Source: Rhodobacterales bacterium (GTDB lineage: Bacteria; Pseudomonadota; Alphaproteobacteria; Rhizobiales; Stappiaceae). Taken from it: DNA of 64,000 nucleotides. The DNA is taken from NCBI GenBank assembly GCA_008107755.1, contig VIRH01000087.1:62001-126000 (forward strand), read 5' to 3'. The notes under the pieces are model-generated. The model ran no database searches. It was given only the letters and a program-made list of their open reading frames with translations, and was not told where the DNA came from. This document shows, in pieces, positions 1 to 64,000 of the stretch; position 1 is the stretch's first letter, and each line of letters opens with the position of its first letter. The position numbers were made by a program, and so were the translations under genes.

Positions 1-479
1 TCCGAAAGCGCAAAGCCCGACCATGGCACCGCCATCGACCACGCCTCGACGCAGCGGTGCCGATAGAGCCTTTCTTCCAGCGGCATCTTGTTGACCAGCG
101 TGTCGATGTCGACGACCTGCGGATTGTCGATCATCCCGTCAAGCGTCACGCTCCACGGCCGAATCTCCAGCTTCTGGGCCGCCCGGTAAACCTGCTTGTC
201 CGTACCGAACTCATAGAAATTGTTGTATCTGGAGGTCACGTCTTCCGGCGTGACGGCCCTGTCCAGCGTGTAGGAGGCATCGCGCTCCGGCGGATAGAGA
301 CCGCTGCTCGGGTCTTCCTCGGCAAAGGCAGCCCGCGGCACAAACCCGGTTCCGGCAAAAGCGGCGATCGCGCCGGTACCGGCGAGCCCTGCCAGAATCT
401 TGCGCCGATTCAGGAACACGCTCTCAGGCGTCGCCTCGCGCTCCGGCATTTCCCAGCTGCGCTTCTTCAAAATATGCAT
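1..479 (-). CDS. msrP: MsrP (YedY) molybdopterin sulfoxide reductase catalytic subunit, 5' part
   Basis: This is the N-terminal 159 residues of the periplasmic methionine sulfoxide reductase catalytic subunit; the gene runs off the left window edge. MsrP repairs oxidised methionine in envelope proteins and normally takes electrons from the membrane haem protein MsrQ. A twin-arginine export signal is visible (RRKILAGLAG from about residue 25), followed by a mature region starting near AEEDPSSG. The segment YRHRCVEAWSM at residues 139-149 carries the conserved Cys (C143) that ligates molybdenum in E. coli YedY. The ATG at 479 begins MHILKK. msrQ would be expected next, outside the window. The family call is firm; the length cannot be judged. 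Confidence 0.93.
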   Translation of the reverse strand, partial: MHILKKRSWEMPEREATPESVFLNRRKILAGLAGTGAIAAFAGTGFVPRAAFAEEDPSSGLYPPERDASYTLDRAVTPEDVTSRYNNFYEFGTDKQVYRAAQKLEIRPWSVTLDGMIDNPQVVDIDTLVNKMPLEERLYRHRCVEAWSMAVPWSGFALS

Positions 480-665
480 CGTCAAACTCCCGTTTGCACC
501 AAGAGAAGCGCAAACGTTTCTCAATGGCAAATAACGCCATGGTGACCTCTTCGGTTTGCGAAGCAGTATCCTCGAAAGTTCGACCCGTTCAAGTGACCGC
601 CACCCTCTGCACCACGGCAGAGGCGATGCGCGTGACAATCACGTTGATCTCGCCGATCGCGCTGT

Positions 666-2732
666 TCAGGCTGCCTGCTGCTTGCCGGATCGCTGCAGGG
701 CAAGATCGGCCGCTTTTCCGGAAAGCTCGGCCATGTGATCGAATTTGGAGGTATAGCTCGCAACCCCCGCCGTCGCCGAGCGAAGCTCCACGATCAGATC
801 GCCAATCTCCGCCTCCGGCATAAGGGCATGGACCTCGTCCCAGCCGAGCCAGTCGAGGCGGGCTTCGAACCCCAGCAGTTGCCCACGCCTTACAGAGACG
901 ATGGCATTGACCTTTGCCGTCGTGTCGCTTGGGCAGGAGACGACGACTTTCCGCACAGGCTCCAGAAGCACCGGCTTGCAGTTGGAAAGTCCCTCGCGGA
1001 TCGCAAGTGCGCCGGCCATCTTGAACGCCTGGTCCGAGCTGTCGACCGAGTGATAGGAGCCGTCCGTCAGGCAGATGGAAACATCGACAACGGGGAACCC
1101 GAGCGGTCCCTGAGCCAGCGCCTCAAGCACACCTTCACGAACCGAGGGAATATACTGTTTGGGAACGACACCGCCGGTGATGGTGTCCGTGAACTGGATC
1201 CCCTCGCCGCGCGGCAGCGGCGCGATTTCCAGAACGACGTCCCCGAACTGTCCATGCCCGCCCGACTGCTTCTTGTGCCGACCACGAACCCTGGTCGAGC
1301 CGCGGATCGTTTCCGCATAGGGAACATGCGGGGTCGTTGAAGCGACATCCAGACCGTATTGTCCCGCAAGCCGCTCCATGGCGACCCTCAGATGCATTTC
1401 TCCCTGGCCCTCCAGCAGCGTTTCGCCGGTCGTCTGGTTCTGGCTGACGGTGAGACCTCGATCTTCTTCGACGAGTTTCGCAAGCGCCGCCGACACTCTC
1501 ACCTCGTCCTTCCGGTGGTTCGCGGCGATTGCAAGCGGCAGCACGGAACTGCGGGCATCCGCATCGTAAAGACTGCGAAGCTCCCGCTCCTCCTGACACA
1601 GAAGGTCGCCTGTCTGGACCTCGTCCAGTCGCCCCAGCGCCACCAGATCGCCCTTTCGCGCCGTCGCGATCTTGTTCGCCTGCTGGCCGAACAGGGTGAA
1701 CAGACCCGAGACCCGCACCTCCCGACCGCCATTGGCGAACAGGCTGTCGCCGTCGGACACCTGCCCCTCCAGCACCCGCGCGATCGAGAGCTTTCCACCA
1801 TGCTGCGTATGAAGGGTCTTGATGACCTGCAACGTGTCGCGAATCTCCCGCCCAAGAAGGCGCTTGCCCAGCAGATCCACTTGCGGGACCTCGTGCCGCA
1901 GAGCTTTCAGGAGCCGTCCGACCCCGTTGCCGTGTTCGGCCGAGCCGAAAAAGACCGGGCAGATCAACCCATCATGCATCTCGTTGACCAGGTCAGAGAA
2001 TACCGTGTCGCGATCGGGGACGATGTCCTCCAGCAACTTTTCCATCAGGTCGTCGTCATGATCGGCCAGAAGCTCCAGCATCGTGAAGCGCGCCTCGTGC
2101 TCGCGCGCCAGATCCTCGTCGGACATGTCGATGCGCGTGCTCTTTTCCTTCTCGTGATAGACATGGGCACGTTCCAGCGCGAGATCTATGAACCCCGTCG
2201 CAAGCCCGTCTTCCCAGATCGGTATCTGGCGCAGGACCAGCGGAACGGCCGATGCCGGCTGGAGCACGTCCAGAACGTCGCGTACCCGGCGAGTGCTCTT
2301 GTCGATCTTGTTCAAAAACAAAACCCGCGGAATTGCGCGGGCTTCAAGGGCTTTAAGAATGAGCTGCAAGGCAGGCACCTTGCGCTCGTCGTCCTCGGCG
2401 ACCACCACGGCAAGATCGGCTCCAGCCAGCGCCCCGTCCATTTCGCTCAGGAATTCCACCGAGCCGGGACAGTCAACGAAAACGAATTGATCCCCCAGGT
2501 ACTCCGCATCGGCGATATTCACCTCCACACTCATGGAATGCGCGCGGGCTTCCGGAGACGCATCTCCGACCATATTGCCGTCCGATGCGCTGCCCTGACG
2601 GCCAATCCGGTCAGTGCGTGACAGCAGAGCCTCGAGAAGGCTTGTCTTGCCGCTGCCGAACGGCCCAACTAGGGCGATGCAGCGCGGCGCGCCACCGGCA
2701 GTGGATCCCTTTCCGTTTGAAGTCATTGCCAT
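666..2732 (-). CDS. Elongation factor G-like translational GTPase
   Basis: This 688-residue GTPase has the EF-G domain order. G1 is GPFGSGKTS (residues 23-31), G3 is DCPGS (87-91) and G4 is NKID (141-144); EF-G domains II-V follow. The family is the divergent EF-G-like paralogue of many alphaproteobacteria, distinct from the fusA in the str operon: P-loop and G3 are altered (canonical EF-G has AHIDAGKTT and DTPGH). It is likely cytoplasmic and ribosome-associated, but its role is not established; decoding, recycling or stress adaptation are all possible. I chose ATG 2732 because GGGAGACGAG lies just upstream; a further in-frame ATG is at 2780 with no good Shine-Dalgarno. It stands alone, transcribed in the same direction as msrP. 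Confidence 0.85.
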   Translation of the reverse strand: MAMTSNGKGSTAGGAPRCIALVGPFGSGKTSLLEALLSRTDRIGRQGSASDGNMVGDASPEARAHSMSVEVNIADAEYLGDQFVFVDCPGSVEFLSEMDGALAGADLAVVVAEDDERKVPALQLILKALEARAIPRVLFLNKIDKSTRRVRDVLDVLQPASAVPLVLRQIPIWEDGLATGFIDLALERAHVYHEKEKSTRIDMSDEDLAREHEARFTMLELLADHDDDLMEKLLEDIVPDRDTVFSDLVNEMHDGLICPVFFGSAEHGNGVGRLLKALRHEVPQVDLLGKRLLGREIRDTLQVIKTLHTQHGGKLSIARVLEGQVSDGDSLFANGGREVRVSGLFTLFGQQANKIATARKGDLVALGRLDEVQTGDLLCQEERELRSLYDADARSSVLPLAIAANHRKDEVRVSAALAKLVEEDRGLTVSQNQTTGETLLEGQGEMHLRVAMERLAGQYGLDVASTTPHVPYAETIRGSTRVRGRHKKQSGGHGQFGDVVLEIAPLPRGEGIQFTDTITGGVVPKQYIPSVREGVLEALAQGPLGFPVVDVSICLTDGSYHSVDSSDQAFKMAGALAIREGLSNCKPVLLEPVRKVVVSCPSDTTAKVNAIVSVRRGQLLGFEARLDWLGWDEVHALMPEAEIGDLIVELRSATAGVASYTSKFDHMAELSGKAADLALQRSGKQQAA

Positions 2733-3182
2733 AGCTCGTCTCCCGTGTGCCTGGGGTATTACCCCGCAACGACGCGGCATGGCCGACGTTCAAAGCGCGA
2801 CGAGACGGCGATTGACGGCGTGCTCGTCTCCGCCATGGACGCGGGCCTGCCGCGTCTGGCCCGGCCGGATCTCAGGATCTCACTCCCGGAAGCCTTTTCC
2901 GATGCCAGTTTCAGCCGGCAAAGAGGCTCCTCGCCTGATGGCCAGGGCGCGGCAGTATCGTCGCGCTGTTGAAAGAACGAACGCAAGGGAAACTTACGAC
3001 GCAGCGCAGCAATTCGCGACAACCATCGTCGGAATTGCGGAGGCTGCCGGCATCGCCGCGCTGCGATCGGGAAAAAAGCCGCCCGTCGGAGGACTTTCGT
3101 GGCTGGCAATGTAGCGAATGTCCCGATACCGTCCCATCTATAGGCAATGAATGATCTTGGTTTTTTCGGGAAAGGAAAGCGC
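2733..3182. other. 450-bp intergenic region, no gene supported
   Basis: This stretch separates the divergent EF-G-like gene and the small secreted Q/N-rich protein. Several overlapping open frames on both strands have arginine- and serine-rich compositions typical of noncoding GC-rich DNA and no ribosome binding site. It presumably holds two divergent promoters; I cannot point to convincing -35/-10 elements. Confidence 0.5.
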
Positions 3183-3482
3183 ATGACCGGACGCACCCGG
3201 GCTGTCTGCCTCGCCGTTGCGGTGCTCGCCGCGACGCCGACTCTGGCGCAATCCAACCACTTGCGCGGCGTGCAGCAATCCGGCTCGCCTCGCTTGCCGT
3301 CAGCTCAGCAACAGCTCAACGGCAACCTGAACCGCCAGCAGACGGATTTCAATTTTCAGCAGCGCCTGGACAGCAGCAATCGGCTGAATCGCGTCGACCA
3401 GATCAACCGCAACAACAATCGGCAGAATATTCGCCAGGATCCCTGCGCGTCCTCCAACGAAGCCTGTCAGAACAAGGATTGA
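3183..3482 (+). CDS. Small secreted Gln/Asn-rich hypothetical protein
   Basis: A 99-residue protein of unknown function. A clear Sec signal peptide (TRAVCLAVAVLAATPTLAQS) is followed by a short mature chain very rich in Gln, Asn and Arg (QQQLNGNLNRQQTDFNFQQRL, then NRNNNRQN), and a C-terminal pair of cysteines (DPCASSNEACQ) that could form a disulfide in the periplasm. The start at 3183 is preceded by AAGGAAAG; an upstream in-frame ATG at 3147 would put 12 charged residues ahead of the signal peptide. It is a single-gene unit. I do not recognise a named family. Confidence 0.7.
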   Translation: MTGRTRAVCLAVAVLAATPTLAQSNHLRGVQQSGSPRLPSAQQQLNGNLNRQQTDFNFQQRLDSSNRLNRVDQINRNNNRQNIRQDPCASSNEACQNKD

Positions 3483-3555
3483 CTTGAAGGTGTCCGGGAT
3501 GCGGCTGACCATCAGTCTGGCCCGGCCCCACCCCGCCCATCTTCACATTTCAATG

Positions 3556-3882
3556 TCAGTCGATCCGCTCAAGTGTCAGCTTGCTGACCCCTGGGTGTGG
3601 AATCCCGACCAGGGGTGCCGAGTTGGTCGTGCCGATGTCGAGCCCGTAATCCCTGACCTCGCCGGTGGAATGTTCGACCGGGTCGCCGTCGACCGGACTG
3701 AAGCTGCAGCCAAGCGTGGCGGTCGAGCCGACGATAAAGCTGTGCTCGCCTTCAACGAGGCAGCGCAGTGTGCCGATTTCCACCGTCGGGCTGTTTTCCG
3801 ACGCCCACACCGGACTTGCCGCGATCAGCACAGCGGCGGCGCAACCCGAATTCGCACAATGACGATCTCCAGATAAGGTCAA
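3556..3882 (-). CDS. DUF992-family protein, shortened, possibly decaying
   Basis: The middle of this 108-residue frame (VEIGTLRCLVEGEHSFIVGSTATLGCSF, then GEVRDYGLDIG) matches the DUF992 family of secreted alphaproteobacterial proteins of unknown function. Family members are usually about 150-170 residues, with a Gly/Ala-rich stretch after the YGLDIG motif; here that stretch is missing and the chain jumps to a terminal strand-like GVSKLTLERID. The only start codon in frame is TTG at 3882, and the N-terminal hydrophobic run (CAAAVLIAASPVWA) is a weak signal peptide. This could be a short functional variant or a gene with an internal deletion and a damaged start. It lies downstream of aatA on the same strand, beyond a terminator. 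Confidence 0.6.
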   Translation of the reverse strand: MTLSGDRHCANSGCAAAVLIAASPVWASENSPTVEIGTLRCLVEGEHSFIVGSTATLGCSFSPVDGDPVEHSTGEVRDYGLDIGTTNSAPLVGIPHPGVSKLTLERID

Positions 3883-4000
3883 GACGCCCGAAACGGGCGC
3901 CAGTTGAGGATGCGCGGTACTCGCTTCACAATCCGGGCAGCTATCGTGAATGTTTCGTCATCTGCGGCAGGCCTTGCTTGCCGGTGGGCAGACATGAGAA

Positions 4001-4020
4001 AGGGCGGCCGGAGCCGCCCT
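4001..4020 (-). terminator. Rho-independent terminator of aatA
   Basis: An 8-bp perfect GC-rich stem (AGGGCGGC / GCCGCCCT) with a 4-nt loop is followed on the minus strand by TTTCTC. It lies just past the aatA stop codon. Confidence 0.8.
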
Positions 4021-4045
4021 TGCAAGCCTTCGCTGACGCGGGATC

Positions 4046-5407
<1,362 letters not shown>

Positions 5408-6547
5408 TCAGCTTCGTGTTTCAAGCACGAGTTTCGGCTCGTCCTTGTCGGCATCGATCAGGGTGCACCTGAAGCGTTTCTTCTTGGTCTGGCCGTTCAG
5501 GATGTTCACCGGAACGGACATCGGAACGTCCGATGCCTCCTTTGCCGCTTCCACCAGTGCGGCAAAATTACCGGGGTGCAGCAGCATTTCCGTGATCGGC
5601 TGATTTTCCAGAACCTCCGCCGTCAGGTGATAGGTCTTGTAGGCCGCCTTGTTCGCCGCGATGACGAAGCGCGATTTCAGGTTGACCACGAGGATCGGGG
5701 CGCTGCAGATTTCGAACACCTTGCCGAAGTCGACGTCGCCGCGCACGTGGCCGGCAGAGAAGAGCACGCCACCGACAACACCGCCGATGCGGAAATACAT
5801 CGCTTCGTAGTTCAGCTCCACGCTGTCGTTGTTGGCCAGAAGAAACTTGCCGTGCCCGCTGGCACTCGCCCGGCGTGTCAGGGCCGCAATGGCCAGAGAG
5901 ACGATGGTCCGCCCTACCCTCTTCTGGATATGCGCGATGTTGCGCCCCAGAATCAGGCGCGCATCCTCGATCTGGAAGCTCTTGACGAAGCCGTCGCTGA
6001 CGAAGCGCACATAGCCGAAATTGTCGACCAGCAGCAGGACCCGTGTCGAGGAAGACACGAAATGCTGCAGGATCGGAGCCAGTCCGAGCGCGACACGACC
6101 CGGATTTGCATCGTCTTCGCCAATGGAAGGAAAGCAGATCGCGAGGATCTTCCCGTCTGGAAGCTCGTAACGGTAGGCGACGATGGGAATACCGGGAATA
6201 CGATGGTCCGGCCCGCCGCCAACATCGAAGGGCCCGGACTTGCCGTCCCGGATAGCGCCCTGCACCAGCCGAAGGATCGTCTTGCGATCCTCCGGCGAGA
6301 GGTGGCGCAGCGCTTCGTTCGAGGGGGCTTCCTGAAGGTCTCGAACCTGACTGCTGAGCGCCTGGGAGCCGACTTCGTGCCAAAGGATGGACTTCTTCGC
6401 TATGTCCGCGATGAAAAACTGAAGACCGGCCAGCGAAAGCGCTGGGCTCTCCTTCTGATCCTGCTCGTCTTTCCGGGGCGGCTCTGCCGAAGTTTCCGGC
6501 TCCGGAGATTTCTGTGTCGTCGTGCCCCGCGCTGCAACAGCTGCCAT
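5408..6547 (-). CDS. PAS-domain protein without visible output domain
   Basis: A 379-residue cytoplasmic protein with a charged N-terminus, a globular region (about 40-150) and two PAS-like segments: about residues 165-255 (VLLLVDNFGYVRFVSDGF) and about 275-375 (ICSAPILVVNLKSRFVIAANKAAYKTY). No kinase, HTH, GGDEF or EAL module follows, so it is either a sensor that acts by protein contact or a scaffold. No close family is recognised. The start at 6547 lacks a strong Shine-Dalgarno. It is a single-gene unit with an AT-rich upstream region. Confidence 0.7.
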   Translation of the reverse strand: MAAVAARGTTTQKSPEPETSAEPPRKDEQDQKESPALSLAGLQFFIADIAKKSILWHEVGSQALSSQVRDLQEAPSNEALRHLSPEDRKTILRLVQGAIRDGKSGPFDVGGGPDHRIPGIPIVAYRYELPDGKILAICFPSIGEDDANPGRVALGLAPILQHFVSSSTRVLLLVDNFGYVRFVSDGFVKSFQIEDARLILGRNIAHIQKRVGRTIVSLAIAALTRRASASGHGKFLLANNDSVELNYEAMYFRIGGVVGGVLFSAGHVRGDVDFGKVFEICSAPILVVNLKSRFVIAANKAAYKTYHLTAEVLENQPITEMLLHPGNFAALVEAAKEASDVPMSVPVNILNGQTKKKRFRCTLIDADKDEPKLVLETRS

Positions 6548-6869
6548 TCAAAGTCCGAAGTGTTTGAGACGAATTCCTGAGGTGAGCACTCTCTCAGACA
6601 AAAGAAAACAAACGATAAATCGATATTGTAAAATCAACCCATAAAGCTATCGGTTGCAAGTTTCACAAAAGGGAATATTCAGGATGGTTATGTAAATATT
6701 AACTAAAATTTTCGGCGTTGCATTAATTAATAACGCAAGGGAAAAGGTAACGGCGTTAACCAATTGCCGCAAAAACGTCACGAAAACACACTGCCGAAGC
6801 CTGAATGGCGACGGCGTTGCGGCGCAATTTCAAGGGAAAGTGGCTTCATCGATGATGATGGAGGCATCC
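6548..6869. other. AT-rich divergent intergenic region
   Basis: About 320 bp between the PAS protein and the small membrane protein. The part from about 6590 to 6760 is far more AT-rich than the surroundings and contains runs such as ATTAATTAAT, consistent with divergent promoters or nucleoid-protein binding. I find no convincing paired promoter elements and no gene. Confidence 0.5.
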
Positions 6870-7100
6870 ATGGATATCAGGAATTCCAGCGATCTGCTGA
6901 ACCAGACCGTAAATGCCGGCTTTCGCCCGGCAGTCTTTTTCCTTATTGCGGCGCTCGTCCTGCTGCTGATGTCGGCCGCACTAAAGCCGGCCCTAGCACT
7001 GCCCCTGGTGGCCTTCGTGGCGATGGCCACAAGCACGCGTCTTCTGGCGAGGCGTGTCTTCCGCGACCTGGCCTTCGCCTCCCATCGATCGGAGCGATAG
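6870..7100 (+). CDS. Small two-TM membrane protein, unknown
   Basis: A 76-residue protein starting MDIRNSSDLLNQ at an ATG preceded by GGAGG with 5-nt spacing (upstream in-frame ATGs at 6840-6858 overlap that site and are less likely). Two adjacent hydrophobic segments, FFLIAALVLLLMSAAL and ALPLVAFVAMATSTRL, suggest a hairpin in the inner membrane with a basic, Arg-rich C-terminus in the cytoplasm. No family recognised. The next small membrane protein starts 71 bp downstream and may be co-transcribed. Confidence 0.6.
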   Translation: MDIRNSSDLLNQTVNAGFRPAVFFLIAALVLLLMSAALKPALALPLVAFVAMATSTRLLARRVFRDLAFASHRSER

Positions 7101-7170
7101 TCCTCTTCGAGGCGGGTCAGCCCGCTTCAGTCAAGAACCACTCATTCAAACAGTTGCAGACAATCAGAAG

Positions 7171-7413
7171 ATGACCAAGACCGAGCCCACAAGCGACCGC
7201 GGCAAGCAGCCGCGCAAAACCGTTCTGAAGGAGGCCCGCCCGCTGCTGCAGGCAATTTTCCTTGGCCTGGTTCTGGCATCCGGCCTCATGGCGGCCGCCG
7301 CCATGGCAAATCCGGACCAGAGGAAAGCGCACGCGGCCACGTCCCCCGCCGCGGTGGATGTCAGTCCCGCGACACAGGCACCGCCACCTGCAAGTGGCAC
7401 CAAGAGGTTTTGA
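7171..7413 (+). CDS. Small membrane-anchored protein, unknown
   Basis: An 80-residue frame starting MTKTEPTSDRGK. A basic N-terminal third is followed by one hydrophobic segment (LLQAIFLGLVLASGLMAAAAMA) and an Ala/Pro/Thr-rich periplasmic tail ending GTKRF. The hydrophobic segment may be a membrane anchor or an uncleaved or cleaved signal peptide. It ends 43 bp before a strong terminator and probably shares a transcript with the preceding small gene. Function unknown. Confidence 0.5.
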   Translation: MTKTEPTSDRGKQPRKTVLKEARPLLQAIFLGLVLASGLMAAAAMANPDQRKAHAATSPAAVDVSPATQAPPPASGTKRF

Positions 7414-7456
7414 TATCTGACGGCGCAGAGCCCGTCTCAGAGCTGCAGCCTTCATG

Positions 7457-7483
7457 AAAAGCGCCGGTCCTTCCGGCGCTTTT
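7457..7483. terminator. Rho-independent terminator, likely bidirectional
   Basis: An 11-bp perfect stem (AAAAGCGCCGG / CCGGCGCTTTT) with a 5-nt loop. It gives a T-run in both directions and sits between the convergent small membrane gene and the LuxR-type gene. Confidence 0.85.
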
Positions 7484-7521
7484 CCTGTTTCCTGCCACGC
7501 CCTGCTTCAGACAAGCCGGCG

Positions 7522-7833
7522 TCATGCGGCCCAGGCAACGGTATTGTAGAATGCCGCGGTATTTGCCGCCACGATCGCAACTGCATTCATCCGGTTCTTC
7601 GCGCCGAGCCGCGTAATCGCATTGCGGATATGAACCTTGACCGTTGCGGTCGACACGTCGAGCTCATAAGCGATCTGCTTGTTCACCTTGCCTTCGGCCA
7701 GCATCAGCATGATTTCAAGCTGCCGTGGTGTCATCCGGTCGCTGAGATTGACGGGCAAGCGGATATTGCCGGCAAGCGCCTTGCCGGCACCGCCAGCGAC
7801 GGACTGCATGTCTGGTGCGAAATGAGCTGTCAT
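7522..7833 (-). CDS. LuxR-type HTH transcriptional regulator (single domain)
   Basis: A 103-residue protein that is essentially only a C-terminal GerE/LuxR DNA-binding domain: MTPRQLEIMLMLAEGKVNKQIAYELDVSTATVKVHIRNAI from about residue 34, with the canonical KQIA..L..S..TVK.H recognition helix. There is no receiver or autoinducer-binding domain, so activity may depend on partner proteins or on expression level. The start at ATG 7833 follows AGAGGGATTGG; a longer in-frame start at 7860 is also possible. Targets are unknown. Confidence 0.85.
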   Translation of the reverse strand: MTAHFAPDMQSVAGGAGKALAGNIRLPVNLSDRMTPRQLEIMLMLAEGKVNKQIAYELDVSTATVKVHIRNAITRLGAKNRMNAVAIVAANTAAFYNTVAWAA

Positions 7834-8263
7834 GTTTCCAATCCCTCTTTTCGGAAACACGCCGGCCTGCCCGAGCGGGCACCCTCGGCCGCCACGTTTC
7901 CGTTTCTCCGTTGTGCTTGGCTTTGCGGCAGAATCCGGAACGCCTGAGACGTCCTCTCCGGATCAATACCGGCACAGGGGCGAAAAACCCGTTTGCCGAA
8001 CCGGCAAGCGGCGGAGCTGATCCGGGAAGGTGAGTTGAATGCGATCCGGGCAACGGACTTGCCTGCGCGGCGTTCGAGCGCCGCGTTGAGTCCGTGCCCG
8101 GGATCCTCCCTAGACCAGTGGGTATCCGGCACCGTCTGCCGATGTTGCTCCGGACGTCCCTCCCTGATGAAAGAACTCTTGCCCAAAGTGACTATCTTGT
8201 AAAATGTTAAAATGTATAATGCGGAATGCTAATTATTAGCTTTTCGATTTTGAGGCATTCAAC
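7834..8263. other. 430-bp divergent intergenic region
   Basis: This region separates the LuxR-type gene and the ScfR-type regulator. The first 350 bp are GC-rich with no supported gene. The last 80 bp turn AT-rich and contain a TATAAT at 8215-8220 followed by a palindrome (separate entry). Confidence 0.5.
8215..8240 (+). promoter_or_regulatory. Putative -10 box and palindromic operator upstream of ScfR-type regulator
   Basis: TATAAT at 8215-8220 lies 43 bp upstream of the start codon; I see no good -35 at 16-18 bp. Eight bases downstream is GCTAATTATTAGC (8228-8240), a 6+1+6 inverted repeat. Its position across the likely transcription start suggests autoregulation by the downstream HTH protein; this is inference. 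Confidence 0.45.
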
Positions 8264-9703
8264 GTGAACAAGAAACTCTATTCGGGCCACACCCTGCGCC
8301 AGATCCGCTCGGACTTCGGCCTGTCGCAGACGGATTTTGCAAAAAAGATCGGCATGTCCACGGCTTACGTCAATCAGATCGAGAACAACAATCGCCCCGT
8401 GACCGCCTCGGTGCTGCTGACGATCAACCGTATCTTCGGTATCGATCTCGCGGCGTTTGAGAAGAACGACCTCGACCGGGTCGTCCAGGATTTGCAGGAA
8501 GTCTTTGCCGACAGCCGCTTTCACACGTCGGAGGTCGGCAGGCAGGAGATCCAGGAACTCGTGACCAGGGCCCCTGGCGTCACCAAGGCGATCATGGACC
8601 TCTATGGCGCCTTGCGGAGCTTTCATGACCAGAGCGTCTTGGAGGACGAACTCGTCCACACGGGTGCGGCTGCGGAAGGCAGCTCCGGTCTGCGCAAATC
8701 CGCCTATGACGAAGTGCGGGACTATTTCCATTACACGGACAATTATGTCGACTCGCTCGACCGCGCGGCCGAAAAACTCTCCTACGAAATGAGCCTCCAG
8801 AACGCGCCCTCAAAGCTCGACCGGATGACGGGCTGGCTCAGGAAACGCTTCGACATCACGGTTGAACTCACACCGGATTACCAGGGCACGCTCATTCGGC
8901 AGGAGGACTACACCCGCAAGATTTCGATTTACCGAGCCATCCCGCAATCCACCAAGAATTTCCTGCTCGGCTCGGTCATCGCCGAACTCTGCGTGAAGGA
9001 TCTCATCTCGCAGGAGGTGAAGCGCGCCAGGTTCAATTCCGGGTCCGCCGAAAGCATCGCTCGCCTCGCCTTGCGCAATTACTTTTCCGGGGCGCTTCTC
9101 CTGCCCTATGACGAATTCCTGCGGGCGGCGACCAGATGCAGGCACGACATCCAGCTTCTGTCGAACGTCATGGACGCCAGCATCGAAACCGTGTGCCACA
9201 GACTGTCGACGCTGCAGCGACCGGGCGCCAACGGCCTGCCGTTCTATTTCGTCAAGATTGACCGCGCCGGAAACGTGGTGAAACGGCATAGCGCCACCAG
9301 GTTCCAGTTCGCCCGTTTCGGAGGCTCCTGCCCGCGCTGGAACGTTCACCAGGCCTTCGAGCAGAACTCCAACAAGTTCACCGCGCAGATCGCCCAGATG
9401 CCCGACGGCGTGCAATATCTCAGCGTCGCGACCAGCGTAACCAAGCATCAGAGCGACTACCTGACCGGCGAGCGCCGCTACGCACTCGGGCTCGGCTGTG
9501 AAATCAAGTATGCCGATGCCATTGTTTATGCTGACAATCTCGCGGTCGACGGAAAATCGAGTGCCGAGCCCATCGGCGTCAACTGCCGTATCTGCCCGCG
9601 CGAGGATTGCGACCAGCGTGCGTTCCCGGCCATCGATAAGGACCCGTTCATTGACCCGGGCCGCCGCGGCATCGTGCCCTACCGGCTGACCGGGGCGGAG
9701 TGA
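8264..9703 (+). CDS. ScfR/RamB-type short-chain fatty acyl transcriptional regulator
   Basis: A 479-residue regulator with an N-terminal XRE helix-turn-helix (residues 9-65; LRQIRSDFGLSQTDFAKKIGMSTAYVNQIENN), a central IrrE/DUF955-like region (about 165-300) and a C-terminal DUF2083 zone with the family's cysteine motif CRICPREDCDQRAFP (about 444-458). Relatives control propionyl-CoA/methylcitrate, glyoxylate-bypass or similar acyl-CoA metabolism by sensing short-chain acyl-CoAs. The central region has no HExxH, so the IrrE peptidase centre is not conserved. Start MNKKLY. No metabolic target genes lie next to it, so the ligand cannot be inferred from context. Confidence 0.88.
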   Translation: MNKKLYSGHTLRQIRSDFGLSQTDFAKKIGMSTAYVNQIENNNRPVTASVLLTINRIFGIDLAAFEKNDLDRVVQDLQEVFADSRFHTSEVGRQEIQELVTRAPGVTKAIMDLYGALRSFHDQSVLEDELVHTGAAAEGSSGLRKSAYDEVRDYFHYTDNYVDSLDRAAEKLSYEMSLQNAPSKLDRMTGWLRKRFDITVELTPDYQGTLIRQEDYTRKISIYRAIPQSTKNFLLGSVIAELCVKDLISQEVKRARFNSGSAESIARLALRNYFSGALLLPYDEFLRAATRCRHDIQLLSNVMDASIETVCHRLSTLQRPGANGLPFYFVKIDRAGNVVKRHSATRFQFARFGGSCPRWNVHQAFEQNSNKFTAQIAQMPDGVQYLSVATSVTKHQSDYLTGERRYALGLGCEIKYADAIVYADNLAVDGKSSAEPIGVNCRICPREDCDQRAFPAIDKDPFIDPGRRGIVPYRLTGAE

Positions 9704-10038
9704 TCCGGCGGCAAATTGCGATTTTCCACGGCGCCGTTTTCCGCTCGTCCTGCATATCGATGTTGATGCGAAGACAGTTCCAGCAGGACGACGACAGCTG
9801 GCGCCTGCGCGCCGCTCCCGTCGGCGAACTTGCCGATGATCATCGTTGCCGCATTTGCAGGGGCCGGACGCGTCACCAGGAAGAATGGACTTGAATATTC
9901 CGCGTGCCGGAGTTCATTTGCTGGCGCCCCGGCACCGTTTCAGATGCCAACGGCTCCTGTCATGCGGGCAGACTGCATCCTCTCACGTCTCCCCGGTCGC
10001 ACAGGCTCCCGCTAACTCTTTCACGCCGGCAAGGTTTC
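9704..10038. other. 335-bp intergenic region, nothing supported
   Basis: GC-rich sequence between the ScfR-type regulator and the anion permease. Overlapping short frames on both strands lack ribosome binding sites and family resemblance. A promoter for the permease is expected here but not recognisable. Confidence 0.4.
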
Positions 10039-11265
10039 ATGACAACATTCGTCACCATCCTGTTCTGCCTCACGTATCTCGGCATGGCGGCAGGCCGGGT
10101 TCCGGGCTCGCGGATCGACCGGTCGGGAATTGCGATGATCGCAGCTGTTGTGCTGGTGGCGACAGGTGCGCTGAGCAATGGCGAGATCCTCGGCAGCATT
10201 CATTTCCCGACGCTGCTGCTGCTCGCCGGGCTGATGGTCCTTTCCGCAAGAGTTCGCGCTTCGGGTCTTTACGACGCCCTCGCCCTGTGGATCGCAAGGA
10301 GCGCCGGACGGCCGCTCCCCCTTCTCGCGATGACGATTGCGATTACAGGCCTTCTGTCAGCCTTTCTGGTCAACGATGTCGTCGTCTTTGCGATGACCCC
10401 GCTTTTGTGCAGCGGCCTTGCCGCGCGCAACCTCGATCCGCGGCCTTATCTCTTCGGAATGGCCGCCGCCAGCAACGCCGGCTCCGCCGCGACCCTCATC
10501 GGCAACCCGCAGAACATACTGATCGGCCAGATCGGCGGTCTCGATTTCTGGAAGTATCTGGGGTTCGCCGCCGTTCCGGCTCTGGCCGCGCATGTCATTT
10601 CCTTTGCCTGCATCGCCTTCGTCTGGCGCCGGAGCCTTGAACAGGTTCCCGATGACGCCATCATGGAGCCTCGAACAGTCGACCGCCAGGAAATCGCTGT
10701 CAGCTGCGGGGGCCTTGTCGTGCTGCTTGTGCTTTTCGCAACGCCCCTGCCGCGCGAGATTTCCGCGCTGCTGGTCGCCGCTTGCCTCGTCGTCAGCCGC
10801 AAGATCCCGAGCCGGCAGTTTCTGGACGAGATCGATCTGCCACTGATCATCCTGTTCGCCAGCCTGTTCATCGTGATCGGGGCCTTCACGGCGACAGGGC
10901 TTCCTCAGGTGGGAATGAACTGGCTGGCCGAAGCGAACCTGCTTCCCGAGACAGCGCCGCTGCTGGCCCTGTTCTCGCTTGCCGCCAGCAACACCATCGG
11001 CAACGTGCCTGCTGTCGTGCTGCTGCTCCAGATCTGGCAGGATATTCCGCCGAACGTTCTGACCGGACTTGCAATCCTCTCCACCCTCGCCGGCAATCTT
11101 CTGCTTGTCGGCAGCCTTGCCAACCTGATCGTGGCGGAGCGGGCGCAAGCGTTCGGTGTCGAGCTGAGTTTCCGGGATCATGCCAGGGCAGGCGTTCCCG
11201 CCACCCTCGCATCGCTTGCCGTCGCCTGTCTGTGGCTGGTGGGCTTGGGCTATCTGCCCGTCTGA
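10039..11265 (+). CDS. SLC13/ArsB-type anion permease (CitMHS/DASS superfamily)
   Basis: A 408-residue inner-membrane transporter with about ten or eleven hydrophobic segments. It shows the ion-transporter superfamily pseudo-repeats, including LVNDVVVFAMTPLL (about residue 113) and AAASNAGSAATLIGNPQN (about 145) in the first half and SLAASNTIGNVPAVVLLL in the second; SNAGS..T.IGNPQN is a typical substrate and cation-binding motif. Substrates in the superfamily include dicarboxylates, sulfate and arsenite; specificity cannot be read here. The start MTTFVTILF at 10039 has a modest AAGG; an N-terminal extension to 9904 would add 45 non-membrane residues and is unlikely. It is convergent with the iron ABC operon. 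Confidence 0.82.
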   Translation: MTTFVTILFCLTYLGMAAGRVPGSRIDRSGIAMIAAVVLVATGALSNGEILGSIHFPTLLLLAGLMVLSARVRASGLYDALALWIARSAGRPLPLLAMTIAITGLLSAFLVNDVVVFAMTPLLCSGLAARNLDPRPYLFGMAAASNAGSAATLIGNPQNILIGQIGGLDFWKYLGFAAVPALAAHVISFACIAFVWRRSLEQVPDDAIMEPRTVDRQEIAVSCGGLVVLLVLFATPLPREISALLVAACLVVSRKIPSRQFLDEIDLPLIILFASLFIVIGAFTATGLPQVGMNWLAEANLLPETAPLLALFSLAASNTIGNVPAVVLLLQIWQDIPPNVLTGLAILSTLAGNLLLVGSLANLIVAERAQAFGVELSFRDHARAGVPATLASLAVACLWLVGLGYLPV

Positions 11266-11316
11266 TCGTGCGCAAATGGTCAGGGCGCGGAAAAATCGCC
11301 CACCCTGACCTTGTTC

Positions 11317-12075
11317 TCAAGCCGCTGACCGGTCGATGATGATGTGCTTCTCGCCGCGCGAACAGGCCTCGATCCGCGCATCGACCTTGTAGACGGTCCG
11401 CAGAAGCTCCGGCGTGATCACTTCGGCGGAAGGACCGGCGGCAACGAGCCGGCCATCGGCGATCACCAGAGTGTTGGCGCAATAGCGCAAGGCATGATTG
11501 AGGTCGTGCAGGGCAATCAGAACGATCATGTTCTTCTGCCGGGCAAGCGCATGCATATAGCCCAGAACTTCCACCTGCCTGTAAAGGTCCAGCGCAGACG
11601 TCGGTTCGTCCATCATCAGGACTTCCGGATTGCGCACGAGAGCCTGGGCGATGGAGACGAGCTGCCGCTGGCCGCCGGAAAGCTCCCCCAGATTGCGGAA
11701 AGCGAGATCGGAGATCTGAAGGGAAGCCAGCAGGTGGTCGATATAGGTCAGCTCATGATCCTGAACCCGCCAACCCTGACCTTGCTTCGCGGCCAGCAGA
11801 ACGGATTCGTAAACCGTCAGGACCGCATTGGCGCTGGTGTCCTGTGGCATGTACCGGATCGCTTCCTTCTGCTCTGCCCTTGCCCCGTCGAGATGGATCG
11901 TCCCCGGCCCCTTCATCAATTCGGCGATGCGCTTGAAGAGGGTCGACTTTCCAGCCGCGTTCGGCCCGATCACGGCGGTCATTTCGCCGCCCTTCAGTTC
12001 AGGCGTCGTCACATCCGCTACCGTCAGGGCGGAACCGTATTTTGCCCCGAGACCATCGAGCTTGAGCGTTACCAC
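11317..12075 (-). CDS. FecE/FhuC-type iron-chelate ABC transporter ATPase
   Basis: A 252-residue ATP-binding subunit of a Fe3+-siderophore or haem-type importer. Walker A GPNAAGKST (residues 37-45), signature LSGGQRQL, Walker B VLMMDEPTSALD and the H-loop ALHDLNHAL are all intact. No ATG fits; the GTG at 12075 is preceded by GGAGG and overlaps the last codons of the permease gene, indicating translational coupling. It is the third gene of the operon binding protein - permease - ATPase. The chelate is unknown. Confidence 0.9.
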   Translation of the reverse strand: MVTLKLDGLGAKYGSALTVADVTTPELKGGEMTAVIGPNAAGKSTLFKRIAELMKGPGTIHLDGARAEQKEAIRYMPQDTSANAVLTVYESVLLAAKQGQGWRVQDHELTYIDHLLASLQISDLAFRNLGELSGGQRQLVSIAQALVRNPEVLMMDEPTSALDLYRQVEVLGYMHALARQKNMIVLIALHDLNHALRYCANTLVIADGRLVAAGPSAEVITPELLRTVYKVDARIEACSRGEKHIIIDRSAA

Positions 12076-13133
12076 GAGTTCCTCCGGTCGGCGAAGATGA
12101 GAGCAAAGAAGAAGGGCACGCCGACAAGGGCGGTGATGACACCGATCGGCAGGATAGCGCCGGGCAGCAGCATCTTGGAGACGACGGACGTCGCCGACAG
12201 CATCAAGGCGCCGCACAGGACCGCCGCCGGCAGGAAGACGCGCTGGTCCTCGCCAACGAGCATCCGCGCGATATGAGGCCCGACAAGTCCGACGAAGCCG
12301 ATCGTTCCGACGAAAGACACCGGAATGGCCGCAAGCAGGCTGACACCAATCAGCGTCTTGAGCCGCAACGAGCGGATATTGACGCCGAAGCTTGCCGCCT
12401 TGTCATCACCAAGCCGCAGGGCCGTCAGCGCCCAGGAATGACGGGCAAAGAACGGGATGCAGACCAGAAGCACCGCGAACGTGGCGAAAACCTTTGTCCA
12501 GGTTGCCTTGGTCAGCGACCCCATGGTCCAGAAGACGACGGCTGCGAGCGCCTGTTCGGAGGCCAGATATTCCAGCAGCGAAAGCAGTGCGTTGAAAGTG
12601 AAGACGAGGGCGATACCGAGCAGAACGATGGTCTGGACGGTGACACCTCGAAACGTCGAGAAGGCATAGATGAAGAGCGAGGCGGCCATGGCCATGATGA
12701 AGGCGTTGATCGGCACCATGTACTGAACGGCAGCAGGAAAGATTGCGACCCCGGTGACGAGGCCGAGCGCTGCCCCGAACCCGGCTGCAGCGGAAATGCC
12801 GAGTGTAAAAGGGCTCGCCAGCGGATTGGCAAGGATCGTCTGCATCTGCGCACCGGCGAGCGCCAGGCATCCGCCAACGGAAATCGCCATAAGCGCGATC
12901 GGCATGCGGATATCCCAGATCACCACGCGGGTCTGAAGTTCCGCGCTGCCGGGGAAGAACAGCGCCGACAGGACCTCATCGAGCGGATAGCGCGCCGGAC
13001 CGAGGGAAAGGTCCAGCGATAAGCTGACCGCCAGGGCTGTCAACAGCCCGCACAGAACCAGGATACGTTTAAGCACAAGGTCGCGGTAAAGACCGCGACC
13101 CGTCTTGTCTGCAAGTGTTCCCTGCACGCTCAT
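12069..13133 (-). CDS. FecCD-type iron-chelate ABC transporter permease
   Basis: A 354-residue BtuC/FecCD-fold permease with about ten membrane helices. Hallmarks are RMPIALMAISVGGCLALAGAQMQTILANPLASP (GxxMQxxxxNPLAxP) and GTIGFVGLVGPHIARMLVG in the ATPase-coupling loop. The ATG at 13133 starts one base after the stop of the binding-protein gene. A single permease gene implies a homodimeric channel, unlike FecC plus FecD systems. Confidence 0.93.
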   Translation of the reverse strand: MSVQGTLADKTGRGLYRDLVLKRILVLCGLLTALAVSLSLDLSLGPARYPLDEVLSALFFPGSAELQTRVVIWDIRMPIALMAISVGGCLALAGAQMQTILANPLASPFTLGISAAAGFGAALGLVTGVAIFPAAVQYMVPINAFIMAMAASLFIYAFSTFRGVTVQTIVLLGIALVFTFNALLSLLEYLASEQALAAVVFWTMGSLTKATWTKVFATFAVLLVCIPFFARHSWALTALRLGDDKAASFGVNIRSLRLKTLIGVSLLAAIPVSFVGTIGFVGLVGPHIARMLVGEDQRVFLPAAVLCGALMLSATSVVSKMLLPGAILPIGVITALVGVPFFFALIFADRRNSW

Positions 13134-13134
13134 G

Positions 13135-14274
13135 TCAACTCTTCGGTTTCAGGGATACGAAATAGCCTGGCCGGTAATCGATCGGCAGGAACCGGTCATG
13201 AAGTTCCTTGAACGTCGCGTCCGGGTCGAGGTCCTCGAACAGGTCGGGATGCAGCCACTTCGCGATCTGCTGAATGGCGACGAACTGGTAGGGATTGTTG
13301 TAGAACTGGTGCCAGATGGCATGGACATCGTTGTTCTTGGCTGCGGTGACCCCGGTAAAGGCCGGGCGCTCCATCAGCTTTGCCAGTTTCTCGGACGAGA
13401 CTTCCGGATCCGCGCCGGCGCCGACGCCCACCCAGCTCCCTCCAGGGACATAGAGCTCCCAGTTGGCACCGGTGACGATGATCTGGTCCGGATCTGCTGC
13501 GATGATCTGCTCCGGGTTCACCGTTCCGAACGTGCCGGGAATGATGTCGGACGCCATGTTCGCACCGCCGGCGATCTCGACCATCTTGCCGAAGTTGCCA
13601 TTGCCGAAGGACATGCAGCAGTCGTCGGAATAGCCGCCCGCACGTTCCACGAAGACCATCGGCCGAACGAGATCCTTTTGTTCAGCCAGCTTGTCCGTGA
13701 CACGCGCAATCGCTTCAGCACGGAATTCGATGAAGGACTCGGCCTTTTCCTCTTCGCCGTAGAGTTTGCCGATCAGGCGCATGGACGGCTCGGTGTTCTG
13801 CATCGGCTTTTCGCGGAAATCGACATAGACCACCGGAATGCCGACCTTTGCCAGCTTCTCGATATAGCCGCCATCTTCTGTGGCGGCCTTGGCATCAAGG
13901 TTCAGGATGATCACGTCAGGATCGAGCGCAACGGCCTGCTCGATGTCGAAGGTGCCGGCCTTTGTGCCACCGAATGTTGGCAGCTCCGACATGATCGGAA
14001 ACTTCTCGAGATACTGATGGTAGCCATCATTGTCGGCTTTCTCGAAGTCGTCACGCCAGCCGACAACACGCTTGAACGGATCGTCGCTGTCGAGCACAGC
14101 CGTGAAATAGATCTGACGCCCTTCGCCGAGGATCACCTTTTCCACCGGCACTTCGACATCGATCTTGCGACCGGTAACATCCGTTACAGTCACGGTTTCA
14201 CCGGCCATCGCGGTGGCGGATACGAGAAACGCGCCAAGGAGTGCGGACGCGGCACCTACGGTTTTGTGGAACAC
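13135..14274 (-). CDS. FecB-type iron-chelate ABC transporter periplasmic binding protein
   Basis: A 379-residue class III periplasmic binding protein with a Sec signal (HKTVGAASALLGAFLVSATAMA). The mature chain opens with the typical VTVTDVTGRKIDVEVPVEKVI segment of siderophore- and haem-binding proteins, and has a two-lobe layout with DPDVIILNLD and ADPDQIIVTG. The unusual DDCCMSFGNGNFG segment (about residues 221-233) may contact ligand. The start is a GTG at 14274 with GGAGATAG just upstream. It is the first gene of the iron operon; an ICE-like palindrome lies 87 bp upstream. Ligand not determinable. Confidence 0.9.
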   Translation of the reverse strand: MFHKTVGAASALLGAFLVSATAMAGETVTVTDVTGRKIDVEVPVEKVILGEGRQIYFTAVLDSDDPFKRVVGWRDDFEKADNDGYHQYLEKFPIMSELPTFGGTKAGTFDIEQAVALDPDVIILNLDAKAATEDGGYIEKLAKVGIPVVYVDFREKPMQNTEPSMRLIGKLYGEEEKAESFIEFRAEAIARVTDKLAEQKDLVRPMVFVERAGGYSDDCCMSFGNGNFGKMVEIAGGANMASDIIPGTFGTVNPEQIIAADPDQIIVTGANWELYVPGGSWVGVGAGADPEVSSEKLAKLMERPAFTGVTAAKNNDVHAIWHQFYNNPYQFVAIQQIAKWLHPDLFEDLDPDATFKELHDRFLPIDYRPGYFVSLKPKS

Positions 14275-14360
14275 ACCTATCTCCGAAGTCAGGAGTAAAT
14301 CTGAATTTTTAACTCTTGTTTCCTCCTATTTTTCTGGAGTAAATGAGTCAAGATATATCT

Positions 14361-14377
14361 TTTGGAATGATTCCAAC
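14361..14377. promoter_or_regulatory. Irr/ICE-like iron-control palindrome
   Basis: TTTGGAATGATTCCAAC contains a perfect 7+1+7 inverted repeat (14362-14376) and matches the layout of the Irr-binding iron-control element of Rhizobiales (about TTTAGAA-N3-TTCTAAA, as I recall it) at most positions. It sits between the divergent FecB-type gene (87 bp) and the methyltransferase gene (19 bp before its ATG), so bound Irr or another Fur-family protein could control both. Confidence 0.6.
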
Positions 14378-14395
14378 CAGATAGGTGCACCTGGA

Positions 14396-15199
14396 ATGAG
14401 CGAGACAGCCCCGCAGTCAAATTTCGATCTGCGCGAAGAGATCAAGGAATACTGGAGCAAGCGTGCCGAAACCTTCGACACCCAGCCCGGACACGAGATC
14501 TTTTCGGAGAGCGAAAGAGAGGCGTGGCACCGGCTGTTCAAACGCCATCTCGGACCGGGCGACGGTCGGCGTGCGCTCGACCTTGCCTCCGGAACGGGCG
14601 TCATTTCGCACGTGCTTGACGATATAGGTTTTGACGTGACCGGCCTCGACTGGGCCGACCCCATGCTGGCGCGCGCGAAGGCGAAGGCCGGGGAGCGGAA
14701 AAGGTCGATCCGGTTCCTGATGGGCGACGCCGAACGGACGATGGAGCCGGATGATCACTACGACGTCGTCACCTGTCGCCATCTCGTGTGGACACTGGTC
14801 GATCCGAAGGCAGCCTTTAACGAATGGGCGCGGGTGCTGAAGCCCGGTGGAAAGCTGCTGATCGTGGATGGAGATTTCGTCGATCCCGGTCTGGTCGCCA
14901 GACTGGCAGCTCGGCTCTCGAAGGCACTTGCTGGGCTCAGTCGGAAATCGGTATCGAAGCCTGCCCCCGAAGCCGCCGAGATGCTGGCAACTCACCGCAG
15001 CATCCTGTCACGGGTCTATTTCTCCGGCGGAGCAAGGGCGGAGGCGGTTGCCGCTCTGCTGGAAGAGGCTGGCTTTTCCGAGATCCGGATCGACACGAAC
15101 CTGCGCGCGATCCAGTGGGCGCAGGCCCGTAACTTCAGCTTTCTGAAGGGCGTCGAGCGCGCGACTCAGCATCGCTATGCAATTTGCGCGACGAAATGA
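14396..15199 (+). CDS. Class I SAM-dependent methyltransferase linked to iron uptake
   Basis: A 267-residue methyltransferase with SAM motif I RALDLASGTGVISHVL (about residue 60; the usual Gly-Cys replaced by Ala-Ser), the acidic ribose-binding position at VTGLDWADPM, and a post-motif region LKPGGKLLIVDGDF. The C-terminal half (about 170-267) is a substrate cap. Start MSETAPQSN at 14396; a longer frame beginning at 14165 overlaps the iron operon and is not credible. The divergent, shared-regulator arrangement suggests a role in chelate metabolism or metal homeostasis, but the substrate is unknown. Confidence 0.85.
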   Translation: MSETAPQSNFDLREEIKEYWSKRAETFDTQPGHEIFSESEREAWHRLFKRHLGPGDGRRALDLASGTGVISHVLDDIGFDVTGLDWADPMLARAKAKAGERKRSIRFLMGDAERTMEPDDHYDVVTCRHLVWTLVDPKAAFNEWARVLKPGGKLLIVDGDFVDPGLVARLAARLSKALAGLSRKSVSKPAPEAAEMLATHRSILSRVYFSGGARAEAVAALLEEAGFSEIRIDTNLRAIQWAQARNFSFLKGVERATQHRYAICATK

Positions 15200-15669
15200 C
15201 GGCACGCAGCGTGCCGGAACCCTTGTGGAAAATTTTATTGCACCCTGCGCCGAATGACCGCGGCTGAAAATACCCGAGGCCCGGCATCATGCTGACACAT
15301 GAATGCCGAGCCCCAAGTGCCCAGTCCGCCCCAGGTATTGCTCCTCCCGCCATGCAGCCGTCCCCGGTCTCGCCGCTCGCGCGGTCCCATGGCCCGTCCG
15401 CGTTCCTCCAGCAGCCGATTGATCCGGGTCAAGGACAGGAAGCTTGTTTGCCAGCCAAGTAAAGCAACTGCCCCTGACCCGGGCAAGCACAATCTCGGAT
15501 TGTGCGAGGGTGAACGGCAAGTTTACAGTAACCTTGTCCACTGCCTCGGGATAACGGGGATAATGTCGGGGAAAGACGCAAAACGGCCACGACTGGAATT
15601 GCCATCATCCCCATTGCCATCGGGCGAAAGTGGAATGATAAAGAAGAAAAAGGTTTGCCGGAGGCAATA
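15200..15669. other. 470-bp intergenic region with one short palindrome
   Basis: No supported gene. A weak hairpin follows the methyltransferase stop (GGCAC/GTGCC near 15205). At 15487-15505 there is a perfect 8-bp inverted repeat, GCACAATC / GATTGTGC around TCG, without a T-run, which could be an operator for the DUF3775 gene. The last 50 bp before that gene are AT-rich. Confidence 0.45.
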
Positions 15670-16080
15670 ATGGACATCAACCTCACCCTGTCCGCGGACA
15701 CGATCCGCCTGCTTGCACAAAAGGCACGCGCTGTTGCCACCTCCATGGAGGATTCCTTTGAGGACGGCCATGAAGGCGATGTCGAATTCGACTCCGATTC
15801 ACTGGAGGAAGGCCATAATCACGACGGTCTCGCCGAAGAGGAAAACGACGACCTGTCCGACGAGGAACTGCGCGAGCTGATTCAGGATCTCAACGTCGAC
15901 GAAGCCGCCGAGCTTGTCGCCGTGACCTGGATTGGTCGGGGCGACTTCGAGGCCGAGGATTTCGAACAGGCTGTCGAGGAAGCCCGCGAACGCGCCGTCG
16001 GCTCTACGGCCAGCTATCTTCTTGGCATGCCGTTGCTTGCCGACCATCTGGAATCCGGCCTCGACGCGCTCGATCTCTGA
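15670..16080 (+). CDS. DUF3775 family protein
   Basis: A 136-residue acidic cytoplasmic protein. The core LSDEELRELIQDLNVDEAAELVAVTWIGRGDFEAEDFEQAVEEARER, then STASYLLGMPLLADHLESGL, matches the alphaproteobacterial DUF3775 family. Residues 25-65 form an Asp/Glu-rich, His-containing linker that is probably disordered. The ATG at 15670 follows GGAGG by 5 nt. Function unknown; single-gene unit. Confidence 0.85.
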   Translation: MDINLTLSADTIRLLAQKARAVATSMEDSFEDGHEGDVEFDSDSLEEGHNHDGLAEEENDDLSDEELRELIQDLNVDEAAELVAVTWIGRGDFEAEDFEQAVEEARERAVGSTASYLLGMPLLADHLESGLDALDL

Positions 16081-16423
16081 GCGCGCTTCTTGCCTGCGAA
16101 AACATTTCGGACGGGCGAGCCGACACGTCTGCGCCTCGTGATTTGAGACAGGGGCCCAAGCCTCCTTGCAGCGTCAAGGTGTGCGGGAACACTTTGCCGG
16201 CTGGTCCACAACCGGGCGTTTTCCTTGGGAAAAACCGTTCAAACGTCATTTCCCGTCTTTTCCGGACCGCATCGTTGACGCAGGCTCGTGCCCGCACATC
16301 GTGAAATGGCCGCCTCCGGTACAAAAGGCTTCAAGCCAAAGGGGCGCGACCTTTCCTGACTTGCAACGTAAACCCGAGGGGCGTTCTTCGGAACAGCGGG
16401 TTGAAACAGGGAGTGGGGCATTG
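16081..16423. other. 343-bp intergenic region, nothing supported
   Basis: GC-rich sequence between the DUF3775 gene and a putative tiny membrane protein. Frames through it have no ribosome binding site or family resemblance, and no terminator is obvious. Confidence 0.35.
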
Positions 16424-16546
16424 ATGCAGGATCCGGCGAACCAGGATATCTTTTCGGTCCACCGTCCGTCACCGTGGCCATACGTCGGGGGAATGCTGGC
16501 GTTCACGGCGGTGGTCACGACACTGGTCATGGCCTTCAGCGGGTAG
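16424..16546 (+). CDS. Putative 40-residue single-TM protein
   Basis: A short frame MQDPANQDIF, then SVHRPSPWPYVGGMLAFTAVV and TTLVMAFSG. It has a polar N-terminus and one hydrophobic helix with a Trp-Pro-Tyr interface, typical of tiny inner-membrane proteins. A purine-rich AGGGAG lies about 11 nt upstream of the ATG; TTG at 16421 is an alternative start. The evidence is composition and topology only. Confidence 0.4.
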   Translation: MQDPANQDIFSVHRPSPWPYVGGMLAFTAVVTTLVMAFSG

Positions 16547-16739
16547 AGCCTGACCGGATCGGCTCCCGAGGCAGAGAACCCAAGCACGATCTCTCACGTT
16601 GAGCGTGACGAAAGCCGATGGACGCCGTCGCATCGCGTTCTGTCTTGCGCATGCGGTGATCGAACCGATATGAGGGCATTGAAACCCCTTTGAGGGCGGC
16701 ATATCTCACGCCGCTCTTCGTGTACCGGAAAGCCGCGGA

Positions 16740-17705
16740 ATGCCTGCAACGCGCCTGGCCGTGCTTGATCTCTTCCGCGGCCTGGCCGTGGTGGCGATGG
16801 CCGCCTATCACCTCTCCTGGGACCTGTCCTGGTTCGCCTTCGTCTCCTGGCCGGTGTCGCAGGGTAGCGGCTGGCGCACCTTCGCAATGCTCATCGCCGG
16901 CAGTTTTCTGTTCGTCTCCGGCATCAGCCTCGATCTCGCCCATCGTGACAGGATCCGCTGGCGCTCGTTCTTCGTGCGCCTTGCGAAGATCGTTCTCGCC
17001 GCGGCCGCCGTCTCCATCGTGACCTACTTCACCTTCGGCGACAATTTCGTTCGCTTCGGCGTCCTCCACGCAATCGCCGCCTCCAGCCTGATCGCCCTGC
17101 CGTTCACCCGCCTGCCGTTCTGGGCCTCGATCCTTGCGGCTGCGTTCATCTTTTCAATGCCGACCTGGGCCGCGTCCGGTGCTTTCGATGGCCAGTTCCT
17201 GTTGTGGACCGGTCTCGGCACACCTGCCGTCGGGAGCGTCGACTACGTGCCTCTCGTGCCATGGGCGGGTGTGGCGCTCGCAGGGCTTGCGATCTCCCGG
17301 GCCTTCCGGATCTTCGGTGTCTGGGAAAAGCTCTCGGCATTTCGCTTCAACGGTCTCATTGGCCAAAGCACGCGGTTTCTCGGTCGCCACTCCCTGCCGA
17401 TCTACCTTCTGCACCAGCCCGTGCTCTACGGTCTCGTCTGGATGGCCGCACTTCTCGGTCCGGATTTCGATCAGGGCTCGGTCTCCTTCGTGCGAAGCTG
17501 CACGCAGGCCTGCAAGGACAACGGCGGCACTCCGGACATTTGCGAAGCGGCCTGCGCCTGCACGCTCGACAACCTGAAGGCAGACAAGATCTGGACCCCG
17601 CTCAACGAAGATCCGCAGAACCAGTCGCTGAGAGCCAGAATGAACGATCGCTATGCCCAGTGCATGGCCGATCCCCAGTCCCGCCCACTCACCTCAGGTA
17701 ATTGA
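16740..17705 (+). CDS. DUF1624 heparan-alpha-glucosaminide N-acetyltransferase-like membrane protein
   Basis: A 321-residue polytopic inner-membrane protein. The N-terminal LAVLDLFRGLAVVAMAAYHLSWDL (residues 6-29) is the DUF1624/HGSNAT-like signature, with the conserved Asp-Arg-Gly and His; GRHSLPIYLLHQP follows near residue 218. Members probably transfer acyl groups across the membrane, but bacterial substrates are not known. After the last helix there is a soluble tail (about 245-321) with six cysteines (SCTQACKDNGGTPDICEAAC and beyond). Start ATG 16740, with weak CGCGGA upstream. Its end overlaps the convergent kinase-like gene by 12 bp. Confidence 0.8.
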   Translation: MPATRLAVLDLFRGLAVVAMAAYHLSWDLSWFAFVSWPVSQGSGWRTFAMLIAGSFLFVSGISLDLAHRDRIRWRSFFVRLAKIVLAAAAVSIVTYFTFGDNFVRFGVLHAIAASSLIALPFTRLPFWASILAAAFIFSMPTWAASGAFDGQFLLWTGLGTPAVGSVDYVPLVPWAGVALAGLAISRAFRIFGVWEKLSAFRFNGLIGQSTRFLGRHSLPIYLLHQPVLYGLVWMAALLGPDFDQGSVSFVRSCTQACKDNGGTPDICEAACACTLDNLKADKIWTPLNEDPQNQSLRARMNDRYAQCMADPQSRPLTSGN

Positions 17706-18593
17706 CGCAAGAAGCCCGAGCGCCCGGTCCCGGCGCTGCCGGGCAAAGGAAAGGAAGACCGACTGGTCTCTCCCCTGCGCCATCTGGCCGAAGGCCCACA
17801 GCGCGGAAACCGCATCGCAGCGGGCTTTCATGAAGTTCATCTGCCGGGCGGACGGAAGATCGCCGGCGGCCTGCCCGTAGGCCGTCAGAAACTGATGCTC
17901 CTGCGCAGTGGTGAAGCCGATTTCCTGAATGGCATAGGCCAGATCCCATGCCGGCTCCGCCATCGCCGAATATTCCCAATCGATCAGCCAGAGCCGTTCG
18001 CCGGTCATCAGGCAGTTGCCTTCCGATAGGTCTCCGTGGCTCGGAACCCAGACGGTTTTCGCCCTGAGATCCGCCTGTCCTCCGGCCCGGGCAATTGCAT
18101 CCAGGAGCGGGCGGGCGGCATCTGCCAAAGTCTCATCGCCTTCAAGGCGAGAGAACTCGGCCGCGCAGACATCATCCGGATCCAGCTTTCCCTGAAAGAC
18201 CGCGCCACTGCCATGGAGCCGCGCAACCGAATGGCCCAGGGCAACCGCCAGCTTGGTCCGATCCGAAACACGTTCCTTGACATCCCGCGTCAGAAGGAGA
18301 CCCGTCTCGGGTCTGCAAACAAGCGGCGGAACCGCGAGACCGAGACTTGCCGCGATCTCGAGATTATGCGCCTCGGCCTCCCGGTCGATTGTTTCAACGC
18401 TGCCATTACCGGGCAAACGGAGAAAGAAGTCACCGTTGTCAGCCTCGATCCGGAAGACCCGGTTCGTAAGCCCGTCCCGCGAGATGATCGTGTCAGGCGT
18501 GCCGCAGATCCGGGCAAGCTCTGCGTCGTCCGCGAATGCGGCCAGCACGGCGGCATGAGAGATGTCTGGAGTATCGCTGACCTTCTGTGGCAA
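17694..18593 (-). CDS. APH-fold phosphotransferase (choline/thiamine kinase-like)
   Basis: A 299-residue cytoplasmic kinase. The Brenner motif reads SHGDLSEGNCL (about 190-200; the usual HxDxxxxN with Gly inserted as in choline-kinase-like APH proteins), followed by the metal site LIDWEYSAMAEPAWDLA. An N-terminal lobe with SRDGLTNRVFRIEADNGDFFLRLPG fits ATP binding. Candidates for substrate are choline, ethanolamine, thiamine or an aminoglycoside-like amine. It starts near the divergent Rdx-type gene and could share its promoter. Confidence 0.82.
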   Translation of the reverse strand: MPQKVSDTPDISHAAVLAAFADDAELARICGTPDTIISRDGLTNRVFRIEADNGDFFLRLPGNGSVETIDREAEAHNLEIAASLGLAVPPLVCRPETGLLLTRDVKERVSDRTKLAVALGHSVARLHGSGAVFQGKLDPDDVCAAEFSRLEGDETLADAARPLLDAIARAGGQADLRAKTVWVPSHGDLSEGNCLMTGERLWLIDWEYSAMAEPAWDLAYAIQEIGFTTAQEHQFLTAYGQAAGDLPSARQMNFMKARCDAVSALWAFGQMAQGRDQSVFLSFARQRRDRALGLLASIT

Positions 18594-18634
18594 AAGCGGA
18601 GAGTTCCCGGTTTCGAACTGACATGCAGGATGCC

Positions 18635-18937
18635 ATGACGACGGTCCCCTCGCCCCATATCATCATAACCTACTGCCGCCAATGCAATTGGCTGCTGCGC
18701 TCGGCCTGGATGGCGCAGGAGATCCTGTCGACCTTCTCGGAGGAAACCGGTGCCGTCACCCTCGTGCCGGGAACCGGCGGCGTCTTCACCATCACCTGCG
18801 ATGGCCAGCACGTCTGGGACCGTAAGCAGGATGGCGGTTTTCCGGAAGCGAAGGTGCTGAAGCAGCGCCTTCGCGACCAGTTGTGGCCGGACCGGGACCT
18901 CGGTCATTCGGACCGGCCCAAGGACGTGGACCCTTGA
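18635..18937 (+). CDS. SelT/SelW/SelH (Rdx) family thioredoxin-like protein
   Basis: A 100-residue protein of the Rdx family. The redox motif is YCRQCNWLLRSAWMAQEILSTF at residues 10-31 (CxxC, where eukaryotic relatives have CxxU), and the thioredoxin-like fold continues through GVFTITCDGQHVWDRKQDGGFPEAKVLKQRLRD. It probably acts as a cytoplasmic thiol oxidoreductase, partner unknown. I prefer ATG 18635 (AGGA four bases upstream); 18623 and 18587 are in-frame alternatives. Confidence 0.85.
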   Translation: MTTVPSPHIIITYCRQCNWLLRSAWMAQEILSTFSEETGAVTLVPGTGGVFTITCDGQHVWDRKQDGGFPEAKVLKQRLRDQLWPDRDLGHSDRPKDVDP

Positions 18938-18958
18938 TGCATCGGGTGGAAAGAGAGT

Positions 18959-19126
18959 TCAGCCCGCGCTGTCGATTTCGTCGAAGACCTCTCGGGCGGC
19001 GTTGCGCCCGTTTAAGGCTGCCGGCAGTCCGCCGTAAACGGCCATCTGCCATATGGCCTCGACCACTTCCTCACGTGACGCGCCTGCGGGTCGGACCGGA
19101 TTCCCGTGCAGCATCTTCTGTGCCAT
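18959..19126 (-). pseudogene. C-terminal remnant of a carboxymuconolactone decarboxylase-family gene
   Basis: The minus strand here encodes [20 protein letters not shown], then [20 protein letters not shown], the C-terminal half of the CMD/AhpD-like fold. The N-terminal half, including the CxxC..H region, is absent: upstream sequence runs into the start of the divergently transcribed hydrolase gene. An open frame continues to 19225 but loses family resemblance. I read it as a truncated gene left after a rearrangement. A short functional CMD is unlikely. Confidence 0.6.
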
Positions 19127-19135
19127 AAATCGATG

Positions 19136-20032
19136 ATGAACGAATTTCATGCTTTCACTGCCTCCGATGGCACAGAAATCCGATATCGAGATGTCGGCCA
19201 CGGACCGCCCGTGGTCGCGTTGCACGGGTTCCCGGACACCTGGCGGACGTGGGACCGAATTTTCAGCGGGCTGGTTGCTTCGGGATATCGGGTCATCGTT
19301 CCCGCACTCAGGGGGTACCAGCCGTCTGGGATTGCCCGCAGCGGAGATTATTCAGTTCCGCGTCTTGCAGGAGACCTGCGGGAACTGCTGGACCACGAAG
19401 GCCTGCAGAAGGCCAATGTGATTGGCCACGACTGGGGCGCCTCGACCGCCTACGCGATGGCTGCACTCTGGCCTCAGCGGGTGGAGAGGATGGCGACGCT
19501 CGCCATCCCGCCACTGGCCGTCGCGCCCACCGGCTTGCGCGAGCGTATGGCGCGGCCTCACAACCTGTATCTCGGGTTGGGACCAGTCTCGGACTGGCTG
19601 TTGCGACAGAGGAATTTCAGGGAAATTCGTCGCCTTTACCGTCTCTGGAGCCCGCATTTCAATGTCGGACAACCCCATCTGGAACATGTTCTTGAGGCCC
19701 TGCGCCCTGCAGAACGCTCCAGAGCTGCGGTTGACTATTATCGTCTTGGCGGCACCGGCCAACAGGCCGCGGAGATAGCGGTTCCGCTCTCGGTGCCAAC
19801 GCTCGTCCTCTTTGGCTCTGACGAGCCAGCAGTTCGCAGAAAGAGTTTCGAAGGAGCTACTGCCGTTCTTGGCGAGGGTTCGAGGGTTCTCATGCTCGAC
19901 GGTGTCGGCCACTGGCCGCATCTGGAAGCCCCCGAGCGCTGTCTGAGCGAAATCACATCTTTCTTTGATCACTCCGCGGCCCAGGTTGCGCAGCACCACA
20001 ACCGCCAACAGATTTGTCCGGATCACGGCTGA
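19136..20032 (+). CDS. Alpha/beta hydrolase (epoxide hydrolase/haloalkane dehalogenase type)
   Basis: A 298-residue alpha/beta hydrolase. The oxyanion motif is HGFPDT (HGxP), the nucleophile elbow is GHDWGAS with Asp as nucleophile, and the catalytic His is in [13 protein letters not shown]; the charge-relay acid is probably in VLFGSDEP. An Asp nucleophile followed by Trp is typical of epoxide hydrolases and haloalkane/haloacetate dehalogenases. A helical cap spans about 140-215. The start is uncertain (19133 or 19136, no clear Shine-Dalgarno), and the 5' end abuts the CMD remnant. Confidence 0.85.
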
Positions 20033-20080
20033 CCTCTTGAAAATCCGTCAGAAATGCGCGGGAGGGAGAGAATGAGGAAA

Positions 20081-20108
20081 AAGGGGCCGGCATTGCTGCC
20101 GACCCCTT
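20081..20108. terminator. Bidirectional rho-independent terminator
   Basis: A 12-bp stem (AAGGGGCCGGCA / TGCCGACCCCTT, one G-T pair) with a 4-nt loop, preceded by an A-run and followed by CGTTTTC. It lies between the convergent hydrolase and the family 5 binding protein. Confidence 0.75.
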
Positions 20109-20143
20109 CGTTTTCTGATTCAGAAGCTATCAGACTGATCGCG

Positions 20144-21718
20144 TCAGGCGAACCACCAGCGCTCGCAGGCCCGGAAGCCATCAAGCGTCCAGTTGGACGC
20201 GACTTTTTCCGGATGCTTGACCTTGTTGCTATGCGCCATGACGTAGCTGGCGAACATCGGCACGATCACGCCGCCGTCCGTGCGCAGGATCTGCTGCATT
20301 TCCTTGTACATTTCGGCGCGTTTGGAATCGTCCAGTTCCGAACGAGCCTCGACCAGCAGCTTGTTGAAGCGCTCGTTGTCCCAGAAGGTGTCGTTCCACG
20401 GTGCACCGGCAGCATAAGCGACGGTAAACGCCAGATCTTCCGTCGGACGACCACCCCAGTAAACGGCGGAGAACGGCTTCTTCATCCAGACGTCGGACCA
20501 GTAACCGTCATTCGGCTCACGCACCGGCTTGATGTTGATCCCGGCCTTGGAGGCGCTGTTGGAGAACAGCACGGCCGCATCGACCGCACCACCAAACGCG
20601 GCATCCGACGCCGACAGGCTGACGTCGAGCGAATCCAGGCCAGCCTGCTTCAGGTAGTATCTGGACTTGTCCGGATCGTAGGTCGTCTGCTCGATGTCAT
20701 CCGCATAGTAGCGGTAGGACGGGCTGATCGGGGTGTCGTTTCCAACCGCACCGTAGCCGAACAGTATCTTTTCGACCATTTCCTCGCGATCAACCGCATA
20801 TTTCAGGGCCATGCGAACATTGTTGTCGTTGAACGGCGCAGCGCGCGTGTCCATGGCAAACGTATAGTGCTGGGTGCCGGTGACCGAGAGGATCTCGACA
20901 TTCGGGGCACGCTGGAAGAGGCTGACCGTCTTCAGGTCGACCTGATCGATCGCGTCGACGTTGCCGGTCATCAGGGCGGACTGGCGCGCAGCCGCATCCA
21001 GGATGGTCAGCAGCTTGATCTCATCGAAATGCGCGCGGTCCGTTTTCCAGTAGTTCGGATTGCGCGTTAGCTCCGCGATCACGCCCGGCTCGTAGTTCAC
21101 GACCTTGTAGGGGCCGCAGCCATTAGGGCTGGCCGGATCGATCTCGCCGTCCTTGGCCGGCATGATACACAGGTGGTAGTCACTGACGACATAGGGAAAG
21201 TCGGCATTGCCGGCTTCAAGCGTGAAGATGACTTCATCGCCGTTGGCCTTGATGTCCTGCACCTGGGCAACGATCGGCTGCGCGGCGGAGGTGGTCTTTT
21301 CACCCCTGTGGAAATTCATCGAAGCAACGACGTCTTCCGCCTTCACGGTGCCGCCTTCGTGATACTCGACGCCGTTGCGGATCTTGAAGGTCCACTCCTT
21401 CGCATCGGGAGAGGACTCCCAGCTTTCGGCGACTTCACCGACCAGCGAGCCGTCGCCAGCGATTTCGGTCAGATAGCCATGACGCGCGGTGGCGAAGGTC
21501 TGGGAATAGGCATTGTCCCATGTGCCCGGGTCATAGTTGTTGTTGGTGCTGCCGCCGGCCATGCCGACTCGGAACGTGCCGCCTTTCTTGGGCTGCGCGG
21601 ACGCGGGTCCGGAGCCGAGCGGGCCTGCGAGTGCCACTGCGCCAAAGGCTGCCGTTCCCTGCAGAATTCCGCGCCGGGAAATCCCCGACTGTAAGAATGA
21701 CTGGCGTAGATTTTTCAT
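20144..21718 (-). CDS. Family 5 ABC solute-binding protein (peptide/opine/nickel type), Tat-exported
   Basis: A 524-residue periplasmic binding protein of the DppA/OppA family. The twin-arginine signal is SRRGILQGTAAFGAVALAG (about residues 14-32) and the mature chain begins PKKGGTFRVGMAGGSTNNN. Family core segments are SWESSPDAKEWTFKIRNGVEYHEG and FNDNNVRMALKYAVDREEMV. Start ATG 21718 follows AAAGGGACAGGAT. No permease or ATPase genes adjoin it, so it is an orphan subunit here. It is divergent from betC, with a shared control region, which hints at a choline-sulfate, betaine or amino-compound substrate. Confidence 0.88.
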   Translation of the reverse strand: MKNLRQSFLQSGISRRGILQGTAAFGAVALAGPLGSGPASAQPKKGGTFRVGMAGGSTNNNYDPGTWDNAYSQTFATARHGYLTEIAGDGSLVGEVAESWESSPDAKEWTFKIRNGVEYHEGGTVKAEDVVASMNFHRGEKTTSAAQPIVAQVQDIKANGDEVIFTLEAGNADFPYVVSDYHLCIMPAKDGEIDPASPNGCGPYKVVNYEPGVIAELTRNPNYWKTDRAHFDEIKLLTILDAAARQSALMTGNVDAIDQVDLKTVSLFQRAPNVEILSVTGTQHYTFAMDTRAAPFNDNNVRMALKYAVDREEMVEKILFGYGAVGNDTPISPSYRYYADDIEQTTYDPDKSRYYLKQAGLDSLDVSLSASDAAFGGAVDAAVLFSNSASKAGINIKPVREPNDGYWSDVWMKKPFSAVYWGGRPTEDLAFTVAYAAGAPWNDTFWDNERFNKLLVEARSELDDSKRAEMYKEMQQILRTDGGVIVPMFASYVMAHSNKVKHPEKVASNWTLDGFRACERWWFA

Positions 21719-21843
21719 ATCCTGTCCCTTTGTTGTTTCGAGGCTTGGTCGGCCATTCGGAGCGAATACCTGCACATATAGGTAAATTGTGCAAGGCGCG
21801 GCACTCCAGTCTCATGGCGCGCAATACAAGAAGAATAACAATT

Positions 21844-21863
21844 TTGATTGATTGCTCAATTAA
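21844..21863. promoter_or_regulatory. BetI-like imperfect palindrome between binding protein and betC
   Basis: TTGATTGATTGCTCAATTAA is an 8+4+8 inverted repeat with 7 of 8 matching positions. Its arms resemble BetI operators (TTGA..TCAA type, recalled from E. coli and Vibrio). It lies 52 bp upstream of the betC ATG in a strongly AT-rich stretch. No betI gene is in the window. Confidence 0.45.
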
Positions 21864-21914
21864 AAAAAAGTTAGAAATCGGTAAGATTGCAAGTCTTTTT
21901 TCTGGAGATTACCC

Positions 21915-23432
21915 ATGAAGAACCGCAAGAACGTCCTGATTTTGATGGTCGATCAGCTCAACGGAACTCTTTTTCCGAACGGTCCGGCGGAATTTCTTCA
22001 TGCACCCAACCTGAAAAGGCTCGCGGAACAATCTGTCCGTTTCGAAAACGCCTATACAGCGTCGCCATTATGCGCCCCCGGCCGCGCCAGCTTCATGTCG
22101 GGCCAGTTGCCCCGGCGCACGGGCGTCTATGACAACGCGGCCGAATTCGCGTCCGACATTCCAACCTATGCCCACCATCTTCGCCGCGCCGGATACACGA
22201 CGTGCCTCTCGGGCAAGATGCATTTCGTCGGCCCCGACCAGATGCACGGTTTCGAGGAACGTCTGACGACGGACATTTACCCGGCCGATTTCGGCTGGAC
22301 GCCGGACTATCGCAAACCGGGCGAGCGGATCGACTGGTGGTACCACAACATGGGATCGGTCACCGGGGCAGGCATCGCGGAAATCTCCAACCAGATGGAA
22401 TATGACGACGATGTCGCCTTCCAGGCCGTGCGCAAGATCTATGACTACGGCCGGGGAAAATACGACCGGCCCTTCTGCCTGACGGTCAGCTTCACCCACC
22501 CGCACGACCCATACGTCGCCAGACGCAAGTACTGGGACCTTTACGAGGACTGCGAGCATCTGCTGCCGGACGTCCCGGCGATGGATTACGAAGACCACGA
22601 CCCGCATTCGAAGCGCATCTTCGATGCCAACGATTGGCGGAATTTCGACATCACCGAAGAAGACATCCGCCGGTCGCGCCGCGCCTATTTCGCCAATATC
22701 TCCTATCTCGACGACAAGATCGGCGAAATCATCGCAGCCCTCGACGCCATGCATCTGGCGGAAGACACGACGATCCTTTTCGTGTCCGACCACGGCGACA
22801 TGCTCGGCGAGCGCGGCCTCTGGTTCAAGATGACCTTCTTCGAGGGCTCCTCGCGCGTTCCGCTGATGATCGCAGACCGGGACTTTGCCGCGCGGCACGT
22901 CACGACTCCCGTAAGCACACTCGACGTCCTGCCCACCGTCTGCGATCTCGCCGGCATAGACATGAGCGAGATCATGCCCTGGACCGACGGCACAAGCCTC
23001 GTTTCCCTTGCCGGTGGCGGCGAGCGCACGGAACCGGTGCTGATGGAATATGCCGCCGAAGCCTCCTATGCTCCGCTGGTCGGCATTCGCGAGGGCGACT
23101 GGAAGTACGTGCATTGCGAACTGGACCCGCCACAGCTTTTCAATGTGGCAGACGACCCGCATGAACTCACGAACCTTGCCGGCGACCCCGCGCATGCCGA
23201 CACCGCCGTCCGCTTTGCTGAAAAGGCCGGCCAGAAATGGGATATGTCCGGCTTCGACGCGGCGGTGCGCCAGTCTCAGGCAAGACGCTGGATCGTTTAC
23301 GAGGCCCTTCGCAACGGCGCCTATTTTCCCTGGGACTACCAGCCCCTGCAAAAAGCGTCGGAGCGATACATGCGCAATCACATGGACCTCAACACGGTCG
23401 AGGAGACCCAACGGTTCCCGCGAGGGGACTAG
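21915..23432 (+). CDS. betC: Choline-sulfatase
   Basis: A 505-residue sulfatase that hydrolyses choline-O-sulfate to choline and sulfate, feeding the glycine betaine osmoprotectant pathway. The formylglycine site is PLCAPGRASFMSGQLPRRTG (Cys53 in CxPxR). The metal-binding VDQ (residues 12-14) and VSDHGDMLGERGLW, plus the long C-terminal WDYQPLQKASERYMRNHMDL, are typical of BetC. Length matches the family (about 500-510). The protein lacks a signal peptide, as expected for a cytoplasmic enzyme. ATG 21915 has TGGAGAT upstream. betA, betB and betI are not in the window. Confidence 0.95.
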   Translation: MKNRKNVLILMVDQLNGTLFPNGPAEFLHAPNLKRLAEQSVRFENAYTASPLCAPGRASFMSGQLPRRTGVYDNAAEFASDIPTYAHHLRRAGYTTCLSGKMHFVGPDQMHGFEERLTTDIYPADFGWTPDYRKPGERIDWWYHNMGSVTGAGIAEISNQMEYDDDVAFQAVRKIYDYGRGKYDRPFCLTVSFTHPHDPYVARRKYWDLYEDCEHLLPDVPAMDYEDHDPHSKRIFDANDWRNFDITEEDIRRSRRAYFANISYLDDKIGEIIAALDAMHLAEDTTILFVSDHGDMLGERGLWFKMTFFEGSSRVPLMIADRDFAARHVTTPVSTLDVLPTVCDLAGIDMSEIMPWTDGTSLVSLAGGGERTEPVLMEYAAEASYAPLVGIREGDWKYVHCELDPPQLFNVADDPHELTNLAGDPAHADTAVRFAEKAGQKWDMSGFDAAVRQSQARRWIVYEALRNGAYFPWDYQPLQKASERYMRNHMDLNTVEETQRFPRGD

Positions 23433-23506
23433 ACGCTCGGGCACCAGAAGGCTGCGGTCGGTGATTGACCTGAACGACAGAGGGATTGAGAACGAAAGGC
23501 ACTGCG

Positions 23507-23896
23507 ATGGAAAATCATGCTGGCGGTTGTCTCTGCGGCGCAGTCAGGTTCGAGGCGCAGGGGGAGCCCTACAGGGTAGGCCTCTGCCATTGCCTGGATT
23601 GCCGCAAGCATCACGGTGCCCTGTTTCACGCCTCGGCCATTTATCCGTTAGATGCCGTGACAGTCTCGGGCGAGACCGCAGACTATGCCGGTCGCCACTT
23701 CTGTCCCCGCTGCGGCTCATCCGTATTAGGCCGATCAGACGACGAGATCGAGGTCAATATCGGCTGTCTCGACACGCCGGACCAGTTCCGACCGACCTAC
23801 GAATTGTGGATGGTCCGCAGGGAATCCTGGCTACCCCCCTTTGAATTGAAGACGCACTACGAGCGCGACCGGGAAAACGATCAGCGGGAAGAATAA
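23507..23896 (+). CDS. GFA-family (CENP-V/GFA) zinc protein
   Basis: A 129-residue cytoplasmic protein of the glutathione-dependent formaldehyde-activating enzyme superfamily. Zinc ligands are visible in GGCLCGAVRF (residues 6-15), LCHCLDCRKHHGALF (about 27-41) and HFCPRCGSSVLG (about 65-76). Most members are not proven Gfa enzymes; the reaction is uncertain. ATG 23507 is preceded by GAAAGG. It stands downstream of betC but separated by about 75 bp. Confidence 0.85.
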   Translation: MENHAGGCLCGAVRFEAQGEPYRVGLCHCLDCRKHHGALFHASAIYPLDAVTVSGETADYAGRHFCPRCGSSVLGRSDDEIEVNIGCLDTPDQFRPTYELWMVRRESWLPPFELKTHYERDRENDQREE

Positions 23897-24081
23897 CTGC
23901 AGGGAGCTTGCCCGGCAAAACACGAAGACTGGCTAACCGACTGTTAACCCAAAACCTCATTTCCCATCCTTGGCAAAAGTACGTAACTTCGCCTTCATCA
24001 TCCCCGTGGCATGCACCGACAAAGGGTGAGAATGAACTGCGCAGTCTCAGGTGAGGCAGGTGGGCGCACAAGGGGAGCAAT

Positions 24082-25596
24082 GTGACAGGGAACGGTCTCT
24101 TTTCAAGGAGCGCGCAAGCAGCCCCGCAATTCCGGTTGCGGCGACTGGTTTATGCGTCCATGTCGCTGATTCTCAGCGGCGGTGTGCTCGCCATGGTCTA
24201 TCTTTTCCTGAGCACCACCCGCAGCGCCGATACCCTCGCCCTGCACCATGAACGGGCGCTTGTAACAGAGGCTCTTCGCCACAGCCTGGAACTTGAGGCC
24301 CAGCACCAGACCTTCGTCGCCGTCAACGACAAGACAGTACGCGAAGTGCAGGTCGATGACAGGCTGGACCCGGCCTTCGCCGAGGAAATCGCTCGTCAGA
24401 TGTGGTTCGACTTCCAGCATGACTGGACGCTGATCGTCGACCCCCGGGATCGGCTGATTCTGGTCGCCGCCGAGGACGACTTGGTTCCCGCCAGCGCCGG
24501 CCAGGACATCTTGACCGCGACGTTCGATCTCATCGAGGAGGCGCGTCAGGGATACCTCTCCGCCCGCCGCCCCTCCAGGGAGGGGTACAAGGTAAGATAC
24601 GTCGAGAAGGGCAGGCTCGCGCCAATCTATGCGACGGACATCCGGGACATCTCCGGACAACCCGCCCTCGTCAGCGCCATGGCGATTGTTCCCGAAAGTG
24701 ATCACCTGTCGCTGCCCGATGGCCCACCGGGGGTCATCGTCTCGATTTCGCTCGTGGAGGAAGGGCTGCTCACAGCAATCGCGCAAATGCTGCTCTTGTC
24801 CGACTTCAGCTATATAGCCGGCCCGGACGCCCATGCAGCCACTGTGCCTGTCACCGAACGTGACGGACAGGTTCTCGGTCATTTCGAATGGCATAGCGCT
24901 GCGCCCGGCACCCTGATCCGACGGGCCATCGCGCCGATCGCCTGCCTGCTGGTGGTTGCTTTCGTCACTCTTGGCGTCCTATTCGCGCGGCGGCTTGCCG
25001 CCAAGTCCCGCGCACTGGAGGAGAGCGAAGCGCGCAACCGCCGATTGGCCACCCACGACCTGATGACCGGGCTCGCCAACCGCACCCATTTTCATGATGC
25101 TTTCGATCGTGCAATCGCGGAATGCCAGACCTGCCCCTGTGCCGTGCTGGCCATAGACCTCGACCGCTTCAAGGAGGTCAATGACACCTATGGTCACGAC
25201 GCCGGCGACATGGTTCTGCGACAGGTCTCACAGCGGCTGAAAACGGTCCTGGACGACCATGCGCTTGTCGCAAGGACCGGGGGAGACGAATTCATGGCGC
25301 TGCTGACAGGCGACGTCAGCGACGGTCATGTCGGCTGGCTCTGCGACGCGTTGATCGAGGCTATCGAACAGCCGGTTCCGGTCTCCGGCGGCGTTGCCCA
25401 GGTCGGCGTCAGCATCGGCTGGGCCTCTGCCCCCAAGCACGCAGACACCGCCGCCCACCTCATCAACCTCGCCGACCGGGCGCTCTATTTCGCCAAGGAA
25501 AACGGACGAAACATGGCCGCCTGCGTGGAAGACATCTACCAGCCCGAAGATGCACCGGAAGCCTCTTTGGACAAGCCCATCAAACAGCTTGCCTGA
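24082..25596 (+). CDS. Membrane diguanylate cyclase with CHASE4-like sensor
   Basis: A 504-residue protein predicted to synthesise c-di-GMP. TM1 (about 21-43) and TM2 (about 281-302) flank a periplasmic CHASE4-like sensor. The C-terminal GGDEF domain starts near HDLMTGLANRTHF; the catalytic loop is RTGGDEFMAL around residue 400 and is intact, and the metal-binding Asp is in AIDLDRFKEVNDTYGHDAGD. I see no RxxD inhibitory site just upstream of GGDEF. The start is GTG 24082 with AAGGGGAGC seven bases upstream. The output (biofilm, motility) is unknown. Confidence 0.92.
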   Translation: MTGNGLFSRSAQAAPQFRLRRLVYASMSLILSGGVLAMVYLFLSTTRSADTLALHHERALVTEALRHSLELEAQHQTFVAVNDKTVREVQVDDRLDPAFAEEIARQMWFDFQHDWTLIVDPRDRLILVAAEDDLVPASAGQDILTATFDLIEEARQGYLSARRPSREGYKVRYVEKGRLAPIYATDIRDISGQPALVSAMAIVPESDHLSLPDGPPGVIVSISLVEEGLLTAIAQMLLLSDFSYIAGPDAHAATVPVTERDGQVLGHFEWHSAAPGTLIRRAIAPIACLLVVAFVTLGVLFARRLAAKSRALEESEARNRRLATHDLMTGLANRTHFHDAFDRAIAECQTCPCAVLAIDLDRFKEVNDTYGHDAGDMVLRQVSQRLKTVLDDHALVARTGGDEFMALLTGDVSDGHVGWLCDALIEAIEQPVPVSGGVAQVGVSIGWASAPKHADTAAHLINLADRALYFAKENGRNMAACVEDIYQPEDAPEASLDKPIKQLA

Positions 25597-25662
25597 GGCT
25601 ATCACTATAGCGCGACACAGGCGCGCTCATGCCAGCCGCTTGCCGGCTGCAAGCGCCCTTGC

Positions 25663-26694
25663 CTACCCTTTCATCTCCGCATCACTATCCCCCTCGATCA
25701 GCGTGAACGGCACGCGTTCGCGGATCAGGGGCGGCTTCTTTTCCTTGTGAAGATGAGGCAGGCCGTAAATGACGGCCTGGGCGATGCGCCGGCCCAGGTC
25801 GTGGAGATGAAACCTGTAGTGCGTGAGGTTCGGGCTCAGCAGCGAGGCGAGCCGTGTCGCGATACCGAGGATTGCCAGATCCCGTCCAGGCGTCATCCCC
25901 ATGTCCGCCAGCCCGCGGTAGAGGCCAAAGGGGTGAATGTGGTCGGAGAAGATGACCGCGCTCGGTCTGTCGTCCATCTCCATGATGTGATGGGCAAGCG
26001 CCACGCCGCCGTTGTCGCCAGGATCCGTTTCGATGACAAGACGGTCGTTGAAAGGCAGCCCGAGCCGGGTGATTTGCTCCCGGTAGGCGTCCAGCATGAC
26101 ATAGCGCAGATTGAGCGCGGGCCGCGGCAAGGACAGGGCAATGCGCCTGTGCCCCCGCGCATGAAGTCGGTCCACCGCATCCGCGATGATCCCCTCGAAA
26201 TCGAGATCGAGCCAGGGCTGGCCCCTGTCCGTCTGCGAGCGACCGAGCGTCACGAAAGGGATCTTGCGGTCCGCCAGAAAATCGATCCGCGGATCGACGC
26301 GCCGGGTCGATGACAGAACCAGCGCATCCGCGAGGCGGCGGCCAACGATCTTCTCCAGATAGGCGTCCGACTTCTCCGAGGAAGGTGACATCATCACCAT
26401 CAGGTGCAGGCCGTATTCGCTGAAAACGGACTGCATGCCGTCAAAGACGCGGATGAAGAAGAGGTCCCCCTGCATCATGCCTTCGGAACTGGTTTCAAGA
26501 ACGAAGCCGACCAGTCCGGTGCTCCCCTGCCGCAGGGACCGTCCAGCCTGGTTCGGGACATAGCCAAGCTCCTGCGCAGCCTTGAGGACCCGCTCACGGG
26601 TTGCCGGCTTCACATCGAGCTTGTCGTTCAGCGCACGCGAGACGGTTCCGATGGAAATGCCGAGATGCTGCGCAAGGTCCTTGATACTTGTCAT
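25663..26694 (-). CDS. LacI-family transcriptional regulator of the adjoining sugar operon
   Basis: A 343-residue repressor with an N-terminal LacI HTH and hinge helix (residues 3-50: IKDLAQHLGISIGTVSRALND, then VKPATRERVLKAAQELGYVPN) and a periplasmic-binding-protein-like effector domain (about 60-335). Divergent transcription from the sugar gene cluster and two perfect CGTAAACGTTTACG operators in the shared promoter region make it the probable local regulator, including of itself. The effector is presumably the transported sugar or its oxidised product. Confidence 0.93.
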   Translation of the reverse strand: MTSIKDLAQHLGISIGTVSRALNDKLDVKPATRERVLKAAQELGYVPNQAGRSLRQGSTGLVGFVLETSSEGMMQGDLFFIRVFDGMQSVFSEYGLHLMVMMSPSSEKSDAYLEKIVGRRLADALVLSSTRRVDPRIDFLADRKIPFVTLGRSQTDRGQPWLDLDFEGIIADAVDRLHARGHRRIALSLPRPALNLRYVMLDAYREQITRLGLPFNDRLVIETDPGDNGGVALAHHIMEMDDRPSAVIFSDHIHPFGLYRGLADMGMTPGRDLAILGIATRLASLLSPNLTHYRFHLHDLGRRIAQAVIYGLPHLHKEKKPPLIRERVPFTLIEGDSDAEMKG

Positions 26695-26740
26695 CCTGCC
26701 TCCTCTATAACCGCACTTTCCCTCGGGGGAAAGGTGCCTC

Positions 26741-26754
26741 CGTAAACGTTTACG
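26741..26754. promoter_or_regulatory. LacI-type operator 1
   Basis: CGTAAACGTTTACG is a perfect 14-bp palindrome with the central CG typical of LacI-family sites. It lies 22 bp upstream of the TTGACA -35 box of the sugar operon and 47 bp from the repressor start codon. Confidence 0.88.
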
Positions 26755-26762
26755 AAAATTCG

Positions 26763-26792
26763 TTGACAGCCCCCTGTAGTTTCACTTACGCT
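26763..26792 (+). promoter_or_regulatory. Sigma-70 promoter of the sugar operon
   Basis: A consensus TTGACA -35 (26763-26768) is followed after 18 bp by TACGCT (26787-26792), a moderate -10. It sits between the two LacI operators, so operator 2 would cover about +5 to +18. Confidence 0.6.
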
Positions 26793-26796
26793 CCTC

Positions 26797-26810
26797 CGTA
26801 AACGTTTACG
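26797..26810. promoter_or_regulatory. LacI-type operator 2
   Basis: A second identical CGTAAACGTTTACG palindrome, its centre 56 bp from that of operator 1 and just downstream of the promoter. Spacing of about 5.3 helical turns could allow looping or simple blockade of the polymerase. Confidence 0.88.
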
Positions 26811-26845
26811 AAGCTGATCCAAAGCAGCTCGTTGGGAGGAAATAC

Positions 26846-27877
26846 ATGCGTGCACTGCTCGCGGGATGCGGTGCGATGGCGGCCGGCTGGGTGCGCGCCA
26901 TCACGACCAATCCCCTGCTCACCGGAAAAATCGAACTGGTCGGTCTCGTCGACAGGGACACCGAGATCGCCAACCGCTTTGCGCGGGAAAAGGGGCTCGG
27001 CGAGATTCCGGTCTTCTCCGACCTAGCCGCCGCAATCGGTGAGCTGTCGCCGGACGTCGTCTTTGACGTGACGCCGCCGAATGTGCGACCAGCCATTGTC
27101 AGAACGGCACTCGAAGCGGGCATTCATGTCCTGTCCGAAAAGCCGATGGCACCCGACATGGAAACTGCACGGGAACTCTGCAATCTGGCGAAAAAAAAGT
27201 CCCGTGTCTTTGCGGTCACCCAGAACCGCCGGTACAAACGCGGCGTCCGCCGGATCGAGTCTTTTCTGAAGGACGGCGGGCTTGGCGCTGTAACCTCTCT
27301 GCATGCGGACTTCTTCATCGGGCCCCATTTCGGTGGCTTCCGCGAGCAGATGGACCACGTTCTCCTTCTCGACATGTCGATCCATCATTTCGACGCGGCA
27401 CGCTGCATGTCGGGACAGGCGCCGGTGTCCGTGCTCTGCCACGAGACCAACCCGAAAGGCTCGTGGTATGCGCACGGCGCCGCCGCCTCAGCCATCTTCG
27501 AAATGTCGGAGGGCGTGACCTTTTCCTACAACGGCAGCTGGTGCGCGGAAGGCGTGCCGACCTCTTGGGATGCCTCCTGGCGCGTTGTCGGGACGAAGGG
27601 CATGCTGACATGGGACGGCGAGAACGCGCCGGTCGCAACCATCGCCACGGGCGGCCCGGCTTTCCTGCGGCAGACCGAGGTCATCAGCGTGCCGGATCTC
27701 GCCGATGACAGCTGCGCACAGGAGCACGCCTCCGTCATTGCCGACGTCCTGTCCGCAATCGACAGTGGCAGCGAGCCGGAAACCACCTGCACAGACAACA
27801 TTCACTCCCTCGCCATGGTCTTCGGCGCGATCGACAGCGCGCGCTCCGGCCGGCGGGTTACACTGACAAGGGACTGA
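26846..27877 (+). CDS. Gfo/Idh/MocA-family sugar oxidoreductase
   Basis: A 343-residue NAD(P)-dependent dehydrogenase. The Rossmann start is MRALLAGCGAMAAGWVRAI (GCGAMA), and the family EKPMA motif (LSEKPMAPDME, about residue 95) carries the catalytic Lys; DMSIHHFDAARCM supplies the downstream His. It likely oxidises a ring or C3 hydroxyl of the imported sugar or cyclitol. GGGAGGAAATAC precedes the ATG. First gene of the operon; the stop is 7 bp before the isomerase gene. Confidence 0.92.
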   Translation: MRALLAGCGAMAAGWVRAITTNPLLTGKIELVGLVDRDTEIANRFAREKGLGEIPVFSDLAAAIGELSPDVVFDVTPPNVRPAIVRTALEAGIHVLSEKPMAPDMETARELCNLAKKKSRVFAVTQNRRYKRGVRRIESFLKDGGLGAVTSLHADFFIGPHFGGFREQMDHVLLLDMSIHHFDAARCMSGQAPVSVLCHETNPKGSWYAHGAAASAIFEMSEGVTFSYNGSWCAEGVPTSWDASWRVVGTKGMLTWDGENAPVATIATGGPAFLRQTEVISVPDLADDSCAQEHASVIADVLSAIDSGSEPETTCTDNIHSLAMVFGAIDSARSGRRVTLTRD

Positions 27878-27884
27878 CTTTTCC

Positions 27885-28820
27885 ATGAGCGATCCAGCCA
27901 AGGACATTCGCATCGGCACGATGATTTCCGGCAACAAGGGCGATGCGGCGGACCGTATCCGGCAAATTGCGGGATACGGGTTCGAGAGCTTCGAACCCTT
28001 CTTCTGGCAAACCACGAAGGGGCAGGATCTGGCCGAACTGGGCAAGCGCTGCCGCGACGCCATCGGCGACCGGGACATCACCATGTCCACGCTCGGCATG
28101 TTCGGCAACCCGCTGGAGACGGAGGAGATCGACCTCGAAACCCTGCAGGGCTGGAAGGATTGCATCGATAACGCCCATCATTTCGGAGCAACCTGCGTTG
28201 CCGGGTTTACCGGTCGCCTGAGAGGTCGCCCCCTGCCCGAAAGCCTGCCGCGCTACAAGGAGATCTGGGGGGATCTTGCGCGCAGAGCGGCGGACAAGGG
28301 TGTCAGGATCGCCTTCGAGAACTGCGCCATGGACGGCAACTGGCAGACGGGCGACTGGAACATCGCACACAACCCGGATGCCTGGGAGATGATGTTCAAC
28401 GAACTGCCGGACGACAATCTGGGGCTGGAATGGGAGCCCTGCCACCAGCTTGTCTACCTGATCGATCCGCTGCCGCAGATCCGCAAATGGGCGGACAGGA
28501 TATTCCACGTCCACGGAAAGGACGCCACGGTGCGCCACGACGTCATCCGCGAACACGGAATCTTCGGCAAGCACCCGTTCGTGTTCATGAGGACGCCCGG
28601 TTTCGGTGACAGCAACTGGACGGACGTCATCAGCGAACTGCGCCTTGCGGGCTACAAGGGCGCGATCGACATCGAGGGCTGGCACGACCCGGTCTACCGG
28701 GACGACCTGGAAATGACCGGTCAGGTCCATGCCCTCAACCATCTCAAGCTCTGCCGGGGAGGATCGTTCGTCAACGACCGGGCAGAATACGGCGACGGAG
28801 ATCCGTCACTGGAAAACTGA
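27885..28820 (+). CDS. TIM-barrel sugar phosphate isomerase/epimerase family protein
   Basis: A 311-residue xylose-isomerase-like TIM barrel (AP endonuclease family 2 fold). Metal-binding carboxylates fit RIAFENCAM (about residue 145), LGLEWEPCH (about 182), FHVHGKDA (about 208) and [10 protein letters not shown] (about 262). It probably isomerises or epimerises, or hydrolyses, the keto-sugar made by the preceding dehydrogenase. The exact reaction cannot be read. Second gene of the cluster. Confidence 0.88.
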
Positions 28821-28845
28821 GCGACGAACAAAGTGGAGGAGACAC

Positions 28846-30069
28846 ATGAAACGCTTGCATATTCTTGGACGAAGCGTAGCTGCATTCACGCTTCTGACGT
28901 CGTCGGCATTTGCCCAGGACGTGACCATTTCTGTGTGGTCGCTCGATAAGGAAACCCAGCCTGCCTATAACCTTGCGAAGGAATTCAACGATCTGGACAA
29001 CGGCATCAAGGTCGACTACCGCATCGTCCAGTTCGATGACGTGGTCACCGAAGCGATGCGAGCCTTCGCAACGGGTCAGGCACCGGACATCATCGCCGTC
29101 GACAACCCCGAGCACGCCCTGTTTGCCTCGCGCGGCGCATTTCTCGACCTGACCGACAGGATCGCGGCCTCCGATGTCATCGACCCGGACAACTATTTCC
29201 CCGGTCCGCTGAATTCGGTGACCTGGGATGGCAAGTACTTCGGCGTCCCCAAGGCGACCAATACCATCGCGCTCTACTACAATGTCGACAAGTTCAAGGA
29301 AGCCGGTCTTGATCCGGACAATCCTCCCAAGACCTGGGACGAGCTTGTGGAGACCGCCCGCACCCTGAACGCACCGGAGAAGAACGTCTATGGCATCGCC
29401 TTTTCCGCAAAGGCGAGCGAGGAAGGGACCTTCCAGTTTCTGCCGTGGGTGCAGATGACCGGCGGCAACTACGACAAGGTCAATGGCGAAGGCGCAGTCC
29501 GTGCGCTGGAAACCTGGAAGACCATTCTGGATGAAGGTCTGGCGTCCCCCGACACGCTGACCCGCGGACAGTGGGATTCCACCGGCACCTTCAACTCCGG
29601 AAACGCCGCCATGGTCATCTCCGGTCCCTGGGAACTGAACCGCATGGTCGAGGAAGCCGACTTCGAGTGGCGTGTGGCCCTGCTTCCGGTTCCCGAGGAA
29701 GGCGCAGAACGCGCTTCCGCCATGGGCGATTTCAACTGGGCGATCTTTGCCAACACCGACCATCCGGACGAGGCGTTTCACGCTCTTGAGTATTTCGCCA
29801 GCCAGGACGATCGCCTGTTCCCGGATTTCGGCCAGCTTCCCGCCCGCAGCGACATCGAGTTGCCGCCGACCGGCAACGCCCCCAAAGACGCGGCTCTTCA
29901 GGTCTTTCTTGAGCAGTTGAAATACGCGCAGCCACGCGGCCCGCATCCGGAATGGCCGAAGGTCTCCAAGGCCATCCAGGATGCGATCCAGCTGTCCCTC
30001 ACCGGCCAGAAGAGCACGCAGGAGGCACTGGACGATGCCCAGGCCCGGATCGACGCTGCGCTCAACTGA
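28846..30069 (+). CDS. Family 1 extracellular sugar-binding protein (ABC)
   Basis: A 407-residue periplasmic binding protein with a Sec signal ([22 protein letters not shown]) and mature start [15 protein letters not shown]. MalE/UgpB-like motifs include [26 protein letters not shown] and [16 protein letters not shown]. The start ATG 28846 has GTGGAGGAG nearby. It delivers the substrate to the two permeases that follow. Substrate class: mono- or oligosaccharide or polyol. Confidence 0.93.
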
Positions 30070-30142
30070 TCCGGACAAGATCCGACCATAGTCCTGTCCG
30101 GCGGGCGGCCAGCCCGTCCGCCGGTCGGTCCACGGGAACATC

Positions 30143-31048
30143 ATGATGAAACGCCTTTACTCGGCCGTCGTCGACGGCAAGGGCTTCGACATTCTGCTCG
30201 TCGGTCTACCCCTGCTCTTTCTGATCACCTTCTCCGGTCTGCCCCTGCTCTACAACGTCCTGATGAGCTTTCAGGAAGTGGACATCTTCTCGCTCGGCAG
30301 CCTGATCCGGCCATTCGTCGGCCTCGATAACTATCGTGCGCTCCTTGCGCAGCCGGAGTTCTGGCCGATCATGTGGAACACGGTCATCTTCGTCGTCTGT
30401 TCCATCTTCGGGCAGTTCACCCTCGGGTTTGCGCTGGCGCTCTTCTTTGATGCCGGCTTTCGGGGCGCGTCTTTCCTGCGGGGCCTCTTCCTCGTGTCCT
30501 GGGTCATGCCGGGTCTCGTCGTCGGCGCGATCTGGAACTGGATCCTGTCAGGCGACTTCGGCGTGCTGAACTACATTCTGCGCGCCACGGGCCTCATCTC
30601 CGAAAACATCTTCTGGCGGTCCGACACGGATTTCTCGCTCTGGGCGGTCATCATCGCCAACATCTGGCTCGGCACCGCCTTCAACATGATCCTGCTCTCC
30701 GTCGGCCTCGCCGGCATCCCGAAGGATCTCTACGAGGCGTCCGAACTTGACGGAGCCAACGTCTGGCAACGGTTCCTGACGATCACGATACCGATGATGC
30801 GATCCACCATCGGTGCGGTCATCTCGCTCGGGCTCATCTTCACCCTGCAGCAGTTCGACCTCTTCGCGGCCATCACCAGCGGCGGTCCGGCGAACTCGTC
30901 CAACGTCGCCCAATACTGGGCGTGGGAACTCTCCTTCCGCCAGTACGACTTCGCCAAGGGCGCCACCATTTCCACGATCATGATCATCACCGTGATGATC
31001 GCGGCGCTGCTGTATGTGCGCTCGACAAGGCACGAGGTACGCGGATGA
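30143..31048 (+). CDS. Sugar ABC transporter permease (MalF/UgpA type)
   Basis: A 301-residue inner-membrane permease with six predicted helices. The EAA coupling loop is KDLYEASELDGANVWQRFLTITIPM (about 194-218). A double ATG opens the gene (30143 and 30146). It overlaps the next permease by ATGA, indicating coupled translation. Confidence 0.93.
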   Translation: MMKRLYSAVVDGKGFDILLVGLPLLFLITFSGLPLLYNVLMSFQEVDIFSLGSLIRPFVGLDNYRALLAQPEFWPIMWNTVIFVVCSIFGQFTLGFALALFFDAGFRGASFLRGLFLVSWVMPGLVVGAIWNWILSGDFGVLNYILRATGLISENIFWRSDTDFSLWAVIIANIWLGTAFNMILLSVGLAGIPKDLYEASELDGANVWQRFLTITIPMMRSTIGAVISLGLIFTLQQFDLFAAITSGGPANSSNVAQYWAWELSFRQYDFAKGATISTIMIITVMIAALLYVRSTRHEVRG

Positions 31049-31869
31049 CCAGACGCCCAACGCCTCTCCTCCTGGCCGCGGCCGTCCTCCTGAGCGCGAT
31101 CTATCTGTTTCCGCTCTACTGGATGTATGTCACGTCGCTGAAATCGGGTTCGGAGGTCTTCGCCTATCCGCCGACGTTCCTGCCCGAAAGCCTCGACTTC
31201 CATATCTTCGCCGAGGTCTGGCAGACCCGCGACATGGCCAGCTTTCTCTGGAATTCGCTGGTCATCGCCTCAGGCTCCATGGCCATGGTCGCCGTTCTCG
31301 GCACCGGCTGCTCCTATGTTCTGGCGCGCTATCGGAACATCTGGGTCGATATTGCGCTGTTCCTGGTGCTGATGCTTCAGGTGCTGCCGGCCTCGCTCAT
31401 GATCACGCCGATCTTTGTCGGCTTTTCCGCGCTGGGCCTTCTGGAGTATCCGCGCTTCGCCGTGATGATCGCCTTCACCGCCAAGGCCATGCCCTTCTTC
31501 GTGATCCTCGTGCGGGCAACCTTCATGTCCATTCCGGGCGAACTGGAGGAAGCTGCTCTGGTGGACGGCAACTCGCGGATCGGCGCCTTCGGCCTCATCG
31601 TCCTGCCGCTTGCGCGCAATGGCATTCTCGTCTCGGCAATCCTGATCTTCATGCAGGCGTTTGGCGAGTTCGTCTATTCCAAGTCCATGATCCAGGACGT
31701 CACCCTGCAGCCGGCGTCCGTCGGCCTCAACGGCTTCATGGGCCCCAACACCGTGGAGTGGAACAAGATCATGGCCTACGCCACCATCTACGTGACCCCC
31801 ATCCTCGCAGCCTTCGTGCTGCTTCAGCAACGCATCGTGTCGGGACTGACTTCCGGAGCCCTGAAATGA
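31045..31869 (+). CDS. Sugar ABC transporter permease (MalG/UgpE type)
   Basis: A 274-residue permease with six helices. Its EAA loop is PGELEEAALVDGNSRIGAFGLIVLPL (about 166-191). Start ATG 31045 overlaps the stop of the previous permease, and its own stop overlaps the ATPase start (ATGA), so the three genes are translationally coupled. Confidence 0.93.
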   Translation: MTRRPTPLLLAAAVLLSAIYLFPLYWMYVTSLKSGSEVFAYPPTFLPESLDFHIFAEVWQTRDMASFLWNSLVIASGSMAMVAVLGTGCSYVLARYRNIWVDIALFLVLMLQVLPASLMITPIFVGFSALGLLEYPRFAVMIAFTAKAMPFFVILVRATFMSIPGELEEAALVDGNSRIGAFGLIVLPLARNGILVSAILIFMQAFGEFVYSKSMIQDVTLQPASVGLNGFMGPNTVEWNKIMAYATIYVTPILAAFVLLQQRIVSGLTSGALK

Positions 31870-32954
31870 CCCAGCAGCCGCAAATCGAACTCGTTTCCGT
31901 CAACAAGCATTACGGCGGCTTCCACGCCCTCAAGGATATCAGCGTCACCATCGCGAAGGGCAGCTTCGTCGCCCTGGTCGGCCCGTCGGGCTGCGGCAAG
32001 TCAACCCTTCTGCGGTCACTGGCCGGCCTGGAAAGCATAACCACCGGCGAAATCCGCATTACCGGGGAAACGGTGAACGAAACCCCACCCCGTCACCGCG
32101 ACGTCGCCATGGTTTTCCAGTCCTATGCCCTTTATCCGCATATGACCGTGCGCGAGAACATGAGCTACTCGCTTCGTTTGAAGCGCGTGCCGAAGACGAA
32201 GATCGACGCGGCCGTTGCAGAGGCTGCGAAGATCCTCGGACTGGAAGACTATCTCGACCGCAAGCCCAACGCCCTTTCGGGCGGCCAGCGCCAACGGGTT
32301 GCCATGGGCCGCGCGATCATCCGCAATCCCAAGGTCTTTCTGTTCGACGAGCCGCTCTCCAACCTTGACGCCTCCCTGCGCGTTCATATGCGCAAGGAAA
32401 TCCGGGCCCTTCACGAACGTGTCGGGGCGACCTCCGTCTATGTCACGCACGACCAGATCGAGGCCATGACCATGGCCGATCACGTGGTCGTTCTGAAAGG
32501 CGGGTCGGTGGAGCAGCAGGGAACGCCCCTGTCGCTCTATGACATGCCCGCCACAAAATTCGTCGCAGGCTTCATCGGCTCTCCGGCCATGAACTTCGTC
32601 AGCGGCGAAATCACCGGGGACGGCGGGTCCGTCCTCCTCGACCTGCCGGGCCGGCCGATCCTCCCGCTGGCCCGGCAGGCGACACCCGGTCGGAAGGTGG
32701 AAGCCGGCCTTCGCCCCGAACATCTGTCCCTCGCGCCTCCGGGCGTCCCCGCGATCGAAACCCGGGCCAGTTCCGTGGAATCCACGGGGTCGGTCACCTA
32801 TCTCTACTGCGGCGGTGATCCTGAAATTATCGTGCTGTCTCAGGAGCGGGAACCCCTGTCCTCCGGCGAACCCGTCCGGCTGACAATCGCGCCGGAAAAC
32901 ATTCACCTTTTTGATCCGCAAACCGGCCTTTCCATCGGCCAGGCCGCCGGCTGA
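31866..32954 (+). CDS. Sugar ABC transporter ATPase (MalK/UgpC type)
   Basis: A 362-residue ATPase with Walker A GPSGCGKST (39-47), Q-loop FQSYALYPHM, signature LSGGQRQRVAMGRAIIRNP, Walker B VFLFDEPLSNLD and H-loop VTHDQ. The C-terminal third is an OB-fold regulatory domain (GLRPEHLSL) as in MalK/UgpC. It ends the LacI-controlled operon. A short GC hairpin (CCTCC/GGAGG at 32971-32984) without a T-run follows. Confidence 0.94.
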   Translation: MTQQPQIELVSVNKHYGGFHALKDISVTIAKGSFVALVGPSGCGKSTLLRSLAGLESITTGEIRITGETVNETPPRHRDVAMVFQSYALYPHMTVRENMSYSLRLKRVPKTKIDAAVAEAAKILGLEDYLDRKPNALSGGQRQRVAMGRAIIRNPKVFLFDEPLSNLDASLRVHMRKEIRALHERVGATSVYVTHDQIEAMTMADHVVVLKGGSVEQQGTPLSLYDMPATKFVAGFIGSPAMNFVSGEITGDGGSVLLDLPGRPILPLARQATPGRKVEAGLRPEHLSLAPPGVPAIETRASSVESTGSVTYLYCGGDPEIIVLSQEREPLSSGEPVRLTIAPENIHLFDPQTGLSIGQAAG

Positions 32955-33257
32955 GAAGACGCGAACAAAACCTCCAGCCGGAGGCACAAAGAGGCCCGCC
33001 GAAATATTTTTCAGCCCCCGGCTCCCGGCCCCACTTCCGCCTTAATCCGGGCGCTAAATCCGCGTCAGCAGGGTTAAGCGCGTCCCGCGTAAGCCACTCA
33101 CCAGGCAGTGCTTTTTCGGCCTTCCCGCAGGAACCGGCGCACGAGATGGATAGAGAACCCAAGCCGTCGTGACATGACGATTACCCCGATCGTTCCGGTC
33201 ACGGCCGCGACACCACTGCACCACCAAACATCTCTTATCCTTGAAAGGATAACTCTC
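32955..33257. other. 303-bp intergenic region ending in a hairpin over the ribosome binding site
   Basis: No gene supported. Just before the first DUF1344 gene, TTATCCTT at 33235-33242 and AAGGATAA at 33245-33252 form a perfect inverted repeat containing the AAGGA ribosome binding site. In RNA it could hide that site; in DNA it could be an operator. Confidence 0.45.
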
Positions 33258-33521
33258 ATGGCCCTGCGCGGCTTTGTTCTTGGTGCTGCCTTCCTGGCGG
33301 CCGGCCTTCTGCCGGCTGCCGCCGACAGCGTGACCTCCACCGTCGGCTCGTGGAATCCGACGACCCGCACCCTGGTTCTCTCGGACAGGACGCAATACGT
33401 CCGCGTCCCCGACACCATCGACGTACCGGCCGATCTCGCTCCCGGCAAGACGGTGAAAATCACTTTTGACAGCTCGGAAAACGGTGTCGACACGATCTTC
33501 GGCGTCGAGGTTCAACCGTAA
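33258..33521 (+). CDS. DUF1344 small periplasmic protein (copy 1)
   Basis: An 87-residue exported protein with signal ALRGFVLGAAFLAAGLLPAAADS. The mature part, VTSTVGSWNPTTRTLVLSDR, then TQYVRVPDTIDVPADLAPGK and VKITFDSSENG, is a small beta-rich DUF1344 domain. Function unknown. Start ATG 33258 follows AAGGA, which is inside a palindrome. A paralogue follows 87 bp downstream. Confidence 0.75.
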   Translation: MALRGFVLGAAFLAAGLLPAAADSVTSTVGSWNPTTRTLVLSDRTQYVRVPDTIDVPADLAPGKTVKITFDSSENGVDTIFGVEVQP

Positions 33522-33608
33522 CGGTTGACCGCGTGCCGGCCTCGGTGGTCCCACGCCCCCATTCCCGGGAACCGCCGGGGGCGGCACGCCTTTTAACTGG
33601 AGACTCTC

Positions 33609-33881
33609 ATGAGAAAATTGCTCTTCGCCCTTGCCGCGGTGTCGGTGCTCATCGCACTGCCCGCTTTCAGCTCGCAACCCGCGCGGGCGGACGAGGTGGC
33701 CGGCACGATCCTGGCACTCGACCCGGAAGGCAACACCTTCTCGCTCGATGACGGCTGGCAGTATGTCCTGCCCGACGACATCAGCCAGGATGATCTCGAG
33801 GTTGGAATGGAATTGCTGGTGACCTTCGAGCCGTCAGACGACGGTATCCGCGTCGCCACGGCGCTGGAACTGATCAACTGA
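33609..33881 (+). CDS. DUF1344 small periplasmic protein (copy 2)
   Basis: A 90-residue exported protein with signal RKLLFALAAVSVLIALPAFSS, then DEVAGTILALDPEGNTFSLD and GWQYVLPDDISQDDLEVGME. It has the same domain layout as the preceding gene, so the pair is a tandem duplication that has diverged. ATG 33609 follows TGGAGACTCTC. The composition of the mature chain is acidic. Function unknown. Confidence 0.8.
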   Translation: MRKLLFALAAVSVLIALPAFSSQPARADEVAGTILALDPEGNTFSLDDGWQYVLPDDISQDDLEVGMELLVTFEPSDDGIRVATALELIN

Positions 33882-34225
33882 CGCAAGCCCCCTGCGATCT
33901 CCCCGCATCGCAGGCCGCACAGGTATTCAGCTTCCAGACAGGCGCGCAGCTTTCGAACCTGCGCGGTCGGCCCGCCCCAAACCCGCTCACCTTGCGGGCC
34001 GACCTTTTTCCGCCGTCGCTTTCCGCGCCATCGAGCGCCTCCGGATCGCGCTGCAAGCCCAGGCCGAGCCATCGCCACATGCCGGCGAGGTCCTTATACC
34101 CCGGCTTCCGACACGACAGTTCCTGACACCATTGTGTCAGCAGACTGGCAAGAAGTTGGAAAAACCGGAACAAACCCGCAACTGCCCCCTTTCCTCTCGC
34201 GCGCAGGCGAACCATATTGCGCATC
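33882..34225. other. 344-bp region upstream of uvrB
   Basis: An 8-bp hairpin (CCTGCGAT 33891-33898 / ATCGCAGG 33907-33914) just past the DUF1344 stop may terminate that unit, though it has no T-run. At 34168-34182 GAAC-N7-CAAC is one base off the alphaproteobacterial LexA box (GAAC-N7-GAAC); I treat it as only suggestive. No gene supported. Confidence 0.4.
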
Positions 34226-37141
<2,916 letters not shown>

Positions 37142-37273
37142 GTTGGCAAACATCCTCCTGTTCTGGAAAGCGGTGGCACTGAGGAAATCGAAAGGTTGCG
37201 TTCAGTCTGGAAGACCGCTCGGAGCCCCCCTGCAAAACATCGATGCTTTCTTGCGGGGCCAACCTCTTTCCGG

Positions 37274-37426
37274 CGGTCATCCCCGCCTTGCCGGGGATCC
37301 AATCCACGTTGCCTCGACGACGGGGCGTAGCCCCTCGAAACAGATATCGCCGTCCTCTAGGCTGAAAACCAAATCTCTGGAAGCCAATGGATCCCCGATC
37401 TGCGCTGCGCTTGTCGGGGATGACCG
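37274..37426. repeat. Inverted-pair repeat module, copy 1
   Basis: Ends are GCGGTCATCCCCG and its exact complement-reverse CGGGGATGACCGC (13 bp). Each end is itself part of a hairpin (ATCCCCG..CGGGGAT). The ~100-bp core is noncoding. First of six related modules; copy 2 starts about 251 bp downstream. Confidence 0.85.
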
Positions 37427-37528
37427 CTGAGGGAAGCGGATAAGTTGCTTTCAAGCTAGAAGTTCGACCAACGCCCGCCTCTTGCGCGGCACCCATGCCT
37501 TCTTTCAGCATCCGTCACCTTTCGGCCG

Positions 37529-37678
37529 TCATCCCCGCCTTGCGCGGGGATCCAAACCACGTCGCTTCAACGACGGTAAGCGGCCCTTGGAAACGGATAT
37601 CGCCGCCCCGCCTAGCCTGAAGACCATAGCTCTGGAAGCCATTGGATCCCCGATCTGCGCTGCGCTTGTCGGGGATAA
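37529..37678. repeat. Inverted-pair repeat module, copy 2
   Basis: Starts TCATCCCCGCCTTGCGCGGG and ends CTTGTCGGGGATAA, with the terminal TGA changed to TAA. The core contains the shared phrases GGAAACGGATATCGCCG and CTCTGGAAGCCATTGG. After it the repeat spacer is lost and the GIY-YIG unit follows. Confidence 0.85.
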
Positions 37679-37786
37679 CTGCCAAGGGTATCGGATAGGT
37701 CGCCCGCTGCCTGGAAGACCGGGATAATGCCTTGCACGCGACGGGCGTTCCATTTTCGAGCCCATGTGCCTCTCCACGTTGGACTT

Positions 37787-38161
37787 CCCCGGCTTGACCG
37801 GGGATCCAATGCACTGTGAAAAAGCAGGATGATGTTTTTTGTCTATGTTCTGGCGAGCCGACAGCGCGGAACGCTCTATACCGGCGTGACCAACGATCTG
37901 GCGCGCCGTGTTCACGAGCATCGGGAGAAAACCGCGAGCGGGTTCACTCGTCGATACGATGTCACGCGTCTCGTCTATTACGAGACATTCGACACGCCAG
38001 ATGCTGCCATCGCCCGCGAGAAGCGCCTCAAGCGCTGGCCACGCGAATGGAAGATCCAGGCGATCGAAAATTTCAATCCGGGCTGGCAGGACCTCTATGA
38101 AGACCTGAACCGGTAGATTGGCCTTGCGGAAAACTCGATTGGATCCCCGGTCAAGCCGGGG
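37787..38161. mobile_element. Candidate GIY-YIG mobile unit with 24-bp terminal inverted repeats
   Basis: The gene at 37829-38116 is bracketed by 37787-37810 and 38138-38161, which are exact reverse complements over 24 bp. Each end is also a hairpin (CCCCGG-CTTGA-CCGGGG followed by ATCCAAT). The ends lie 18 bp upstream of the start codon and 21 bp past the stop, so the unit is one gene plus two REP-like ends, 375 bp in all. It is inserted between module copies 2 and 3 of the surrounding array, whose termini belong to the same sequence family. I see no clear target-site duplication. Confidence 0.6.
37829..38116 (+). CDS. Single-domain GIY-YIG nuclease-family protein
   Basis: A 95-residue protein that is just a GIY-YIG domain of the UPF0213/YhbQ-like kind. 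The signature appears as FVYVLASRQRGTLYTGVTND (Y-V-Y ... Y-T-G), followed by LARRVHEHR with the catalytic Arg and AAIAREKRLKRWPREWK with the catalytic Glu and a basic DNA-contacting helix. These proteins are putative structure- or sequence-specific nucleases whose biological role is not settled. A double ATG starts the gene (37829, 37832). Immediate inverted repeats on both sides suggest that its substrate is the repeat hairpin itself; that is my inference. Confidence 0.9.
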   Translation: MMFFVYVLASRQRGTLYTGVTNDLARRVHEHREKTASGFTRRYDVTRLVYYETFDTPDAAIAREKRLKRWPREWKIQAIENFNPGWQDLYEDLNR

Positions 38162-38263
38162 ATGACAGCAGAGGATTTGTTGCAGCCGCTCGAGCGGGCA
38201 ACAAACTGGACATTCTCCGTACCGTGCAGATCTCCATTTTCATGACGCATCCCCCTTCGGCAG

Positions 38264-38415
38264 TCATCCCCGCCCTGCGCGGGGATCCAATCCACGTCGC
38301 CTCAACGAAGGTACGCGGCCCTTGGAAACGGATATCGCCGCCGCCACCAGTGCCTCAAGACCATAGCGCTGGAAGCCATTGGATCCCCGATCTGCGCTGC
38401 GCTTGTCGGGGATGA
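38264..38415. repeat. Inverted-pair repeat module, copy 3
   Basis: TCATCCCCGCCCTGCGCGGG at the left and TTGTCGGGGATGA at the right end. It starts the run of four modules in strict tandem. A conserved spacer of about 105 bp (TTGC-TTTCAAGCTAGAAGC type) links it to copy 4. Confidence 0.88.
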
Positions 38416-38520
38416 CCGCTGAGGGAAGCAGGGAGGCTGCTTTCAAGCTAGAAGCTCGACCGACGCCCGCCTCATGCACGGCACCAAAGCCCGCGTTTCA
38501 GCCTCCGTACCCTTCGGCAG

Positions 38521-38668
38521 TCATCCCCGCCTTGCGCGGGGATCCAATCCACGTTGCCTCGACGACGGTACGCGGCCCTGGAAAACGGATATCGCCGCAC
38601 CATCAACTGATGACCAAAACTCTGGAAGCCATTGGATCCCCGATCTACGCTACGCTTGTCGGGGATGA
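38521..38668. repeat. Inverted-pair repeat module, copy 4
   Basis: Begins 257 bp after copy 3. The 3' hairpin loop has two point changes (CTACGCTACGC instead of CTGCGCTGCGC), and its core differs from others around 38600-38615. The spacer to copy 5 is nearly identical to that after copy 3. Confidence 0.88.
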
Positions 38669-38773
38669 CCGCTGAGGGAATCGGATAAGTTGCTTTCAAG
38701 CTAGAAGCTCGACCGACGCCCGCCTCATGCACGGCACCAAAGCCCGCGTTTCAGCCTCCGTACCCTTCGGCAG

Positions 38774-38923
38774 TCATCCCCGCCTTGCGCGGGGATCCAA
38801 TCCACGTCGCTTCGACAACGGGACGCGGCCCTGGAAAACGGATATCGCCGCCCCACCTAGCCTGAAGACCAAAGCTCTGGAAGCCAATGGATCCCCGATC
38901 TGCGCTGCGCTTGTCGGGGATGA
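38774..38923. repeat. Inverted-pair repeat module, copy 5
   Basis: Begins 253 bp after copy 4 and is closest to copy 1 in its core (GCCTGAAGACCAAAGCTCTGG). Left terminus TCATCCCCGCCTTGCGCGGG, right terminus TCGGGGATGA. Confidence 0.88.
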
Positions 38924-39029
38924 CCGCTGAGGGAATCGGATAAGTTGCTTTCAAGCTAGAAGCTCGACCGACGCCCGCCTCATGCACGGCACCAGCTTCC
39001 TTCTTTCAGCATCCGTCCCCCTTCGGCAG

Positions 39030-39181
39030 TCATCCCCGCCTTGCGCGGGGATCCACTCCACGTTGCCTCGACGACGGTACGCGGCCCTTGGAAACGGATA
39101 TCGCCGCCGCCACCAGTGCCTCAAGACCATAGCTCTGGAAGCCATTGGATCCCCGATCTGCGCTGCGCTTGCCGGGGATGA
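39030..39181. repeat. Inverted-pair repeat module, copy 6
   Basis: Begins 256 bp after copy 5. Its core matches copy 3 (CGCCGCCACCAGTGCCTCAAG). Its 3' hairpin reads GCCGGGGATGA, and the tandem spacer is not repeated afterwards, so this is the array's right boundary. Confidence 0.88.
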
Positions 39182-39310
39182 CGGCCGCAGGTGGCGGCAA
39201 GAAGGTTTTCAGCGGGCGGAAGATCGGGCGCTGGAGCGAGCTCCTGACGGCCTGCGGGACCCGGCGCCAGCGGTCAGCGCGAGCAACGCCAGCTCTTCTT
39301 CCAAACAAAA

Positions 39311-39340
39311 AACCCCGGCAGCCCTCCAGCCACCGGGGTT
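39311..39340 (-). terminator. Rho-independent terminator of the OmpA-family gene
   Basis: An 8-bp stem (AACCCCGG / CCGGGGTT) with a 14-nt loop, followed on the minus strand by a run of Ts, 23 bp beyond the stop codon at 39363. Confidence 0.85.
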
Positions 39341-39362
39341 CGCTCCCATTTTCGTCACGCCA

Positions 39363-41258
39363 TTACTGGTTCCGAGCGCTCAGTAGCGGGGTGATGTTGC
39401 GCAGGGTGACGCGGCGGTTGCGTTCTTCAGCGCCCTGTGTGTCGATCTTCAGGTAGTCCTCGCCATAGCCCTGGACGACCATGTTCTCCGGCGGGACGCC
39501 GTAGACTTCCGACAGGATGCGGGCGACGGTTTCCGCGCGGCGGTCGGAAAGGGCGAGGTTAGAAACCTCCGAACCGACCGCATCCGTGTGCCCTTCGATA
39601 AGCAGCACGGTGGACGGGTCCTCGTCGATCATGGCGATCGATGCACGGGCGATGTCCTCCAGCTGAGGCACCTGGCTCTGGCGGACGACGGCGCTGCCCG
39701 TGTCGAAGGTGATCGTGTCGAGGTCGACGCGGCGAACCTTGTCGCGCAGGCGCTCGCTCTCGCGAACCTCACGCAGGGAATAGGCCTGCTCCACCTGCTC
39801 CACCGGCGGCGCAGTGAAGGTCTGGTAGATGTCGTCGTAGTTCGCTTGCCCGGCCGGAACGATGTAGCGGTCGCGCGGGATGTCGACACGCAGCGGCGGC
39901 AACTCGCGTTCGTAGTAGTTGCGGCGGCGACGATCCTCACGGAAGTTGCGGTTGTCGACCAGCACATATTCACGGCCATCCGGCAGCACGCGCGAGCGGT
40001 AGAGGATGTAGCCGCCCTCGTCGCGGATCGTGACGATGCGCGTTCCGTTCTGGCGCGTCACGATTTCCCGCGTCCGGCCACCGCGCAGCCGCTCGGCGCG
40101 GAACTCCGCATCGCCGTAGCGCAGCAGGCTGTTCTCGTCCTTGCGGACGTAATAGTCGCCGTCCCGTTCCACGATCAGGCGGTCCCCCTGGTCCTCGACA
40201 ACCTTTCCGCCGAGGGCGGGGATCAGCATGCCGATGCCAGCACCGACTGCGGCCGCACCCAGAAGCTCAAGACGGCGGTCGCGGGCATCGTCCCGGCGAC
40301 GCTCTTCCTGCTGCTTGATCTCGGTGCGTTGTGCATTGGTGATATCGTCGGACACCACGGCAGCCGGCTCGATCGGTTCGGATGCTGCTTTCTGCTCGAT
40401 CAGCTCGCCAGGTTCCTTGGTCACATCCTCGGCAGGCTGCGCCTGCTGCTCGGTCTGTTCCGCGGGCTGCTCGCCGGCAGTCGTTTCAGCGTCGGCTTCG
40501 GACGCAGCCGGAGCCTCACCCGTGGCCTCCGCCGGCTGTTCGTCGGTCGCTTCGGGCTTGACGGCAGGTTCGGCGGTTTCCTCGGTGGCGGCCGGAGCGG
40601 CTTCACTCGCTTCGGGCTTTGCGTCCGGGGTGGTTTCTTCGGTCGGCGCAGCCGGCTTTTCAGAAGGCTGGGCTTCGGTCGTCGGTGTGGCCGGTTTTTC
40701 CTCTGGCGCAGTTTCCTCTACCGGAGCCTCGGGCTTTTCTGCAGGAGCGGCCTCTTCGGTGGGCGCAGCCTCCGGGACGGGAGCCGGGTCCTCCACGGCG
40801 GCCGGCTCTTCGCTGGCAGCCGGCTCGGAAGCCGGAGCAGCTTCTTCAGCGGCAGGTTCTTCCGCAGCCGGAGCGGCTTCTGCAGGAGCTTCCTGAGCAG
40901 GGGCAATTTCTTCCGCCGGAGCCTCGGCCGGCGGAGCTGGCACTTCCTGCGCGGGCTGGGCTGCGGGTTCTTCCGCCGCCGGCTGCGGCGCGGGCTCTTC
41001 GGCCGCCGGCTCGACAGGGGCCTGCTCGACAGGGGCTTGCTCGGCAGGCGCTTGCTCGGCAGGAGCCGGCTGTGCCTCGGGCTCCGCAGGCGCCTCATCG
41101 GCAGGCTGCGCGGCACCGCCCCCACAGGCAGCGTTCTGCGGGTCGGCGGAGCAGTCGACTGCATTGTCCTGGGCAAAGCTGATGCCTGGCTGAACCGGCA
41201 TGCTCATTGCAAGCACCATGGCCAGCGCGGTCGTGTTGCGCAACAGTGTGGACGTCAT
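39363..41258 (-). CDS. OmpA-family protein with long Pro/Ala/Glu-rich domain
   Basis: A 631-residue envelope protein. A Sec signal (LRNTTALAMVLAMSMPVQPGISFA) leads to an AQDNAVDCSADPQNAACGGG segment, then about 270 residues of Pro/Ala/Glu/Thr low complexity (roughly 45-315), which should be extended and could span periplasm or wall. A glycine-rich hydrophobic stretch (LLGAAAVGAGIGMLIPALGG, about 345-365) may be a membrane or lipid-contact element. The C-terminal 115 residues are an OmpA peptidoglycan-binding domain (LLIEGHTDAVGSEVSNLALSDRRAETV). AGAGGAAAAG precedes ATG 41258. Likely tethers the outer envelope to peptidoglycan. Confidence 0.88.
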   Translation of the reverse strand: MTSTLLRNTTALAMVLAMSMPVQPGISFAQDNAVDCSADPQNAACGGGAAQPADEAPAEPEAQPAPAEQAPAEQAPVEQAPVEPAAEEPAPQPAAEEPAAQPAQEVPAPPAEAPAEEIAPAQEAPAEAAPAAEEPAAEEAAPASEPAASEEPAAVEDPAPVPEAAPTEEAAPAEKPEAPVEETAPEEKPATPTTEAQPSEKPAAPTEETTPDAKPEASEAAPAATEETAEPAVKPEATDEQPAEATGEAPAASEADAETTAGEQPAEQTEQQAQPAEDVTKEPGELIEQKAASEPIEPAAVVSDDITNAQRTEIKQQEERRRDDARDRRLELLGAAAVGAGIGMLIPALGGKVVEDQGDRLIVERDGDYYVRKDENSLLRYGDAEFRAERLRGGRTREIVTRQNGTRIVTIRDEGGYILYRSRVLPDGREYVLVDNRNFREDRRRRNYYERELPPLRVDIPRDRYIVPAGQANYDDIYQTFTAPPVEQVEQAYSLREVRESERLRDKVRRVDLDTITFDTGSAVVRQSQVPQLEDIARASIAMIDEDPSTVLLIEGHTDAVGSEVSNLALSDRRAETVARILSEVYGVPPENMVVQGYGEDYLKIDTQGAEERNRRVTLRNITPLLSARNQ

Positions 41259-41432
41259 GTTCTTTTCCTCTTGGGCATGTGCCTCTTCTCCCGCGCCGGC
41301 AACGGCGCCTTGGGAGGCAAACAGCGTGAGGAAGGAATGGTTCCGACCGGGACTGTCGGGCCAATCGCCTGACAAGCCGCGTGGCAGAAAGCGTATGGCG
41401 ACATCTCGGCCGCGGCCGCCAGACACAAAAAA

Positions 41433-41460
41433 GCCATCCCGGACGAAAGACCGGAATGGC
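41433..41460 (-). terminator. Rho-independent terminator of the 57-residue membrane protein gene
   Basis: A 10-bp stem (GCCATCCCGG / CCGGAATGGC, one mismatch) with an 8-nt loop, followed on the minus strand by TTTTTT. Confidence 0.8.
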
Positions 41461-41487
41461 TCGTTTCCAAGTCACGACGGAGAGACG

Positions 41488-41661
41488 CTAGATCCCCTTG
41501 AAGACCACGCCAGCCGCCAGGAGCACCCAGGCCGCGATCAGGATGTAGAGCGTCGAAATTCCGATTGCAGGCACGGCGACACCGATCAGCGGCAGCACGG
41601 CGTAAACGAAGAGGGCGAAGGAAATCAGGAAGACGAGAAAGGACGGTGCGGTCAGGCGCAT
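41488..41661 (-). CDS. 57-residue two-TM membrane protein, conserved type
   Basis: A small gene with a strong Shine-Dalgarno (GGAG six bases before ATG 41661) and its own terminator. The product starts MRLTAPSFLVFLISFALFVY, continues AVLPLIGVAVPAIGISTLYI and ends LIAAWVLLAAGVVFKGI. It has two hydrophobic helices joined by a short loop, with a basic end. Rhizobiales genomes carry similar short MRLTAP-type proteins of unknown role, as far as I recall. Confidence 0.75.
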   Translation of the reverse strand: MRLTAPSFLVFLISFALFVYAVLPLIGVAVPAIGISTLYILIAAWVLLAAGVVFKGI

Positions 41662-42262
41662 GAAGCTCTCCAGAATGGATTCGATAGCGCGGCCCGATCC
41701 CGGACTCTTTCCGGCAACGGGCGCGCGGCTGGGGCGTCACCTGACCTACAGATGTTTATAATGTCAATGAGAGGACGCCTGTATTCCCGCATATCTGACG
41801 GCTCGCAGACGCGCGGACGAGAGTGCAGGAACGTCCCCAGATCCACCAAACGTGCATTCTGCTCTGAATTCAACTATTCTGGGCAAGAAAGGCGAACTGG
41901 CCGGCCAGCGCCGGAAGGCAAAGTGACTTTCGGTCGATGCTCAGCCTCAGGATGCGAACCGTCGCAGGAATGCAGGCTGGTCCACCGAGGCTCGGACTTG
42001 GCGATTCCGGCGCGGTGAGACCCCGTCAGGCAGGCCCGGAAAACGGCGAAATCGCCTCGTCAAAATTGACATATCTTCGTTAACCATATGCGGAAGTCTT
42101 GGAAATCCGTGCATATCCTTCGTTTGGGGTTAGGAAAAGCCGTTGTATTCTGGCTTCAAACTGCGTGAGTCGTTGAAACGGCGCGGGCTTTCAGGTTAAT
42201 AAAGAGTTAAGTATTGCGTTATTTCCGCCGGACCGCACCGGCGAGGAAGTCAGGAGACAGGA
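41662..42262. other. 600-bp intergenic region containing a CtrA box
   Basis: No gene supported in the 5' 400 bp. From about 42060 the sequence becomes AT-rich; a TTGACA at 42066-42071 has no well-spaced -10. A perfect CtrA box is at 42196-42210 (separate entry). Confidence 0.5.
42196..42210 (+). promoter_or_regulatory. CtrA-binding box upstream of the coiled-coil gene
   Basis: TTAATAAAGAGTTAA is an exact TTAA-N7-TTAA full site, the consensus for the alphaproteobacterial cell-cycle regulator CtrA. It lies 52 bp before the ATG of the coiled-coil protein, a position that could activate or repress its promoter. Confidence 0.65.
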
Positions 42263-43765
42263 ATGGGCATTTTCTCGAAAACCTCGCGCCCGGGCGGTGA
42301 CCCGGAGCAGCAGATCGAGACGGAAGTGGAAAGCGGAGACGTACAGTCCACCGAAACGGAGTCCGGCCAGACCGCGAATGTCGAACACCTGTCCCCTTTC
42401 GCCCTTAAGATGCAGGAGAAGATGCATCATCTCGATGGGCTGAAATCCCGCATCGGTGGCCTCAACCACACGTTCGAGCAGATGGCCGCCTTCGCAGCGG
42501 AAAGCCAGACGTCCATTCGCATGCTTGCGGAATATGTCGACGTCTCGCGCAACTCCGTCGAAACCGAAGTGCGTCTGAAGTCCGAAAACGCCAAGATATC
42601 GACCGACCTGCTCGACGCCCAGCACCGGGTTCGCACGTTGACGACGCAGCTCGAGGATGCGCAGGCGGAAGTCCATTCCCTGCGCAAGCGCTCGACCGAG
42701 ACGCGCACCGCGCTGGAGACCGCCCGCAACGACATCGTCACCATTCGCGACAACAACAAGAAGGTCAACGAGGAGTACCGCCTCCAGAGCGCCAAGCTGG
42801 TGGAAGCCAATACAGAGGTTTCCAGTCTCTCCGGCGAACTCAACGACCTTAAGGCGAAATACGAGACACTCGAGAAGCAGGCCGAAAGCCTTGAGTCCGA
42901 GGTCGAGGCTCTGCGGCACCGCGAAAAGGAACTGCAGCAGAACCTTTCGGAAAGCGCCAAACTTCTGGAAGACGAGGTTCGCAAGAACAATCAGGCCTCC
43001 AGCGAGCTGGAAGCCGCCAAGCGAGAGCTGATCGAGTTCCGGAACGACAACATCGACCTGAAGTCGCATCTCGATGTCGCCAACCAGGAACTGAGCTACG
43101 CCAAGTCGCGTCTCGAGGAAGAGCAGCGCAAGCACGACAACGAGGTCTACGCGCTGAACGCCGAGATCGAGAACCTGTCGTCCCAGCGCCGTATCGGCGC
43201 CCAGTCGCTGCAGGAAATGGCGCGCGAGAATTCCACGTTGAAGGAACGCAGCCGCGATCTGCTGAAGCGCATGCAGGAAATCGAGCATCTGCTCGACAGC
43301 GCCCAGAAGAACCACGAGAAAGACCGCAACGAACTGATGGCGACAAACGCCAAGCTGCGTGAGGTCAACCTGCGGTACAATTCGGCTCTGACCGACCTCA
43401 ACCACCAGCGCAATCAGAACCAGAAATACGCCGACAATCTCGAAGACCTGATCGAGGAAAACAAGCGTCTGCAGCGCTACAAGATCCAGGTGGACACTGC
43501 CAACGAGCAGATCGTCCAGCTCAAGTCCGTCATTGCCAACTACCAGATGGCGATGGAAGGCAAGGGGCCGGCGGAAGAGCTCGGCCTCACGAAGAATTAC
43601 GACCCGGCGACGGAGCTCGGGATCACCGAACCTGCGCAGGCGCAGTCCGACATCGCCCCGTTCGACTTCGAGGATGACGACGTTACGGACGCATCCGATG
43701 GCGACGGCCCGGACGACGATACCCCGGGCGGCCGTGACGACAAGATCGTCAAGCTGCGCGACTGA
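42263..43765 (+). CDS. Long coiled-coil, intermediate filament-like protein
   Basis: A 500-residue cytoplasmic protein. A short head (1-45) is followed by an almost unbroken coiled coil from about residue 75 to 435, with heptad-rich Leu/Glu/Lys/Gln segments (LEKQAESLESEVEALRHREK) and no membrane helix. The tail is acidic and disordered (DDDVTDASDGDGPDDDTPGG), ending in a basic KIVKLRD. The layout of head, long rod and tail resembles crescentin-like cell-shape filaments, but I cannot show homology by eye. AGGAGACAGGA precedes the ATG, and a perfect CtrA box upstream suggests cell-cycle timing. ATPase motifs are absent, arguing against SMC-type function. Confidence 0.75.
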   Translation: MGIFSKTSRPGGDPEQQIETEVESGDVQSTETESGQTANVEHLSPFALKMQEKMHHLDGLKSRIGGLNHTFEQMAAFAAESQTSIRMLAEYVDVSRNSVETEVRLKSENAKISTDLLDAQHRVRTLTTQLEDAQAEVHSLRKRSTETRTALETARNDIVTIRDNNKKVNEEYRLQSAKLVEANTEVSSLSGELNDLKAKYETLEKQAESLESEVEALRHREKELQQNLSESAKLLEDEVRKNNQASSELEAAKRELIEFRNDNIDLKSHLDVANQELSYAKSRLEEEQRKHDNEVYALNAEIENLSSQRRIGAQSLQEMARENSTLKERSRDLLKRMQEIEHLLDSAQKNHEKDRNELMATNAKLREVNLRYNSALTDLNHQRNQNQKYADNLEDLIEENKRLQRYKIQVDTANEQIVQLKSVIANYQMAMEGKGPAEELGLTKNYDPATELGITEPAQAQSDIAPFDFEDDDVTDASDGDGPDDDTPGGRDDKIVKLRD

Positions 43766-43830
43766 TCGTTTCATACAGCTCGAAACACTCGGCGGCCCCA
43801 TCCAAAAGGGTGGGGTTGTCAGGCTCGGTC

Positions 43831-43876
43831 ACTGCAAGAAGGGCACTCCAAGAGGTTGGAGTGCCCTTCTTGCAGT
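43831..43876. terminator. Long perfect hairpin between convergent genes
   Basis: A 21-bp perfect inverted repeat (ACTGCAAGAAGGGCACTCCA and complement, 43831-43851 / 43856-43876) with a 4-nt loop, lying between the coiled-coil gene and clpS. There is no T-run on either side, so it may act as a structural mRNA end or bidirectional attenuator rather than a classic terminator. Confidence 0.55.
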
Positions 43877-43961
43877 ATCAGGAGCAAACCGCAGGCGCAC
43901 ATGTTTCCCGATGACATCTGGATGAAAAGCGCGGCTCACCCGCCGCGCAAAGAAGAGCGCT

Positions 43962-44270
43962 CTATTCCGGCTCGACGTTGAATTGCAGCGGATAGCCGAG
44001 CTGGCTCGCGGCATCGATCGCCCGCGTCGCCTTGGTTTCCGCCACATCCCTTGGATAGACCGACACCACGCAGGACCCTTTCTGGTGCGCGGTGATCATG
44101 ACGACCTCGGCCTGAGAGTCGTCGAGCCGGAATTCCGCCTTCAGGATCAGCACCACGAATTCGCGCGGGGTGTAGTCATCGTTCAGCAGAACCACCTTGT
44201 ACAGCTTGGGTTTCTGTACCTTTGTCTTCTGCTTCAGTCTCGGTTTCAGGTCGCTATCGCTCATCTGCAC
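43962..44270 (-). CDS. clpS: ClpS adaptor, ClpS2 type
   Basis: A 102-residue N-end-rule adaptor that delivers substrates to ClpAP. The core YKVVLLNDDYTPREFVVLIL (about 24-43) contains the NDDYTPxEF signature that binds ClpA and the N-degron pocket, and the chain ends LGYPLQFNVEPE. The Lys-rich N-terminus plus KAEFRLDDSQAEVVMITAHQ and absence of the ClpS1-type GVGECGVF segment place it with the second, ClpS2-like adaptor of Rhizobiales. clpA is not nearby. Start may be the ATG at 44264 or 44270. Confidence 0.9.
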   Translation of the reverse strand: MQMSDSDLKPRLKQKTKVQKPKLYKVVLLNDDYTPREFVVLILKAEFRLDDSQAEVVMITAHQKGSCVVSVYPRDVAETKATRAIDAASQLGYPLQFNVEPE

Positions 44271-44593
44271 TGGCCCAAACTGCCGTCACGTTTCCGGGCG
44301 TCCCGGGTGTCGCTCATAACGCGGACACTTGATGTGAGTGGGTAATGCCGGAGATCATGTGCCCGGCCAACTTTGCAGACAAAAAACGTCTGCTGCTCTC
44401 TCAGATTATACTGCATCCGAAAATCGAAGAAAACATGACACCGTGCAAATTAACGCGCCATTTGCGCGCGCCCTTGGCACGGCGTATCGACGCAAGAAGC
44501 TGCCTTTCCGATCATTGAAAGCAAATCCATTCCGTTTCCCGCTGCGTAACAATGCAATGGGGCATGGCTGAACAACGACTGGAGGCAAAGACC
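44271..44593. other. 323-bp divergent intergenic region
   Basis: Between clpS and the chalcone isomerase-like gene. It contains a small hairpin (GCAGAC 44375-44380 / GTCTGC 44388-44393) and no supported gene. Promoters for both flanking genes are expected; I cannot assign them. Confidence 0.4.
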
Positions 44594-45145
44594 ATGTATG
44601 CTTCAACGCTCCGCGCGGCGTTTCTCCCCTTTTTCGCCGCGACGCTCTTCCTGACCGCGGCAGGCTCCGCGCCGTCGGCCCTGGCGGCCAGCGGCGTCGT
44701 TGCAAGCGCTGTCCCCTCTGCAGAGCTCGTCGGCAAGGGCCGAATGAGCTTCCTCGGCTTCAGTATTTTCGACGCCGAACTCTACGCTCCCGACGGCACC
44801 TTTCGGCCCGCACGACCTTTCGCCCTCAAGCTGACCTACCTGCGTGATTTCAAGTCCAGCGACATTGTCGAAAGCTCCGTAAAGGAGATGAGGCGTCAGG
44901 GCGTCTCCGGGGCGCAGCTGAACGCCTGGAGCAAACAGATGGCAAGGGTCTTTCCGAACGTCTCGGCCGGCCAGTCCATCACCGGCGTGCGCACCGCAGG
45001 CGGAAGCGCCACCTTCTATCTGGACGGCCGGAAACTCGGCACCATCTCCAGCCCCGGCTTCACGGATCGCTTCTTCGCGATCTGGCTCGGCAACAATACT
45101 CGAAACCCGCAGCTGCGCGCCCAACTGATCGGACGCGGTTCGTGA
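44594..45145 (+). CDS. Chalcone isomerase-like periplasmic protein
   Basis: A 183-residue exported protein: signal RAAFLPFFAATLFLTAAGSA, followed by the bacterial chalcone isomerase-like fold (LVGKGRMSFLGFSIFDAELYAPDGTF; FALKLTYLRDFKSSDIVESSVKEMRRQG; ending TDRFFAIWLGNNTRNPQLRAQLIG). These proteins share a fold with plant chalcone isomerase but are probably lipid- or ligand-binding. ATG 44594 follows GGAGGCAAAGACC. The stop overlaps the GTG of the transporter gene (GTGA), so the two are co-translated. Confidence 0.8.
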   Translation: MYASTLRAAFLPFFAATLFLTAAGSAPSALAASGVVASAVPSAELVGKGRMSFLGFSIFDAELYAPDGTFRPARPFALKLTYLRDFKSSDIVESSVKEMRRQGVSGAQLNAWSKQMARVFPNVSAGQSITGVRTAGGSATFYLDGRKLGTISSPGFTDRFFAIWLGNNTRNPQLRAQLIGRGS

Positions 45146-46509
45146 GTCTGGACGAGGTCCCGACAGAAGTTTCCTCCAACACACGTCGCACCGCCCCGGA
45201 TCGGGGCGGCCGGACACCAGGTGGCCCTCCTCCTCGCTCTGCGACCGTCACCCCCTGGAGCCTCGCCACCTATGGCTTCATGGCGTTCCCGCTCGCCTTC
45301 GCCGGTCTGCCCATCTACCTGCATGCCCCGGATTTCTATGCTTCGGTGATGAACCAGCCGGTCACGGCCATCGGGACCGTGCTGCTCGTCCTGCGTCTTG
45401 TTGATGCGCTGCAGGACCCGGTCATCGGAAAACTGAGTGACAGATACCACGAGGCAAGGAGCGCGATCCTCTTCATCGGGACCATTCTCCTCGGCGCCGG
45501 CTTCTGGATGCTGTTCAATCCGCTGTCTGGCGCGACCCTTTTCTGGTTTGCGGCGTCGGTGCTGATCTGCACGACAGGGTTCTCGATCGTCTCGATCAAC
45601 TTTCAGGCTCTCGGCGGGCTATGGGATGTTCCGCCCAAAGCGCGCACGGCCGTCACGGCAGGGCGAGAAGGCTTCGGACTTGTCGGCCTGCTGGTCGCGT
45701 CCGTGCTGCCGACGGTCCTTGCAGGATGGCTTGGCACTGCCGAAGCATTTCACTGGCTGACGCTGGCATATCTGCCCCTTCTCGCGCTCGGTCTTTTTCT
45801 GCTCTGGCGATGGCTGAGAACCGTCCCGCTCGAAGTCGCGCCCGTCGGCACCATCAGCCTGAGCTGGCGCGCGATTCTGGCAAGCCGCTGGAGACGCCTC
45901 TTCTTCTCCATCCTGTTCCTGAACGGCTTCGCCAGCGCGATCCCTGCAGTGCTCGTCCTGTTCTTCGTCCGCGACCGCCTGGGCGCGGAGAACCTGACGG
46001 GACTGTTCCTTCTCATCTACTTTCTCGCTGGCGCGCTCTCCATGCCGCTCTGGAGCAGATTGGCAGGCCGCTACGGCAAATTGCGCGCCTGGCGCCTGTC
46101 CATGCTGGTTGCCATACTCACATTCTTCTGGGCCGTCGCGCTCGGCCGGGGCGACGCGACGGCCTTTGCGTTCGTCTGCGCCTTGTCCGGACTGGCGCTC
46201 GGTGCCGACCTCGCCATACCACCGGCGCTTCTGGCCGATCACATTGACGAAGATGCGCGCCAGGCAAACGCTTCGGGCCTTTTCGCGATCATGGCGTTCC
46301 TTTCCAAATCGGCTCTCGCCCTTGCCACAGGCCTTACCCTTCCCGCCCTCGGTCTTGCCGGCTATCAGCCCGACGGCCCCATGACACGGGAGCTGGACCT
46401 CGCTCTCAGCCTCACCTACGCCGGCCTGCCCTGCGTGCTCAAACTCGCTGCCTTCTGCGCTATCTGGCTGTATGAAAAAGACCTTGCCCCCGACAAGGCG
46501 GCTGTGTGA
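45142..46509 (+). CDS. GPH-type MFS transporter (sugar/cation symporter family)
   Basis: A 455-residue inner-membrane protein with about 12 helices preceded by a 40-residue Pro/Arg/Gly-rich N-tail. LRLVDALQDPVIGKLSDRYHEARS (about 74-97) is the D-x3-D-P-x2-G-x3-D motif of the glycoside-pentoside-hexuronide family. Substrate unknown. The start GTG at 45142 overlaps the upstream stop. Coupling with a chalcone isomerase-like protein suggests a lipid or envelope role more than sugar uptake; in several proteobacteria similar pairs sit in singlet-oxygen-response clusters, which I cannot verify here. Confidence 0.85.
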   Translation: MSLDEVPTEVSSNTRRTAPDRGGRTPGGPPPRSATVTPWSLATYGFMAFPLAFAGLPIYLHAPDFYASVMNQPVTAIGTVLLVLRLVDALQDPVIGKLSDRYHEARSAILFIGTILLGAGFWMLFNPLSGATLFWFAASVLICTTGFSIVSINFQALGGLWDVPPKARTAVTAGREGFGLVGLLVASVLPTVLAGWLGTAEAFHWLTLAYLPLLALGLFLLWRWLRTVPLEVAPVGTISLSWRAILASRWRRLFFSILFLNGFASAIPAVLVLFFVRDRLGAENLTGLFLLIYFLAGALSMPLWSRLAGRYGKLRAWRLSMLVAILTFFWAVALGRGDATAFAFVCALSGLALGADLAIPPALLADHIDEDARQANASGLFAIMAFLSKSALALATGLTLPALGLAGYQPDGPMTRELDLALSLTYAGLPCVLKLAAFCAIWLYEKDLAPDKAAV

Positions 46510-46545
46510 GGCTTCCGGTAAACCGTTCGAGACAGGTAACCGCGT

Positions 46546-46896
46546 ATGAGTGTGCGCCCACCGCAGCAGGCCCGAAATCTTGACAAGGATCCGCTTTCCG
46601 CCGCGCTGGAACAGGAAGTCCTCAACGAGAAAGCCTCAACGCTCTCGCGCCTCACCAAAAAGCTGGAAGAGGCACTGTCGCGCCTGCAGGAAGCTGGCGT
46701 GGACGAGACGGTGAGCGAAGAGGCTCGACTTGACCTTGCTGCAGAAGCCGGCGAAGCCTTGTGGCATGTCACAATCCAGCGGGAACTGTGCGGTCTTCGC
46801 GAGCACAGGGCCTTTTATGATTTTCTCGGCGTTCCCCTCGCCATTCGCCTCCGGATGGGGCCCGCCGCTGTCCTGCGCCAGCAGAAACAGCGCTGA
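46546..46896 (+). CDS. DUF6665 family protein
   Basis: A 116-residue, mostly helical cytoplasmic protein: LSAALEQEVLNEKASTLSRLTKKLEEALSRL, then ALWHVTIQRELCGLREHRAFYDFLGVPLAIRLRMG, matching the small DUF6665 family. Function unknown. ATG 46546 has AGGTAA upstream. It may be read with the transporter gene 36 bp before it. Confidence 0.75.
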   Translation: MSVRPPQQARNLDKDPLSAALEQEVLNEKASTLSRLTKKLEEALSRLQEAGVDETVSEEARLDLAAEAGEALWHVTIQRELCGLREHRAFYDFLGVPLAIRLRMGPAAVLRQQKQR

Positions 46897-47133
46897 AACG
46901 GCTCGTCCTGTTTCACAAAGCACCCACGCGTGACGCCGATCACTTCCCCTTCAGCCGCTCTGAGTTAGCCAGAGGTTCACGTTGGATTGTGGATGACAGG
47001 GTGTTTTTCGCTGGGGGCTTTTGTCGATATGGGTTATTTACATTCCGAAACGGCGAGCTATTTCCATTTGCTGTTATCTCAAGGTGTCGCGTCCAGAGAG
47101 CGCGATCAAACAAACAATAATGCCGGGCGCAAT

Positions 47134-48144
47134 ATGATCATGACGTGCAGGAAGTCGAGCGGTTCCAAGGTTAAACGCGGTCTGGTGAGAGCGTTCGTGG
47201 TCGCAGGACTTCTGCTGACCCCGGCCGTTGCTTCGCTCGCCGTATCCGGCCCTGCCTATTCGCAGTCCGTTCGCATGGTGCCAGAGGGCAATCGCTATCG
47301 TTCCCAGCCGAAGATCCCCTACTCCTCCGCACGCCGCACAAAAGCGTTCAACTCTACCTATGATGCGAAGTTCGAGCAGGTTCTCGGCGTTCTGCGCCGC
47401 GACCGCCGCCTGATCGGTTCGATCAAGCGTGTCGCCGCCCGCTACGGCATCGATCCCGTCCATATCATCGGCGCCATCGTCGGCGAGCACACCTACAACT
47501 ACAATACGCTCGACAGTGCCCAGTCCTACTACGTCAAGGCGCTCAGCTATGCAGGGCTCAACTTCGATTTCGCATTGAACGGTGAAGACGTAGAGGTCTT
47601 CGTGAAGAGGCCGCAGTTCGACCGTTGCCGCAAGGACAGCATCCAGAACAACAGCGACCGGCGCTGGACCTGTTACGAGAATATCTGGAACAGCCAGTTC
47701 CGCGGTCGCTCCGTCGACGGCGTGAGATATCCGAAGAAGAATTTCAACGAGGCGTTCTTCCAGCCACTGTTTGCCGGGCAGAGCTTCGGCCTTGGCCAGC
47801 TGAGCCCGCTCACTGTGCTGAAGATGACCGATATGGTGTCCCGGAAGAGCAATTTCCGGAAGCTGGAAGCCTCCAACCCCGGCGCCGTCTACAAGGCGAC
47901 GATGGACCCGAACATTTCGCTGCACTACATGGCGGCGATCATCCGGGACTCGATCGATGCCTACAAATCCTCCGGCAAGGTCGACATTTCAAAGAACCCC
48001 GGGCTGACCGCGACGCTCTACAATGTTGGCGACCCCTGGGCCAGAGCCTCCAAGTTCCGGCGATCCGGTCAGACCTGGCCGAAGGAGAACTATTACGGCT
48101 GGCTCGTCAACGACAAGATCGACCAGCTGCGCGCTCTCCTCTGA
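47134..48144 (+). CDS. DUF1402 family exported protein
   Basis: A 336-residue protein with a signal peptide (VKRGLVRAFVVAGLLLTPAVASLAVSG). The mature chain has an N-terminal segment resembling lytic-transglycosylase-like domains (VAARYGIDPVHIIGAIVGEHTYN, with a Glu in the position of the catalytic residue) and a C-terminal LSLHYMAAIIRDSIDAY-type helical part, NVGDPWARA. DUF1402 proteins are restricted to alphaproteobacteria and of unknown function; peptidoglycan contact is a guess. Start 47134 chosen because the upstream frame to 46987 is unlike a signal peptide; 47140 is also possible. Confidence 0.82.
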   Translation: MIMTCRKSSGSKVKRGLVRAFVVAGLLLTPAVASLAVSGPAYSQSVRMVPEGNRYRSQPKIPYSSARRTKAFNSTYDAKFEQVLGVLRRDRRLIGSIKRVAARYGIDPVHIIGAIVGEHTYNYNTLDSAQSYYVKALSYAGLNFDFALNGEDVEVFVKRPQFDRCRKDSIQNNSDRRWTCYENIWNSQFRGRSVDGVRYPKKNFNEAFFQPLFAGQSFGLGQLSPLTVLKMTDMVSRKSNFRKLEASNPGAVYKATMDPNISLHYMAAIIRDSIDAYKSSGKVDISKNPGLTATLYNVGDPWARASKFRRSGQTWPKENYYGWLVNDKIDQLRALL

Positions 48145-48174
48145 CCAGGGGACCGGCCTGACGCAAGGCGTGGC

Positions 48175-48861
48175 TTACGCCAGGAACGGGTTGCTTTCCC
48201 GCTCGTGACCGAAAGTGGAGGCCTGGCCGTGGCCGGGCAGAAACGAGATGTCATCGCCAAGGGGCAGCAGCTTTTCCTTGATCGATCTGATGAGCGCATC
48301 GTGATCGCCGCCCGGCAGGTCGGTCCGCCCGACCGATCCGGCAAAAAGCACGTCTCCGGAAATCGCGAACCTCAGTTCCTTGTCGATATAGACCAGATGA
48401 CCCGGCGAGTGGCCTGGACAGTGCAGCACGTCGAAGGAGCGCCCCGCGATCTCGACAACGTCCCCTTCCACCATCCACCTGTCCGGAGAAACAGGCTTCG
48501 CACCCTCGATGCCGAACTCAACCGCCTGGTTTGCAACCCGGTCAATCAGAGGCTGGTCGGCCTCATGCGGTCCCTCGACCTTCACATCCAGCGCCGAGGC
48601 CAGGTCAGCGGCCCCGCCCACATGATCTATATGTCCATGTGTCAGTACGATTTTCTCGACCGTGACGCCCTGTTTCGCAATCGCAGCCTGAATGCGGTCG
48701 ATATCGCCGCCCGGATCGATCACGGCACCGCGCATGGTTGCCGGATCCCAGATCAGCGAGCAATTCTGCTGAAACGGCGTGACGGCAATTACCATGACCT
48801 GGATCGGAGCCGCCTCGGACGGCGCTCCAGCGTCTTCGGAATTTGGTGTTTCTTGCGGCAT
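48175..48861 (-). CDS. MBL-fold hydrolase (glyoxalase II/YcbL-like)
   Basis: A 228-residue zinc hydrolase. The metal motif THGHIDH (HxHxDH) is at about residue 74-80, further ligands are in CPGHSPGHL and SGDVLFAGSVGRTDLPGG, and the C-terminal His is in PGHGQASTFGHERESNP. This is the YcbL/type II glyoxalase-like subgroup, without the glutathione-binding C-terminal domain of GloB, so thioester hydrolysis is likely but the substrate uncertain. It is convergent with the DUF1402 gene. Confidence 0.88.
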   Translation of the reverse strand: MPQETPNSEDAGAPSEAAPIQVMVIAVTPFQQNCSLIWDPATMRGAVIDPGGDIDRIQAAIAKQGVTVEKIVLTHGHIDHVGGAADLASALDVKVEGPHEADQPLIDRVANQAVEFGIEGAKPVSPDRWMVEGDVVEIAGRSFDVLHCPGHSPGHLVYIDKELRFAISGDVLFAGSVGRTDLPGGDHDALIRSIKEKLLPLGDDISFLPGHGQASTFGHERESNPFLA

Positions 48862-49390
48862 GCTGCCTCCCGTTTTACGTACGCCCCTGACACATCAGAG
48901 GCCGGACCCATAATCTAAAACGCAATGAACTAGAATGGACATTTGTTCATCCGTGCGTGACGTCGTGGGAAATGTGGGGCATTTTCAAAGCCCCCGCAAC
49001 GGCAAGCGTCACACCATCTCGGAAATGCGAAAAGAGGACCGATCGAGCCGATGGCGGAACTCAGACGCGCCCGCCTTCGCGCAGATGTGATCGAATTCCA
49101 AACGACCTTTGCGGTGGTGTCTTCGGGAGGCGTATAGGGACAAAAGTCTTTGGCATCAGCGGACAGAAGCGTGCAGAATTCCCTCTGCGGAAGCCGTTAG
49201 GGATGGAGCCGCGTCTCGCAGCGTGCCATTTCTGCCTTGTACATTTGCCCCCGTCCCTCGTAACTAATACGGGACAAAGTGGTTCAGCACCGTGTTTCTG
49301 CGCATTGGCGGCTTCACCTTGCGGCGCGCATTTCGTACAAGAAGAACAGACCTCCGAAAAGGCGGCAAGACAATCGGGTAACCGGGCCTA
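48862..49390. other. 529-bp divergent intergenic region, nothing supported
   Basis: Lies between the MBL hydrolase and the DUF1176 gene. A 144-codon frame crosses most of it, but its Cys/Arg/Pro-rich composition and lack of a ribosome binding site make it noncoding in my view. It presumably contains both promoters. Confidence 0.45.
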
Positions 49391-50482
49391 ATGAAGCTGA
49401 AACTGTTCTCATTTCTCGCGCTGACTGCAATTGCCACGCTGTCGGCAGCGACGGCTGACGCACAGCCGGGTCGGAGTTCACCGAGCTTCGATGGCTGGAC
49501 AGTCGACTGCGGCAACACCGGGGTCTGCTTCGCATCTGCCTTCACCCGAACCCAGTCGGTATGGGTTGATGTCCGGATCGTGCGGGACTGGCAGGCTGAA
49601 GCTCAGCCGCTGGTCCGGCTGACCACCAACACCGAACTTCCGCAGGACGGAACGCTGCTTGTCCAGGTAGACGGCAAGCAGATCGAGTCCCTCCCGCTGG
49701 AGCAGCTTCGCGAAATGCAGAGTTCGGTCACCCCGCCCGCCGGCTTCAGACCTCTCGGTGGCGAAGGGTTCTGGTACCCGACCGGACCGGCGACATCGAC
49801 CCTGATCGAAGCGCTCCAGAACGGCAAGGACCTGAGCATCGTCCTTCCCGGCACCAACGGAGCACCGGAGATCGCCGTTCCCGTCCCGCTTCTGGGTCTG
49901 CGGGCCAGCCTCATTTGGATCGATGACCGCCAGGAGCGGAGCGGAACCGTTGCGGCCATGGTCTCGCCCGGCCAGGAAGCGGCGACCGACGCTCCCCATG
50001 CCGTACCGGTTGTCAGTCCCGATCAGCTCCCCACCGGGGTCGCGGCCGTCTGGGCCGCAAACAGGCTGTGTTCGGAGATCGATCCCAACATCTTTGCGAG
50101 CCTCAATGCAGTGCGCGTCCCGCTCGCCGACGATGCATCTCTTTACGTCATCCCCTGCGGCGCCCCCTCCGCCTATAACAGCCCCTTTGTCGCCATCCTC
50201 TCCGGCAAGGACGGTGCCGCACGACAAGTTCACGTCGCGCGGATGTCCGAAAAAGGGCCGATTGCCAGCGATCTCATCTATAACGCCCGCTGGATTCCGG
50301 CCGACATGCAGCTTGTCAGCTACTTCAAGGGATCCGGCGTCGGCGAATGCGGCGTCTGGAACCGGTGGAGCTGGAACGGCACCGGCCTAGTGCTTCTTGA
50401 AGAGGCAACTCGCAAAACGTGTGACGGGTCTGAACCGGACTTGTCCAATTGGTCAAGCACCTGGCCCCCTAAAAACGGCTAG
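49391..50482 (+). CDS. DUF1176 periplasmic protein
   Basis: A 363-residue exported protein with signal KLKLFSFLALTAIATLSAATADA. The DUF1176 pattern shows FDGWTVDCGNTGVCFASAF (about 33-51), paired cysteines later (ANRLCSEIDP, VIPCGAP, GECGVWNRWSWNGTG, RKTCDG), and LGLRASLIWIDDRQER in the middle. Function unknown; secreted, disulfide-containing. The Shine-Dalgarno is poor. Confidence 0.8.
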   Translation: MKLKLFSFLALTAIATLSAATADAQPGRSSPSFDGWTVDCGNTGVCFASAFTRTQSVWVDVRIVRDWQAEAQPLVRLTTNTELPQDGTLLVQVDGKQIESLPLEQLREMQSSVTPPAGFRPLGGEGFWYPTGPATSTLIEALQNGKDLSIVLPGTNGAPEIAVPVPLLGLRASLIWIDDRQERSGTVAAMVSPGQEAATDAPHAVPVVSPDQLPTGVAAVWAANRLCSEIDPNIFASLNAVRVPLADDASLYVIPCGAPSAYNSPFVAILSGKDGAARQVHVARMSEKGPIASDLIYNARWIPADMQLVSYFKGSGVGECGVWNRWSWNGTGLVLLEEATRKTCDGSEPDLSNWSSTWPPKNG

Positions 50483-50701
50483 TTTGGGTAGTTTGACCAA
50501 GGATTTTCTTGCGGTTTTCCCCAACCCGACCTTATGATGATGACGCAGCGGCTGGATGGGGATGCAGCAAATTTGTTTCAACCCGATCTCAGAATGTTGA
50601 ACAGGCGCACTGGGTGCGCCCTTGCGTGGTGACTCGACTGTGAAGACGGGTAGATGGGTTGGTATGTGCTGGATGAGCACACTGATTAAGGTGATTTGGT
50701 A
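50483..50701 (+). promoter_or_regulatory. Structured leader of the RGG/cold-shock gene
   Basis: About 219 bp before the cold-shock gene with two hairpins: GGCGCAC-TGG-GTGCGCC (50604-50620, perfect) and TGTGCT-GGATG-AGCACA (50665-50681, perfect). The second ends seven bases before the AAGGTGA ribosome binding site at 50688. This resembles long temperature-sensitive leaders of csp genes; the match is by layout only. Confidence 0.45.
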
Positions 50702-51562
50702 ATGCACGATGGCGATTCGGACCGGCGGTCGCGTGGTCGGCGCGGCGGCAAACGCGAGTTTGGCGGTCCGCAAGACTTCGGCAGTGACTTTGGCGGAAGC
50801 GAATTCGGTGGTTACGGCGGTGGTCGAGAGGGCGGCTACCGGGGTGGACGCGACAATGACTACGGTGGCGGCCAAGGCCGCGACGAAGGCTACGGCGGCG
50901 GCCGTAGCGGTGGATACGGCGGCGGCAACCGGGGCAGCTTCGGTGACCGCGATCGTGAAGGCGGCGGAAGCGGCGGCTATGGCGGCGGACGCACCGGCGG
51001 CTACGGCGGCAACCGCGAAGGCGGTGGCGGCGGCTACGGCGGCGGACGCAGCGGTGGTTACGGCGACCGTGAAGGCGGCGGCGGTGGCGGCTATGGCGGT
51101 GGTCGCAGCGGCGGCTACGGCGGCAACCGCGAAGGCGGTGGCGGTTATGGCGGCGGCGGCGGCGGCGGTGGTTACGGCGGCGGTCGCACCGGCGGTTACG
51201 GCGGTGGTCGCAGTGGCGGCTACGGCGACCGTGAAGGCGGTGGCGGTGACGGTTTCGGTCAGCGCGCCCCGCGCCGGGACATGCCTCCGGTCGAACGCGG
51301 CCCGCGTCAGTCCGGCACGGTAAAGTTCTTCAAGAGCGACAAGGGCTTCGGCTTCATCACTCCGGATGAGGGCGATGCGGATGTGTTCGTGCACATCTCC
51401 GCGGTCGAACGCTCGGGACTTGCGAACCTCGATAGCGGCATGCGGATCTCCTTCGAGACCGAGCCCGATCGTCGTGGCAAGGGTCCCAAGGCGGTAAACC
51501 TGCAGGTTATGGAAGACGACGGCAGCGCGCCTTCCGACGACGGCGCACCGGCCGAAGAATAA
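50702..51562 (+). CDS. Glycine-rich RGG protein with C-terminal cold-shock domain
   Basis: A 286-residue protein of unusual layout. Residues 1-200 are a Gly/Tyr/Arg/Asp-rich repetitive region (RSGGYGGNREGGGGYGGG and GRSGGYGDREGGG units), probably disordered and RNA-binding. Residues 205-270 are a cold-shock domain: SGTVKFFKSDKGFGFITPDE (RNP1 KGFGFI) and DVFVHISAVERSGL (RNP2 VFVHI). The tail is acidic. The domain order is reversed from plant GRP2-type proteins. ATG 50702 has AAGGTGA 7 bp upstream. The DNA of the repeat part is itself repetitive (about 50800-51250). Confidence 0.9.
   Translation: MHDGDSDRRSRGRRGGKREFGGPQDFGSDFGGSEFGGYGGGREGGYRGGRDNDYGGGQGRDEGYGGGRSGGYGGGNRGSFGDRDREGGGSGGYGGGRTGGYGGNREGGGGGYGGGRSGGYGDREGGGGGGYGGGRSGGYGGNREGGGGYGGGGGGGGYGGGRTGGYGGGRSGGYGDREGGGGDGFGQRAPRRDMPPVERGPRQSGTVKFFKSDKGFGFITPDEGDADVFVHISAVERSGLANLDSGMRISFETEPDRRGKGPKAVNLQVMEDDGSAPSDDGAPAEE
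50800..51250 (+). repeat. In-frame Gly/Tyr/Arg coding repeats
   Basis: Tandem, imperfect DNA repeats of about 54 to 66 bp built on GGCGGCTACGGCGGC and GACCGTGAAGGCGG elements. They make this part liable to slippage and length change among strains. They encode the disordered half of the cold-shock protein. Confidence 0.7.
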
Positions 51563-51595
51563 GCCGGTCCTTCCGGACCTGCAAAATGTGTCAGC

Positions 51596-51620
51596 CAGGG
51601 CGCAGCGCTGCTGCGCCCTG
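51596..51620 (+). terminator. Stem-loop after the cold-shock gene
   Basis: An 11-bp perfect stem (CAGGGCGCAGC / GCTGCGCCCTG) with a 3-nt loop 34 bp past the stop. There is no T-run, so termination would be weak or Rho-dependent. Confidence 0.55.
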
Positions 51621-51902
51621 ATGCGTTCAGCGTTTTCCGTTGTCTTCGCGGTGGCCCCACGCGCCACGTCCGACTTCCGGTTCCGCTTCGCCGGCAGACC
51701 GATGCCCGAAACGCGCGCTGACGCCTCATGACACCTGTTTGCGCAATTCGGCGCTCCCCTTTCCAAAACCGGTCACTCTGCCTATAAGGCGGCTGCAAAT
51801 GGAACCGCGCCATCCACCACCCGGTGTGGGGTCGCACCACCCAAGACCTTTTGAAGAGGCTCCCGGCGATCCGGCCGGCCCTCCCCTGCCCCTGGAAATC
51901 CA

Positions 51903-52415
51903 ATGACCGCTGAACAGATCCTCGACCTGAAGATCCGCCCCTTCCATCCCGGCGACCTGAGCACCCTTCTGCCGCTGAACAACGCCGCTGTGCCTGCCGT
52001 CAACGAGCTTTCCGCCGAAGAGCTGCTCGATCTTGTCAACTCCGCCCTGATCTGCCTGGTTGCCGAAGTCGACGGCACCCCGTCCGGCCTTCTGCTGTGC
52101 CTTGGCGACGGTGCGAACTATGACAGCCGCAACTATATCTGGCTCAGCGAACGCCTCTCCAACTTTGCCTATACCGACCGCATCTTCGTTGATGAAAAGC
52201 TGCGCGGGCACAAGGCCGGAGAAGCATTGTACAATGAACTGTTCCGGCAGTTAGCAGGCTCGGGCCGCTGCTTTGTCTGTGAAGTCAACGAACGGCCGCC
52301 CAATCCGGGCTCCCTGCGCTTTCACGAAAGGCTTGGATTTTCCGAAATCGGAAAGGCCGATCATGGTGACAAGGCCGTCATCTTCATGAAGCGCGATGCG
52401 GAGCCCGCCGCCTAG
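51903..52415 (+). CDS. GNAT-family acetyltransferase
   Basis: A 170-residue acyltransferase. The acetyl-CoA-binding motif A is IFVDEKLRGHKAGEALYNEL (about 99-118), and the C-terminal motif B is GSLRFHERLGFSEIGKAD. The N-terminal strand IRPFHPGDLSTLLPLNNAAVPAVNEL is typical of GNATs acting on small molecules or N-termini. Substrate unknown. TGGAAAT precedes ATG 51903. Confidence 0.87.
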   Translation: MTAEQILDLKIRPFHPGDLSTLLPLNNAAVPAVNELSAEELLDLVNSALICLVAEVDGTPSGLLLCLGDGANYDSRNYIWLSERLSNFAYTDRIFVDEKLRGHKAGEALYNELFRQLAGSGRCFVCEVNERPPNPGSLRFHERLGFSEIGKADHGDKAVIFMKRDAEPAA

Positions 52416-52534
52416 GCGAACGGGACTTGCCGACGTGAACACAAGGCACCCGAGGGTGTGAACATCGATCAACCGTTGGCCATGCGATCTAACCGGCTCG
52501 CAGGCCCGTTGGCCCAGAGCATGGATCGAACCGC

Positions 52535-53383
52535 ATGAACTACCGGCATGTCTATCACGCAGGCAATATCGGCGATGTCCTGAAGCACATCGTCCTGTCG
52601 CGGCTCATCTGTTACTTCCAGCTCAAGGACAAGCCTTTTCGTCTTGTGGACACCCATGCCGGCATCGGCCTCTACGATCTTTCCCTGCCCGAGACGCAGA
52701 AGACCGGCGAATGGCAGCAGGGCATCGGCAAGGTTCTGGACGCGGATGTACCGAAGGCAGTGGCCGAGTTGATCGCCCCTTGGCTGGGCGCGATCGAGGC
52801 TCTGAACCCGGAGGGCGGCCTCAACCGCTACCCGGGCTCGCCCGCGCTGGCACGGCAACTCATGCGGCAGGGAGACCGCCTGACGCTGACCGAGCTTCAT
52901 CCGGAAGATTTCAAGGTGCTCGCCGCGCAGTTTGCCGGAGACTTCCAGGTCAAGACAATCCATCTCGACGGCTGGCTGGCACTCGGCGGCTTCCTGCCGC
53001 CCAAGGAAAAGCGCGGCATCGTCCTCATTGACCCGGCCTACGAGGTCACCGACGAATTCGACCGCATGACCGGCGCCGTCATCCGCGGCTGGAAGAAATG
53101 GCCGACCGGCACCTATGCGCTGTGGTATCCGATGAAGGATGCCTGGGCGATCAGAAAGATGCATGCCGACTTCCGGACCGCCGGCCTTCGCGACGTGCTG
53201 ACGCTGGAACTGAATGCCGGCAAGAGCGGCCCGGAAACGAAGATGCTTGGCTCCGGAATGACCCTCGTCAATGCCCCCTATACGCTTGCGCAGGACATGC
53301 GCACCGTGCTGCCCTGGCTTTGCGAAACCCTGCAGCAGGGTCCCGATGCGAGCTGGAATGTCTCGCAACTGATTGACGAATAA
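52535..53383 (+). CDS. rlmJ: 23S rRNA (adenine2030-N6)-methyltransferase
   Basis: A 282-residue RlmJ enzyme that methylates A2030 in 23S rRNA. It begins with the family hallmark MNYRHVYHAGNIGDVLKHIVL; the SAM motif is VDTHAGIGLYDL and the catalytic tetrapeptide DPAYE follows GIVLI (about residue 162-170). Length matches E. coli RlmJ (280). The start has no strong Shine-Dalgarno. Downstream is a convergent-free stretch before the small exported protein. Confidence 0.95.
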   Translation: MNYRHVYHAGNIGDVLKHIVLSRLICYFQLKDKPFRLVDTHAGIGLYDLSLPETQKTGEWQQGIGKVLDADVPKAVAELIAPWLGAIEALNPEGGLNRYPGSPALARQLMRQGDRLTLTELHPEDFKVLAAQFAGDFQVKTIHLDGWLALGGFLPPKEKRGIVLIDPAYEVTDEFDRMTGAVIRGWKKWPTGTYALWYPMKDAWAIRKMHADFRTAGLRDVLTLELNAGKSGPETKMLGSGMTLVNAPYTLAQDMRTVLPWLCETLQQGPDASWNVSQLIDE

Positions 53384-53478
53384 TGAGCAAACCCTGTCAC
53401 TTTTGACGGATCGAAGCTTGACCTCGGACGGTCACTCGCCCATCGTCGCACTACAGTTAGCCTTCCGGAGATTTTGCC

Positions 53479-53922
53479 GTGCATTTCGCCCGCCCCTTCC
53501 GTTTGATTCTGTCTGCCCTGAGTGTCTGCGCAACCCTCACCGTCCCGGCCCTCGCAGCCGATTATCGCGAAGACGTGCTTCGCAGTGATCCTCACCTGCC
53601 GGAGTGTACCGCAGCCTCGGTTCAGAGCGCGGTTGCGGGAACGGTCGCACGCGCCCATCGGGACTATTACAATGGGCGTACGATCCTCGGCATCGATCAG
53701 ATTCAGGAACTCCGGTACGAAATCTACGGCGTGAGCACTCTCGCGCGCCGCTATTGCCGCGGCACCGCAAGCCTGTCGGACGGAACCATCCAGTCGGTTC
53801 ACTACATGGTCGAGGAACACGCCGGCTTTGTCGGCGTCAGCTGGAATGTGGAAGCCTGCCTGGCGCCACTCGACAAGTGGCGTGTCTACGGCGCTCATTG
53901 CAGCACGGTCAGCCCTCGCTGA
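53479..53922 (+). CDS. Small exported hypothetical protein
   Basis: A 147-residue protein with signal ARPFRLILSALSVCATLTVPALA and mature start ADYREDVLRSD. It contains four cysteines after the signal (LPECTA, RYCRGT, VEACLAP, AHCSTV), suitable for two disulfides, and a conserved-looking GVSTLARRYCRGTASLSDG core. The start is GTG 53479 with GGAG eight bases before. It lies 26 bp ahead of the RNase T2 gene and is probably co-transcribed with it. Family not recognised. Confidence 0.72.
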   Translation: MHFARPFRLILSALSVCATLTVPALAADYREDVLRSDPHLPECTAASVQSAVAGTVARAHRDYYNGRTILGIDQIQELRYEIYGVSTLARRYCRGTASLSDGTIQSVHYMVEEHAGFVGVSWNVEACLAPLDKWRVYGAHCSTVSPR

Positions 53923-53948
53923 CGGCCAGGAACACGGAAGGCCTCAAG

Positions 53949-54629
53949 ATGGCGTTCGCCCGCCATGCCTCTGAAATGGTCGGCAGATTTCTATCCATGC
54001 CACTTCTGGCACTGCTGCTCGCCGGACCGGCGGCGGCGGATCAGCCGGGCAAGTTCGACTTCTATGTACTCGCCCTGTCATGGTCGCCCACCTACTGCAA
54101 GCAGGAAGGAAGCGACGCCAACCCCCATCAATGCGACGTACGAAAGCCGTTCCGCTTTGTCGTTCACGGTCTCTGGCCGCAGTATGAGCGCGGCTATCCT
54201 GAGTCCTGCCCCGGCATGCCGAAGCGGATCGACAGATCGATCGCCGTCGGGATGGAGGACCTGATGCCCAGTCACGGCCTGGTCTTTCACGAATGGCGCC
54301 GGCACGGCACCTGCTCGGGACTGGAGCCGCAGGCGTATTTTGCGCTCGTCCGCCGGGCTGCCGAAAAGATCGCCGTACCTGGCGCCTTCGCTTCCCTGGA
54401 TCGGCCGGGAAAGACGTCGCCCGAGACTGTCGAAAAAGCCTTCCGGCTGGCAAATCCGGGCCTTGCGGAAGACGGCATGTCCGTCGCCTGCACGGCCGGG
54501 CAGCTGGAGGAGATCCGGATCTGCCTGACCAAGGATCTGCAGTTCCGCAGTTGCCTGGAAATCGACCGCAGCGACTGCCGTGCCGCCAGTCTGTCCGTTC
54601 CTCCGCCCGTCCCTGGTGACAATCGGTGA
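53949..54629 (+). CDS. Ribonuclease T2 family, secreted
   Basis: A 226-residue periplasmic endoribonuclease of the RNase T2/RNase I family. Signal RFLSMPLLALLLAGPAAA, then catalytic motif CAS I FVVHGLWPQ (about residue 59-67) and CAS II FHEWRRHGTCSGL (about 113-125), with the two active-site histidines present. Several cysteines support disulfides. It would degrade RNA in the periplasm. ATG 53949 has AAGG about 12 nt upstream. Confidence 0.92.
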   Translation: MAFARHASEMVGRFLSMPLLALLLAGPAAADQPGKFDFYVLALSWSPTYCKQEGSDANPHQCDVRKPFRFVVHGLWPQYERGYPESCPGMPKRIDRSIAVGMEDLMPSHGLVFHEWRRHGTCSGLEPQAYFALVRRAAEKIAVPGAFASLDRPGKTSPETVEKAFRLANPGLAEDGMSVACTAGQLEEIRICLTKDLQFRSCLEIDRSDCRAASLSVPPPVPGDNR

Positions 54630-54689
54630 AAGACCTTTCAGGCCAGCAAACGGTCTGACGAAATACTGAATGCTTCTGGAGTTAGCATC

Positions 54690-55340
54690 ATGATGAAACT
54701 ACGCTCGTCCCCTTCTTCCCCCTTCGGGCGCAAGGTCAAGCTGGCGATCGCCATCCTCGGCCTGAAGGATCGGTTCGAGGTTGTCAACGCCAACACCGCT
54801 GATCCGGAGGACAGTCTGCGCGGCGAAAATCCCCTCGGCAAGATCCCGGCGCTCATCCTGGAAAACGGCGATGTCCTCTACGACAGCGCGGTCATTCTCG
54901 AGTATGTCGATTTCCTGGCCGGCGGCGGCAAGTTGTTCCCGCTTGGCGAAGAGCGCTTCCCGGTGCTGCGCGACCAGACCCTGGCGGATGGGATCATGGA
55001 CGCCGCAATCCTGCGCGTTTACGAGAAACGCTTCAAGGTGCCCTCCTATCGCGACCCGGCCTGGGACGCCTATCAGGCTGCCAAGATGACGCGCGGCCTT
55101 GCCTATTTCGAGGCCAGGACGCCGGCTGCCCCCGCCTCCGAAAGCGACGTGAACGCCGGGACGATCACGCTTGCCTGCGCGCTCGGATATCTCGACCTGC
55201 GCTTCGGCGGCGAATGGCGTCAGGACTATCCGAAGCTCGTTGCCTGGCTCGATGCCTTCGAAGCGGTGGTTCCGGCCTATGGCTCTACACGGCAGCCGCC
55301 GGCGCCCCTTTCTGAGATCGATCCTGCCCCGTTGTGCTGA
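54690..55340 (+). CDS. Glutathione S-transferase family protein
   Basis: A 216-residue GST. The N-terminal thioredoxin-fold starts MKLRSSPSSPFGRKVKLAIA with the catalytic Ser in SPSSPF, followed by the glutathione-contact segments NPLGKIPALIL and YDSAVILEYVD; the C-terminal helical domain spans about 85-205. Its detailed substrate is unknown. A double ATG opens the gene. Confidence 0.92.
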   Translation: MMKLRSSPSSPFGRKVKLAIAILGLKDRFEVVNANTADPEDSLRGENPLGKIPALILENGDVLYDSAVILEYVDFLAGGGKLFPLGEERFPVLRDQTLADGIMDAAILRVYEKRFKVPSYRDPAWDAYQAAKMTRGLAYFEARTPAAPASESDVNAGTITLACALGYLDLRFGGEWRQDYPKLVAWLDAFEAVVPAYGSTRQPPAPLSEIDPAPLC

Positions 55341-55464
55341 AACCGCTCTGCTCCCCCGTGTCAGAAAAGCGGGGATGCTTCATTCACAAGTTCAGACCAT
55401 ATTGACCGATGATCGGCAGGCGCGGACGCCACGCTTGATCAGAGAACAGACTGGAGGAAATAAA

Positions 55465-55764
55465 ATGTACCGAGGATGGTTCCTTGCAAGCCCCTGTGCC
55501 CGCGCGGTGATACTCGGCAGCGCACTCGCGTTCGCTCTGCCCGCGTCTTCAAGCTTCGCCCAGGAGGAGAACGCGAAATGGTTCGTGCTGAAGCACGAGA
55601 AATCCGGTGAATGCTGGACGGGCCTGCTGATCGAGATCGACGGGGAATACCGCCACGAATTCGCGTTGACCGCAGGCGGGCCGTTCGACACCAAGGACGA
55701 AGCTCTGGAGCGCGAGAAGCAACTGGAGAACGTGGCCGTCTGCACCAGCACCGAGGCGAACTGA
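55465..55764 (+). CDS. Small exported hypothetical protein
   Basis: A 99-residue protein with signal GSALAFALPASSSFA and mature part QEENAKWFVLKHEKSGECWT, GLLIEIDGEYRHEFALTAGG and DTKDEALEREKQLENVAVCT. It has two cysteines and a compact alternating strand/helix pattern. GGAGGAAATAAA precedes ATG 55465. No named family comes to mind. Single-gene unit, convergent to the outer-membrane barrel. Confidence 0.72.
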   Translation: MYRGWFLASPCARAVILGSALAFALPASSSFAQEENAKWFVLKHEKSGECWTGLLIEIDGEYRHEFALTAGGPFDTKDEALEREKQLENVAVCTSTEAN

Positions 55765-55900
55765 TCCGCCACAAATGCGGGATCGTCAGGCAATTGGACC
55801 CGGCGATCCTGCAACTCGTCCTTTGACTGTCGGACTATCTGGTGGCCAGGCATAAGGCTGCCGCGCCGAGCAATGGTCGAGACATGCATGCGGACATAAA

Positions 55901-55930
55901 AAAACCGGCCCCACAAGGAGGCCGGCTTTT
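55901..55930 (-). terminator. Bidirectional rho-independent terminator of the barrel gene
   Basis: A CCGGCC / GGCCGG stem with A-runs on the left and T-runs on the right. On the minus strand it ends the barrel gene with TTTTTTTT. Confidence 0.85.
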
Positions 55931-55948
55931 TTTGCCGTAGTCGGCTGA

Positions 55949-56617
55949 TCAGAACTTGTAGCCGAGACCGACGCGAACCTGCTGGTCGCTGAAGTCTGAG
56001 CTTACACCCTGACCGTTGAGGTTGAAGTCCTCTTCGCCGAAGTCCTGGTAGACATATTCCAGCTTCGCGGTGACGTTGTTGGTGATGGCAGCTTCGCCAC
56101 CGACACCGAGCGTCCAGCCGAGAGCTGTCTTGCTGTCGGAGTCGCCGTTGCCTTCAACTTCGAGATCGGCAAGAGCCAGACCACCGGCACCGTAGATCAG
56201 GTAACGGTCGAAGCTGTAACCGACGCGAGCGCGGAAGTTGGAATTCCAGTCAGACTTCGAAGTCAGCGTTGTACCGCCGACGCTCTTGGTGTCTTCAAGG
56301 TCGCTCAGAGTGAAGTCGGCTTCTGCGCCAACGACGATATTCGGTGTGACCTGAAAGTTGTAACCGCCGTAGAGGCCACCAGCGACACCATTGGCATCGG
56401 TGTCAAGGTTGGTACCGCCAGCACGGTTGTCGAAGTTACCGAACTCCCAACCGAGATTGCCACCGACATAGATACCGGTCCAATCGATGGTCTGTTGCGT
56501 GGCAGGAACCGCTTCATACGCGGGTGCAGGGGCCTGCGGTAGATCGGCTGCCCAAACCGGCGCGGAGCCGGCCGTAGCCGCAGTCAGTGCCAAGCCTGCA
56601 AGTGCGAGACGTTTCAT
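55949..56617 (-). CDS. Outer membrane beta-barrel protein (Omp25/RopB-like)
   Basis: A 222-residue outer-membrane protein: signal KRLALAGLALTAATAGSAPVWA, a short Pro/Ala linker, then an eight-strand barrel starting WTGIYVGGNLGWEFGNFD and ending with the outer-membrane C-terminal signature VRVGLGYKF (terminal Phe). The internal GLYGGYNFQV..NIVVGAEADFT and LIYGAGGLALADLEV match the Omp25/Omp31/RopB-type family. ATG 56617 has GGAG eight bases upstream. Probably abundant at the cell surface and peptidoglycan-associated. Confidence 0.9.
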   Translation of the reverse strand: MKRLALAGLALTAATAGSAPVWAADLPQAPAPAYEAVPATQQTIDWTGIYVGGNLGWEFGNFDNRAGGTNLDTDANGVAGGLYGGYNFQVTPNIVVGAEADFTLSDLEDTKSVGGTTLTSKSDWNSNFRARVGYSFDRYLIYGAGGLALADLEVEGNGDSDSKTALGWTLGVGGEAAITNNVTAKLEYVYQDFGEEDFNLNGQGVSSDFSDQQVRVGLGYKF

Positions 56618-57364
56618 AAAAGATACTCCAGATCCACTTTTACCCAAACTGGTCGTCCGTTCTGCGGACGGCTTAAAAGAGAAGGAACGGGCATAGCCGC
56701 GTCCTCACTCTCCCCAACACCAAGGTATGGAGTTCATTTGTGGCGGATCAGCACTGAGATTGAGGAGTTTTGATGACAAATCAAGGCAATATTCTGACGG
56801 GGTGAACCGATGGTTAAACCTTTGCAAATTGCGAATTTTTCGCTGCCGGCCAGCTTCCGCTGCGTCAAAAATAATCTGTAGCAAACGTAGGACACTCTCG
56901 CCCAATTGTCATCTGAATATTCACTCATGAAACCACGCGCCCGCAACTGAACAACGCGGCCTCCCGACGCTCGTCAGTATGCAAAATCTGACAACCAAAG
57001 CGATTTGGTGTGCAGCTTGTCGCTTTTGCAGGGCCAAAGAAACTTGCTCTCGGCTTTCCCCATACCAATCTATTGCGTATAAGGCGCTCAACTGAACCAA
57101 GGGCCTGCTTCGGAAGTGAAACGAAATGGCATGGGAAATGGCGAAACCCGCAGTGATGACACGGCGTAAAGCACCTTCCATGTGCGGTTTTGACAGGACT
57201 GGTCTTCCTCAGATCAGCACCCGCGCGCGATGCGCAGGCGGAGAGCTGATTTGCGGAAGACCAATCCCCTCAAACCCATTCCGCTTCATTCACATGGCTG
57301 GACTTTGGTTCTGCAGGCACATTCGGCGCCATTTCAGCCCTCTGACCCGAACCGGAAATACTAG
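56618..57364. other. 747-bp divergent intergenic region with an imperfect hairpin
   Basis: Between the barrel gene and the antiporter. It is more AT-rich (about 56730-56930) than the surroundings, consistent with the barrel promoter and a long leader. At 57201-57262 an 18-bp imperfect inverted repeat (16 of 18) frames a GC-rich loop; see the findings. No supported gene. Confidence 0.5.
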
Positions 57365-58372
57365 ATGTTGTTTGACTACATAAGCCTCGCCGGCGGACTT
57401 GTTGTGCTCATTATCGCCGGGGATGTGTTGGTCAGAGGATCCGTCGGCATCGCCCAGAGGCTGGGAATCCCAAATCTGGTCATCGGCCTTACCATCGTGG
57501 CCTTTGGGACGTCTGCACCGGAACTTGTGATCTCGCTCAAGGCAGCGCTGGAAAATTCCGGCGGCATCGCCATCGGTAACGTGGTCGGATCCAATATCGC
57601 CAACGTTCTTCTCGTCCTAGGCATGCCGGCCCTGATCGCGGCCACGCCTTGCGGGGAGACAGGTGCCACGCGCAACGCGCTTTTCATGGTGGCGGTAACG
57701 CTCGTCTTCATTGCGTTGTGTTTTTTCACGCCGATCGGATTGTGGCAGGGCATCGTGCTTCTGACATTGCTGGCCGCTTTCCTGGCCGCCTCGACGGTGG
57801 TCGCGCGCAAGCACCGCAAGGAAATGAAGGCAAAAGCCGCCGCCGGAGCCGATGTCGCGATCTGCGCCGGGGAAGATGACGATGCGCTCGAAGATGTCGA
57901 GGACGTTCCGGATTCCGGATGGATCGCCACCGCCTATGTCATTCTCGGCCTCATCGGCCTGCCGCTTGGTGCGCATTTCACGATCCTGGGCGCGACATCC
58001 ATTGCCACGGCCTGGGGCGTCAGCGAAGCAGTCATCGGGCTGACTGTTATCGCGCTCGGCACCTCGCTGCCGGAACTGGCAACCAGCGTGATGGCAGCCA
58101 TCCGCCAGCACGGCGCTGTCGCCATCGGCAACGTCATCGGTTCCAATATCTTCAACCTTCTGGCCATCATCGGCATCACCGCCGTTGTCGTCCCGATCGA
58201 CGTGCCTGCCGAGGTTCTGGATTTCGATATCTGGGCCATGCTTGGCTGCGCGATCCTGCTCACCGTGCTCGCCGGATACCGCATCTGCCTCAACAAGCTC
58301 TCCGGCTTCGCCATGTGCGCGGCCTATGTGGCTTACATCGGCACGGTCTACGTTCTGGGCCAGGCGAGCTAG
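57365..58372 (+). CDS. Ca2+/cation antiporter (CaCA family, YrbG-like)
   Basis: A 335-residue inner-membrane Na+/H+-Ca2+ exchanger with about ten helices in two inverted halves. The alpha repeats are GTSAPELVISLKAALENSGG then AIGNVVGSNIANVLLVLG (about 49-90) and GTSLPELATSVMAAIRQHG then AVAIGNVIGSNIFNLLAIIG (about 230-270). The acidic loop DDDALEDVEDVPD between the halves could sense cations. ATG 57365 has a weak ribosome binding site. Confidence 0.92.
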   Translation: MLFDYISLAGGLVVLIIAGDVLVRGSVGIAQRLGIPNLVIGLTIVAFGTSAPELVISLKAALENSGGIAIGNVVGSNIANVLLVLGMPALIAATPCGETGATRNALFMVAVTLVFIALCFFTPIGLWQGIVLLTLLAAFLAASTVVARKHRKEMKAKAAAGADVAICAGEDDDALEDVEDVPDSGWIATAYVILGLIGLPLGAHFTILGATSIATAWGVSEAVIGLTVIALGTSLPELATSVMAAIRQHGAVAIGNVIGSNIFNLLAIIGITAVVVPIDVPAEVLDFDIWAMLGCAILLTVLAGYRICLNKLSGFAMCAAYVAYIGTVYVLGQAS

Positions 58373-58419
58373 GCAGCCTTCGGGTTTGGCCCCTTCCCCA
58401 AAGGGCGTTTCGGGACTAA

Positions 58420-60396
58420 ATGACTGTCATGCAGGACATGTCCGATTCACATAATCCGACCGACACTGACGCGGCTGAAGACGCGCGTCCCGTCAGGAAA
58501 GGCGTGGAGGTCATCGCCGACGAGGTGAAACGGCTTCCCAACGGACCCGGCGTCTATCGCATGCTCGATGAGAAGGGCGAAGTCCTTTACGTCGGCAAGG
58601 CACGAAGCCTCAAGAAGCGTGTCACCAGCTACACCCGCCTCCAGGGGCAGTCCAACCGGATCATGCGCATGATCCTGGCCACCGCCGCGATGGAGTTCGT
58701 GGTAACCCGGACGGAGCCGGAAGCGCTGCTTCTGGAAGCCAACCTCATCAAGAGGCTGCGCCCGCGTTTCAACGTGCTTTTGCGCGACGATAAGTCCTTT
58801 CCGTATATCCTCGTGACGGGCGATCACGAGTCCCCGGCCATCGTCAAGCATCGCGGCGCGCGCAAGCGCAAGGGTGATTACTTCGGCCCCTTCGCCTCCG
58901 CCGGCGCAGTCGACCGCACGATCAACGCCCTCCAGAAGGCCTTCCTGATCCGGACCTGCTCGGACAGCTACTACGAAAACAGGTCCCGACCCTGCCTTCA
59001 GTACCAGATCAAGCGCTGCGCGGGCCCGTGCACCGGCGAGATCGACGCAGACGATTATGCCGGCCTCGTCGCCGAGGCGAAGGCCTTCCTGTCCGGGCGG
59101 AGCCAGCTCATCAAGAAGCAGCTTGCCGAGCAGATGGAAGCAGCCTCCGCCGATCTGGAATTCGAACGCGCTGCCATCTACCGCGACCGGTTGACCGCGC
59201 TGTCCCATGTCCAGGCGCATCAGGGCATTAACCCGCAATCGGTCGAAGAGGCGGATGTCTTTGCCATCCATCAGGAAGGCGGCCAGACCTGCGTTCAGGT
59301 CTTCTTCTTCCGAACCGGCCAGAACTGGGGCAACAGGGCCTATTTCCCAAAGGCCGACAAGTCGCTCGAGGAAGCCGAGATCCTGGAGAGTTTCCTCGCC
59401 CAGTTCTACGACGACAAACCCGCCCCGCGGCAGATCCTGCTGTCGCATGCGCTTGCCGAACAGGAGCTGCTCGCACAAGCGTTGGGCGAGAGGACCGGTC
59501 GCAAGGTGGACGTTGCGACACCCCAACGCGGCGAGAAGAAGGAACTGGTCGACCACGCCCTGACCAATGCCCGCGAAGCCCTCGGCAGGCGTCTCGCGGA
59601 AACGTCCAGCCAGGCCCGCCTGCTCAAGGGGGTTGCCGAAGCCTTCGATCTGCAAGCGCCTCCGCGCCGGATCGAAGTCTACGACAACTCCCACATCATG
59701 GGTACCAATGCAGTCGGCGGCATGATCGTTGCCGGCGGCGAAGGCTTCACCAAGGGGCAGTACCGGAAATTCAACATCAAGTCGGAAGACCTCGTGCCCG
59801 GCGACGACTACGGCATGATGCGCGAAGTCCTGACCCGCCGGTTCTCCCGCCTGCTGAAGGAACACGCCCGCGAATTGCCCACGAAAGATCAGCCCGAGGC
59901 AGACGAAGACAGCGACGGCGACGTGCCGGCGGCGCCGGCAGACATGCCCGCATGGCCGGACCTCGTCCTGATCGACGGTGGTCAGGGCCAACTGACGGCG
60001 GCGCGCGAAACGCTGGAGGAACTCGGCATCACCGATGTCCCCCTCGTCGGTATCGCCAAGGGACCCGACCGTGATGCCGGGCGGGAGAAATTCTTCATCC
60101 CCGGGCGGCAGTCCTTCATGCTGCCGGAACGGGACCCGGTCCTCTATTTCGTCCAGCGCCTGCGCGACGAGGCGCACCGCTTCGCCATCGGCAGCCACCG
60201 TGCCCGTCGAAGCAAGGACATCGTCAAGAACCCGCTGGACGAGATTGCCGGCATCGGCCCGACGCGCAAGAAAGCGCTCTTGCGTCACTTCGGCACCGCC
60301 AAGGCCGTGTCAAAAGCCGGCGTCGACGACCTCGCCGCCGTTCCCGGCATTTCCGAAGCCATCGCCAAGCTGGTCTACGATCATTTTCACGAGTGA
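58420..60396 (+). CDS. uvrC: UvrABC excinuclease subunit C
   Basis: A 658-residue incision nuclease of nucleotide excision repair. A 35-residue N-tail precedes the GIY-YIG nuclease domain ([21 protein letters not shown]; catalytic Arg in SLKKRVTSY). A Cys-rich segment [16 protein letters not shown], a UVR domain ([20 protein letters not shown]), an RNase H-like second nuclease ([29 protein letters not shown]), and a C-terminal HhH pair ([20 protein letters not shown]) complete it. ATG candidates at 58420, 58429 and 58438. The gene is 21 kb from uvrB. Confidence 0.97.
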
Positions 60397-60523
60397 GGTC
60401 GGCGGGTAACGCCGCCCGCTCAGAACGTCCGACAGCGGTCATGCGTCTACCTGGCAACGCATGTGTCAGAAGCGCCGCGTTGCAGGCTCTCAAAAAGTCC
60501 GACAGCCATCTCCTCACTGTGCT

Positions 60524-61714
60524 ATGGCTGAGCCTTCCCTCACGTATGGTTCCGCGCATCCGCCTGCGGACCCGGAAGGCTTTGTTCCGACATTCAGCAT
60601 GTTTTCAGCCAGTCCTCGCCGCCCTTCGATCGTAACCCTGTTCTCCCTCCTGTGCTGGTGCGCCTGTCTGGGGGCCCTCTTCGTTGGAATGCTAGGGCTC
60701 TCCACCTATGTGGCGCCGGACTACTGGGTCACGGACAACATGAGCTTCTTCCTCACCCAGTTTCTGGCGGCAGGGCTCTTCGGCTGCGTCGTTGGCGCTC
60801 TGGGGCTGCTGGTGCGTCACAGGTTCGCCCTTCTCTACCGCACTCTATGGTCGCTTGCCTTCATCGCCTTCGTCAGCCTCGCCGGCCTGACAGGAAGCCG
60901 CACGCTGGCCCACACCGCGGATCTGACGCCGGCCACGGACTCAGGCCGGAAGATCAAGGTCGTCTCGATCAACATCGAGCATCTGTTTCTCGGGGACGAG
61001 GTTCTGCGCGCCTTTCTTGAAAAGGAACAGCCGGAGATCGTCGTCATCGAGGAGGCGCTCTGGTGGCTGCAGGAGCGGCGCTGGGAGAGATTTGGGCTGC
61101 CCATCGGCGGCAACGGCAGCAACGGATTTCCGGAATACCTGAAGGTCGGCGAACTCGGCGGCCTTGCCGTCTATTCGCGCTTTCCGATCCTCGCGTCGCA
61201 GGACCATCTCGTCTCCGGCACTCTGCCGCCCGGCTCTGACGTCTATTACGACGCCGATCGGGAACTCCTGTCACTCACCCTCGACACGGGCGACCGGCCA
61301 CTGCATCTCCTCGCCATTCATCCGGACAGTCCGCGCACCCACTCCCGCTGGGTGAACAAGCGTGCCTACATGGACGAGCTCGACAAGGTCCTGACGGGCT
61401 TCGACCAGACGCGAGACCGCGGCATCATTGCGATTGGCGACTGGAACAGCTCCCCCTGGTCGGCGCGTTTCCAGCGCACCTTGAACGAGAACGGCCTCGT
61501 CACCGCCTATACCGGCGGCTGGCCGCAGAATTCCCGGTTCTTTTTCGATTACCGTCTGCGCTGGTTCCTCGGTTCTCCGGTCGATCAGTTTGCGGTTTCC
61601 CGGGACATCCAGGTGGAGAATGTCTCGCTCGGCCCTGACATAGGGTCCGATCATGTCCCGCTCATCGTTGAAATCGGCCTGCCGGCCAGCGAACAGGTCC
61701 AGACATCGGACTGA
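60524..61714 (+). CDS. Membrane endonuclease/exonuclease/phosphatase family protein
   Basis: A 396-residue protein. Three or four hydrophobic segments at about 35-125 are followed by a roughly 250-residue EEP (DNase I/IMPase-like) domain. The metal and catalytic positions are in VVSINIEHLFLG, IEEALWW, LAIHPDSP, IAIGDWNSSPWSARF and GSDHVPLIVEI. Possible substrates are phosphodiesters or lipid head groups in the periplasm. The start is uncertain: 60524, 60599 or 60461 are all in frame, without a clear Shine-Dalgarno. Confidence 0.8.
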   Translation: MAEPSLTYGSAHPPADPEGFVPTFSMFSASPRRPSIVTLFSLLCWCACLGALFVGMLGLSTYVAPDYWVTDNMSFFLTQFLAAGLFGCVVGALGLLVRHRFALLYRTLWSLAFIAFVSLAGLTGSRTLAHTADLTPATDSGRKIKVVSINIEHLFLGDEVLRAFLEKEQPEIVVIEEALWWLQERRWERFGLPIGGNGSNGFPEYLKVGELGGLAVYSRFPILASQDHLVSGTLPPGSDVYYDADRELLSLTLDTGDRPLHLLAIHPDSPRTHSRWVNKRAYMDELDKVLTGFDQTRDRGIIAIGDWNSSPWSARFQRTLNENGLVTAYTGGWPQNSRFFFDYRLRWFLGSPVDQFAVSRDIQVENVSLGPDIGSDHVPLIVEIGLPASEQVQTSD

Positions 61715-61794
61715 GATCGTCTTCTTTCCCCAACGTTTTTTCGGGTCGCCCGGCTGAAGGAAGACGGCATCGCCATCTGACGCGACCCAGCCGC

Positions 61795-62217
61795 CTATGG
61801 CCGTGTCTGGAGTTCCCCAAGGATCGCGCGCTGGAAAAGCATGAAGAGAAGCACCGCGAAGATCCCGTCGAACAGGGCCAGCCACAGGAACCCGCCTCCC
61901 AGGCACAGATAGAGGATCGTCATGCCGAACCGTCCGGTAATGCCGATCACGCTCGGCAGGCGCTGGTTGACCGGCTCCAGAAGCGCCGGCACCTGAAAGG
62001 CACTCGCCAGCAGCACCATCGCGGCCCAGACCCGCGCCCACGGCAGGGCGCCGGGACCGTCCAGGGCAAGCAGGGACAGGAGACCCGACGGATAAATGAG
62101 CACGATCAGGGCGAGAAGGGATTGCAGGGCAAGATTGACAGCCAGAAGCCGGCGATAGGCATCACGTTTCCGCCGTGCATCCGACTGGCTCCAGCCCAGG
62201 GACAGTGAATCGCTCAT
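61795..62217 (-). CDS. Small membrane protein downstream of the diheme cytochrome
   Basis: A 140-residue integral membrane protein with four hydrophobic segments (LLAVNLALQSLLALIVLIY; WARVWAAMVLLASAFQVPALL; GMTILYLCLGGGFLWLALFDG; GIFAVLLFMLFQRAIL). It starts 14 bp after the stop of the cytochrome gene and is probably co-transcribed. It may anchor or accept electrons from the cytochrome complex, but no cofactor ligands are apparent. ATG 62217 follows GGACG. Confidence 0.7.
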   Translation of the reverse strand: MSDSLSLGWSQSDARRKRDAYRRLLAVNLALQSLLALIVLIYPSGLLSLLALDGPGALPWARVWAAMVLLASAFQVPALLEPVNQRLPSVIGITGRFGMTILYLCLGGGFLWLALFDGIFAVLLFMLFQRAILGELQTRP

Positions 62218-62231
62218 CTCGGACGTCCTTC

Positions 62232-63794
62232 TCAAAATGTCATCAGATACTGCAGGAGCGCGCTACGCTCCGCCGCGCCCAGCGTAGTGCCGTAGGCATG
62301 GCCGCCATTGCCATTGCCTGGCGCTTCGGTGTCGAAGCAGAAACGGCCGTCGGGCTCCAGTCCACCGGCCTCGCAAGGCGGCGACAGGAAACCGCCGCGT
62401 TCCGCATCCACGACGTCGCTCGCGCGCAGAAAGCGGACCGGACGCTCGGACGGCGGCAGCAGAAGATCGGCAAGAGTCGGCACGGACCCGTTGTGCAGAT
62501 ACGGCCCCCGAAGCCAGAGCCCGTCGAGCGGCATGTTCGCGTAGCCGTCGGTCTTTCGGAAATGCCTGAACTGGTAGGGCGTTCCGGCGAACAACTCGTT
62601 CAACTGACGATCGCGGAATGCCTCGGTATAGGAATCGAGCCGACCCCGGTCGGTGTCGATCCGGTCGGCGGGTTCGACCTCGCCGAGCACTTCTCCCTCG
62701 AAGACATACCGCCCTTCGTTGTCCCTGTATCCGTGACAGTCTGCGCAGGCGTCCATGTAGATCGCCCGGCCACGATCCATTGTCTCGCTGTCGGCCTTCA
62801 CGCCAAGCGGACTTTTCGGGGGCTCGAGATCTTGCAGCCAGTACGCAATCCGGCCGATTGCGGCATGATCGACGGTTTCGGGCGTCACGCCGGCACCAAT
62901 GGCAGCCGAAAGGTTGCGTTCCGCCAGCGAGGCGTTGTTGCCGTCCCAGTGCAGATTCATGCCTGCCTTCGCTCCCTGCAGGAAGATCGCGGGAAAGTCC
63001 GACGCACCTATGCGTTCCTCCACCGTCAGATCGGCAAGAGGGACATTCAGCTGAATAACCTTGTAGGGATTGAATGTATCGACGCGCCCCGGCCCCCAGG
63101 GCGGCTGGTCCTCGAGCAACGGGCGCAGCCGGGAAGCACGCACGATCAGCTCTTCCCTCAGTCTCGGCAGCACCAGAAACCGCCAATACAGCTTCTCGAG
63201 CGGTCCGAGACGCTGACCGCTTTCCCTGATCGCCTCGAACACCGCATCACCCGACAGTTTCTCCGAGTAGGCGGCTGACAGGATGAAGCTGATGAACGTT
63301 TCGAGCCGAAGATTGTTCGACGGCATGCCTGCAACGATCCTGCGCGCCGCCCCCTCGCTCTCGCGCACAGTCCCGACATGGCACGTCGCGCAGTTGAACC
63401 AGACCAGGTCAACACCGCGATATCGGCGCTGCGCAATACCGATGGGAAGCTGCAGGCGCTCGCCGTTCTTTTCCTCGTAGAGAAACCCGAACGCTTCGTA
63501 GTCCTTTCGTCCCTGGAAGGAATCCTTGAAGAGATAGGGCAGTGCAAGCCACAGCTTCTTCGGAATTCCGCTCGTCGGCTCGGCGCCGATCGATCCGTAT
63601 TTGAAATGCTCTTCCGGATCGGCGTAGGAGGGTGTGGTTTCGCGCAGGATGGAAACCGCACCGACGATTGCGATGATCAGGACAACGAACAGAAAAACGA
63701 TCAGGGCGAGAAGTGTCAGGAAGAGCGGCCGCGTCACCTTCCGGCGCCGGGCCAGTTCGCGTTCCACAAGTGTGGGATAATAGGGATCGGCCAT
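62232..63794 (-). CDS. Membrane-anchored c-type cytochrome, two haem sites
   Basis: A 520-residue protein with an N-terminal membrane anchor (about 23-48) and two CXXCH haem-attachment sites: CATCH (135-139) and CADCH (350-354). The spacing and motifs (GGPYLHNGSVPTL-like RGPYLHNGSVPTLADLLLP; GYRDNEGRYVFEGEV) resemble diheme cytochrome c peroxidase/dehydrogenase-type proteins, though the bacterial CcP motifs are incomplete. It is periplasmic and membrane-tethered, and presumably passes electrons for the flavin oxidoreductase encoded just upstream. AAGGACACG precedes ATG 63794. Confidence 0.82.
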   Translation of the reverse strand: MADPYYPTLVERELARRRKVTRPLFLTLLALIVFLFVVLIIAIVGAVSILRETTPSYADPEEHFKYGSIGAEPTSGIPKKLWLALPYLFKDSFQGRKDYEAFGFLYEEKNGERLQLPIGIAQRRYRGVDLVWFNCATCHVGTVRESEGAARRIVAGMPSNNLRLETFISFILSAAYSEKLSGDAVFEAIRESGQRLGPLEKLYWRFLVLPRLREELIVRASRLRPLLEDQPPWGPGRVDTFNPYKVIQLNVPLADLTVEERIGASDFPAIFLQGAKAGMNLHWDGNNASLAERNLSAAIGAGVTPETVDHAAIGRIAYWLQDLEPPKSPLGVKADSETMDRGRAIYMDACADCHGYRDNEGRYVFEGEVLGEVEPADRIDTDRGRLDSYTEAFRDRQLNELFAGTPYQFRHFRKTDGYANMPLDGLWLRGPYLHNGSVPTLADLLLPPSERPVRFLRASDVVDAERGGFLSPPCEAGGLEPDGRFCFDTEAPGNGNGGHAYGTTLGAAERSALLQYLMTF

Positions 63795-63806
63795 GTCTGC
63801 GTGTCC

Positions 63807-64000
63807 TTACCTCGGGATCACCAGCCGGCTTCGCGGCGTGTAGATGGTCATGATCTCGTCGATCATCGCCTGATAGGACTCGAACCGTGCCTCCTCGTAG
63901 CAGCCCATCGGGTTCTTCGGTGCGTTCAGCAGGCACTTGTTGCAATAGGTGCAGGGACGTTCGGGCAAATCGGCGCCCGCGGCCCACTGCTTCACGAGGT
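63807..64000 (-). CDS. NADH:flavin oxidoreductase (old yellow enzyme family), 3' part
   Basis: The window's right edge cuts this gene. The visible C-terminal 63 codons read PCTYCNKCLLNAPKNPMGCY then EEARFESYQAMIDEIMTIY, matching the C-terminus of NADH:flavin oxidoreductase/old yellow enzyme family proteins (CNKCL...PMGCY, comparable to CNRCL...PLGCY). The gene ends 12 bp before the diheme cytochrome start codon, so the two are probably one operon. Confidence 0.8.
   Translation of the reverse strand, partial: LVKQWAAGADLPERPCTYCNKCLLNAPKNPMGCYEEARFESYQAMIDEIMTIYTPRSRLVIPR

Follow-up and report, generated by a model that had tools for sequence, protein, structure and literature searches.

A small GIY-YIG nuclease gene between inverted CGTC-tagged REP hairpins: a probable Ssn-type nuclease with its cognate repeats

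INTRODUCTION

What is a lone nuclease gene of 288 bp doing exactly between two inverted copies of a small hairpin? The gene lies between uvrB and an OmpA-like gene in the window, by which we mean the whole stretch of 64,000 nucleotides that was analyzed. A sequence-only reading of this DNA had suggested that gene and hairpins together could form a minimal mobile unit and had named them its best candidate for an undescribed system. One family of repeats with which such hairpins can be compared is that of the CGTC-tagged REPs. According to the available part of the 2013 survey by Di Nocera, these carry a CGTC tag, which often takes the form TGTC or CCTC, and have stems of 8 to 9 bp that nearly always start with A and T, loops of 4 to 5 nt, and tails that are mostly CCA; they are found mainly in alpha-proteobacteria and mainly as head-to-head dimers, and the neisserial dRS3 element is CGTC-1 (PMC3733652). 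The questions raised by the locus are whether the gene and its repeats belong together and, if so, what the nuclease does to the repeats.

RESULTS

The gene encodes a single GIY-YIG domain with conserved catalytic-type residues

The 288-bp gene called by the sequence-only reading (Table 1) is confirmed by a profile search, in which its 95-aa product matches the Pfam GIY-YIG family with an E value of 1.2e-16 over residues 1 to 77 of the 78-position domain model. Residues Y6, Y17, G19, R27, H31, E64, and N83, which are the catalytic-type residues of this domain, are kept in 93 to 100% of 182 aligned homologues, and this is the conservation that an active GIY-YIG nuclease would be expected to show. 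Going by this protein, the closest named relatives of the source genome are Roseibium/Labrenzia. A search of NCBIfam assigned it to no family, and the PDB returned two UPF0213 structures (E values of 2e-5 and 3e-5) and three further weak matches that look like chance hits. Searches of phage and plasmid records gave 5 weak records among 50,697 and 36 records among 72,556, respectively, and several of the latter are megaplasmids or chromosome-sized. We rejected a homing endonuclease, since the gene is intergenic and part of a REP array and is not in an intron, an intein, or a target gene.

A third GIY-YIG match, at about position 58549 of the window, lies within an open frame of 658 aa that is presumably UvrC, in which case uvrB and uvrC would share the 64-kb window. 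Elsewhere in the source genome there is a second single-domain GIY-YIG gene (G000:C61, locus L002 1495-1776), which is 35% identical to the first.

Table 1. Positions of the GIY-YIG gene, its neighbors, and the repeats of the array within the window
Feature	Position	Strand	Basis
uvrB, longest open frame	34217..37141	+	ORF list; GIY-YIG genes recur downstream of uvrB in the genus
REPIN-like unit (REP+ 37276-37301, REP- 37388-37424)	37276..37424	.	Array reading
REPIN-like unit (REP+ 37528-37554, REP- 37643-37679)	37528..37679	.	Array reading
Left REP hairpin, 5' tag degenerate, contains arm 37786-37810	37781..37810	+	Repeat search and array reading
Single-domain GIY-YIG nuclease gene, 95 aa	37829..38116	+	ORF list, Pfam, and residue conservation
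Right REP hairpin, intact, contains arm 38138-38162	38138..38166	-	Repeat search and array reading
REPIN-like unit	38263..38416	.	Array reading
REPIN-like unit	38520..38669	.	Array reading
REPIN-like unit	38773..38924	.	Array reading
REPIN-like unit	39029..39182	.	Array reading
OmpA-like gene, far side of array	39363..41426	-	Named from the sequence-only reading and the sequence, not from a family search

The gene unit occupies one slot in a regular array of REP pairs

The inverted repeats that bracket the gene had been described as exact, 24 bp long, and REP-like, each forming a small hairpin. They are indeed exact, they lie 18 nt ahead of the ATG and 21 nt past the stop codon as claimed, and each is a hairpin with the loop CTTGA, but on recount they are 25 nt long (the arms in Table 1). 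The likeness to REPs also stands, in that the hairpins fit the CGTC-tagged form. The right copy (38140-38166) is intact, reading GTC-ATCCCCGG-CTTGA-CCGGGGAT-CCA with an 8-bp stem, and has every feature of a CGTC-tagged REP (a CGTC or TGTC tag, an A/T-starting stem of 8 to 9 bp, a loop of 4 to 5 nt, and a CCA tail). The left copy deviates in its 5' tag, which is GGACT in place of the GTCAT seen in the others.

Both copies belong to an array of 14 REPs that runs from 37276 to 39182 in strict plus/minus alternation, which is seven alternating pairs, the gene unit being one of the seven. The plus copies start at the first position of each unit in Table 1 (37781 for the gene unit) and follow one another in steps of 252, 253, 482, 257, 253, and 256 nt, of which 482 nt is the gene unit; the gene unit itself starts 253 nt past the start of the REPIN-like unit that precedes it (37528..37679). 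Measured between the end of one pair and the start of the plus copy that follows, the gaps are 103 and 101 nt ahead of the gene unit, 96 nt behind it, and 103, 103, and 104 nt thereafter. By this spacing the gene unit keeps the phase of the array and occupies the slot of another REPIN-like pair. A 22-nt core of the repeat has 6 matches in the window at up to 3 mismatches, versus 0 in 100 shuffles.

Close variants of the gene's repeat are dispersed through the source genome

Across the source genome there are 33 matches to the repeat class at up to 3 mismatches, the gene's own ends counted in, versus 0 for a reversed control. The gene's ends, CCCCGGCTTGACCGGGG, are one compensated base pair apart from the dispersed majority form, CCCCGACTTGATCGGGG, which is present in 16 exact 25-nt copies. 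The class is multicopy both genome-wide and around the gene; within this genome the exact gene-end variant is found only at the gene, and the other copies are close variants of it in the same class. As a separate observation, both ends of the gene unit (37786-37810 and 38138-38162) depart from the dispersed class-A repeats by an identical compensated change in the stem, as though the two were altered in concert, and the same stem variant is also found upstream of the G014 gene.

A census of neighboring repeats no more than 1 kb apart, taken over the loci of the source genome and its relatives with the named loci left out, gave 75 pairs: 32 inward, 25 outward, and 18 in the same direction. Of the inward pairs, 21 enclose 60 to 100 nt (most commonly 96 nt), 10 are gene units that enclose 340 to 360 nt, and the last encloses more. 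Spacing varies more widely in the other orientations, the tightest group being 6 of the 25 outward pairs at 120 to 140 nt.

The second single-domain gene (L002) has neighboring repeats of another class, CCTCATCCTGAGG and its kin, as do the genus members of its clade. It sits inside a cluster of CCTCATCCTGAGG-type repeats, so that this genome holds a second, distinct pairing of gene and repeat.

Flanking inverted repeats are frequent at single-domain GIY-YIG loci

We scored inverted repeats at 108 distinct single-domain GIY-YIG loci, comprising the relatives and 80 named loci, and at 407 length-matched windows drawn at random from these loci. With the main cut-off set at a score of 15, flanking repeats are present at 63 of the 108 loci and in 4 of the 407 random windows; the corresponding counts are 81 and 12 at a cut-off of 12, and 45 and 2 at a cut-off of 20. 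Homologues that lack flanking repeats, which the sequence-only reading had named as evidence against its own proposal, do exist, since 45 of the 108 loci fall under the score-15 threshold and no inverted repeat was found in the flanks of E. coli yhbQ (score 8). YhbQ is a single-domain GIY-YIG protein of the UPF0213 type, and on the basis of 25% identity and this repeat-free flank we rejected it as an ortholog.

With ranks taken from record titles, the loci that pass at a score of 15 are 32 of 54 in Alphaproteobacteria and 20 of 34 among unranked loci and unnamed relatives. The remaining loci are few and mixed (for example, Nitrospirota, 1/1; Thermodesulfobacteriota, 1/1; Bdellovibrionota, 3/3; Chloroflexota, 1/2; Bacteroidota, 1/3; Ignavibacteriota, 0/2; Gammaproteobacteria, 0/1). 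Taxon names in the survey are unsure because many of the loci are from metagenome bins.

A strict upstream hairpin (GTC, stem, 5-nt loop, stem) is present at 57 of 182 genes and absent from the other 125, versus 11 of 910 windows. Among these 57 hairpins, the loop is CTTGA or CTTGT in 49, the end is CCA in 46, and there are 26 distinct stems; the distance from hairpin to domain start is 22 to 28 nt in 44 of the 57 genes. Complementarity between the arms reaches 96% over the 19 distinct pairs of 9-bp stems, compared with a mean of 64% and a maximum of 76% for shuffled arms. Based on the hairpin counts and on this complementarity, we conclude that tag, loop, and tail are near constant while the stem varies with compensation. 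Chance palindromes were rejected as an explanation, since the 22-nt core is absent from shuffles and both the locus counts and the hairpin counts are far above those of random windows. At one GIY-YIG gene (L250, in G009), a far longer hairpin lies directly downstream, with a best score of 32 versus about 8 to 12 typically.

Repeat class follows the gene phylogeny

The gene tree holds 113 genes among the matches listed, 108 from the genus and 5 from outside it; many of its forks are unresolved, its bootstrap values are unsettled, and long branches are flagged. The genus set consists of the matches listed, with 60 regions added and six listed places left out (one each on G001:C33, G013:C28, G021:C8, and G023:C3 and two on G031:C38). 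Repeat-class labels come from patterns written after the hairpins had been inspected, with classes B and D, and the variants of class A, merged. The 37 genes without a single repeat label were set aside, which leaves 76 labelled genes in 10 classes.

On this tree the repeat class of the 76 genes changes 11 times, while 200 shuffles of the labels give a mean of 51.7 changes and a minimum of 46. A label-free Mantel comparison of protein and repeat distance over 55 distinct proteins gives a rho of 0.48, which was reached by 0 of 2000 permutations (maximum, 0.25). The pairing of nuclease gene and terminal hairpins that the sequence-only reading had suspected is therefore borne out by the flanked loci (63/108), by the covariation of the stems, and by the way the repeat class follows the gene tree.

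With the gene sets of clades A, C, D, and K read off the tree by eye, the 20 genomes that have a clade-A gene among the matches listed carry more exact class-A repeats than the 25 that do not (p = 7e-4). Class C repeats are likewise commoner where the matches listed include the gene (5 versus 40 genus genomes, p = 1.5e-4), as are class D repeats (7 versus 38, p = 4e-4); all three tests, over 45 genus genomes, treat related genomes as independent. The exact class-A repeat is missing from 5 of the 20 clade-A genomes and present in 11 of the 25 others; among genomes that lack the cognate gene, 8 of 40 have the class C repeat and 6 of 38 the class D repeat. Gene and repeat thus do not fully coincide, and dispersed repeats outlive, precede, or diverge from the gene. 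One exact class-B variant is found in G021 and G029 only, at both tandem variant-carrying genes of each, with one extra copy just past the tandem genes in G021; the other class-B genes (G001 and G027) bear a different variant and were left uncounted.

The gene is mostly resident beside uvrB, and the short repeats are scattered

In 26 of the 43 genus genomes in which uvrB was found, uvrB is followed by a GIY-YIG gene no more than 6 kb downstream, mostly in one orientation per clade. The uvrB stretches of seven genomes are short, namely those of G027, G062, and five of the 17 genomes scored without such a gene (G013, G022, G029, G031, and G035). The uvrB-side genes are mostly of clades A and K, with four from the B/D clade. 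Among the matches listed, the 22 clade-A genes comprise 15 on the plus strand, 1 on the minus strand, and 6 outside the fetched uvrB stretch, and the 11 clade-K genes comprise 8 minus, 2 plus, and 1 outside the stretch.

The region from uvrB to ompA was compared at base level in 8 of the 42 other genomes. The gene and both repeats align as a single block in G006 (37786-38178), G010 (37786-38166), and G064 (37786-38152), with block edges at, or no more than 14 nt from, the REP bounds; in these three the repeats and the outer genes are all that aligns besides the block. In G020 the gene aligns as a separate block (37834-38116), apart from its repeats. In G002 and G012 nothing is alignable between uvrB and ompA; no GIY-YIG gene was found in that interval in G002, and in G012 it holds a GIY-YIG gene of another clade. 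A position beside uvrB is thus common but not fixed, fixity in all relatives having been named beforehand as evidence against mobility. The frequency and the orientation of the uvrB-side genes make the locus look resident, with losses, local tandem gene duplication, and perhaps some relocation. Of the proposed minimal mobile unit, the conserved REP-gene-REP block stands in G006, G010, and G064, but the gene is not freely hopping; the short repeats are what is scattered. Tandem copies of gene and repeat, 537 to 726 bp apart, are present in G021 (L062), G023 (L189), G029 (L224), and G068 (L181), and in G068 the two proteins are identical.

The comparison of dispersed sites covers two, L013 and L006. 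At L013 the source genome carries, between two genes, a class-A pair together with repeats of the CCTCATCCTGAGG type; in 40 of 44 relatives this interval is shorter by 300 bp or more, and repeats of either class were found in 0 of the 18 relatives read. At L006 the source genome has two class-A repeats, while in the 9 relatives read a class-A repeat was found in none and the CCTCATCCTGAGG type in 4. L006 is not a clean empty site, since of 29 genomes with both flanks 4 are shorter by at least 100 bp and 22 are longer. The source genome has a cognate gene for both class A and the CCTCATCCTGAGG type, and the simplest reading of the repeats at these two sites would be a recent gain in the source lineage.

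DISCUSSION

The N. gonorrhoeae homologue of the 95-aa protein is 53.9% identical to it over 89 aa (E value of 2e-25) and lies among dRS3-type repeats, which are palindromes of the GTCAT...ATCC form (flank score of 41). This homologue is probably the protein named Ssn, and the family studied here is presumably Ssn as well, the site-specific single-strand nucleases. In work of the Veyrier group (Nature Communications, 2025), neisserial Ssn is reportedly a single-strand-specific nuclease that cuts NTS repeats and affects transformation, and there are said to be thousands of homologues. Pairs of dRS3 in Neisseria go by the name NIME. The likeness to Ssn with its NTS/dRS3 repeats extends to the single GIY-YIG domain, the intact catalytic-type residues, 54% identity, and palindromes of the same form nearby. 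The differences are the stem sequence, the place of the unit here next to uvrB as part of a regular REPIN array, and the ten repeat classes that follow gene clades within the genus. Given this presumed family membership, the system is probably not an undescribed one.

We consider it likely that the gene encodes an Ssn-type single-domain GIY-YIG nuclease whose cognate repeats are CGTC-tagged REPs, which it would cut and thereby mobilize. The association of gene and repeat is real and general, and the protein probably adds one more member to the Ssn family. Observed here are that gene and repeat are paired and co-vary, where the block ends in some relatives, and that repeats at two sites are lineage specific. 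As for the mechanism, the protein would be a small sequence-specific nuclease that recognizes its REP as a single-stranded hairpin of the form GTC, stem of 8 to 9 bp, loop CTTG(A/T), other stem arm, CCA. Many subfamilies would have tag, loop, and tail in common, and the stem would set the specificity of each. The gene would have a copy of its own target on either side, one inverted relative to the other, with short non-coding target pairs (REPIN- or NIME-like, often with about 96 nt inside) scattered through the genome. Cutting may take place on the lagging strand or on incoming transforming DNA, wherever the hairpin is single stranded, and repair or replication of the cut intermediate might then copy repeats elsewhere and expand them locally. 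Recognition and cutting of the single-stranded hairpin seem most likely because of the conserved residues, the gonococcal kinship, and the reported Ssn work, while spread through the repair of cuts is favored because the gene is bracketed, the pairs are of fixed size, and no Y1 match was found in the source genome.

A competing account to which we give a little less than an even chance keeps the same nuclease-target pairing and differs in purpose. The nuclease would be a chromosomal regulator of incoming single-stranded DNA, cutting repeat-tagged DNA in transformation, and the repeats would mark genes and spread in some other way. That would suit both the interaction of Ssn with its repeats in Neisseria, which reportedly modulates transformation, and the residence of the gene largely at one locus. 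However, it leaves unexplained why the genes are bracketed by their own repeat, why the inward pairs are of fixed size, and why class-A pairs are found here but not in relatives at the two dispersed sites. We doubt an account in which the REP-gene-REP block is a transposable element in its own right and the short pairs are its MITEs. The coincidence of block edges with REPs in G006, G010, and G064, the 6 of 22 clade-A genes among the matches listed that are not in the uvrB stretch (a stretch that is short for G029 and G035), and the tandem gene copies in G021, G023, G029, and G068 would all agree with such an element, but the other 16 of the 22 adjoin uvrB, and 15 of these share an orientation. 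No target-site duplication was noticed on informal inspection, and to our knowledge GIY-YIG nucleases have no DNA-joining activity.

We find the two remaining accounts very hard to credit. If the REPs were mobilized by RAYT-type tyrosine transposases, the GIY-YIG gene would be a passenger. GTAG REPs are linked to RAYT in the available part of the Di Nocera survey, and both kinds of repeat are paired palindromes, but that same text reports no transposase gene flanked by CGTC REPs save a few fortuitous cases (PMC3733652). Moreover, a search for the Y1 transposase family of the RAYT fold (PF01797) found no match in the source genome and a match in 4 of 45 genus genomes, leaving 41 without, and the repeat class follows the GIY-YIG phylogeny. 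Slightly less credible still is that the hairpins are mere terminators or mRNA stabilizers that accumulated in an intergenic array, the position of the gene being chance. Intergenic hairpins are common, and the survey, in the part available, places REPs predominantly downstream of coding regions (PMC3733652); against this stand the excess of flanked loci over random windows, the tracking of the gene tree by repeat class, and an upstream copy that in 44 of 57 genes keeps its 22- to 28-nt distance from the domain start.

The preferred reading, of an Ssn-type nuclease with cognate REPs, invites comparison with the RAYT/REPIN system (the REPtron). The repeat classes of RAYTs are specific to gene subfamilies. 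As far as the accounts available to us go, the two systems share a REP-flanked gene, dispersed short REP pairs, and such subfamily-specific classes; they differ in that the enzyme here is of the GIY-YIG type and not an HUH tyrosine enzyme and in that the tag is CGTC and not GTAG. The repeats here have the tag, stem, loop, tail, and head-to-head form of CGTC-tagged REPs, for which the survey, in its available part, gave no dedicated enzyme, whereas here repeat classes of the same form accompany GIY-YIG genes (PMC3733652). It is possible, though we would not bet on it, that GIY-YIG genes are the long-missing mobilizers of the CGTC REP superfamily. They would make up a second, non-HUH kind of REPtron, one in which palindromic repeat families are maintained and spread by a hydrolytic nuclease of single strands instead of by a tyrosine transposase, and the hairpin stem would serve as a specificity code that can evolve. 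The link between repeat classes and GIY-YIG subfamilies provides CGTC REPs, neisserial dRS3 included, with a testable partner, and the co-varying stems provide a set of candidate orthogonal nuclease-target pairs. If the nuclease drives repeat gain as well, a hydrolytic enzyme would do the job of a transposase. A literature search at the level of titles and the starts of abstracts returned no work tying GIY-YIG nucleases to the upkeep or movement of CGTC REPs, which does not prove absence; it found REP papers without GIY-YIG and nothing relevant on GIY-YIG together with REPIN, dRS3, or transformation.

In G005, a HipA-like kinase and DUF3037 gene pair (L198, 6343-7919, minus strand) lies downstream of uvrB and is followed by a partial second copy of that gene, 185 bp from its 3' end, that is 91% identical to the original; this insert is absent from the close relatives G063 and G010. 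Copies of the uvrB tail are also found directly behind uvrB in G009 and G026, and it may be that elements integrate at the 3' end of uvrB and restore it as they insert.
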